Below are positions 1 through 33,778 of a stretch of 33,778 nt of DNA, piece by piece. Source of the DNA: Lentisphaeria bacterium (GTDB lineage Bacteria; Verrucomicrobiota; Lentisphaeria; Victivallales; Victivallaceae); the NCBI GenBank assembly GCA_022768375.1, contig JALEMG010000064.1, positions 1-33,778 of the forward strand, given 5' to 3'. Every line of letters starts with the position of its first letter. The first letter of the stretch is position 1. The translations under genes were made by a program, and so were the position numbers. The notes below the pieces were generated by a model. The model searched no databases. It was not told where the DNA came from and saw only the letters and a list, made by a program, of their open reading frames with translations.

Positions 1-1
1 G

Positions 2-205
2 GTGGACCTGGCGGCATTGCTCGGTCCGGGAAAACATCATGTCGCGGTCAAAAGTTACTATCACGGCGAACCGTTTTACAGTTTCATCACCGTCCGGCTG
101 ACCACCGACGCCGGGGAGTGTGCGCTGGAGTTCCGCAATCAACTGGAACCGGACCGCTCGGAAATCAACTTTGAATTGACCATCCTGCCCGCTTTTCCCG
201 TGTGA
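2..205 (+). CDS. Unknown protein, C-terminal 67 residues only
   Basis: This is the 3' end of a gene that enters from the left edge of the window; the reading frame is open from the first bases, so the true start is outside and the GTG at position 2 need not be a start. The visible part has alternating hydrophobic and polar residues (YSFITVRL, CALEFRN, NFELTIL), which suggests beta strands, and it ends in PAFPV. I see no catalytic motif, membrane segment or recognisable domain. A 117-base gap separates it from bioB on the same strand. Function unknown. Confidence concerns the reading frame only. Confidence 0.6.
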   Translation: MDLAALLGPGKHHVAVKSYYHGEPFYSFITVRLTTDAGECALEFRNQLEPDRSEINFELTILPAFPV

Positions 206-247
206 AAAGCGGTACGGGAAACGATTTTCTTTTCGCCGTTTCGGTGG

Positions 248-285
248 TATATTATGCGGAGGCTCCGCCCGAAATGAACGGAGCC
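248..285 (+). promoter_or_regulatory. Possible bioB promoter -10 and leader hairpin
   Basis: TATATT at 248-253 resembles a sigma70 -10 box, but the hexamer 17 bases upstream (TTTTCT, 225-230) is a poor -35. Just downstream, GGCTCCG (261-267) and CGGAGCC (279-285) form a 7-bp stem with an 11-base loop in what would be the bioB leader. No palindrome matching a known biotin-repressor operator was recognised. Whether the hairpin regulates bioB is not shown. Confidence 0.3.
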
Positions 286-322
286 CGCCGAAAACCCCGA
301 AACGGACGGAAAGGAAAACTTC

Positions 323-1303
323 ATGCTCCATCCTTTGATCGAAAATGCGTACAAGGTGCTGTCCGGCGCGGTCCTCTCCCGGGAGGAAGCGCTGGCGCTG
401 GCCGAAAATCTTCCCGCCGAAGACCTGCTGGACCTCGTTTCGCTGGCCAACAAGGTGCGCAAAAAATTCGCCCCGGCGATCACCGCCTGCTCCATCGTCA
501 ACGCCAAATCCGGGCGTTGCGGCCAAAACTGCCGCTTCTGCGCTCAGAGCGCGTTCCACGCCACCGGGATCGAAACCTACGGCCTGCTGGCCCCGGAAGC
601 GGCGCTCGCGGCCGCAAAACAGGCGTGGGCTCACGGCGTGACCGCCTTCGGCTATGTGACCAGCGGCCGGGGCTGGGACCGGCCCGACCGGGAATTTCAG
701 CGGATTCTGGAGACTTTCGACCTCATTCACCGGGAACTGCCCGAGTTGAAAATCTGCGCTTCGCTGGGGATCCTTTCCGAAACGTGCGTGGAACTGCTGG
801 CCGCCCACCACGTCTGGCGGTACAACATGAACCTCCAGACCAGCCCCGCCCGCTACGCCGAACTCGTCGCCGACACCCATTCTATCGCGGAAAAGATCGC
901 CACCATCCAATTGATGAAACGGTACGGGATTACCAACTGCACCGGAGGGATCTTCGGACTGGGCGAGACCTGGGCCGACCGGGTGGATATGGCGCTGTCC
1001 ATAAGGGAACTGGACGTGGAAGGCTCCCCCCTGAATATCCTCCTGCCCATCCCCGGCACCCCGCTGGAACACCAATCCCCCGTCTCTCCGGCGGAAGCCG
1101 CCCGCATTTTCGCCATTTTCCGCCTGATTCTGCCCGGAAAAATGCTGAAGTTCTGCGCCGGACGGGAAACCGTGATGAAGGATTTTCAGGGCCTGCTCAT
1201 GCTCTCCGGCCTCAACGCCCTCATGACCGGCGGCTACCTCACCACCCGCGGCCGGGATATCCCCGCCGATCAGGAATTCGCCGCCCGCCTCGCGGAGTTT
1301 TGA
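323..1303 (+). CDS. bioB: Biotin synthase, variant auxiliary-cluster ligands
   Basis: Radical SAM enzyme that inserts sulfur into dethiobiotin, the last step of biotin synthesis in the cytoplasm. At 326 residues it is near usual BioB length. The CxxxCxxC motif for the SAM-binding 4Fe-4S cluster is C66, C70, C73. YNMNLQTS (167-174), NCTGGIFGLGET (205-216) and CAGRE (278-282) align with the E. coli blocks YNHNLDTS, VCSGGIVGLGET and SAGRE. The E. coli 2Fe-2S ligands are C97, C128, C188 and R260. By eye C128 and C188 correspond to C145 and C206, while C97 is replaced near Y111 and R260 by K276, with a new cysteine (C278) two residues on. This looks like the anaerobe-type BioB with a different auxiliary cluster rather than the classical enzyme. 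An AGGA ribosome site precedes the ATG. No other bio gene is in the window. Confidence 0.9.
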   Translation: MLHPLIENAYKVLSGAVLSREEALALAENLPAEDLLDLVSLANKVRKKFAPAITACSIVNAKSGRCGQNCRFCAQSAFHATGIETYGLLAPEAALAAAKQAWAHGVTAFGYVTSGRGWDRPDREFQRILETFDLIHRELPELKICASLGILSETCVELLAAHHVWRYNMNLQTSPARYAELVADTHSIAEKIATIQLMKRYGITNCTGGIFGLGETWADRVDMALSIRELDVEGSPLNILLPIPGTPLEHQSPVSPAEAARIFAIFRLILPGKMLKFCAGRETVMKDFQGLLMLSGLNALMTGGYLTTRGRDIPADQEFAARLAEF

Positions 1304-1342
1304 GGCGGTTTCCCCTCACCCTTTTTCAGGGAAAGCGGATTT

Positions 1343-1371
1343 CCGCCGTTTCGGTTCCCGGCGGCTTTGTT
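1343..1371 (+). terminator. Candidate terminator after bioB
   Basis: CCGCCG (1343-1348) pairs with CGGCGG (1359-1364) across a 10-base loop, followed by CTTTGTT. It lies in the short gap between convergent bioB and the DUF4143 gene and just touches the end of the latter. The U-tract is poor, so this is a weak call. Confidence 0.3.
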
Positions 1372-2707
1372 ACAAAATTTCTGTCGCGGCCAACGCTAAA
1401 AATCGGGGAAGTTCCCCCAGCAGATAGAGGGGAATATTCAGAAGCCCGCGCTCCAGCCGGAGATTTTTCATGGATGCCCGGATCGAGAGTTGCGGATTAT
1501 ACCGTTCCCGATAGAATTTCAGCGATTTGGCATTGACATTCAGGCCGGATTTCACTTCCACCGGGACGATCCGATTGCCGCTCTGGATGAGAAAATCCAC
1601 TTCCGCTTTTCCCTGACCGTTGAACCAGTAGCACACCGGGGCCATGCCAAGCGCATAGAACTGCTCCAAGACGAGGTTTTCCGCAAGTCTGCCCTTGAAA
1701 TCGGAAAAAATATCCAAACTGTTGACAATGACTTCCGGAGAAATCCTTGCCAATTTCCGCAATACTCCGACATCGGACGGATAAAGTTTGAATGTCTTCT
1801 GTTCCATCACGGCGGTCAGGGGATATTCCGGCGTGTCCACCGCATTCACTTTCTGGACCATCGAGGCGCCGACGAGCCACTGCAGCGCGTCCTCCAAATC
1901 TTTGGCCCGCGCACCCTGACGAACTTCTCCGAACATGAAACGGCGGTTCTCCTTGGCGAACTGCGCCGGGATGGAATGCCATATCCTCATCAGTTTCGGG
2001 ATGTCGCCGGCATTGATATGCTTGGAAAAATCGGCCTCATAAGCCTGCAGCACGGAATCAAGTTCCTGCTCCACAATGCGGAAATCCCGCGTTTCGAGAA
2101 ACGCCGTAACGACCGCCGGCATTCCCCCCACGGCAAGATATTCGGCAAGATAAGCGCTCAGTTTGCCGCAGAATGCTTCCTCCAGCGGTTCCAGCGGAAC
2201 TGTTTTGACGTACTCATGCATCACGGGATCGACGGCGCGCAGATATTCGTCAAACGAACATGGCGTCAATTCCCGGATGTCGACCTTCCCAACGGGGAAT
2301 CCGGTTTTATTTTTTGCCGTAAGAGCGAGACCAATCAGGGAACCGGCGGCGGCGACAGCGTATTCCGGCGCGTCTTCGCAGAAGTATTTCAACGAGTTGA
2401 GAGCATTGGGACAAGTCTGAATCTCATCGAAAATAATCAGCGTTTCCCGGGGGACGATTTTCCGTCCGCAATAGACACTCAGTTGGGAAATGATCCTCCG
2501 AACATCACACGCCCCGGTAAAAAACGATGCCAGACCGGGGTCTTTGTCGAAGTTGAAATCCACCGCATCGGCAAAGTGTTCTTCCCCGAAATGCTTGAGT
2601 GCCCAGGTTTTTCCGCACTGCCGCACCCCATTGAGCAACAGCGGCTTGCGGCGCGGAGAATCTTTCCATTCCACAAAATCCCGGATGATGTTTCTCTCAA
2701 TCTGCAT
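1370..2707 (-). CDS. AAA ATPase with C-terminal DUF4143
   Basis: A 445-residue ATPase of the AAA_14/DUF4143 family. Walker A is G27-VRQC-G32-K33-T34, and the Walker B-like segment LIIFDEIQ has D94 and E95; the C-terminal half contains the acidic and lysine pattern VDFLIQ...VPVEVKSG, which resembles the PD-(D/E)xK-like fold seen at the end of many DUF4143 proteins. The start was chosen at the ATG preceded by AAGGAGG, a perfect Shine-Dalgarno seven bases away; an upstream in-frame start would lie over that site. It is convergent with bioB and stands alone. Members of this family are widespread, patchily distributed and of uncertain role; a link to mobile or toxin-antitoxin-like loci has been proposed but nothing here tests it. 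Confidence 0.85.
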   Translation of the reverse strand: MQIERNIIRDFVEWKDSPRRKPLLLNGVRQCGKTWALKHFGEEHFADAVDFNFDKDPGLASFFTGACDVRRIISQLSVYCGRKIVPRETLIIFDEIQTCPNALNSLKYFCEDAPEYAVAAAGSLIGLALTAKNKTGFPVGKVDIRELTPCSFDEYLRAVDPVMHEYVKTVPLEPLEEAFCGKLSAYLAEYLAVGGMPAVVTAFLETRDFRIVEQELDSVLQAYEADFSKHINAGDIPKLMRIWHSIPAQFAKENRRFMFGEVRQGARAKDLEDALQWLVGASMVQKVNAVDTPEYPLTAVMEQKTFKLYPSDVGVLRKLARISPEVIVNSLDIFSDFKGRLAENLVLEQFYALGMAPVCYWFNGQGKAEVDFLIQSGNRIVPVEVKSGLNVNAKSLKFYRERYNPQLSIRASMKNLRLERGLLNIPLYLLGELPRFLALAATEIL

Positions 2708-2736
2708 CAGCGCACCTCCTTGTCTTGACACCGATC

Positions 2737-2764
2737 AATATAGCATGTCGGTCGAAAAATGCAA
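2737..2764 (-). promoter_or_regulatory. Promoter for the DUF4143 ATPase gene
   Basis: On the minus strand TTGCAT (2764-2759) and TATATT (2742-2737) are spaced by 16 bases, upstream of the strong ribosome site for the gene starting at 2707. An imperfect AT-rich repeat with TGCAA/TTGCA arms (2760-2775) overlaps the -35 and could be an operator, but no regulator is evident. Confidence 0.5.
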
Positions 2765-2875
2765 GATTTTTTGCAAAAGTCAATCGAGATTTGCAGTAAA
2801 ATCACGCAAAATTCGATGGAGGCACCGATCAAGTCCTCACCTGCTTTTCCCCAATCTCTGCCCCCCGAAAAACTG

Positions 2876-3040
2876 AAAAAAGAAATCTGCCCCCGGCAGC
2901 GGGACGCCGGTCGCCGCTTTGCGGCGAAACCTCAGCGAAGCGTTCAGGTCGGCGCGGGCCGACACCTCCCGCCGGGAGCGATGTTGCGAAAAAAATCGCA
3001 GATTTTGCGCAACGGTTGAGCGGGAGGCGGCTTGACCGCA
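2876..3040 (+). repeat. Structured intergenic repeat, copy 1
   Basis: Copy 1 of a dispersed element whose reverse complement occurs at 7015-7195. Conserved parts in order: an A-rich start and GAAATC; stem CGCCGC/GCGGCG (2912-2926); the block CTCAGCGAAGCGTT; stem GTCGGC/GCCGAC (2948-2963); then CCTCCCGC (2965-2972) pairing with GCGGGAGG (3020-3027) around a central hairpin (2984-3012, TTGCG/CGCAA plus AAAAT/ATTTT). It ends in CTTGACCGCA. Short open frames across it give similar peptides in both copies, but these follow from the repeat and are not supported as genes. It occupies the otherwise gene-free stretch 2708-3336, the rest of which holds the ATPase promoter and the hairpin at 3125-3180. 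Confidence 0.85.
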
Positions 3041-3094
3041 TCGAATGAAAAATCAGATGTCTTTTAGGTTGAATTTTCCCATTTGTTGCCGCAA

Positions 3095-3180
3095 GTACTC
3101 CGCTTTTCTTGAAAGGGGTGAGGGTTTGGGAGCGGGGAAAATCTCTTTTCTCGGGAAAAGAAGTTTTCCCCGCTCCCAAA
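3095..3180 (-). repeat. Long hairpin with CAAGAAAAG box
   Basis: TTTGGGAGCGGGGAAAA (3125-3141) and its perfect complement at 3164-3180 form a 17-bp stem. Inside it, after a 3-nt interior mismatch, CTTTTC (3145-3150) pairs with GAAAAG (3155-3160) over a TCGG loop. Read on the minus strand the core ACTTCTTTT...AAAAG matches hairpins at 23538-23569 (+) and 32872-32843 (-), and it is followed by CAAGAAAAGCGG (3111-3100), a box also found next to those hairpins. It is in an intergenic region about 160 bases ahead of the gene at 3337. It has no U-tract, so it is more likely a REP-like element than a simple terminator. Confidence 0.7.
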
Positions 3181-3209
3181 GTTCCCCTGCAAAAATTGTT
3201 AATAAGTTT

Positions 3210-3239
3210 TTGTCGGTTGGACACAAAATGTCCAATAAT
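3210..3239 (+). promoter_or_regulatory. Promoter with embedded palindrome ahead of the gene at 3337
   Basis: TTGTCG (3210-3215) and AATAAT (3234-3239) with an 18-base spacer form a plausible sigma70 promoter. A perfect 7-bp inverted repeat, TTGGACA-5-TGTCCAA (3217-3235), fills the spacer and overlaps the -10, the position expected for a repressor operator. No cognate regulator is identified. Confidence 0.4.
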
Positions 3240-3336
3240 GGGTGCTATTTTAAGAATGGAGTGTAAGAAAAAGGGGTTCGCCGGGCAGTAAGTCGGCGGG
3301 CGGAAAATTTCATCGAACAGCGGAGGGAAAAGGAAC

Positions 3337-4245
3337 ATGCTGAAGAAAACGTTCTGGGTGATCGTGCTGATCGGCGCGGTCACAGTCGCGGCGGTCGCCG
3401 GGATATGGTATTTCCGCAGCGGGCGGAAAATTTCACCTCCGCACACGGCTCATGCGTCCGCCGCCGCGGCTCCCTCTCTGGATTCGGTGCGAATGGTGAT
3501 TGAAAAATACCGCGATGAAAAATTGAAGTCCGAACTTTCGCGGGTGGAATTTCGGGTTGGGGATCGGGTATTGTTTTCCAAAGATTGTTTCTATCATGTC
3601 GGCTTTATGAGAGAGAGCCAACTCCGCGGTAATGCGTATGAATATTACGCGATGAAGCCGGACGATGACTGGCGGGATTTTCTGACCGATATCAGGGGAG
3701 ATGGGGACAAGCGTTATCTGATTCTGGCCGACTGGGGCGGCGGGAATTCCGCTTATTGTTATGATGGCTATTTGATCGATGCCAAGGCGGGCTTCGCTTA
3801 TCTCGGCGAAGTCCCCGCCGGGGAAATGGTGGGATATAAATTGCCCAATCCGGAGTTGATTTTTTTCCACAGTGACGACGTCGAGTATTTTGGAGTTCAC
3901 GGTTATGCCACCATCGGAGTCAACTTGAAATTGGTTCCGGGCAAGGAGCCGGAATTTGCGGGGAAGCGGATGAAAGCATTTCACGTTTCGGAATTTCGCC
4001 GGGACCTCGCCAATCCCGATCAAACCGATAAACTCATGGGAGAAAAGGAGTATCGCTGGATGATGTTTCTGTGTCTCTACTGTGATCTGGCCACCGGAGG
4101 CTGGATGAAACATGCCCGGGCGATTGCGAAAAAAGGCGGTTTTACTCAGGCGGAAATCGACGAATACGATCCGAAAGCGAGGAAATCCATTCGAACGAGC
4201 AGGTATTACAAATATTTGGTTCGACTCAATGGTTTCAATTTTTGA
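3337..4245 (+). CDS. Hypothetical protein with N-terminal membrane anchor
   Basis: A 302-residue protein I do not recognise. Residues 5-27 (TFWVIVLIGAVTVAAVAGIWYF) form one hydrophobic segment with a lysine before it and arginines after it, so it is likely a signal anchor or uncleaved signal with the rest outside the cytoplasm. An Ala/Pro/His-rich linker follows (about 33-47). The body contains charged helical stretches and a Gly-rich turn (ADWGGGNSAYCYDGYLID) that looks like a globular domain with a bound or displayed loop. An AGGGAAAAGGAAC ribosome site supports the ATG. Base composition is lower in GC than the flanking housekeeping genes, as in the SEL1 genes just downstream on the same strand, so the four may be one transcription unit. 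Confidence 0.75.
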   Translation: MLKKTFWVIVLIGAVTVAAVAGIWYFRSGRKISPPHTAHASAAAAPSLDSVRMVIEKYRDEKLKSELSRVEFRVGDRVLFSKDCFYHVGFMRESQLRGNAYEYYAMKPDDDWRDFLTDIRGDGDKRYLILADWGGGNSAYCYDGYLIDAKAGFAYLGEVPAGEMVGYKLPNPELIFFHSDDVEYFGVHGYATIGVNLKLVPGKEPEFAGKRMKAFHVSEFRRDLANPDQTDKLMGEKEYRWMMFLCLYCDLATGGWMKHARAIAKKGGFTQAEIDEYDPKARKSIRTSRYYKYLVRLNGFNF

Positions 4246-4273
4246 TAAGTTCTACGGAAAGGAAACGGGAGCA

Positions 4274-4982
4274 ATGATGATGAAGCGGTGTGCGGCGGCG
4301 GTGTTGTGGGCGATGTTGGGCGGAGCGGCGGTTTTCGCGGCGGCGGCGGAGCAGGTGCCGCCGAATATCGTCGAATTGCGGCAGAAAGCGGAGCGCGGCG
4401 ACGCCGAGGCGCAGTACAAATTGGGCGACTGTTTCGCCGCCGGAGAGGGCGTCAAGCGGGATGGGAATGAAGCGCTCAAGTGGTTTCCGCAAGGCGGCGG
4501 AACAGGGAGATGCCAATGCACAGTTTGGTCTCGGGCTGTGTTATGCCAAGGGCGACGGGGTCCAAAAAGACCTTGCCGAAGCGGTCAAGTGGTTCCGCAA
4601 GGCGGCAGAGCAGGGAGTTGCCGATGCACAGTTCTTTCTCGGGCTGTGTTATGACAATGGCGACGGGGGCCAAAAAGACAATGCCGAGGCGGTCAAGTGG
4701 TTCCGCAAGGCGGCAGAGCAGGGAGATGCCAAAGCGCAGTTCAATCTCGGGGTGTGTTATCACGACGGTGATGGGATCAAACAAGACCCCGCCGAGGCGG
4801 TCAAGTGGTTCCGCAAGGCGGCAGAGCAGGGAGACGTCAAGGGACAATATAATCTCGGAGTGTGTTATGCCAATGGCGATGGGGTGAAACAGGATTACTC
4901 CGAAGCGCGCAAATGGCTGGAAAAAGCCGCCGCTCAGGGCCATAAACAGGCAGCGGAAGTGCTCAAGGAATTGGCACGGTAA
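4274..4982 (+). pseudogene. SEL1-like repeat protein, frameshifted
   Basis: The reading starts at ATG 4274 (the first of three consecutive ATGs) with a signal-peptide-like N-terminus (MKRCAAAVLWAMLGGAAVFAAAAEQ), then five 36-residue SEL1 repeats and a closing EKAAAQG helix, ending at TAA 4980-4982. The frame breaks in repeat 1. Where other repeats have TGGTTCCGC, this one has TGGTTTCCGC (4481-4490), one extra T in the run 4484-4486, so the signal peptide and the last four repeats are in different frames. Repaired, it would be a secreted or periplasmic SLR protein of about 235 residues. SEL1 repeats are alpha-alpha scaffolds for protein-protein contacts. The extra T could be a real inactivating or phase-variable change, or a sequencing error. 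Confidence 0.75.
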
Positions 4983-5015
4983 ATGTGATCGGAAAAACAG
5001 CAGGAGAACGTTAGA

Positions 5016-6083
5016 ATGGAATTCGTCTTTTTGGCCTTGGCGATCGGAGTGTGTGCGGCTCTGGGGTATCAACTTTATCGCCGCCGCGCTCAGCGGCGTG
5101 ACTATTGTATCGGGATCGGCGTCAGCATTGTGCTGTTGGCACTGCCCACATTGACCGCCGGGGTTTGGGCATGGGATCATTCATCTGGAAATTGGCTGAC
5201 CGCGTACCTTGCATGGAGAAGTTTTACCTTTTTTGCCGTTTGCTCCGGGGGAATTGCCGTTTTGTGTTGCTTGGCGTGTTCATGGATACGCTTGATTCGT
5301 TCGTCAGTCCGGAGACTGCGCAACAAGGGCGCCGCACCACATCATGAAGTATGGAAATATGCGGCTCTCTGCGGGATCATTTCAGGTGCGGCGGTGTTGC
5401 CGGTAGTTTGTCTTTCTTTGATGGTCTACCCTGATTACTCGTCATATTTCCCAATCTACCTGCTTGTTGCGGCGGCGGCCCTGCTGCTCGGTTTGTGGTA
5501 CTGGTTGTTCTGCCGCCGTGTCGGAAAATCCACGGCGGTCGTCGCCAACATCATCGTTTTGATGATGATCGCGATCCCCTTGCTGATGGCGACGGTTTCT
5601 TTCGTGATATTATGTCATTGTCAGTCGGTGCTCACGGGAGAAGCTCGATGTGAGATCGGAAAATTTTACGATTATTTCGGCCTCACAGGGGAGGCATATC
5701 GCTGGTATCGCCGGGCGGATAAAGACGGTGCTTATTATTTGGGCCGCTGCTACGATTACGGTCGCGGTGTCCCCAAAGATATGACCGAAGCGGTCAAGTG
5801 GTTCCGCAAGGCGGCAGAACAGGGAGTTGCCGAGGCGCAGTTTTTGCTTGGCGCGAGTTACGCTTTCGGGCGCGGCGTCCCCAAAGATATGACCGAGACG
5901 GTCAAGTGGTTCCGCAAGGCGGCAGAGCAGGGAGATGCCAAAGCGCAATACAACCTCGGGGTGTGTTATGCCAATGGCGACGGGGTGAAACAGGATTACT
6001 CCGAAGCGGTCAAGTGGCTGGGAAAGGCCGCCGCGCAGGGCAATAAACAGACAGCGGAAGTGCTCAAGGAATTGGCATGGTAA
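5016..6083 (+). CDS. Multi-pass membrane protein with C-terminal SEL1 repeats
   Basis: A 355-residue protein. The first 200 residues hold about six hydrophobic segments (roughly 2-20, 31-52, 68-90, 114-137, 144-166, 175-200). The C-terminal part (about 215-355) holds SEL1 repeats: a degenerate one (YRWYRRADKDGAYYLGRCYDYG) followed by two close copies with KWFRKAAEQG at the junctions. The gene starts 33 bases after the previous SLR gene; GGAG lies about 10 bases before the ATG. Its last 46 codons, the following spacer and the first 23 codons of the next copy are near-identical to the end of the 4274 gene, the spacer and its own start, so the cluster arose by tandem duplication with an offset of 1101 bases. 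Function unknown; the layout suggests a membrane-bound scaffold with an SLR domain on one face. Confidence 0.85.
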   Translation: MEFVFLALAIGVCAALGYQLYRRRAQRRDYCIGIGVSIVLLALPTLTAGVWAWDHSSGNWLTAYLAWRSFTFFAVCSGGIAVLCCLACSWIRLIRSSVRRLRNKGAAPHHEVWKYAALCGIISGAAVLPVVCLSLMVYPDYSSYFPIYLLVAAAALLLGLWYWLFCRRVGKSTAVVANIIVLMMIAIPLLMATVSFVILCHCQSVLTGEARCEIGKFYDYFGLTGEAYRWYRRADKDGAYYLGRCYDYGRGVPKDMTEAVKWFRKAAEQGVAEAQFLLGASYAFGRGVPKDMTETVKWFRKAAEQGDAKAQYNLGVCYANGDGVKQDYSEAVKWLGKAAAQGNKQTAEVLKELAW

Positions 6084-6116
6084 ATGTGATCGGAAAAACA
6101 GCGGGAGAACGTTAGA

Positions 6117-6197
6117 ATGGAATTCGTCTTTTTGGCCTTGGCGATCGGAGTGTGTGCGGCTCTGGGGTATCAACTCTACCGCCGCAACGTCTCGTAG
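6117..6197 (+). pseudogene. Duplicated 5' end of SLR membrane gene, ending in TAG
   Basis: Twenty-six codons that repeat the start of the 5016 gene (MEFVFLALAIGVCAALGYQL then YRR) with the same ribosome site and spacer, then diverge to NVS and stop at TAG 6195-6197. The frame continues open after the stop into the 6204 reading frame, so without the TAG this would be a single 285-residue protein with an extra N-terminal membrane segment. Most likely a recombination junction between a duplicated 5' end and an older SLR membrane gene. Confidence 0.65.
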
Positions 6198-6203
6198 CGC
6201 CGG

Positions 6204-6974
6204 GTGTTGAGCTGTTTCGGAATCAGCATGGTGTTCATGATTATTTTTTTGACGTGCGGAATGATATCTGTACTCCTTGCCTATGCCTGCCCCGTCACCA
6301 CGCATCTCGCCTTACTTTGCAGCGGTCTGGGCATCATGTGGATAGCATGGTACTTCATCGGAAAATATGTGAAACGCACCGCGTTCTTTCTGGGTGGTAT
6401 CTTTTGCGGCATGGTCACAGTGGAGATGTCGTTCGTATTCGCCGTCACATACAAACTGTTCTATTCGGAGAACACATATCCTGCCGCCGTATTGTTGGCG
6501 GGAGCAGTTCTTTTCGGAATGTTTTTCTGTTGGTTGCGCCGTGGGGGCAACACCAAAGATTTTGCGATAGGAAATTGCGTCGTCTTGTACTGTGCCGCCT
6601 TGCCGACACTACTGGCAGCCGGAATTTTCTGTATTGCCTGTCATTCCGATCTATCTCCGCGGAACCTGAATAATATCGGAGTATTTTACGATGAGTGGCT
6701 GCCGATCCCATCCGAAAAATTCCGCTGGTACAGCAAGGCGGTGGAAAGCGGATGTTACGACGCATACTACTCTTTGGGACGGTGTTACGAGGAGGGGCAT
6801 GGCATAAGTCAGGACTATGCAAAAGCGGCGCACTGGTATCATAAGGCGGGAGAATTTTCCGCCAAGAAATACGCTTACCGCGCGCTGTTCCGATTGGCAT
6901 ACTTTTACCGCAACGGATTGGGGGTGCCGCGTGATCGGCAAAAGGCCCGGGAATTGGAGTATCAGATTCTTTAA
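6204..6974 (+). CDS. Membrane protein with two SEL1-like repeats
   Basis: A 256-residue reading frame (GTG at 6204; ATG at 6228 is an alternative, giving 248 residues). Hydrophobic segments lie near residues 8-28, 34-52, 60-83, 93-110 and 122-147. Two SEL1-like units follow (about 171-213 and 221-255; WYSKAV...YYSLGRCYEEGHGISQDYAKAAHWY and a shorter degenerate one). It has the same layout as the protein at 5016 but little close identity outside the repeats. Neither candidate start has a clear Shine-Dalgarno sequence, which fits loss of the original start by the upstream duplication; translation may depend on the preceding mini-gene. It is the last plus-strand gene of the cluster and converges with arnC. 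Confidence 0.7.
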   Translation: MLSCFGISMVFMIIFLTCGMISVLLAYACPVTTHLALLCSGLGIMWIAWYFIGKYVKRTAFFLGGIFCGMVTVEMSFVFAVTYKLFYSENTYPAAVLLAGAVLFGMFFCWLRRGGNTKDFAIGNCVVLYCAALPTLLAAGIFCIACHSDLSPRNLNNIGVFYDEWLPIPSEKFRWYSKAVESGCYDAYYSLGRCYEEGHGISQDYAKAAHWYHKAGEFSAKKYAYRALFRLAYFYRNGLGVPRDRQKARELEYQIL

Positions 6975-6975
6975 A

Positions 6976-7211
6976 AAGGCTCTGTTCTTAAACATTACCT
7001 GATTCTTCAATCCGTGCGGTCAACCGCCTCCCGCTCAACCGTCCCGGAAAAAAATTTCCGGGACATCGCTCCCGGCGGGAGGTGTCGGCCTGCGCCGACT
7101 TCAACGCTTCGCTGAGATTTCGCCGCCTCAAGCGGCGACCAGCGTTCCGCCGCTGGACCACGTCCGGGCAGCGCCCGGGGGCGGATTTCTTTTTTATTTT
7201 TACAGAGCCTT
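6976..7211. repeat. 10-bp inverted arms enclosing repeat copy 2
   Basis: AAGGCTCTGT (6976-6985) and ACAGAGCCTT (7202-7211) are perfect inverted repeats that enclose copy 2 of the structured repeat. They begin two bases after the stop codon of the 6204 gene. They could be terminal repeats of a MITE-like insertion or the closing stem of a large RNA fold. Copy 1 does not have them, so they may belong only to this insertion. Nothing in the enclosed 236 bases looks like a gene. Confidence 0.5.
7015..7195 (-). repeat. Structured intergenic repeat, copy 2 (inverted)
   Basis: Reverse-complement copy of the element at 2876-3040. Stems present: CCTCCCGC (7027-7034) with GCGGGAGG (7075-7082); a central hairpin TCCCGGAAA/TTTCCGGGA (7042-7063); GTCGGC/GCCGAC (7084-7099); CGCCGC/GCGGCG (7121-7137). 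The distal part is about 15 bases longer than in copy 1 and contains another CCAGCG/CGCTGG-type stem. The central hairpin has a different sequence from copy 1 but is again fully paired. It lies between the convergent SLR gene and arnC, whereas copy 1 lies upstream of two divergent genes, so the element is not tied to gene ends. Confidence 0.85.
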
Positions 7212-7244
7212 AAAAAAAACCGAAAGAATCGTCTACGCCTTCGG
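7212..7244 (-). terminator. Terminator at the end of arnC
   Basis: On the minus strand CCGAA (7244-7240, inside the last codons of arnC) can pair with TTCGG (7224-7220), followed at once by eight T residues (7219-7212). The stem is short and the loop is 15 bases, but the U-tract is strong. It would end the long prs-to-arnC transcript. Confidence 0.45.
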
Positions 7245-8198
7245 CTCGTCGCGGCCGAGGACGGATTCGATGAAGTAGCGCGGACGGGCGCGGACATCGG
7301 TGTAGACGCGGCCTATGTATTCGCCGATGACGCCGAGGCCGATCATCTGGATGCCCATGAAAATGAACAGCACCGCAAACAGCAGAAAACTGCCGAAATT
7401 GCCCCATGCATCCCCGTCGGAAAATGCGAACCGCCGAATGACGATGTAGAGGCTCAGCAGGAAGCCGCAGAATGCGGCCAGCAACCCGAACCACGTGGTC
7501 ATCCGCAGCGGCGCGGTGGTCATGCAGGTGAGCAGATTGAACTGCAGATTGATGAGTTTGATCAGGGAATACTTGGATTCTCCGACGGTGCGCTCCGAAT
7601 GTTTCACGGGTATCTCGCAGGTCCGGCGGGCAAAACTGTTGCCCAGCACGGGGATGAAGGTACTGCGTTCGTTGCACTGGAGCATGGCATCCACCACGAA
7701 TCTCCGGTAGGCGCGGAGCATGCACCCGTAATCGCTCATATGGACGCCGGTGGCTTTCCGGGCGAAAAAATTCACGATCTTGGACGCGGTGCGGCGAAAC
7801 AGCGTATCCTGCCGGTTCTGCCGGACCGTTCCGACCACGTCGTACCCGGCTTCGGCGGTTTCGACCAGTCGGGGAATCTCCTCCGGCGGGTTCTGCAGAT
7901 CGGCGTCGAGCGTGACGATCAGATCGCCGCGCACCAGCGAAAATCCGGCGGTGATCGCCGCATGCTGGCCGTAGTTGCGGTTGAGCATACAGCCGACGAC
8001 CTCCCCTTCGGCTTCGGCGGCCCGGGCGATGATCTCCCGCGAACCGTCGGCGGAACCGTCGTCGATCAGAATGAGTTCAAACTTTTTCCCGGCGGGGCGC
8101 ATTGCCGCCAGCACCCGGGAGATCAACTCCTCCAGACATCCCGCTTCGTTGTAGACCGGGATGACGATGGAAACGAATTCGACTTGATCACTTTGCAT
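7233..8198 (-). CDS. arnC: Undecaprenyl-phosphate 4-formamido-4-deoxy-L-arabinose transferase
   Basis: Family 2 glycosyltransferase of 321 residues that resembles E. coli ArnC along its whole length: SIVIPVYNE near the start, IDDGS (45-49), [10 protein letters not shown] (73-82), the DAD metal/sugar-nucleotide motif in [16 protein letters not shown] (97-112), [28 protein letters not shown] and [10 protein letters not shown]. Two C-terminal membrane segments (about 233-255 and 268-293) anchor it. ArnC moves formyl-aminoarabinose from UDP to undecaprenyl phosphate on the cytoplasmic face of the inner membrane. GGAGGA lies nine bases before the ATG, and the gene overlaps the end of the ArnT-like gene by 11 bases, indicating coupling. 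ArnA and ArnD, needed to make and deformylate the donor, are not in the window. Confidence 0.92.
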
Positions 8199-9951
8199 GC
8201 TGCTGTCCTCCGTATTTCAGCAAATCGAGATAATACAATTCATAGCGTTTCTCCTCCTTTTCCGCCTTGCCGACCAGACGCAGCGGCACGCCCTCCCGGA
8301 TCTCCGGCTTCTCCCGCCAGCCCCATCGGGTGCCGAGAGCCGCCCGCATGAATCCGTCCGCGTCCCGGCGGCGGAGGACGACCACCGCCTGCCCGCCTTT
8401 GATGCCGGAATTGAGATAACGGCGAAACTGTTCCGGTCCCGCGGCCGCCGTCACTTCGCCGGGCGGGTCCAGATAGTAAAGTTCCCATGCGTGGGGAGGT
8501 TCTCCGGCGAGAATGATGTTCTCCGGCGGAAACGTCCGGGCGATCGCGCCGCACTTCCTCCAGAACGGCCGGCCGCTGCGGAATTTCGTCAGCGACGGCA
8601 CCGTGACGCTCCACAGCGCGACGCTCAGCACCGTGCCCGCCAGAATGTATCCGCTCCACGCGCCCCGCATGCCGCTGCCCCGTTCCACCGCGCAGGCGGG
8701 ACCGGTATCGAAGATCAGCAGAACGACCGCCAGCAGTCCCAGCAGCGGCACCCCGGCCATGATGGAGAGCGGCGGCGAGACTTTCAGCAGCATATCCCAT
8801 ACGGGATAGGTGACGGCGACGGCGGCGGCCAGCGAACCCAGCAGGGAGAACAGCAGTTCCATGCCCTGACCGATGCGGAAATTCCACCGCTCGACCCCGC
8901 ATCCGCCGGCCACGCCGCCGGCGGTGAGCACGATGAAGATCGGCAGCATCGGCAACTGGTACTGCCAGCGCCGTCCGGGGAAAATGCCGGTCAGCACCAT
9001 CAGCAGTCCCGCCGTCCACAGCAGACGCCGCACGCCCGGGGACAATTCCCGGCGGCGGACGATCATTCCGGCCAGCGCCCCCGCGGTGAGCGGGACCCAC
9101 GGCAGGAGCAGCCGGGGAAGATTCTCCAGCGCGCCGTACCACGAGAGACTGCCCGTTCCCGGCCACAGCACCAGCAGCCGGGAAGCGTGCCAGACTTCAT
9201 ATTCCATCTCCAGCATGAGGCGCGGGACCCCGCCGATGCCGGACGCGAACGAATACATCAGCAGTCCGAAGCCCGCCAGTGCCGCCAGCACCGCCGTCAG
9301 CACCGCGCCGCCCCAGTACCATTTCCCGGCCCGAACGAAACCGCCCTGCCGGAGCAGCGGCACCAGCGCCAGCAGAGGCGGCAGAAAAAACCACCCCCAC
9401 CACAGCGTCCCGGTCAGCGCCAGCACCCCCAGCGCAACGGCGGACGCGAAACGCTTCTCCTCCCGGACCAGCAGGACCGCGCACCAGACCGTCACCGCCG
9501 CCAGCATCATGTGCCACGAGGCGTGCCGCCCCCAGTAAAGAAATCCGTAGGACCCGATCATCAGCCACCCGGCGGCAAACGCGGTCCTCCGGTCGAAAAA
9601 CACCGCCGCCAGTTTCATCGTCCCGCCCAGCGTCAGCAATGCGGCGAGGACCGACGGCAGACGCAGGGTCCATTCCGTGTTGCCGAGGAATCCGGCCAAC
9701 AGCGCGGTGATCCGGCCGTGGAACAGATCTCCCGGCGCGTCCGGGACCCATATCCCGCCGCCGGGAAACACGTTCCGGCCCTGCAGGATCTCCCGCACAC
9801 ACTCCGCCAGGTCCCCCTCGGAACTCACCAGCGCGTTGCGCCCCAGCAGCAGCAGCAGCGCCGCCAGCGCCGCCGCGCCGATCACCCACCCGGGGCGGGA
9901 CGACGGCCCGGGCTCGGGCGAGAAATCCATGGATTCCGTGCTTCTGTTCAT
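8188..9951 (-). CDS. ArnT-like lipid A glycosyltransferase (PMT family)
   Basis: A 587-residue polytopic membrane protein with about a dozen hydrophobic segments and a soluble C-terminal domain (about 440-587). Position between arnB and arnC and the layout (long periplasmic loop after the first membrane segment, [13 protein letters not shown] like the acidic start of the ArnT catalytic loop) indicate the ArnT/GT83-type enzyme that transfers aminoarabinose from undecaprenyl phosphate to lipid A at the periplasmic face. Sequence match is much weaker than for ArnB and ArnC: the usual DExRY and KPP-type motifs are not evident (the region reads SEGDL and LFHGR). A different acceptor or sugar is possible. 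GGAG sits four bases before the ATG, and the gene begins 16 bases after arnB. Confidence 0.7.
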
Positions 9952-9967
9952 TTTCTCCGAACCCGGT

Positions 9968-11119
9968 TCACGCCCGGGCCAGTGTATCCTTGATCGCCGC
10001 GACCACGTCCCGGACGTCTCCGTCGTTCATCCCCGGGAAAAGCGGCAGGGAACAGATCCGGTCGCTGTTGTACTCCGTATCCGGCAGCATGCCCGGCGCG
10101 AAGCGGAAGTGTTCCCGGTAATACTTCTGCAGATGGGCGCAGCGGAAGTGCAGTCCGGTGCCGATATTCCGCTTTTTCAACTCGGCCATGAAGGTGTTGC
10201 GGTCTATTTTCGGCGTATCCACCCGGACCACGTAGAGGTGGTGCGCATGGACGGAATCGTACCCCGCCGGTTTCGCCAGCGGCCGAATCTCCGGGATATC
10301 CCGGAAAAATTCATCGTACAGCGCGGCGAGGCGCGCCCGGGCGCCGTTGATCGCGTCGATCCGGCGCAACTGGCTCAATCCCAGCGCGGCCTGCATGTCG
10401 GTCAGATTGTACTTGAATCCCGGCTCCAGCACCTCCGCCTGCGGAGAGCGGCCCCGGTTCTCCCGGTCAAAGGCGTCCATGCCGATGCCGTGGAACTTCC
10501 ACCGCCGCATCCGGGCGGCCAGTTCCTCGTCGTCGGTGACGAACATGCCGCCCTCGCCGCAGGTGATGTTCTTGATCGCGTGAAAACTGTACAGCGCCAT
10601 GCCGGTACCGCCGATGTGCCGCCCCTTGTAGAATGTGCCCATCGCGTGGGCCGCGTCCTCCAGCACCGGAATGCCGCCCGCCGCCGCCCGGATGCCGTCC
10701 AGATCCAGCGCTGCCCCGGCGAAGTGCACCGGCACGATCAGTTTCGTCCGCTCCGTGACCGCCGCTTTGACCGCCTCCGGCTTCACCAGCAGCGTCTCTT
10801 TATCCACATCGACGAAAACCGGTTTCGCCCCGGCCAGACAGATCATGTTGGCGATGGAGACCCACGTCATGGACGGCGTGATCACCTCGTCGCCGGGCCG
10901 GATATCCATCACGCGCATCAGCAGATGCATTCCGGCGGTCGCGCTGGTCAGCGCCACTGCATATTTGTTGCCGGTGTACTCGCAGACCGCCGCCTCGAAC
11001 TCCGCATTCACCGGGCCGTTGGTGATCCAGCCCGACCGCAGCACCGCGGTGACGGCGGCGATGTCGTCCCCGTTCACCGCCGGAACGGTGAAAGGCAAAA
11101 ATTTTTCACGCATCTTCAT
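9968..11119 (-). CDS. arnB: UDP-4-amino-4-deoxy-L-arabinose aminotransferase
   Basis: PLP-dependent DegT/DnrJ/EryC1/StrS-type aminotransferase, 383 residues, with extended agreement to E. coli ArnB: LPF..PA at the N-terminus, SGWIT.GP (29-35), SSATAGMH-like block (59-65), GDEVITPSMTWVS, VLEDAAHAMGT, GRHIG, and SFHAIKNITCGEGG, where K183 is the Schiff-base lysine; later YNLTDMQAA, GTGLHFR and NSDRICSLPLFP. It converts UDP-4-keto-pentose to UDP-4-amino-4-deoxy-L-arabinose with glutamate as donor. The start at 11119 overlaps the mazG stop as ATGA, with AGGGAGA upstream, so the two genes are translationally coupled. Of the cytosolic steps only this one is encoded here. Confidence 0.92.
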   Translation of the reverse strand: MKMREKFLPFTVPAVNGDDIAAVTAVLRSGWITNGPVNAEFEAAVCEYTGNKYAVALTSATAGMHLLMRVMDIRPGDEVITPSMTWVSIANMICLAGAKPVFVDVDKETLLVKPEAVKAAVTERTKLIVPVHFAGAALDLDGIRAAAGGIPVLEDAAHAMGTFYKGRHIGGTGMALYSFHAIKNITCGEGGMFVTDDEELAARMRRWKFHGIGMDAFDRENRGRSPQAEVLEPGFKYNLTDMQAALGLSQLRRIDAINGARARLAALYDEFFRDIPEIRPLAKPAGYDSVHAHHLYVVRVDTPKIDRNTFMAELKKRNIGTGLHFRCAHLQKYYREHFRFAPGMLPDTEYNSDRICSLPLFPGMNDGDVRDVVAAIKDTLARA

Positions 11120-11934
11120 TCTTCTCCCTGCTTGCCGTCGGCATCGTCCGACGGCATCCGTTTCACTTCGCGCCACAGCGCGTCCAACTCCGCCGGCGTC
11201 AGGTCCGCGGGGGTTTTCCCGGCGGACGCGGCCAGTTGTTCCAGTTTCCGGAACCGGAGTTCAAACTTCCGGTTGCTCCGCCGCATGGTCTCCACCGCGC
11301 TCCGCCGCCGGCGGAACCGGATCAGATTCACCACGGAAAAAAGCAAGTCGCCGATCTCCTCGTCCGCGTGCTCCTCGTCGCCGGAGGCCAGCGCCTCCCG
11401 GACCTCGGCCAGTTCCTCCGCGATCTTGTCCGTCACTTCCCCGGTCCGGCTCCAGTCGAAGCGCGCTTCCGCGGCTTTCCGCTGCAGTTTCTCCGCCCGG
11501 TCCAGCGGGCAGAGGGTCAGTTTCACCTCGTCCATCAGGGAGGCGGGACGGTCGGCGTGCCCCTTTTCCTCCGCTTTGATCTTCCGCCACAGCCCCGCGA
11601 CCTCGTCGGCGCTGTCCGCATGGGCCGTGCCGAAAACATGCGCGTGGCGGCGCACCATCTTGTCGTTGATCTCCCGCCAGACGTCGGTCAGGGTGAACTC
11701 TCCCTTTTCCTCCGCGACGACCACCTGAAACAGCAGATTCATCAGCACGTCGCCCAGTTCCTCGCGGATATTCGGCACGTCCTCACGCATGATGGCGTCG
11801 ATGAGTTCGGCACATTCGCCGTCCAGATGGCGCACCAGACTTTGCCGGGTCTGCTTCCGGTCCCACGGACAGCCGTCCGGCGCCCGCAGCCTCCGCAGGA
11901 TCGCCAGCAATCCCTCCGCGCTCGGCGGATACAT
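11116..11934 (-). CDS. mazG: Nucleoside triphosphate pyrophosphohydrolase MazG
   Basis: Two tandem MazG domains in a 272-residue protein, the arrangement of E. coli MazG. The N-terminal block LLAILRRLRAPDGCPWD is the family signature. Domain 1 carries the metal-binding helices with ECAELIDAI and EELGDVLMNL; domain 2 has EELAEVREAL and EEIGDLLFSVVNL. It hydrolyses NTPs to NMP and pyrophosphate, clearing aberrant nucleotides. I chose ATG 11934, which fits the family N-terminus and begins next to the bamA stop; ATG 11955 inside bamA would add seven residues, and neither has a clear ribosome site, consistent with coupling to bamA. It overlaps arnB by four bases. Confidence 0.88.
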   Translation of the reverse strand: MYPPSAEGLLAILRRLRAPDGCPWDRKQTRQSLVRHLDGECAELIDAIMREDVPNIREELGDVLMNLLFQVVVAEEKGEFTLTDVWREINDKMVRRHAHVFGTAHADSADEVAGLWRKIKAEEKGHADRPASLMDEVKLTLCPLDRAEKLQRKAAEARFDWSRTGEVTDKIAEELAEVREALASGDEEHADEEIGDLLFSVVNLIRFRRRRSAVETMRRSNRKFELRFRKLEQLAASAGKTPADLTPAELDALWREVKRMPSDDADGKQGEE

Positions 11935-11935
11935 C

Positions 11936-14248
11936 TCAGAAGGTGAAACCGACATTGAAATGGATCCGGAATTTGTGAGGAAGATGACGCTGGGAACACA
12001 CCACCGGAAATGCGAAATCCAATTTCAGCGGCGCCTGGATCATCGGCAGTTTCAGCCGCAGACCGTACCCGACGCCGACGTTGAGTCCGCCCAGGTCCAT
12101 CGTGTAGGAGTTGGTCCACGCGTTGCCGGCGTCCACGAACGCCGCGCCGCGCAACGGCCCCCAGATCGGATGGGTGACTTCGGCGGTGAGGATCATCATC
12201 GTCTGACCGCCCACGTTGCGGCGGTTCACCGTGTGACCGATGGAACGGTATTCAAAGCCGCGGACCGAATCGCCGCCGCCCAGGAAGTACCGTTCAAACA
12301 CCGGCACATCGTCCCGGTAGTTGAAGCCCGACACCACGCCGATCTTGGCCCCGACCATCGCCACGATGGCCTTGTCGAAGAAACTGATGTGATAACTGCC
12401 CTTGGCCTCCAGCCGGTAGAAATCATTGCCGCTGCCCAGCACCCGCGGCGAAATCGCGCCGAAAAGGTTCACGAGATACCCTTCCGTGGGATCGACCAGA
12501 CTGTCCCGGGTATCCCGGTTGAGCATCAGCGAGAACTGGCTCACCAGCGAGGTCCCGTCCCAATCCTTATCCTTGAAGTACGCTTTCAGATGGTGGGAGA
12601 TGCGGTGGACCCGCACCGCTTCGAACTTGTACCCCACAGTCACCGAGGTGAAGTCGTCGAAAATCTTGCGCTGCAGCGACGTCCGCACACCCACCCGGGT
12701 CTCGTCCCAGTCGTTGTACTCCGAGGTGTTCATGAAACCGGACAACTCGTACCGCAGCGGCAGATCGAACAGCCACGGCTCGATGAAGTCGATGTTGAAT
12801 CCCGCGTTGTCGATGCCGTAGATCCCCTGCAGCCGCAGCCGCTGCCCGCCGCCGTAGAACCAGTTTTTGGGGTTGGTGATGTCGAAGTTGTTGGTGGACA
12901 ATTCCGCCATACCGAAAACACTGCTCACGTCCGAAGCGCCCACGCCGACCCGGAAGTTGTAGCGGTCCGGCTTCTCCTCCACGGTGATGCGGACGTCTTT
13001 TTCATCCAGCGCGTCGGCGTTGACCGCCTCGGCCTCCACCTTGGTGAAGTACCCCATGCCCAGGAGCCGCTGTTTGCTGATGTCGATCCGGTTCTTGGCC
13101 ACCGGGTCGCCCGGCTGGATCGCCAGTTCCCGGCGCAGCACCTTGTCCTTCGTCCCGGTGTTGCCGACGATGATCACGTCCCGGACGTGGTATTTGCGGC
13201 CCTCCACGATGTTGAAGTCCACCGACACCTTGTGATTGGGATAGTCGGTGGACAGGACCGGCCGCACGATCAGGTCCGCGTACCCCCGGGCGTCGTACAC
13301 CGCCCCGATCCGGCGGACGGATTGGGTCTCGTCGGCCAGCGAATACGTCTTGTCCGCCGCCAGCCGGATCAGCGGCATCAACTCCTCCGCCGGGATCGCG
13401 GTGGCGCCGGAAACGGTGACCTTGTCCACGGTGTACGGCGCGCCCTCCTCCACTTTGACGGTGAGGTCGACGTACTCCGGGTCCTTCTCCAGCGGGGTGA
13501 TCGTGATGTCGAGGATCTTGAAGTCCAAATACCCTTTGTTGTGGTACAACTCCCGCAGCCGGGCCCGGTCGGTCTCCAGTTCGCCGCGGTCCAGCAGTCC
13601 CTGATTGAGATAATCGTTGATGAACGGCACCCAGTTCCAGTAACTGAAGCGGTTGTACATCGCGTCGCGCAGTTCGCCGGGCTTGAATACGGTGACGCCT
13701 TCAAAGTTCACATCGTGAACCTTGAGGCGCAGGTTTTCCGTGATCCGCACGGTCACGATCACGCCGCCCTTGCCGTCCGGCACGACGGCGGGCGGGTCGA
13801 TGCGCACGTCGGTGTAACCTTTTTCGATGTAAAATTTACGCAGTTCCTCAATGGATTCGCTCAGCGCCCGGCTGTTGAGCCGGTCGCCGTCGGCCAACTT
13901 GAGACACTTCTGCAAATCTTTGGTGGAGAATTTCTTGTTGCCCTCGATCTTGAATATCGAAATCACCGGCGACGGTGTGACCCGGTAGATGACGTCCACC
14001 TTGCCGTCCGGACGATTGGTGAATTCCGCTGTCGCATCGGAGACCCGGCCGCTGCGGTAGAGGTTTTTCAGGTCCTCGTCCATGTGCTCTTTTTTGAACT
14101 CGACGCCCGGCCGCAGCCGGAGGGAGACGCTGAGAATATCGTCCGGCACCGGATTGGAGCCCTTCTGGACGAATTTGACTTCCCCCACCTCGGCGGCGCT
14201 CAGGGTCAACCACACCGCCGTCATTATCAGCCAACACTTCTTCCTCAT
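11936..14248 (-). CDS. bamA: Outer membrane protein assembly factor BamA
   Basis: Omp85-family protein of 770 residues that inserts beta-barrel proteins into the outer membrane. A short signal peptide (MRKKCWLIMTAVWLTLSA) is followed by POTRA domains over about residues 20-415, each with the beta-alpha-alpha-beta-beta pattern and glycine/NK turns (e.g. IEGNKKFSTKDL, VSGATAIPAEEL, IVGNTGTKDKVL). The C-terminal barrel (about 420-770) has alternating aromatic strands, FLGGGDSVRGFEYRSIG, which matches the VRGF motif of the lid loop, and it ends in a final strand closing in phenylalanine (FNVGFTF), the usual outer-membrane signal. Start: ATG 14248 gives the canonical signal peptide; GTG 14257 would add three residues. 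It lies 30 bases after dnaB and abuts mazG. Confidence 0.93.
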   Translation of the reverse strand: MRKKCWLIMTAVWLTLSAAEVGEVKFVQKGSNPVPDDILSVSLRLRPGVEFKKEHMDEDLKNLYRSGRVSDATAEFTNRPDGKVDVIYRVTPSPVISIFKIEGNKKFSTKDLQKCLKLADGDRLNSRALSESIEELRKFYIEKGYTDVRIDPPAVVPDGKGGVIVTVRITENLRLKVHDVNFEGVTVFKPGELRDAMYNRFSYWNWVPFINDYLNQGLLDRGELETDRARLRELYHNKGYLDFKILDITITPLEKDPEYVDLTVKVEEGAPYTVDKVTVSGATAIPAEELMPLIRLAADKTYSLADETQSVRRIGAVYDARGYADLIVRPVLSTDYPNHKVSVDFNIVEGRKYHVRDVIIVGNTGTKDKVLRRELAIQPGDPVAKNRIDISKQRLLGMGYFTKVEAEAVNADALDEKDVRITVEEKPDRYNFRVGVGASDVSSVFGMAELSTNNFDITNPKNWFYGGGQRLRLQGIYGIDNAGFNIDFIEPWLFDLPLRYELSGFMNTSEYNDWDETRVGVRTSLQRKIFDDFTSVTVGYKFEAVRVHRISHHLKAYFKDKDWDGTSLVSQFSLMLNRDTRDSLVDPTEGYLVNLFGAISPRVLGSGNDFYRLEAKGSYHISFFDKAIVAMVGAKIGVVSGFNYRDDVPVFERYFLGGGDSVRGFEYRSIGHTVNRRNVGGQTMMILTAEVTHPIWGPLRGAAFVDAGNAWTNSYTMDLGGLNVGVGYGLRLKLPMIQAPLKLDFAFPVVCSQRHLPHKFRIHFNVGFTF

Positions 14249-14278
14249 ATCTGACACCCCGCTGAAAGGTTGGTACTC

Positions 14279-15694
14279 CTACGGTTTCGGATTGAATTCG
14301 CTGCTCACCGGCGCGGCGGGAACGAATTCCATGCGCGACGGGTAGAACAGCAGTTTCACCGTCCCGATCTTGCCGTTACGGTTTTTTTCCACGATCAATT
14401 CCGCCTCGGTACTGGCGTCGTCCGCGATATTCTTGGCGTCGTCCCGGTTGCGGTGCAGGAACGTCACGATGTCCGCGTCCTGCTCAATGGCGCCGGACTC
14501 CCGCAGATGGGCCAGTTTCGGCCGGGCGTTGGCGCTGGTATTCTTGTCGATCTCCCGGTTCAACTGGGCCAGCACCAGGATCGGAATATCCAGGTCCTTG
14601 GCCAGTTTCTTGATGCCGCCGGAGATTTCGGCCACCTCCTGCTGGCGGCTGTCCAGCCGGGCGTCCGCCCGCATCAACTGGAGATAGTCGATGACGATCA
14701 ACTGAATGTCATGCTCGTTTTTCAGCCGCCGGGCTTTGGCCCGCAGTTCGGAAATGGTCAACCCGCCGGTGGGGTCGATGAAAAGTTTCGCCCCGCCGAT
14801 CCGTCCGGCCGCCGTGGTCAGTTTGGTCAGGTCGTTGTCGTGAAACGTGCCGTTCCAAAAGGCGTTCTCCGGGATCTGCGATTCGGTGCACAGCAGCCGC
14901 CGGGCGATCTGGCTGTCGGTCATTTCCAAACTGAAGAACGCCACCGGATAATGCTTTTCGCCCCGGATGGCGACGTTGGTGATGATGTTCAGCCCCAGAC
15001 TGGTCTTGCCGATGGAGGGGCGGGCGGCCAGCACGAACATCTCGCCCTTTTTCAGCCCCCCGGTGAATTCGTCCAGCGCGGCGAACCCGGTGGGGATGCC
15101 GACTTCGATCTCGCGGTTGCGGATCTTCATCAGCATCTGGAACTCGTCCCGGATCAGCGTCCGCAAATCCTTGATGCTCTCGGTGGCGCCCTCGGTGCGG
15201 ATCTTGAAAATATCGGTTTCGATCGCCTCGACCAGTTTCATCGGGTCCGCGTCGGTGTCGAAGCACTTCATCAGCGCTTCGCCGCAGGCGTCGATCATCC
15301 GGCGAAGCGTCGCCAGATTGCGCAGTATCCCGCACCACGACTCCACGTTGGCGGTGGTGGCGATGGCGGAATACACCTCCGCCAGATAAAGTTCGCCGCC
15401 GACGGCGTCCAGTTTGCCGGCGGACTTCAACTTCTGGGCCGTGGTCAGCAGATCGGGGGTCACCCCCTCTTTCCGCAGTTCCAGCGCCGCCAGAAACACG
15501 GACCTGTTGGCGGCGGAGTAAAAAGCGTCGCCCTTGACGCCGAGAATCTCGATCACGGTGTCAAGGCAACTGTCGGCGTCGCGGAGGATGGCGGCCAGAA
15601 CCGCCTGCTCCACTTTCAGATTATGCGGCTGCGCCCGGTCGGGCAGAATACCCTCCGGGCGTGACGGGGCACGATATGTCCTGTCTTCAGCCAT
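14279..15694 (-). CDS. dnaB: Replicative DNA helicase DnaB
   Basis: Hexameric 5'-3' helicase of the replication fork, 471 residues. The N-terminal domain (HNLKVEQAVLAAIL at about 24-37, then the DAFYS..NRSVF block) is joined to a RecA-like ATPase domain with Walker A ARPSIGKTS (K230, T231), FFSLEM, the Walker B LIVIDYLQLM, and the SLxxLAKDL/VLAQLNRE motif. The start at 15694 is preceded by GGAG and removes an upstream extension that would overlap rplI out of frame. It follows rplI by 22 bases, the widespread rpsF-ssb-rpsR-rplI-dnaB order. No intein or insertion is visible. Confidence 0.95.
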   Translation of the reverse strand: MAEDRTYRAPSRPEGILPDRAQPHNLKVEQAVLAAILRDADSCLDTVIEILGVKGDAFYSAANRSVFLAALELRKEGVTPDLLTTAQKLKSAGKLDAVGGELYLAEVYSAIATTANVESWCGILRNLATLRRMIDACGEALMKCFDTDADPMKLVEAIETDIFKIRTEGATESIKDLRTLIRDEFQMLMKIRNREIEVGIPTGFAALDEFTGGLKKGEMFVLAARPSIGKTSLGLNIITNVAIRGEKHYPVAFFSLEMTDSQIARRLLCTESQIPENAFWNGTFHDNDLTKLTTAAGRIGGAKLFIDPTGGLTISELRAKARRLKNEHDIQLIVIDYLQLMRADARLDSRQQEVAEISGGIKKLAKDLDIPILVLAQLNREIDKNTSANARPKLAHLRESGAIEQDADIVTFLHRNRDDAKNIADDASTEAELIVEKNRNGKIGTVKLLFYPSRMEFVPAAPVSSEFNPKP

Positions 15695-15716
15695 GTCCGT
15701 CTCCGCGTCGGCGCGG

Positions 15717-16169
15717 TCAGCCGCGGACGACCCAGATCTTGACGGTCGCGGTAACCTCGCTGTGCAGCCGAACCACCGCCTCGAAACTGCCGAGGGTCTT
15801 GATCGGCGGATCAATGGTGATCCGGCTGTGGGCGATGTCGAAGCCCTGCGCGGCCAGTTCGTCCGCCACCATGCGGGAGGTGACCGAACCGAACAACTGG
15901 TCGTCCTCGGTCGCCTGCATGGCAATGGAAATCTCCACCTCCGCCAGTTTGGCGGCAACGGCTTTGGCGTTTTCCAGTTCCGCGGCGCGGCGGGCGGCGA
16001 TCTGGGCCTTGCGGGACTCGATCAGCCGGAGGGTGCCGGGGGTGGATTTCGCGGCGAGTTTTTTGGGGATCAGGTAGTTGCGGGCATACCCGGGCGCGAC
16101 TTTCACCTCGTCCCCGGCCAGACCGAGATTCTCCACATCGTCCAACAGAATAAGACTGACATTAGCCAT
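15717..16169 (-). CDS. rplI: 50S ribosomal protein L9
   Basis: A 150-residue protein with the L9 N-terminal domain (LILLDDVENLGLAGDEVKVAPGYARNYLIPKKLA, containing the GxxGxxxxVxxGYARNYLxPxxxA signature), the long central helix (about 45-80) and the C-terminal domain ending near HSEVTATVKIWV. L9 binds 23S rRNA near the base of the L1 stalk. A GAAGGAG ribosome site stands before the ATG. It follows rpsR by 23 bases. Confidence 0.96.
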   Translation of the reverse strand: MANVSLILLDDVENLGLAGDEVKVAPGYARNYLIPKKLAAKSTPGTLRLIESRKAQIAARRAAELENAKAVAAKLAEVEISIAMQATEDDQLFGSVTSRMVADELAAQGFDIAHSRITIDPPIKTLGSFEAVVRLHSEVTATVKIWVVRG

Positions 16170-16192
16170 GGTGATAACTCCTTCTGCGTTGA

Positions 16193-16429
16193 TTAGTAGA
16201 CCAGAGAGAGCATCCGGGCGCGCTTGACCGCGATGGACAGCATTTTCTGGTGATCAAGGCAGTTGCCGGTGATCCGGCGCGGCATGATCTTGCCCTTCTC
16301 GGTCTGGAACTTCATCAGCGTCTCGGCGTCTTTGAAGTCGATGTAACGGACTTTTGCCTCACAGAAGCGGCAAACTTTGGGTTTCGCGGCCGCGCGACGG
16401 CGTCCGCCCTGTCTTTTCTGACCCTGCAT
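16193..16429 (-). CDS. rpsR: 30S ribosomal protein S18
   Basis: A 78-residue protein with the S18 core DFKDAETLMKFQTEKGKIMPRRITGNCLDHQKMLSIAVKRARMLSLVY and a basic N-terminal tail. CRFC (20-23) together with C57 and H60 gives the four-ligand zinc-binding form of S18. It packs with S6 on the platform of the small subunit. AGAGG lies before the ATG. The gap from ssb is 72 bases. Confidence 0.96.
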   Translation of the reverse strand: MQGQKRQGGRRRAAAKPKVCRFCEAKVRYIDFKDAETLMKFQTEKGKIMPRRITGNCLDHQKMLSIAVKRARMLSLVY

Positions 16430-16501
16430 AGGGAATCCTCTCTTGCTTTTTGGTTGAATTGATTATGGTTGCTGTTGAAAAACTTGTCTCATACCCGCCC
16501 C

Positions 16502-17023
16502 TTAAAACGGGATGTCGTCCTCCGGCGCCCCGCCGTTGTCCCCGGGGAAATCCGGCGCGGGCATCGGCGGAGCATCCGCCGCCCGCCGGGGGGGTGCCGC
16601 CTGCGGCGCCGGCGCGGACGCATAACCGCCCTGTCCGGCTCCCGGCTGCGCGTAGCCGCCGTCCTGCGGATAACCGCTCTGATTTTCGTCCCGGCGGCGG
16701 CTCATGAACTGAATGTTCTCCGCCACCACGCGCAGACGCGACCGCTGGCCGCCGCCGTTGCGATCTTCCCAAGTGTCCAACTGGAGCCGGCCCTCGACCA
16801 TCACCTGCGACCCTTTGGAGAGATACTGACGGCAGTTGCCGGCGGCCTTGCCCCAGACCACCACGTCCACGAAACAGGTCTCCTCCTGTTCCTGACCGTT
16901 GCTGGTGAAGCGGCGGCTGACCGCCACCCGCAGGTCGCAAACGCTCTGACCGTTGGGGAAGCCCCGCAGATCGGGCTCCCGGGTCAAATTGCCCAGCAAA
17001 AACACTTTGTTCAGCGATGCCAT
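16502..17023 (-). CDS. ssb: Single-stranded DNA-binding protein
   Basis: A 173-residue SSB. The OB fold covers about residues 1-110 (MASLNKVFLLGNLTREPDLR, DVVVWGKAAGNCRQYLSKGSQVMVEGRLQLDTWED), followed by a Gly/Gln/Pro/Ala-rich disordered linker and the acidic tip DDIPF, which recruits replication and repair partners. AGAGAGG lies before the ATG. Its place between rpsF and rpsR is the common bacterial order. Confidence 0.95.
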   Translation of the reverse strand: MASLNKVFLLGNLTREPDLRGFPNGQSVCDLRVAVSRRFTSNGQEQEETCFVDVVVWGKAAGNCRQYLSKGSQVMVEGRLQLDTWEDRNGGGQRSRLRVVAENIQFMSRRRDENQSGYPQDGGYAQPGAGQGGYASAPAPQAAPPRRAADAPPMPAPDFPGDNGGAPEDDIPF

Positions 17024-17072
17024 GGTTGTCCCTCTCTTTCAGTTGCTTGTTTCCGGACGGGGATGCGGCGAA

Positions 17073-17399
17073 TCACTCAAACCGGATGGGCTCGGCGTTT
17101 TCCGCGCCTTCCGGACGGTCATAGATCAGCGTCATGCTGCGCAGGACCTGCCCGTCCAGACGATACTTTTCGCGGATCGCGGTCAGTTTCGCCGGATCAA
17201 GATTGAAGATGAAGTCGAAGTACAATCCCGCCCGACGCTTGTCGATCTCGTAGGTGAATTGTTTCCGGCCCATTTCCACGGTTTTCTCGACTTCGCCGCC
17301 CAGCGACTTGATCAGTTCCGCGAAACCGTTGCAGAAAGCCGCGCCGTTGTCATCCGTTTTGCGGATGTCCAGAATGAATACAGACTCGTATTTTTTCAA
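17073..17399 (-). CDS. rpsF: 30S ribosomal protein S6 (TTG start)
   Basis: A 108-residue S6 homolog: KKYESVFILDIRK at the start, then GGEVEKTVEMGRKQFTYEIDKRRAGLYFDFIFNLDPAKL and YRLDGQVLRSMTLI, the ferredoxin-like fold that binds 16S rRNA with S18. The first codon is TTG (17399-17397), with GAGAGG about six bases upstream; no ATG or GTG is available near the conserved N-terminus, so the rare start appears real. The gap from pth is only 25 bases, too short for the S6:S18 leader element known in other bacteria. Confidence 0.93.
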   Translation of the reverse strand: MKKYESVFILDIRKTDDNGAAFCNGFAELIKSLGGEVEKTVEMGRKQFTYEIDKRRAGLYFDFIFNLDPAKLTAIREKYRLDGQVLRSMTLIYDRPEGAENAEPIRFE

Positions 17400-17424
17400 A
17401 ATAAACCTCTCTTTTTTTGAATGC

Positions 17425-18045
17425 CTATGGCTGCTTGTTTTCCGTTTCGTCTCCGGGCGCGGCGTTGAAGCGGTTCATCGCCGCCGTCATGCCGCTGCCG
17501 AGAACGGTTTTCACCGCTTCGGCCGCCCGGTTCAGGGCTGTATCAAAGGTCTTTTCCTCCTCGCCGGAGAATCCGGACAGGACATAATCCACGGCGTTCC
17601 CGCCGTCGGGCCGGCCGATGCCGACCCGCAGCCGCTGAAACCCGGCGTCGCCGAGTTCGGCGATGATGGACTTCAGCCCGTTGTGGCCGCCGTCGGACCC
17701 GCCGCGGCGCAGCCGGAGCCGTCCCACCGGCAGATCCAAATCGTCGGAGACGACCAGAATCTCCTCCGAGGCGATCCCCAGCCTCCGGCTCAGCGGAGCC
17801 ACGGCGCACCCGCTCAGATTCATGTACGTCAGGGGCATTTGCAGCACCAGCATCCGGCTCCGGTACCTCCCGGTGAAAACCCGACTGTCGGCGGCATGGC
17901 TCTCAAGAAATCTGCCGCTCGGCAGCACACCCGCCAGCAGCCGCTCGATCACCATGAACCCCGCGTTGTGACGGCTGGAAGCGTATTCCGGACCGGGATT
18001 TCCCAATCCGACGATCAGTTTTACGCCGCCAGTTGCCGCCGCCAT
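17425..18045 (-). CDS. pth: Peptidyl-tRNA hydrolase
   Basis: A 206-residue Pth that releases peptides from drop-off peptidyl-tRNA. The conserved blocks are LIVGLGNPGPEYASSRHNAGF, whose histidine corresponds to the catalytic His, PLTYMNLSG, VVSDDLDLPVGRLRLRRGGSDGGHNGLKSI with the conserved Asp, and FQRLRVGIGRP. It lies 66 bases after rplY and 25 bases before rpsF. The rplY-pth pairing is common in bacteria. Confidence 0.95.
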   Translation of the reverse strand: MAAATGGVKLIVGLGNPGPEYASSRHNAGFMVIERLLAGVLPSGRFLESHAADSRVFTGRYRSRMLVLQMPLTYMNLSGCAVAPLSRRLGIASEEILVVSDDLDLPVGRLRLRRGGSDGGHNGLKSIIAELGDAGFQRLRVGIGRPDGGNAVDYVLSGFSGEEEKTFDTALNRAAEAVKTVLGSGMTAAMNRFNAAPGDETENKQP

Positions 18046-18111
18046 AACGTCACAGACCTTTTTTCAAACAACCCTGCCCGCTTCGGAGCGTCGCCGCCCC
18101 GGAACGGAGCC

Positions 18112-18774
18112 TTACTTTTTCGCTTTTTCCTTTTCCGCGGCCCGGGCCTCGGCTTTCTGCTCATTGATGGCTTCCGGCTCGGCGGCACCCTCGGCGGCGC
18201 CGGCCTCCGGCTCCGTCTCCTCGGTCGGACGGACCACGTGGAAGACGATCTCCTCGGGATCCAGCCCGTGGACCTTTACCCCGTCGGGCAGAACCAACTG
18301 TCCGACAGTCAGCGCTTCTCCGACCTGCAGTTTGGTCACGTCGACCTTGATAAGATCGGGCAGCGCATCCGGGCGGCAGGTCACCGGCAGTTCATGCAGT
18401 TCCTGCTCCAGCACCCCGCCGTGGGAGGCGCCGTAGCATTCGCCGAATGCGTGCAGCGCCACGCTGGCATGGATCTCGGCGGTCATATCCACCGCCTGAA
18501 AATCCACGTGGTACACGTAGTTCTTGAGGTGGTTGAACTGCACTTCCTTGACCAGCGCCGGGATCTTTTTGCCCTCCAACACCACGGTGTAGAGGTTGGT
18601 GCCTTTGGCGGAGGCCACCTGCCACTCCTCGGTCTTCAGCATGACCGGAACGGATTCCTTGCCGCGGCCGTAGATGACCGCCGGAGTGAATCCGGATTTC
18701 CGGAGACGGCGCGACGCGTTGTCCCCGAACTCGTTCCGCGGCTGGGCCGCGATCACATTCTCTACTTTGCTCAT
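18112..18774 (-). CDS. rplY: 50S ribosomal protein L25/general stress protein Ctc
   Basis: A 220-residue protein of the two-domain L25/TL5/CTC type, which binds 5S rRNA. The N-terminal domain includes NEFGDNASRRLRKSGFTPAVIYGRGKESVPVML and QFNHLKNYVYHVDFQAVD; the C-terminal beta domain (about 95-185) contains LHELPVTCRPDALPDLIKVDVTKLQVGEAL. The last 30 residues are an Ala/Glu/Lys-rich tail. It sits 67 bases after prs, the same neighbour order as in many bacteria. Confidence 0.94.
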   Translation of the reverse strand: MSKVENVIAAQPRNEFGDNASRRLRKSGFTPAVIYGRGKESVPVMLKTEEWQVASAKGTNLYTVVLEGKKIPALVKEVQFNHLKNYVYHVDFQAVDMTAEIHASVALHAFGECYGASHGGVLEQELHELPVTCRPDALPDLIKVDVTKLQVGEALTVGQLVLPDGVKVHGLDPEEIVFHVVRPTEETEPEAGAAEGAAEPEAINEQKAEARAAEKEKAKK

Positions 18775-18841
18775 GGATTTCCTTTCGCTTTATTTTGGAG
18801 AAATGTTTCGGTTGTTTGCCTTCGTACTTCTATATGCGCGG

Positions 18842-19801
18842 TCAGTGCCCCGTGTAGAACAGCGGGGAGACCGATTTGCCCTCGTGGATGCGGCGGATGG
18901 CTTCACCGAGCAGCGGCGCGATGCTGATGACCTTGATCCGGCCGCCCAGCGTGTCGATGTTGGGAACGGCGTCGGTGGTCACCAACTGCTCGATCTCCGG
19001 GGTGGCCAGCAGTTTCTCATGCCCGATGTGGTTGAGCAGACAGTGGGAAACCGCCGCGTAGACCTTGGCGGCGCCGTGGGTCTTGAGGATCCTCGCCGCG
19101 GCGCAGAGAGTGCCGGCGGTGCTGGTCATGTCGTCGGTAATGACGCAGACCCGGTCCTTGACATCGCCCACCAAATGGCTGGAGGCGACGGTGGTGGCGT
19201 TGATCCGGCGCTTGGTGACCACGGCGAAACCCGCGTTGAGCATGTCGCCGTAGGCCATGGCCATTTTCGCGCTCCCGGAGTCAGGGGCGACCACGACGCC
19301 GTCGTCGCCGATCAGTTCTTTAAGATAGGGCACCAGCACCGGGCGGGCGTAGAGATGATCCACCGGGATGTCGAAAAAGCCCTGGATCTGCTGTGCATGG
19401 AGGTCCAGCGTCAGAATCCGGTCGGCCCCGGCGCTGGTCAGCAGATTGGCCACCAGTTTCGCGGTGATGGGCACCCGGGGTTTGTCCTTGCGGTCCTGCC
19501 GGGCGTAGCCGAAGTAGGGCAGAACGGCGGTGATCCGGGCGGCGGACGCGCGCCGGGCGGCGTCGATCATGATGAGCAGTTCCATCAGATTCTCGTTGGC
19601 CGGGGCGCAGGTCGGCTGGATCAGGAACGCGTCGGCGCGGCGGACATTTTCCTCGAACTGCACGAAAATCTCGCTGTCGGGGAAATGGGTGATGTGGACC
19701 TTGCCGAGGCCGATGCCAAGGTAGTTGGCGATGTTCTGGGAAAGTTGCGGATGTCCGCAGCCCGAGTACACGCAGATATGCGTCGATTCTGCCGTTGTCA
19801 T
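18842..19801 (-). CDS. prs: Ribose-phosphate pyrophosphokinase
   Basis: A 319-residue PRPP synthase: makes PRPP from ribose 5-phosphate and ATP for nucleotide, His, Trp and NAD synthesis. Recognised by FPDSEIFVQFEENVRRADAFLIQPT, PYFGYARQDRKDKPRVPITAKLVANLL, DLHAQQIQGFFDIPVDHLYA, the KRR triplet of the catalytic loop and the PRPP-binding loop TDDMTSTAGTL. Two blocks differ from the classical enzyme: PDSGSAKMA in place of PDxGGVxRA, and DDMTSTAGT in place of DDIIDTAGT. The same variant is familiar from other phyla, so I read it as a subfamily and not as decay. First gene of the long minus-strand run. Confidence 0.93.
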   Translation of the reverse strand: MTTAESTHICVYSGCGHPQLSQNIANYLGIGLGKVHITHFPDSEIFVQFEENVRRADAFLIQPTCAPANENLMELLIMIDAARRASAARITAVLPYFGYARQDRKDKPRVPITAKLVANLLTSAGADRILTLDLHAQQIQGFFDIPVDHLYARPVLVPYLKELIGDDGVVVAPDSGSAKMAMAYGDMLNAGFAVVTKRRINATTVASSHLVGDVKDRVCVITDDMTSTAGTLCAAARILKTHGAAKVYAAVSHCLLNHIGHEKLLATPEIEQLVTTDAVPNIDTLGGRIKVISIAPLLGEAIRRIHEGKSVSPLFYTGH

Positions 19802-20054
19802 GCTTAAACCCTCGTTCTATATACTATGGCTTAATTCTGCCCTGATCTCAACGTCACCGCTGAACCATCGGCAAAGACACCGGCTCCGGCACGCGCTCCC
19901 TCTCTCTATGCTCCCCCCTCGAAGACACCTCAGCATCCCCGAAAAGCGCGCCCGGGCGGAATCCTTACGGTTCGGCGGGAAACGGTTCCCCCCGAGGTCG
20001 GCCGACGGGCGGCGGACCCAAGATTCCTCTCGATCTGGATCGTCAACGGTGCCT

Positions 20055-20083
20055 AATATAGCATCCGCCGGGGGTTTTGTCAA
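20055..20083 (-). promoter_or_regulatory. Strong promoter of the prs operon
   Basis: On the minus strand TTGACA (20083-20078, perfect) and TATATT (20060-20055, five of six) are separated by 17 bases. Transcription would begin near 20048, giving a leader of about 247 bases before prs. The gene-free stretch 19802-20168 holds this promoter, the divergent one for marR and this leader; I recognise no riboswitch in it. Confidence 0.7.
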
Positions 20084-20092
20084 GTTTTCCGC

Positions 20093-20121
20093 TTGCAAAA
20101 TCCCGGAACTTGTGGTATTGT
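20093..20121 (+). promoter_or_regulatory. Promoter of the marR-yceD-xer genes
   Basis: TTGCAA (20093-20098) and TATTGT (20116-20121) with a 17-base spacer. The -35 lies only nine bases from the -35 of the divergent prs promoter. Start of transcription near 20128 would leave about 40 bases before the marR start and place a 13-codon open frame (ATG 20131, TGA 20170-20172) at the very 5' end. Confidence 0.5.
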
Positions 20122-20168
20122 ATGCCCGGAATGAAGTCGATGAGACCAAACAAGTCAATGGACCAGCC

Positions 20169-20645
20169 ATGAGGAACGAGGCCGAAACCCTGCGCCGGGA
20201 GATCCGAACCGCCGAAAGCCGGGTCGACGAGTACCTTTCCGGCCAGATCCCGCCGGAGTTGTTTCGTTACACGCTGAACCAGATGCGGACGATCCGGACG
20301 CTCTACGCGCTGAATCTGGAATTTCCGGACGGCGTTCAGTTGAAGGTGCTGGCGGAGAAACTTCACGTCACCCCGGCCGCCGCCAGCGAGATGGTGGACA
20401 CCCTCGTCCGCAAAGGGGCGGTCCGCCGCCGGATCGATCCGGCGGACCGGCGCGCGGTGCTGCTGCGGGTCGACGGGGATATCCGCGAACATTTCGAGCA
20501 GTGTGAAAAAGCCCTGTGCCTGCTGACCGGCAATTTTCTGGCCACTCTCACGGAAGCGGAGGCGACGACTGTGCTGGACGTGGCGGGCAAGTTCGCCCGG
20601 TTCGTCGGCGACGAGGAGAACTTCCCGGAGATCCGTCCCTCATGA
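20169..20645 (+). CDS. MarR-family transcriptional regulator
   Basis: A 158-residue winged-helix protein. An N-terminal helical dimerisation part (about 1-45, LRREIRTAESRVDEYLSGQIP) precedes the DNA-binding domain (about 55-100): VQLKVLAEKLHVTPAAASEMVDTLVRKGAVRRRIDPADRRAVLLRV, with the DPxDRR wing typical of MarR proteins. The C-terminal helices close the dimer. I chose ATG 20169 because the frame upstream crosses the promoter. Its stop overlaps the start of the next gene (ATGA). Ligand unknown. Lying divergent to prs with overlapping promoters, it could control itself and the prs operon. Confidence 0.8.
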   Translation: MRNEAETLRREIRTAESRVDEYLSGQIPPELFRYTLNQMRTIRTLYALNLEFPDGVQLKVLAEKLHVTPAAASEMVDTLVRKGAVRRRIDPADRRAVLLRVDGDIREHFEQCEKALCLLTGNFLATLTEAEATTVLDVAGKFARFVGDEENFPEIRPS

Positions 20646-21115
20646 TCCGCTTTTCCGTTTCCGCTCTGGAGAAGGCCCCCGTAACGCTGACGGGAACGCT
20701 GCCGCCGGAATTTCTCGAACTCGGTCCGGACGACCTTTTTTCTCCCGCGGGCGAAGTGGCATACCGCCTGACCGCCCGGCTCGTTTCCGGCGGCGTACTG
20801 CTTTCCGGGACCTGCCGGACGACCCTGCGGACGACCTGCGGGCTCTGTCTCCGGGAATTCGTCATGCCGCTGGCCGCGCAGCCGCGGCTGTTCTTCGAAC
20901 TGACCGGGGATCAGGAGGAGTTGGAGGTCGGTTCGGACGTCCGCGCCGAACTGCTGCTGGAACTGCCGATGAATCCCAGGTGCCGCCCGGACTGCCGGGG
21001 ACTGTGCCCGGTGTGCGGCGCCGACCGCAACACGCAGGAATGCGCCTGCGTTCCCGACGCGGCTCCCGGCGGCGCCTCGCCGTGGGGCGCGCTGGATGCG
21101 CTGAATCTGGACTGA
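20642..21115 (+). CDS. YceD family (DUF177) protein
   Basis: A 157-residue DUF177/YceD protein: FLELGPDDLFSPAGEVAYRLTARLV in the middle, TCGLCLREFVMPL, and a cysteine-rich end CRPDCRGLCPVCGADRNTQECAC matching the C..C..GLCPxCGxxLN block of the family. YceD proteins are linked to 23S rRNA maturation in plants and bacteria and are usually followed by rpmF (L32) and plsX. Here rpmF is absent and a recombinase gene comes next, five bases downstream. The start overlaps the marR stop by four bases. Confidence 0.8.
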   Translation: MIRFSVSALEKAPVTLTGTLPPEFLELGPDDLFSPAGEVAYRLTARLVSGGVLLSGTCRTTLRTTCGLCLREFVMPLAAQPRLFFELTGDQEELEVGSDVRAELLLELPMNPRCRPDCRGLCPVCGADRNTQECACVPDAAPGGASPWGALDALNLD

Positions 21116-21119
21116 TACC

Positions 21120-22013
21120 ATGGAATCCGCCGTCCGCAGTTTCGTCCGACACCTCACCGTGGAGCGGGGGCTGAGCGTCAACACGGTCAAAGCCTACGCC
21201 GCCGATCTGCTGGCGCTGGCGGAATTCCTTTCCGAAGCGGGGGTGACGTCGTGGCGGCGGTGCGACCGGGAGCGTCTGCTGGACTTCCTCGATTCCCTCC
21301 GCGACCGCGGCATGGAGATGTCCTCCGTCGCGCGGCACCTGACTTCGATCCGGCTCTTTTTCGGCTATCTCACGGCGGAGGAACTGATCCCCGCCGATCC
21401 CACGCTGCTGATGGATTCGCCCCGGCTGTGGCGGATCCTGCCGGACTGTCTCTCGCAGGCGGAAGTGGACGCGCTGCTGGCGGTCTTCCCGGAACGGGGC
21501 GAAGCGCTGGACGTCCGCAACCGGGCGATCCTCCATCTGCTCTACGCCTCCGGCCTGCGGGTCTCGGAACTGACCTCCCTCAAAGTCGCGGACGCCGATT
21601 TCGAGAATCTGCTGGTCCGGGTCCGGGGCAAGGGGGCCAAGGAACGCATCGTCCCGGCGGCGCCCCGGGTGATGAAACTGCTTCGGACCTACCTGACCGG
21701 CGCGCGGATCGAACTGACGGAAGCCATTCCCCTGTCGCCGTGGCTTTTCGTCTCCCGGCGCGGGCGCAAACTCGACCGGGAGCGGGTCTGGGCCATCCTC
21801 AAGGAAGCCGCCCTGCGCGCCGGCATCACCAAGAACATCCATCCGCACACGCTGCGCCACTCCTTCGCCAGTCATCTGCTGGCCAACGGCGCGGACCTGC
21901 GGGTCATTCAGGAGATGCTGGGGCACGCCGACATCGGCACCACCGAACTGTACACCCATGTGGACCGGAGCCGGATCCTGGCGGTGCACCGGAAATTCCA
22001 TCCCCGGGGGTAA
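21120..22013 (+). CDS. Site-specific tyrosine recombinase XerC/XerD
   Basis: A 297-residue tyrosine recombinase of the Xer type, which resolves chromosome dimers at dif. N-terminal SAM-like DNA-binding domain (1-100; SFVRHLTVERGLSVNTVKAYAADL) and catalytic domain with the complete set R147 (SGLRVSEL), K171, H243, R246 (HTLRHSFASHLL), H269 (LGHADIGTT) and Y278 (LYTHVD). The housekeeping length, the lack of an integrase arm domain and the location between household genes favour Xer over a phage integrase. XerC and XerD cannot be separated by eye. No dif site was recognised. Confidence 0.9.
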   Translation: MESAVRSFVRHLTVERGLSVNTVKAYAADLLALAEFLSEAGVTSWRRCDRERLLDFLDSLRDRGMEMSSVARHLTSIRLFFGYLTAEELIPADPTLLMDSPRLWRILPDCLSQAEVDALLAVFPERGEALDVRNRAILHLLYASGLRVSELTSLKVADADFENLLVRVRGKGAKERIVPAAPRVMKLLRTYLTGARIELTEAIPLSPWLFVSRRGRKLDRERVWAILKEAALRAGITKNIHPHTLRHSFASHLLANGADLRVIQEMLGHADIGTTELYTHVDRSRILAVHRKFHPRG

Positions 22014-22017
22014 GCGT

Positions 22018-23568
22018 ATGGGAACTCTGCTGGCCGACATGGTTCTGGACGCGGTCCGGCTCGGAAGCGGATGGGAGTGCCGAGTCCGGGAGATCGCGGC
22101 GGAGCGTCTCGGCGTCCCCGTCGCGGCGGTATCGGAGGCGGAGATCCTCTCGGCCTCGGTGGATTCCCGGCGGGGCGCGCCGAAAATCCTGCTGACGCTG
22201 CGGGTCGAAGCCGCCGGAGTGCCCGCGTCGCCGCCGGAACTTTTCGCCGGGTTCGTCCCGGAAGTTCCGCGTCTGGCGCCGCGTTTCGCTTCACTGCGCC
22301 ACCCGCTCGTCGTCGGCACCGGACCGGCGGGCATCTACGCCGCGCTGCTGCTGGCCGAATCAGGCTGCGAACCGATCATCCTCGACCGGGGCGCGCCGGT
22401 CGAAGAACGAACGGCGGACTGTGAAAATTTTCTCCGCACCCGGACGCTGGACCCGGCGAGCAACCTGCTCGTCGGCGAAGGCGGCGCAGGGACCTTCTCC
22501 GACGGCAAACTTTACACCGGGATCAAAGACCGCCGCGCCGGATGGGTCAAGCAGATCATGGCCGAATGCGGCGCACCCGACGAGATCCGCTGGAAAAGCC
22601 GCGCCCACGCCGGCAGCGATTCCCTCCGGCGCGTCGCCGCCAATCTGCGCCGCCGCATCGAGGCGCGGGGCGGACGGTTTCTCTTTCACACCGAAGTTGT
22701 CGACGTCGCCGTCCGCTCCGGCGTCTGCGCCGGGGTCGTCACCGCCTCCGGGGAAACCATCACCGCGCCGCTGACCCTCATCGCCCCCGGTCTCGGCGGC
22801 CGCGAACTGGTCCGCAATCTCACCCGCCGCGCCGCGTGGGAACCCAAACCCTTTCAGATCGGCTGCCGCATCGAACACCCGCAGGACTTCATCGACCTCC
22901 GGATGTACCGCATGCCCCGGCCAGCCGCCCTCGGCGCGGCGGAGTACCATCTCGTCAGCCGGCGATCCCGCCGTCACGTCGCCTCTTTCTGCATGTGTCC
23001 GGGCGGCGAGATCGTCAACGCCACCGCGTGGGAACACCGCTCCGCCACCAACGGGATGAGTTTTTTCGCCCGGGACGGGAAGTTCGCCAACAGTTGCCTC
23101 ATCGCCACTTTCGCCCCGGGAGAACTGGGCAGCCCGGAGGAAACGTGGGAACGCATCGCCGCTTTGGAACGCGCCTGCTTCGTTTCCGGCGGCGGCGACT
23201 ACACGCTCCCGGCGCAGGACGCCGCCGCCTTCCTCCGGCGGCGGGACGGCCTCTCCTCCCGCGCCGGCTCCCCCGCCGTCGGCATCAGGCCGGGCCGGAT
23301 CGACGAACTCGTCCCCGCGGAACTTTTCGCCGCGCTGGACGCCGCCCTCCGGGATTTCGACGCCCGCGTTCCCGGATTCATCCGCCGCGGACGCTTCATC
23401 GGCGTGGAAAGTTGCGTCTCCTCGCCGATCCGGTTTCTCCGCGACCCCGTCAGCGGGGCAAGTTCCCTCCCCCGTCTCTACCTCGCCGGAGAAGGCTGCG
23501 GGGCGGCAGGCGGCATCATCTCCGCCGCCTGCCACTCCTTACTTCTTTTCACGCAGGAAAAGAAGTAA
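22018..23568 (+). CDS. FAD-dependent dehydrogenase, COG2509 type
   Basis: A 516-residue flavoprotein. After an N-terminal region of about 85 residues (conserved as a ferredoxin-like or FAD-linked domain in this family) comes the dinucleotide-binding site PLVVGTGPAGIYAALLLAESG, ILDRGAPVEER, then VGEGGAGTFSDGKLYTGI, an alternating barrel-like substrate region, and the closing FAD block LPRLYLAGEGCGAAGGIISAACHS. The combination GEGGAGTFSDGKL with EGCGxAGGI is that of the uncharacterised NAD(FAD)-utilising dehydrogenases. The start ATG 22018 lies five bases after xer. Its stop codon lies inside a perfect 13-bp hairpin. Substrate unknown. Confidence 0.85.
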   Translation: MGTLLADMVLDAVRLGSGWECRVREIAAERLGVPVAAVSEAEILSASVDSRRGAPKILLTLRVEAAGVPASPPELFAGFVPEVPRLAPRFASLRHPLVVGTGPAGIYAALLLAESGCEPIILDRGAPVEERTADCENFLRTRTLDPASNLLVGEGGAGTFSDGKLYTGIKDRRAGWVKQIMAECGAPDEIRWKSRAHAGSDSLRRVAANLRRRIEARGGRFLFHTEVVDVAVRSGVCAGVVTASGETITAPLTLIAPGLGGRELVRNLTRRAAWEPKPFQIGCRIEHPQDFIDLRMYRMPRPAALGAAEYHLVSRRSRRHVASFCMCPGGEIVNATAWEHRSATNGMSFFARDGKFANSCLIATFAPGELGSPEETWERIAALERACFVSGGGDYTLPAQDAAAFLRRRDGLSSRAGSPAVGIRPGRIDELVPAELFAALDAALRDFDARVPGFIRRGRFIGVESCVSSPIRFLRDPVSGASSLPRLYLAGEGCGAAGGIISAACHSLLLFTQEKK

Positions 23569-23616
23569 GACAAGAAAAGGCGACTGCGTTGCTTTCTTTA
23601 TGCGAAAGAAAGTAAC
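23538..23616 (+). repeat. Twin hairpin at a stop codon
   Basis: Hairpin A: CTTACTTCTTTTC (23538-23550) and its perfect complement (23557-23569), 6-base loop; the TAA stop of the upstream gene (23566-23568) is in its right arm. A spacer of 18 bases begins with ACAAGAAAAG (23570-23579). Hairpin B: GTTGCTTTCTTT (23588-23599) with AAAGAAAGTAAC (23605-23616), one G-T mismatch, 5-base loop. The same A-spacer-B layout, spacer length and box recur on the minus strand behind groEL. No U-tract follows on this strand. Confidence 0.75.
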
Positions 23617-23686
23617 TGAAGAAAGCGGGGGCCGGCTTGGAATCCCCTCGCAACCGGACCGCGAGCGGCCTGCGGACGGTTGCCGC

Positions 23687-23721
23687 AAAAAAAAAGCCCG
23701 GGGCGCGCGAAACGCCCCGGG
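23687..23721 (-). terminator. Terminator of the Gfo/Idh/MocA gene
   Basis: CCCGGGGCG (23721-23713 on the minus strand) pairs perfectly with CGCCCCGGG (23705-23697) over a 7-base loop, followed by C and a run of nine T (23695-23687). A textbook intrinsic terminator 25 bases after the stop of the oxidoreductase gene. Confidence 0.85.
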
Positions 23722-23745
23722 ACATGCGGCCGGTCGCCGGGAAGA

Positions 23746-24948
23746 TCACAGTTCGATGAAAACCGTGCGTTCCTCGGCCCGCGACAACTCGGCGGCTTCC
23801 GCGATGGCGGTGGAGAGCATGCCCTCCCGCAGCGAAGCCTGAGGCACTTTCTCGCCTTTGAGCGCGCTGACAAAACTGGCCACCAGCGACGGGTCCGCCC
23901 CCTCATGGCCGCCGTCGACCTCCGGCAGTTCGTAGGTGATCTGCTCTTTCGACCATCGCTTGGTGACGGTGATTTTGCGGTTGGTCAGACTGACCTGCGC
24001 GATGCCCAGCGTCCCGACCACCGTGTAGAGACGGTCATGGAACCCGGTGACGAAGCACTCCATGTGGCAGGCGCGGGCGCCGTTCTCGTACTCCACCATG
24101 GCGAATCCGTTGTCGTGAACGCTCAGGTCGGACATGTACATGCAGGAATCCCGGACGTAGCCGTCCACTTTCTGTGCCTCCTTGCCCCACGCGCGGTCTT
24201 CGTAGATCATGCTGTCGCGGCAGACATCGGTGCCGTGCGGACCGTAAGGGCAGTCCTCGCAGCAGGGACCGGGCTTGACCCCATCCTTGATCTCAAAGGG
24301 GAAGTTCTGCGGCGTGAAAACGCTCATCCCGGCGAAGGCGGAGACCTTTTTCGGCTTGGGGAAGCCCAGAAGCCAGTTGAAAACGTCGAAGTCGTGACTG
24401 CCCTTGTGGATCCACAGCCCCCCGCTCAAGGATTTTTTGCCGTTCCACCGGGCCATGTAAGTACGGCCGCCGACATAGAATTCCCGGTTTTCCACGAGAA
24501 TGATCCGGCCGAGCACGCCCTCGTCCACGATGCTTTTCAGCCGTTTCAGCGTCATCGCATGGCGGAGGTTGAAGCCCATCATGGCGATTTTGCCGCTCTT
24601 TTCCATGGCGGCGATGATGTTTTTGCAGCCGGAGAGTTTGGGGGAGAGCGGTTTGTCGATCAGGACATTGACCCCGGCGTTGAGCAGCGCGACGGCGCAT
24701 TTCTCATGTTCGGCGTCGGGCGTGGTGACGACGGCGGCGTCCGGTTTTTCGCTTTTCAGCATCGCCTCCACCGAGGGATAGAGGTTCGCATCGACCTTCA
24801 GGTCCTCTTTCGCCACCTGAGCCCGGTAGGAATTGGTGTCGCAGATCGCCTGAATGACGCAGTCGTCCCGCTGGGTCAGCAGTTTGCCGAAGCATCCCAC
24901 GCCCCGGGAACCGGCGCCGACGATGGCGAATTTGAGTTTGTCTTTCAT
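23746..24948 (-). CDS. Gfo/Idh/MocA-family oxidoreductase
   Basis: A 400-residue NAD(P)-dependent sugar or inositol dehydrogenase-like enzyme. Rossmann domain with G11-A-G-S-R-G16, the acidic end of strand 2 (AICDTN) and the DKP motif (D98-K99-P100), followed by GFNLRH and the alpha/beta C-terminal domain with SGGLWIHKGSHDFDVFNWLLG, where the histidines resemble the catalytic pocket. Around residues 235-255 is a cysteine-rich insertion, CCEDCPYGPHGTDVC, in the position of a substrate-covering loop. It is 49 bases after the LacI regulator gene and has its own terminator, so the regulator probably controls this two-gene unit. Substrate not inferable. Confidence 0.88.
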   Translation of the reverse strand: MKDKLKFAIVGAGSRGVGCFGKLLTQRDDCVIQAICDTNSYRAQVAKEDLKVDANLYPSVEAMLKSEKPDAAVVTTPDAEHEKCAVALLNAGVNVLIDKPLSPKLSGCKNIIAAMEKSGKIAMMGFNLRHAMTLKRLKSIVDEGVLGRIILVENREFYVGGRTYMARWNGKKSLSGGLWIHKGSHDFDVFNWLLGFPKPKKVSAFAGMSVFTPQNFPFEIKDGVKPGPCCEDCPYGPHGTDVCRDSMIYEDRAWGKEAQKVDGYVRDSCMYMSDLSVHDNGFAMVEYENGARACHMECFVTGFHDRLYTVVGTLGIAQVSLTNRKITVTKRWSKEQITYELPEVDGGHEGADPSLVASFVSALKGEKVPQASLREGMLSTAIAEAAELSRAEERTVFIEL

Positions 24949-24997
24949 GATCTCCTGTCTTCTCCTTTATTTTGGGGTGATCGTTTTTCCGCGGCCG

Positions 24998-26065
24998 TCA
25001 ATCCGGCCACAGGGATGAATTCAGATTCGAGCGGAAGTCCTTTTCCAGATTGCCGGTGGTGTCGAGCCGGTAAACGGTCTCCGGCTTCCGGTCCGGACAG
25101 CCGCAACTGCCGCCGATCCACAGCCGGGGCGGGATGACCGCGCCCTCCAGGATCACGCCGTGAATGCGCCGTTCGATCCGCTCCAGCAGCATGTCCGCGC
25201 ACCGTTCCGCCAGCGCGTGCACCGGCTGGATGACGGAGGTGAGCGCCGGACGGGTGAATTCCACGAAACTGTGGCCGTCGCAGCCCACGACGGCAATGTC
25301 GTCCGGAATACGCCAGTTCCGGTCCGTCAGGACCCGCATCACCTTGCCGGCGATGAAGTCGTTGGAGCAGAAAAGCGCCGTGGCCTTTTCCCGTCTCAGC
25401 AGCGCGTCCAGACGCTCCGCACTGCCGTCGAGTTTGCGCAGTTCGATGACCATGCCGGTGCGCCCGGCCTCTTTCAGCGCCCGGGCCCAGCCCTGCTGAC
25501 GGAGGCTCGTCCCGGGTCCGGTCGAGACCGTCAGGTAGTGGACGCGTTCATGGCCGTGCGCCAGCAGATGGGCCGTGGCCAGACAGCCGGTCAACTCCTT
25601 GTCCACGTCGAGATCCGTGCCTCCGGCGCGGCCGCGGCAGAAAACGATCGGCAGGTCCGGCAGCCGCAGCGCCTTGCCCGGCACTTCCCCGGCGTCCATG
25701 ACGACGATGCCGTCCACCCCGCAGGCGCTCAACTGGTGGCACAGCGTCGGCAGTTCCCCCATGGCGTGGTCGACGGTCAGACAGGTGTAGCCGCGGGAGC
25801 GCAGGATCTGGCATACTTCGGCGTAGACCGCGTTGGCCAGCGCCATGCCCGGCGACGCGAGGATACCCACGGTCCGGCCGCTCCCGCCCCGGAGTTTCCG
25901 GGCCGCCGCGTTGGGAACATAATTGAGTTCCCGGGCCAGTTTCCGCACTTTCTCCCGGGTCCGGGCCGAAACCCGGCTGCCGCTGCCGCCGTCCTCCAGC
26001 GCGGCCGCCACCGCCTGTCGGGAGACTCCGATCAGCATGGCAAGGTCTTTCAGCGTGACCGGCAT
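24998..26065 (-). CDS. LacI-family transcriptional regulator
   Basis: A 355-residue repressor. Residues 1-50 are the LacI helix-turn-helix and hinge (VTLKDLAMLIGVSRQAVAAALE, REKVRKLARELNYVPNAAARKL); the rest is the periplasmic-binding-protein-like sensor with TVGILAS, VDGIVVMDAG, LPIVFCRGR, ALFCSNDFIAGKVMRVLTDRNWRIPDDIAVVGCDGHSF and LTSVIQPVHALAERCADMLLERI. The C-terminus carries a CGCPDRK segment, common in family members from PVC-type genomes. GGAGGA precedes the ATG. Two candidate operators sit on its promoter, so it is probably autoregulated. The inducer is unknown. Confidence 0.92.
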   Translation of the reverse strand: MPVTLKDLAMLIGVSRQAVAAALEDGGSGSRVSARTREKVRKLARELNYVPNAAARKLRGGSGRTVGILASPGMALANAVYAEVCQILRSRGYTCLTVDHAMGELPTLCHQLSACGVDGIVVMDAGEVPGKALRLPDLPIVFCRGRAGGTDLDVDKELTGCLATAHLLAHGHERVHYLTVSTGPGTSLRQQGWARALKEAGRTGMVIELRKLDGSAERLDALLRREKATALFCSNDFIAGKVMRVLTDRNWRIPDDIAVVGCDGHSFVEFTRPALTSVIQPVHALAERCADMLLERIERRIHGVILEGAVIPPRLWIGGSCGCPDRKPETVYRLDTTGNLEKDFRSNLNSSLWPD

Positions 26066-26095
26066 TTTTCGCTCCTCCGGTTTCCTTTCACGGTT

Positions 26096-26113
26096 TGATT
26101 ACTCGTGCAATCA
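26096..26113 (-). promoter_or_regulatory. Candidate LacI-type operator O1
   Basis: On the minus strand TGATTGCACGAGTAATCA, an 18-bp near-palindrome with a central CG (seven of nine positions symmetric), the usual form of LacI-family operators. It lies just downstream of the -10 box, over the expected transcription start of the regulator gene. Confidence 0.6.
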
Positions 26114-26116
26114 CAG

Positions 26117-26145
26117 AATTTATCCCCGGTTGGAGAGAAATGCAA
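26117..26145 (-). promoter_or_regulatory. Promoter of the lacI-type gene
   Basis: TTGCAT (26145-26140) and TAAATT (26122-26117) on the minus strand with a 17-base spacer. Operators O1 and O2 flank it, O2 sharing the -35 box. Confidence 0.45.
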
Positions 26146-26157
26146 TCCGTGCAATCA
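26140..26157 (-). promoter_or_regulatory. Candidate LacI-type operator O2 (half-site repeat)
   Basis: On the minus strand TGATTGCACG, identical to the left half of O1, followed by GGATTGCAT. The right half is a direct rather than inverted repeat of GATTGCA. It overlaps the -35 box. Its centre is 44 bp from that of O1, close to four helical turns, compatible with looping or cooperative binding. Confidence 0.5.
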
Positions 26158-26183
26158 AAAAAAATCCGTTTTTTTCCGGCGGG

Positions 26184-27119
26184 CTACGGCTGTTCCACGA
26201 CGGTGAAGCATCCGTCCGGTCCGACGGTGAGCCAGTTGCGCTGTTTCAGCCGTTCCAGCATGGGGGCAAGTTCGGGGTCCGGAATGCCGGCGGCAAGGGC
26301 CAGTCCGGTCGGCGTCAGGCGGCGGTGGCGGATGATGTCCAGAAGCGACTCCTCCAGCGAAGTGGAGATGCTGTGCCGTTTCCCGACGGCGAGCGGCCGG
26401 ATGGTCTCCACCGGGCAGACCGGGGAGAGCGCGGCGGCGAAAGCGGCCAGCGTCTCCGGCGGCGCGACCGCGATACCGGGGACGACGCCGGGGCGGTCGA
26501 GGGTATTCAACTGCACCGCATGGGGGCGGATGCGGCGGATGTGTTCCGCGAAGCGGGCGATGCTCGCCGGGGAGTCGTTGATGCCCGGGACGATGAAAAG
26601 TTCCAGCACCAGGCGGCGGGTGAATCCGCGGGCGAACCCGGCGAGGTCCGTCACCAGTTGCGCCAGCGTCGATCCCGCGATCGGACGGTTGATCTTCCGG
26701 TACTCCTCCTCGCAGGAAGCGTCCAGCGACGGGATCACCAGATCCACGTCCGCGAGATCCCGCCGCAGCGCGGCGTCGCCCAGCAGCAGACCGTTGGTGA
26801 GCAGACAGAGTTTCGCCCGCGGGTAACTGGTCTTCACGAAGGCGACGACATCGCCGATGCGGGAGTTGAGCGTCGGTTCCCCCGCGCCGGAAAAGGTGAC
26901 GTAATCCGGCATGGGGGCGTTTTTCATCGCGGCGTCCAACTCCGCGATGACCTCGTCCACGGGCACGTATTCCCGGCGGACCAGTGTCAAATCGGTGGTG
27001 GCCCGGGCTTCGCAGTAAATGCAGTCCAGCGGGCAGGTTTTGGGCGGAACCAGATCGACGCCGAGGGAGACCCCCAGCCGCCGGGACATCACCGGACCGA
27101 ACACATAATTTCGCTTCAT
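26184..27119 (-). CDS. Radical SAM protein with C-terminal winged helix
   Basis: A 311-residue protein. Cluster motif CPLDCIYC (C29, C33, C36), SAM-binding GAGEPTLN, the NGLLLGD strand and PSLDAS, as in the COG0731-type Fe-S oxidoreductases related to wyosine synthase. The barrel ends near 240; residues about 240-311 (LEESLLDIIRHRRLTPTGLALAAGIPDPELAPMLERLKQRNWL) form a winged-helix-like segment. The start overlaps the stop of the preceding gene (ATGA), which excludes a longer in-frame extension that would lie over that gene. Reaction unknown; a tRNA or peptide target would be a guess. Confidence 0.82.
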   Translation of the reverse strand: MKRNYVFGPVMSRRLGVSLGVDLVPPKTCPLDCIYCEARATTDLTLVRREYVPVDEVIAELDAAMKNAPMPDYVTFSGAGEPTLNSRIGDVVAFVKTSYPRAKLCLLTNGLLLGDAALRRDLADVDLVIPSLDASCEEEYRKINRPIAGSTLAQLVTDLAGFARGFTRRLVLELFIVPGINDSPASIARFAEHIRRIRPHAVQLNTLDRPGVVPGIAVAPPETLAAFAAALSPVCPVETIRPLAVGKRHSISTSLEESLLDIIRHRRLTPTGLALAAGIPDPELAPMLERLKQRNWLTVGPDGCFTVVEQP

Positions 27120-28885
27120 CGTTTCACCTCGGCCATGAATTTGTCCGCGTCGTAGCGCGGATTTTTCGGAAAGATCTCCTGCGCCCGGCGCATGCGGCGG
27201 TACGCTTCGGCGCGGTCGCCCCGCACGGCGGCCAACTGCGCCAGCCGAGCCCACGCTCCGGGACGGCGGGGGTCCAGCGCCAGCGCCTGAAAATAGCACG
27301 CTTCGGCGCCGGAGAGATCGGCGTTGCGCCAGCGCCAGTCGCCTTTCATCTGGCGGATCACCGCCGAACGGGGCCGCAGGGATTCGGCCCGGCGAAAGAG
27401 CGCCGCGACATCCCATTTGGCGACGGCGGCGGCCTGTTCCGCCGAAGCGGGATGCAGCCGGTCGTTCAGTTGGGCCAGCGCCATGTCTCCCCGCAGGTAG
27501 TGCAGATTGCTTCCCGCCGCCGCCAGCGCCAGCGCCGCCAGCAGAAGTTTCAGCGCGAAGTTGTCCCGGCGGCGGAGCAACGTCGGGGCATCGTCCGTTT
27601 CCGCCCACGCCGCCGCGTAAAGCATGCCCATGGCCGCCGGAAGCGCCGGGACGTGCCAGTCGCAGTCCAGCAGGGAATGCAGTGTGAACAGCACCCCGCT
27701 CCAGAAGACCGCCGCCGGAAACCCCGGCGCGAACCGCCGTTTCCACAGTCCGGCCGGCGGGACGAGCAGGACCGCCAGCATCGCCATGCCGGAAAGCACT
27801 CCCGCCTGCGAAGCGAACGCCGCCACGACGTTATGCGGATCCCGGGCCGATTCGCCGATGTCGGAATACTTGATCGTCATGTGGCGGCGGAAGAATTCTC
27901 CCCAGCCGCCGCCGGTGAGGGGATGTTCCGCCGTCAGGATCGCCGCGGTGCGCAAATAGTCGGCCCGCTCCGTCATGGAACCCAGCCCCCGGCCGTACCG
28001 GACGGCGAAAAGCAATCCGCTGCCGAGGATCGCCAGCGCCAGCGCCAGCGCGGTCAGGCGGAGCCCCGGCCGCGGACCGGGAAGCGAAAACACCGCCAGC
28101 ACTCCCGCGCCGACCAGACAGAACAGGGCGCCCCGGGAAGCGGCGAAGATCAGATTCAGCAGGATCAATCCGAAAAGCACGGCCCGAAACACCCGTCGGG
28201 AGACCGCTTCGGGGGTGAACTTCCGCCCCCACTCTCCGGCCCAGAACCACGCCGGCGGCACCAGCATCAGCATCAGCGACGTCAGCGCGTTGCAGGACGC
28301 CATCGTGGAGAAAATGCGGGGGTCGGCCAGTTTCCGCCGGATCGCTTCCGGGATGTCCGCCCCGGCGGCGATCTGCTCGGCGGTGAACGCCCGCAGTTCG
28401 TCCATCCCCCAGCAAAACTGGTACACCCCGTACACGGCACAGAACATCCCCCCCAGCAGAAACGCTCCGGCAAAACGCCTGCCCCACCGGACGTCGGCGG
28501 CGGTCTGAAGCGCCGCCGCCGCGACGAATGCGCCGATGCCCAGCAGATTGGACACTTCCCCCCACGATTCGTCGCTCCAGCCGTGCCGCAGACCCGGCAG
28601 CGCCGCCAGCGTCGGCAGGACGCACCAGAGGAGGATGAACCCGGCCGGCCGCGCCGTCGAAATCCGCGCCGATGCCAGCGTCAGCGCGAGGACCGCGCCG
28701 GAGATCAGCCCCAGCGAATGCGGCGGAAACGTGACGACGAACCAACTGCTCCATTCCGCCGGATAGAACCCCCCGGCCTCCGGCATGACCGCCAGTCCGC
28801 CGAATTTCAGCGGCAGCAGAAATGCCAGAAGCGTCAGCACGGTCCCGGTGATCCGGAAAAGCAATGGGTTCCTGCGTTCGGTCAT
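27116..28885 (-). CDS. O-antigen ligase-like membrane protein
   Basis: A 589-residue protein with about ten to twelve hydrophobic segments in the first 430 residues and a soluble C-terminal region (about 480-589) with TPR-like helix pairs (ADLSGAEACYFQALALDPRRPGAWARLAQLAAVRGDRAEAYRRMRRA). The periplasmic loop RADYLRTAAILTAEHPLTGGGWGEFFRRHM...DPHN matches the Wzy_C/WaaL signature with its conserved Arg and His. Such enzymes attach or polymerise O-antigen or glycosylate proteins; the target cannot be told here. Gap to purU is 14 bases and it overlaps the radical SAM gene. Confidence 0.82.
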   Translation of the reverse strand: MTERRNPLLFRITGTVLTLLAFLLPLKFGGLAVMPEAGGFYPAEWSSWFVVTFPPHSLGLISGAVLALTLASARISTARPAGFILLWCVLPTLAALPGLRHGWSDESWGEVSNLLGIGAFVAAAALQTAADVRWGRRFAGAFLLGGMFCAVYGVYQFCWGMDELRAFTAEQIAAGADIPEAIRRKLADPRIFSTMASCNALTSLMLMLVPPAWFWAGEWGRKFTPEAVSRRVFRAVLFGLILLNLIFAASRGALFCLVGAGVLAVFSLPGPRPGLRLTALALALAILGSGLLFAVRYGRGLGSMTERADYLRTAAILTAEHPLTGGGWGEFFRRHMTIKYSDIGESARDPHNVVAAFASQAGVLSGMAMLAVLLVPPAGLWKRRFAPGFPAAVFWSGVLFTLHSLLDCDWHVPALPAAMGMLYAAAWAETDDAPTLLRRRDNFALKLLLAALALAAAGSNLHYLRGDMALAQLNDRLHPASAEQAAAVAKWDVAALFRRAESLRPRSAVIRQMKGDWRWRNADLSGAEACYFQALALDPRRPGAWARLAQLAAVRGDRAEAYRRMRRAQEIFPKNPRYDADKFMAEVKR

Positions 28886-28899
28886 GACCGGGATGTCTC

Positions 28900-29757
28900 C
28901 TACGCGGAAAAGACGATGGTTCGGTGACCGGAAATGATGATCCGGTGCTCCAGATGGGCCCGGACCGCCCGGGTCAGCACCCGGCGTTCGATGTCCCGGC
29001 CCCGCTGCCGGAGGTCTTCCGGGAGACTTTCATGGGTGATGCGTTCCACATCCTGCTCAATGATGGGGCCTTCGTCCAGGTCCGCCGTGGCGTAATGGGC
29101 GGTGGCGCCGATCATTTTCACTCCCCGCTCCCACGCGCGCCGATAGGGGTTGCCGCCCATGAAGGCGGGCAGGAAGGCGTGGTGGATGTTGATGATCCTC
29201 TCCGGGTAGCGGCGGATGAACTCGTCCGACAATATCCGCATGTACCGGGCCAGCACCACCAGATCGATGCGGTGCCGGTCGATCAATTCCATGACCCGGG
29301 CCTCCTGCGCCCGGTCGCCGCTTCGGGAAATGGGACAGCAGTAGAAGGGAACTTGAAACTTGGCCGCCACCTCCTCCAGTTCGGGATGGTTGCCGATGAC
29401 AAGAGTGACACGGCCGCCGCCCAGCAGATTCTCCTCGGCGGCGGTGAGCAGATCGTAGAGACAGTGGCGGGCTTTGGAGACCATGACCGCCACGTTGCGC
29501 ACTTCGCCGGAGTAGTGGACGGAGCAGGAGAGATGCAGTTCGGCGGCCAGTTGTCCGAACTGGGCCTCCAGTTCCGCCTTGGTGAGTTCCGGGGGCAGTT
29601 CCACGGCCACGCGCATGAAGTACTGATGCTCCAGCACGTCGGAAAACTGCCGGCATTCCAGGATGTTCAGGTCCCGTTCCGCGAAGAACCCCGAAATCGC
29701 GGACAAAAGACCTTTCCGGTCCTCGGTGCGGATGAGAAAGACGGCGCTGCGGTTCAT
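28900..29757 (-). CDS. purU: Formyltetrahydrofolate deformylase
   Basis: A 285-residue PurU: an N-terminal ACT domain (about 1-85, FLIRTEDRKGLLSAISGFFAERDLNILECRQFSD) and a C-terminal formyltransferase fold with NHPELEEVAAKFQVPF, ARYMRILSDEFIRRYPERIINIHHAFLPAF and GATAHYATADLDEGPIIEQDVERITH, which holds the catalytic Asn-His-Asp residues of the family. It hydrolyses 10-formyl-THF to THF and formate, balancing one-carbon units for glycine and purine supply. ATG 29757 gives the family N-terminus; an upstream open extension overlaps rlmI. Start context has only a weak ribosome site. Confidence 0.92.
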   Translation of the reverse strand: MNRSAVFLIRTEDRKGLLSAISGFFAERDLNILECRQFSDVLEHQYFMRVAVELPPELTKAELEAQFGQLAAELHLSCSVHYSGEVRNVAVMVSKARHCLYDLLTAAEENLLGGGRVTLVIGNHPELEEVAAKFQVPFYCCPISRSGDRAQEARVMELIDRHRIDLVVLARYMRILSDEFIRRYPERIINIHHAFLPAFMGGNPYRRAWERGVKMIGATAHYATADLDEGPIIEQDVERITHESLPEDLRQRGRDIERRVLTRAVRAHLEHRIIISGHRTIVFSA

Positions 29758-29798
29758 GTGATGTTCTGCCTTATGTTGGGATGAAGTTCGCTGACCGC

Positions 29799-30989
29799 CT
29801 ATTCCACGCGGGAGAGCAGTCCTTTGAGGTAAAACGTCTCCGGGACGGCCAGCGCCGTCGGATGGTCCGGGGCCTGTTCCATGCGGGCGATGACCGCGGC
29901 GTCGCGCCCGGCCTCCAGCGCGGCGTCGGCGGTGATTTTCTGAAACAACTCCGCCGTCATCAGTCCGGAACAGGAGAAGTTGGCCAGCATCCCCCCGGGA
30001 TCGAGCAGCCGGAAGCCCAGCCGGGCCAGGTCCTGATAGCCCCGGCAGCCCCGAAGCAGCGCGGCTTTGCCCGGGATGAGTTTGGGCGGGTCGAGGATCA
30101 CCAGATCGAATTTTTCTCCCGCGCCGTCCAGTTCCCGCAGGATGCGGAACGCGTCGCCGCAGCAATTCTCCCACCCCGAGGCGAAACCGTTCCGACGCAG
30201 GTTTTTCTCCGCCCGAGCCAGCGCCGGGGCGGAGGAGTCCACATTGAGCACCGAGACCGCTCCCCCCGCCAGCGCGGCGACGGCGAACCCGCCGGTGTAG
30301 GCGAAAACGTTGAGCACCCGCCGCCCGGCGGCGCGGCGCCGCACCACGCTCCGGGCGGAGCGGAGGTCGAAGTAGAACCCGGTCTTCTGCCCGTGCCGGA
30401 GGTCTACGGCGAAGGTCAAACCTTCCTCGACGATCTCCACTTCCGCGGGGATGTTTTCTCCCGCCAGCATGCCGCGCCGCTCCGCCAGGCCCTCCTTGCC
30501 CCGGACCGGAACGTCGGAACGCTCGTAAACGCCGCGGAGAAACGGCAGTTCCAGCAATAATCCGGCGATGGTGTCGCGGAAGCGTTCCGCCCCCGCCCCG
30601 GTGAACTGCGCCGCGGCGAACTCGCCGTACCGGTCCACGATCAGCCCCGGCAGTCCGTCGCTCTCCGAATAGATCAGTCGGCAGCCCCCCGCCGGGTCCA
30701 GCAGACCCAGCATCCGCCGCCATGCCGTCGCCCGGGCGATCCGGGCGCGGAAAAAGTCCGCGTCGATCACTTCCTCCGGATCGAAACTCCAGACCCGGGC
30801 GCGCAGTTGGGACTCCGGCGACCAGGCGGCCGACGCCAGCGGAGTGCCGTCGGCGGCGCAGAGCAGGACCGTTTCACCCGGCGCGAACGCGGCGTCCGGC
30901 TCCGCCAGCGCGCCGGAGAAAACCCACGGATGTCGGCGGAGCAGGGATTTTTCCCGGCCGGGAAGCAGTTGACAGCGCGGATAATTCAC
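29799..30989 (-). CDS. RlmI-like 23S rRNA (cytosine-C5) methyltransferase
   Basis: A 396-residue class I SAM methyltransferase of the RlmI/COG1092 family. The N-terminal PUA domain (about 1-75, LLPGREKSLLRRHPWVFSGAL) is followed by an EEHD-like domain (RLIYSESDGLPGLIVDRYG) and the methyltransferase with VLNVFAYTGGFAVAAL, VLNVDSS, DLVILDPPKLIPGK and NFSCSG, whose cysteine is the candidate catalytic nucleophile. The start codon is GTG (30989-30987), overlapping the nrdR stop. RlmI methylates C1962 in E. coli; the exact target here is inferred. Confidence 0.88.
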   Translation of the reverse strand: MNYPRCQLLPGREKSLLRRHPWVFSGALAEPDAAFAPGETVLLCAADGTPLASAAWSPESQLRARVWSFDPEEVIDADFFRARIARATAWRRMLGLLDPAGGCRLIYSESDGLPGLIVDRYGEFAAAQFTGAGAERFRDTIAGLLLELPFLRGVYERSDVPVRGKEGLAERRGMLAGENIPAEVEIVEEGLTFAVDLRHGQKTGFYFDLRSARSVVRRRAAGRRVLNVFAYTGGFAVAALAGGAVSVLNVDSSAPALARAEKNLRRNGFASGWENCCGDAFRILRELDGAGEKFDLVILDPPKLIPGKAALLRGCRGYQDLARLGFRLLDPGGMLANFSCSGLMTAELFQKITADAALEAGRDAAVIARMEQAPDHPTALAVPETFYLKGLLSRVE

Positions 30990-31435
30990 TTTTTCAGTTC
31001 CCGAATCTCGTCGATGAAGTCGGACGCGTCGGTGAATTTGCGGTAAACCGAGGCGAAACGGACGAACGCCACCTCGTCCACCTGCCGCAGCGCCGCCATG
31101 ACCCGGGAGCCGATCTCGGCGCTGGAGACCTCATTGTTGAAGTCCCGCTGGAGCGAGGAGGATATCTCGCCCACCATCCGGTCGATCTCCTCGCCGGAGA
31201 CGTTGCGCTTGTAGCAGGCGTGGTCGATGCCGAGGCGGAGTTTCTCCGGGTTGAATCCCTCCCGGGTGCCGTCCCGCTTGACGACCTTCAATTCATCCGG
31301 GATGACGCTCTCCAGCGTGGTGAAGCGATAGGCGCAGTTGGTGCATTCCCGGCGGCGGCGGATGCCGAATCCGTCCTTGACGCCGCGGGAATCGATCACT
31401 TTGTCGTCATTGCAGCCGCATTTGGGACAGCGCAT
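30986..31435 (-). CDS. nrdR: Transcriptional repressor NrdR
   Basis: A 149-residue NrdR: zinc ribbon with C3, C6, C31 and C34 (MRCPKCG, ECTNCAYRFTT) and the ATP-cone domain (about 48-138, VVKRDGTREGFNPEKLRLGI... and VDEVAFVRFASVYRKF). It senses (d)ATP and represses ribonucleotide reductase genes. No nrd gene is in the window and I saw no NrdR box near this operon. The start is two bases after the lipoprotein gene stop; ATG 31435 is the one that begins at the conserved MxCPxC. Confidence 0.95.
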   Translation of the reverse strand: MRCPKCGCNDDKVIDSRGVKDGFGIRRRRECTNCAYRFTTLESVIPDELKVVKRDGTREGFNPEKLRLGIDHACYKRNVSGEEIDRMVGEISSSLQRDFNNEVSSAEIGSRVMAALRQVDEVAFVRFASVYRKFTDASDFIDEIRELKK

Positions 31436-31437
31436 GG

Positions 31438-32487
31438 TCACTTCTCCAGCCACAGGTATTCGACCACGGAGAACGGGGAGAGGATGACCCCGGCGAAATT
31501 ATCGTCCCGCTTCGCGGTATCGACCAGCGCGTTCACCGCCCGGATGAAGTCGTTCCAGTCGCGGCGGCGGAGCCGGTCGGCGTCCACCGAAGTGTGATGG
31601 GCCAGCGGGACGGCGGCGATGATATGACACCCCCGCGGGGCGTCGGCCAGTTCGTCCGCGACGTTCCGCGACATCCGCGAGGGGAGGTTGGCGGTGTTCA
31701 GCACGGCCAGACGGGGGGATACCTTTGCGAAGTCCCCGACCGTGCCGACGCTCAACTCGCCCGCTTTGGCCTTCTCGTGGAAAAAGTCGGCGAACGCGAT
31801 CGTCAGCGGCGGCAGTCCGGGAATGGCGGCAATGGCCCGGAGTTGTTCGTACGCTTCGAGCATGAGCAGGTCGTTGTCGCCGCCTTTGCCGTAGCGGTTC
31901 TCCGCCCAGCAGTAGAGGTGGTCGTACATCCGCACGGCGTTCTTGCCGTTGTAAAGATCGGGGGCGATGTGGACCATTACCCCGTCGGGACGGGAATTTT
32001 CCGGGAAGTCCCGGGAAAACTCCGCCGTCTTGCGGGCGACATCGACCAGCCCGGGATACTGTATCAGCGCCCAGCGGATCAACTGATTACCCCGGTAGCG
32101 GCGGTAGTAGTCGACCTGGGAAAACGCGATCTCCACCGACAGTCCGGCGGCTTTGGCGCTCACGATGAACTTCCGCAGCCGGTCGTTCAACTCCTGCTCG
32201 GAGGTGATGTGGCAGTACACCCGGTTGAAGCCGCACCGTTTCAGCGTCCCCATCACCACGCCGTCGGAGAAGGGACCCCGGTTGAAAAACGCGCTCGGAA
32301 ACATCGCCACGCCCCGGATCTTCAGCGGAGAAAGCACCTGTTTCAACTGTTCCGCCCGCTTCCGCGTGACCTCGTCCTCCGCCGGATGGGGCGGCAGCGC
32401 GGCCGGGTAGATCTCCCGCATCGGGGTGCGTCCGCACCCGATCGCCAGCAGAAGCAGCGCCAGCGGCACCGGCAGGATCTTATGCAT
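31438..32487 (-). CDS. Predicted lipoprotein, function unknown
   Basis: A 349-residue protein starting MHKILPVPLALLLLAIGC; the hydrophobic segment ends in AIGC, a lipobox-like site that would make Cys18 the lipidated residue. The body (about 40-349) shows alternating short strands and helices, VMFPSAFFNRG, VYCHITSEQEL, LSVEIAFSQVDYY, DGVMVHIAPDLYN, LTIAFADFF, HIIAAVPLAHHT and GVILSPFSVVEYLWL, in the order expected for a TIM-barrel such as glycosidase-like domains, but I could not assign a family. GAGAGGA lies 10 bases before the ATG, and the next gene (nrdR) begins two bases after its stop. First gene of the 32487-26184 run. Confidence 0.75.
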   Translation of the reverse strand: MHKILPVPLALLLLAIGCGRTPMREIYPAALPPHPAEDEVTRKRAEQLKQVLSPLKIRGVAMFPSAFFNRGPFSDGVVMGTLKRCGFNRVYCHITSEQELNDRLRKFIVSAKAAGLSVEIAFSQVDYYRRYRGNQLIRWALIQYPGLVDVARKTAEFSRDFPENSRPDGVMVHIAPDLYNGKNAVRMYDHLYCWAENRYGKGGDNDLLMLEAYEQLRAIAAIPGLPPLTIAFADFFHEKAKAGELSVGTVGDFAKVSPRLAVLNTANLPSRMSRNVADELADAPRGCHIIAAVPLAHHTSVDADRLRRRDWNDFIRAVNALVDTAKRDDNFAGVILSPFSVVEYLWLEK

Positions 32488-32521
32488 AACCGACTGTCCT
32501 CTCGTTAAAATCAACCGTCAT

Positions 32522-32550
32522 AATATATCACTGTCCCCCGCGTTTTACAA
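32522..32550 (-). promoter_or_regulatory. Promoter of the lipoprotein-nrdR-rlmI-purU operon
   Basis: On the minus strand TTGTAA (32550-32545) and TATATT (32527-32522) with a 17-base spacer, 35 bases ahead of the lipoprotein start. The gene-free stretch 32488-32871 holds this promoter, the groEL terminator and the twin hairpin; the part 32551-32740 is GC-rich and I see nothing else in it. Confidence 0.6.
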
Positions 32551-32744
32551 GCGTTTCGGGCGCGGGGATCGGGGAAACGGACGGAAACGGAGAAGGTCCG
32601 CCGTCCGCCGCCGGGACGGACGCGGCCTCCGAAACGCCCCCGGTATCGACGCGGCTCAACCCGCCGCGGCTGCGGAGATCGCGGGCCGCCCGCGCCCGGG
32701 GATGGGAGATTCCGGGCCCTGTTTTCTTTCGTCGCTTCCGGTAT

Positions 32745-32774
32745 AAAAAACGCCCCGCAGGAAACCTGCGGAGC
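32745..32774 (-). terminator. Terminator of groEL
   Basis: On the minus strand GCTCCGCAGG (32774-32765) pairs with CCTGCGGGGC (32761-32752, one G-U) over a TTT loop, followed by G and six T (32750-32745). It lies about 100 bases after the groEL stop, beyond the twin hairpin. Confidence 0.85.
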
Positions 32775-32794
32775 GATGCGGTGTCTTTTCTTTG

Positions 32795-32871
32795 GTTCCT
32801 TTCTTTTCGGGAAAAGAAAGGAACGTATCCCGCTTTTCTTGTAAAACTTCTTTTCTCGTAAAAAGAAGTTT

Positions 32872-32872
<1 letters not shown>
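32795..32872 (-). repeat. Twin hairpin behind groEL
   Basis: Minus-strand counterpart of 23538-23616. Hairpin A: AAAACTTCTTTT (32843-32854) with its perfect complement (32861-32872), loop of 6; the groEL TAA (32874-32872) overlaps the arm. The spacer 32842-32825 is again 18 bases and begins with ACAAGAAAAG. Hairpin B: GTTCCTTTCTTTT (32795-32807) with its perfect complement (32812-32824), loop CGGG. Intergenic, and separate from the intrinsic terminator that follows. Confidence 0.75.

Positions 32873-33778
<906 letters not shown>

Follow-up and report, generated by a model that had tools for sequence, protein, structure and literature searches.

Two facing repeats and their surroundings

The window, by which we mean the whole analysed stretch of 33,778 nucleotides from a Lentisphaeria bacterium, contains two short repeats that face each other in inverted orientation. 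As the preliminary description of this DNA had indicated, only hypothetical and SEL1 genes lie between them, namely one hypothetical gene and SEL1-type ORFs at 3337-6974 (types judged from translations). The following features were delineated:

2868-3030, plus strand: structured core of copy 1, with hairpin H1 deleted and the ends decayed (model R1; pairwise alignment)
2983-3013, plus strand: central hairpin H8 of copy 1, TTGCG type, TTGCG/CGCAA (direct reading, folding)
6204-6974, plus strand: third SEL1-type ORF, convergent, stopping 3 bp before copy 2 (type judged from the repeat pattern)
6971-6977, no strand: left target duplication TTAAAAA, overlapping the TAA stop (6972-6974) of the SEL1-type ORF (direct reading)
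6978-7209, minus strand: complete element of copy 2, with ends GGCTCTGT...ACAGAGCC (direct reading, left-end pattern match, family-end alignment)
7024-7183, minus strand: structured core of copy 2, hairpins H1, H3, H4, H6, H7 and H8 (model R1, alignment A2, pair counts)
7041-7064, minus strand: central hairpin H8 of copy 2, with arms TCCCGGAAA/TTTCCGGGA (direct reading, folding)
7210-7216, no strand: right target duplication TTAAAAA (direct reading)
7233-8198, minus strand: glycosyltransferase-like gene, upstream of and codirectional with copy 2 (type judged from translation)

Model R1 scores the cores of copies 1 and 2 at 118.9 and 179.8 bits, respectively; both copies belong to its training set.

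Copy 2 represents a full-length miniature transposon of 232 bp enclosed by TTAAAAA repeats, and 7 of 8 flanking bases are alike as printed in the family-end alignment. Its core has a GC content of 70%, and either strand of copy 2 folds strongly relative to shuffles (z -5.22 and -5.25). The homologues of the glycosyltransferase-like gene in relatives have no element behind them (13/13). Copy 1 has decayed and belongs to another subtype, with a different central hairpin. It has no recognisable terminal repeats, the end-pattern scan giving no match there; it lacks the first hairpin (22 columns absent in the alignment with copy 2), and its folding is barely above that of shuffles (z -1.45).

Aligned with their flanks in inverted orientation, the two copies show a mean column identity of 82%, and a BLAST search of the own genome with copy 1 matched copy 2 at E 3.7e-35. 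Chance likeness is ruled out by this value together with at least 23 further strong places. The facing pair noticed earlier is thus real, and direct reading confirmed that its central hairpins differ in sequence. Two points of the first description had to be corrected: copy 1 lacks H1, and copy 2, judged by its ends, spans a wider interval, 6978-7209.

Distribution of the family and conservation of its structure

The two copies do not stand alone as a pair but form part of a dispersed family. When the own genome was searched with copy 1, at least 25 places matched strongly, counting the query itself and copy 2, and others matched in part; the matches are scattered over many contigs. A covariance model detected the family in 46 of 197 Lentisphaeria genomes, which represent 18 of 85 genera (own included); all copy numbers are lower bounds, with up to 40 matches considered in the own-genome BLAST and up to 14 candidates scored per genome in the class-wide search. 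Among genomes of the same genus, 13 of 33 carry the family. No family match was found in the plasmids and phages searched, nor in viral contigs searched with one exact 32-base pattern; spread on plasmids or phages was therefore rejected within the material searched. The family to which both repeats belong is large and consists of short, mobile, hairpin-rich Lentisphaeria elements.

The distinct full-length extracts numbered 78, of which a first parser passed 43 and dropped 35; alignment A2 comprises the 54 extracts kept by a second parser plus copy 1. Stem cells are paired in 94.1% of cases, compared with 32-53% after sliding, and both sides have changed in 17 of the 36 stem pairs. Loop letters are invariant across species, hairpin order and loop letters are kept across genera, and the H1-H3-H4 core is retained in distant families. 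The H8 types are characterized by entire stems swapped as blocks. The imperfect pairs include 41 G-U cells in 12 pairs and 24 A-C cells in 11 pairs, with no clear strand bias; an earlier alignment-free parse gave 29 and 18 such cells, respectively. Substitutions private to single copies and located in stems are mostly pair-breaking (9 of 12 in the own genome and 3 of 4 in RGIG4167, both small numbers), and in the own genome private changes occur at a rate of 0.0083 in stems versus 0.0144 at other sites (p 0.14, again from small numbers).

The preliminary description had suggested a REP- or MITE-like family and had staked the structure on a covariance-model search revealing further copies with compensatory changes. 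Many copies with such changes were recovered in the own genome and in relatives, which bears out this suggestion.

Ends, target duplications and exchangeable middles

The complete form with a structured body is mostly about 230-300 bp long, and up to 365 bp. It starts from imperfect terminal inverted repeats (GGCTCTGTAC...), followed by an A-rich leader and then by the hairpin chain; the target duplication of the family is 8 bp long and often AT-rich. The core, whether outside or inside such shells, is usually preceded by an A-rich leader and lies sense to the gene.

Terminal inverted repeats are present in three genomes, the own genome (G000), G016 and G187. Flanking bases are shared at 7-8 of 8 positions in 17 of the 32 end pairs analyzed there, compared with a mean of 0.94 and a maximum of 5 in 2000 shuffles, and 15 pairs show no clear duplication; this set includes 17 pairs from G016 and G187 chosen because facing ends had already been seen there, the likely spurious C9:79555 and C40:63739, and L265, whose right flank is missing. 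The window copy lay under the end-pair cut-off and is not among the 32. Lengths of 98-365 bp were measured for the end pairs with a 7-8/8 duplication, and the window element comprises 232 bp; none contains a transposase gene of its own.

In three genomes the core lies within GGCTSTGTAC shells, and in one other genome it is found inside a different shell, CACTGCATCCACC...GTGCATTGCGGGC. Among 27 copies from genus relatives, 14 have none of four end patterns. Both ends were found in only 1 of the 27 and not in the other 26; therefore, the shell cannot be the sole carrier. Shells deprived of the body were also observed: the own genome contains a bodiless shell (C59:44642-44745), and the relative G016 has two short remnants, one of 98 bp with an 8/8 duplication and one of 119 bp with a 7/8 duplication. 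The five-prime module gave 39 matches in the fetched part of the own genome, comprising 20 of type A, 14 of type B and 5 others, one of which is the empty shell. These data show that the middle is swapped for other hairpin modules inside the same shell.

Position relative to genes

Gene contexts were obtained with a simple custom hexamer caller. The nearest upstream gene ending at most 150 bp away is codirectional in 72 of 83 cases (codirectional to opposite 24:3, 15:3, 18:1 and 15:4 in four sets), and at any distance the upstream gene is codirectional in 90 of 118; beyond 150 bp in RGIG4167, it is antisense in 7 cases versus 3 sense. One context set covers 25 of 29 matches, leaving out three further tandem copies and one cut match, and tandem copies elsewhere were counted separately; a known copy missed by the own-genome scan (C24, near 21572), with a codirectional upstream gene, is outside these counts. 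Initially, neither of the two copies had been thought to hold a fixed place relative to genes. This view is not supported, as members of the family lie mostly behind codirectional genes, and copy 2 follows the end of the glycosyltransferase-like gene by 23 bp in the same direction. The gene upstream of copy 1 points away, an exception to the family placement.

The upstream genes of separate copies are mostly unrelated, and there is no conserved gene-family association of the kind seen with a cis-regulatory RNA or riboswitch. Among 74 upstream proteins (25 from the own genome, tandem copies set apart), no own-to-other match was found at E 1e-10, and the proteins from elsewhere yielded three weak pairs with 27-41% identity. 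The core consensus is not closed by a T run, so this hallmark of intrinsic terminators is absent. A custom detector, uncalibrated and used without a positive control, found a sense terminator in 2 of 62 copies at most 150 bp behind the core and in 4 of 79 copies upstream of the element. Insertion into intrinsic terminators, suggested by C52, C59 and window copy 2, was rejected as a general rule, since only these 4 of 79 copies fit.

Possible origin and maintenance

Profile searches for a partner transposase returned no match to PF12762 (DDE_Tnp_IS1595) in five draft genomes and none to PF13610 (DDE_Tnp_IS240) in three, giving nothing in favor of an IS1595- or IS6-derived origin; for the IS6-derived candidate, the point of comparison was the IS6 end sequence. 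PF01797 (RAYT, Y1) had no match in the own genome, the same search being positive in 5 of 14 controls. Inspection of seven draft genomes by eye revealed no inward pair of family ends 0.7-3 kb apart.

The family is probably a non-autonomous MITE-type dispersed repeat, with its shell moved in trans and the core as a passenger. The shell would be mobilised by a transposase acting in trans, and the core could be lost or swapped for other hairpin modules via recombination at GGCGGC joints. The post-gene position may reflect sites where insertion is tolerated, combined with a preferred orientation of unexplained cause, and pairing would be retained because the fold of single-stranded DNA or RNA is important for copies that spread, whereas individual ones decay. 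This explanation is supported by the copy number, the 17 of 32 duplicated end pairs, the empty shell and remnants, the absence of the element behind the homologous gene in 13/13 relatives, the mostly unrelated upstream genes, the covariation, and the pair-breaking private stem changes. Against it stand the lack of a partner among the three transposase families searched, the 26 of 27 copies without both ends and the 15 of 32 pairs without a clear duplication; the orientation bias is not accounted for by symmetrical ends.

The codirectional near upstream genes, together with the covariation, the invariant loop letters and the H1-H3-H4 core of distant families, would suit a functional 3'-UTR RNA selected in place, whose cotranscribed fold shields the mRNA end, acts in transcription attenuation or serves as a protein-binding site. 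We consider such a function rather unlikely, given that imperfect pairs have no clear strand bias, private changes are nearly as frequent in stems as elsewhere and mostly pair-breaking (small numbers), upstream genes are mostly unrelated, intrinsic terminators do not regularly precede or follow the element according to the uncalibrated detector, and antisense genes prevail beyond 150 bp in RGIG4167. Pairing could also be maintained by mutation alone, if template switching between the arms of imperfect palindromes copied one arm onto the other. The blockwise replacement of H8 stems and the lack of strand bias agree with this process; however, it leaves the loop letters and hairpin order conserved across genera unexplained, and private stem changes are mostly uncorrected, which makes it quite improbable. 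The earlier proposal that the facing pair forms an inversion or insertion boundary of a 4-kb island is suggested by the copies being inverted around the segment, but can hardly be upheld: family members occur on many contigs of the genome, copy 2 is delimited by ends and a flanking duplication of its own, copy 1 has decayed and represents a different subtype, and the homologous gene ends in relatives lack the element.

It is unlikely, though conceivable, that the core is itself a structured nucleic acid with independent mobility throughout the class, inserted directionally at the 3' ends of Lentisphaeria genes and only sometimes captured by shells. If true, the core would represent a short interspersed element of bacteria whose mobility is its own and possibly based on RNA or single-stranded DNA. 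A six-hairpin covarying core in 18 genera of one class has been amplified at sites that differ between species. The family thus offers a way to test if function at mRNA 3' ends or intrinsic mobility is what shapes miniature repeats in bacteria, and in what manner structured passengers pass from one transposon shell to another.

Comparison with known systems

No Rfam family reached the gathering score in the whole window, and 10 permissive matches at copy 2 were far below it; a known RNA family was therefore rejected, while the covarying multi-stem structure is shared with Rfam structured RNAs in general. Acido-Lenti-1 (RF01687), listed for Lentisphaerae in PMC2864571, is not among these 10 matches. 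An integron attC reading was set aside because the copies are dispersed. Literature searches, covering few subscription papers, found no description of this hairpin repeat family.

Bacterial MITEs, as presented in PMC10969869, are likewise short, non-coding and mostly intergenic, with terminal inverted repeats, target duplication and strong folding. They are typically AT-rich according to the same text, whereas the copy 2 core has a high GC content; the retention of six covarying hairpins across genera, the exchanged middle and the lack of a detected partner transposase are further differences. BOX elements of Streptococcus pneumoniae share with the family a modular structure of fixed outer and variable middle modules, a predicted folded RNA and, over-representation between convergent genes (PMC3049150); the preferred orientation behind a gene and the occurrence of the core in 18 genera may set the present family apart. 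REP/BIME/REPIN sequences are similarly dispersed extragenic hairpin-forming palindromes in mosaic combinations, and PMC3116915 ties them to RAYT transposases, none of which was found in the own genome; the unit here is a 160-base multi-hairpin core, as opposed to a REP doublet. The family is best filed as a modular repeat of MITE/BIME-like type whose core covaries, and its covariance model can serve as an annotation aid for a poorly studied phylum.

Family and copy number

The preliminary description placed two facing copies of a folded repeat in the window and proposed that they belong to a REP- or MITE-like family, possibly serving as an inversion or insertion boundary of an island. The two copies do align in inverted orientation, and the stems named there are present in the window sequence:

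2868-3030, forward strand: core of copy 1, decayed
6978-7209, reverse strand: copy 2, complete element, core 7024-7183; ends GGCTCTGT and ACAGAGCC, read from the window sequence

A search of the own draft genome (2.25 Mb, in which the window is contig C64) with copy 1 gave at least 53 matches, at least 25 of them at an E-value of 2.1e-23 or better, the query and copy 2 included. Copy 2 also gave 53 matches, of which 24 span over half of its length; 17 more rows (E-value 5e-6 or better, one being a place counted before) were confined to its first 64 bases. Copies 1 and 2 are members of a family, not a pair; the family is real and sizeable, and the idea of a facing pair as an island boundary was dropped. 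No description of the family was found in the literature searched, and the element has no match in Rfam.

Ends and movement

Copy 2 is flanked on either side by TTAAAAA, with the stop codon of a SEL1-type ORF falling inside the left duplication. In total, 32 pairs of inward-facing ends, enclosing 93-489 bp, were collected: 15 from the fetched stretches of the own genome and 17 from two relatives, G016 and RGIG4167 (a roe-deer colon genome), chosen since both ends had already been seen; in 17 of the 32, the 8-bp flanks share 7 or 8 identical bases, compared with a mean of 0.94 and a maximum of 5 in shuffled sets. The RGIG4167 pairs were taken from genome G187, which its identical coordinates indicate to be RGIG4167. 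Both ends of one RGIG4167 copy are identical over 25 bp (GGCTGTGTACTAAACATAGACTGAT). The element is absent behind the homologous glycosyltransferase-like gene in 13 of 13 relatives (69.7-81.0% amino-acid identity); since the sequence after this gene differs among them, the comparison shows the absence of the element, not an exact empty site. The genes upstream of 74 copies are unrelated, save three weak pairs and tandem copies. The ends, the duplications, the absence in relatives and the unrelated upstream genes have the appearance of a dispersed, mobile repeat. By its ends and duplication, where kept, the element is a MITE.

Modular structure

The places of the partial matches to copy 2 share its 5' part and often its last 25 bases, with a mostly different middle. 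When 0.57 Mb fetched from the own genome was scanned for the 5' module, 39 hits were obtained, of which 20 carry the window type of body (type A), 14 carry a different body with TTACTTCTTTT palindromes (type B) and 5 fit neither type. At C59:44642-44745 the body is absent, and the 5' and 3' parts are joined directly at GGCGGC. The B body has 112 matches in the own genome, some lacking the 5' module; several of the latter form rows with a unit spacing of about 150 bp (contigs C44, C5, C48 and C58).

Palindromes of this kind also occur in the window. A B-type module at 23538-23639, with TTACTTCTTTTCACGCAGGAAAAGAAGTAAG and a second palindrome, lies at the end of one gene, before a convergent gene, and corresponds in type to the alternative body that the element carries at other places in this genome; a related palindrome, GTTCCTTTCTTTTCCCGAAAAGAAAGGAACC, is found at 32786-32824, shortly after the last gene. 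At two contig ends of the own genome (C19:11340-11475 and C49:4030-4240), a tandem 72-bp unit includes the element's leader together with its first hairpin.

Folded core and covariation

The six-helix structure of copy 2 was placed on an alignment of 55 distinct copies, drawn from the own genome and from relatives including RGIG4167. Standard pairs fill 94.1% of cells, a value favoured by the derivation of the structure from one of the aligned sequences; with partners slid by 1-3 columns, 32-53% of cells are paired. Both sides have changed in 17 of 36 pairs (reached in 1 of 500 shuffles), and the covariation score is 0.270 versus 0.118 (0 of 500). Double changes occupy 183 cells versus 57.8 in shuffles, which related sequences can exceed; the slid controls, which preserve relatedness, give 8-39. 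The count of further pair types does not exceed that in shuffles (31 versus 32.4). RNAalifold agrees on hairpins H1 (four of five pairs), H3, H4, H6 and most of H8; it pairs the outer stem H7 with another segment, thus H7 is uncertain. Variants include CCAGCG/CGCTGG, CAAGCG/CGCTTG, CCGGCG/CGCCGG and CCAACG/CGTTGG for H3, and GTCGGC/GCCGAC, ATTGCC/GGCAAT and GTCGCC/GGCGAC for H6.

Private substitutions are not clearly rarer in stems, numbers being small: 0.0083 per site versus 0.0144 elsewhere in 20 own copies (p 0.14), and 0.0035 versus 0.0052 in 16 RGIG4167 copies (p 0.58). Those in stems mostly break pairs (9 of 12 and 3 of 4, respectively), and compensatory changes fall largely between subfamilies and species. 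On these small numbers, the pattern agrees better with selection or whole-hairpin exchange among spreading copies than with selection acting on each of them. Where pairing is imperfect, G-U is not clearly favoured over A-C (41 cells in 12 pairs versus 24 cells in 11 pairs), so sense RNA is not marked over DNA as the folded form.

Behind copy 1, at 3125-3180, lies a near-perfect nested hairpin with an outer stem of 17 bp (TTTGGGAGCGGGGAAAA); the segment 3100-3190 folds at -51 kcal/mol. Similar-looking hairpins were observed behind the element in L162 and behind a gene end in L212, two loci of relatives.

Position relative to genes

In 72 of 83 cases with the end of the nearest upstream gene no more than 150 bp away, that gene and the element run in the same direction, half being expected at random orientation.

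Orientation of the element relative to the nearest upstream gene
Set; hits examined; codirectional within 150 bp; codirectional:opposite at any distance
Own genome; 39; 24/27; 28:9
RGIG4167; 33; 15/18; 18:10
Other relatives; 32; 18/19; 28:2
Distant families; 25; 15/19 (excluding one locus counted earlier); 16:7
Four sets pooled; -; 72/83; 90:28

RGIG4167 copies farther than 150 bp lean the opposite way (3:7). Of the 24 near copies in the own genome, 10 have their first hairpin starting at most 30 bp past the stop codon. Copy 1 departs from the preferred arrangement: the gene upstream of it lies at 176 bp and points away. Next to copy 2, SEL1-type genes are duplicated in tandem (4461-6974); the start ATGGAATTCGTCTTTTTGGCC at 5016 is repeated at 6117, from where the reading frame ends after 26 codons; the third copy therefore seems to have a damaged start.

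Distribution

In the named collection, a 32-base pattern of the element was found in 46 stretches, all from Lentisphaeria/Lentisphaerae MAGs: 39 from RGIG4167 and 7 from RGIG5542 (sheep colon), SIG80, SIG92 and SIG96. A DNA query detected relatives of the element in 22 of 60 genomes, one of them the own genome; among the same-genus genomes other than own, 13 of 33 were positive and 20 had none. The covariance model extended this to 46 of the 197 class genomes, counting the own one, and to 18 of 85 genera, and the first hairpins and loops are the best conserved parts in distant genomes. Neither the element in plasmids or phages nor the B body in plasmids gave a match, and one 32-base pattern was not found in exact form in viral contigs.

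At three SIG96 loci (L148, L158 and L161), the conserved 32-base core is embedded in extended arrays of very short hairpins, for example GCCGCAAGGC and GCCGGAGGC. Locus L164 of another relative carries tandem copies, the repeated unit starting with GGAATTAAAGATAAATAA; this sequence seems to be the final part of the upstream gene, and the arrangement looks like joint amplification of gene end and element.

Shells and proposed mechanism

The shell, i.e. the terminal repeats and outer modules, varies. In one relative (G014), 3 of 5 copies carry CACTGCATCCACC on the left and GTGCATTGCGGGC on the right; in another (G025), 2 of 4 carry the left pattern. In the same 92 kb, the two patterns were counted 27 and 24 times, versus 3 and 3 for the reversed spellings. 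All four end patterns are absent from 14 of 27 copies of genus relatives. The differing shells and the copies without end patterns mean that the core is present in more than one setting, which is the basis for regarding it as an independent mobile structured nucleic acid, sometimes captured by a shell; we consider this unlikely.

As a MITE, the element would be moved by a trans-acting transposase recognizing its ends. Observed parts of the mechanism are terminal repeats, duplications, copy number, covariation and the preferred sense position. No transposase partner was identified among three families tried, and no inward end pairs 0.7-3 kb apart were seen by eye in the lists from draft genomes, whose assemblies break at repeats and may conceal an autonomous partner with such a pair. 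The element resembles BOX or BIME in modularity; its orientation and a covarying core that extends across the class are unusual. Recombination between GGCGGC repeats, which lie at both joints, may swap or delete bodies; the joints were read from sequences of the own genome, the body-less C59 place among them. Insertions behind genes would be tolerated because no promoter would be broken and because stop codons lie in two of the three frames of the consensus left end.
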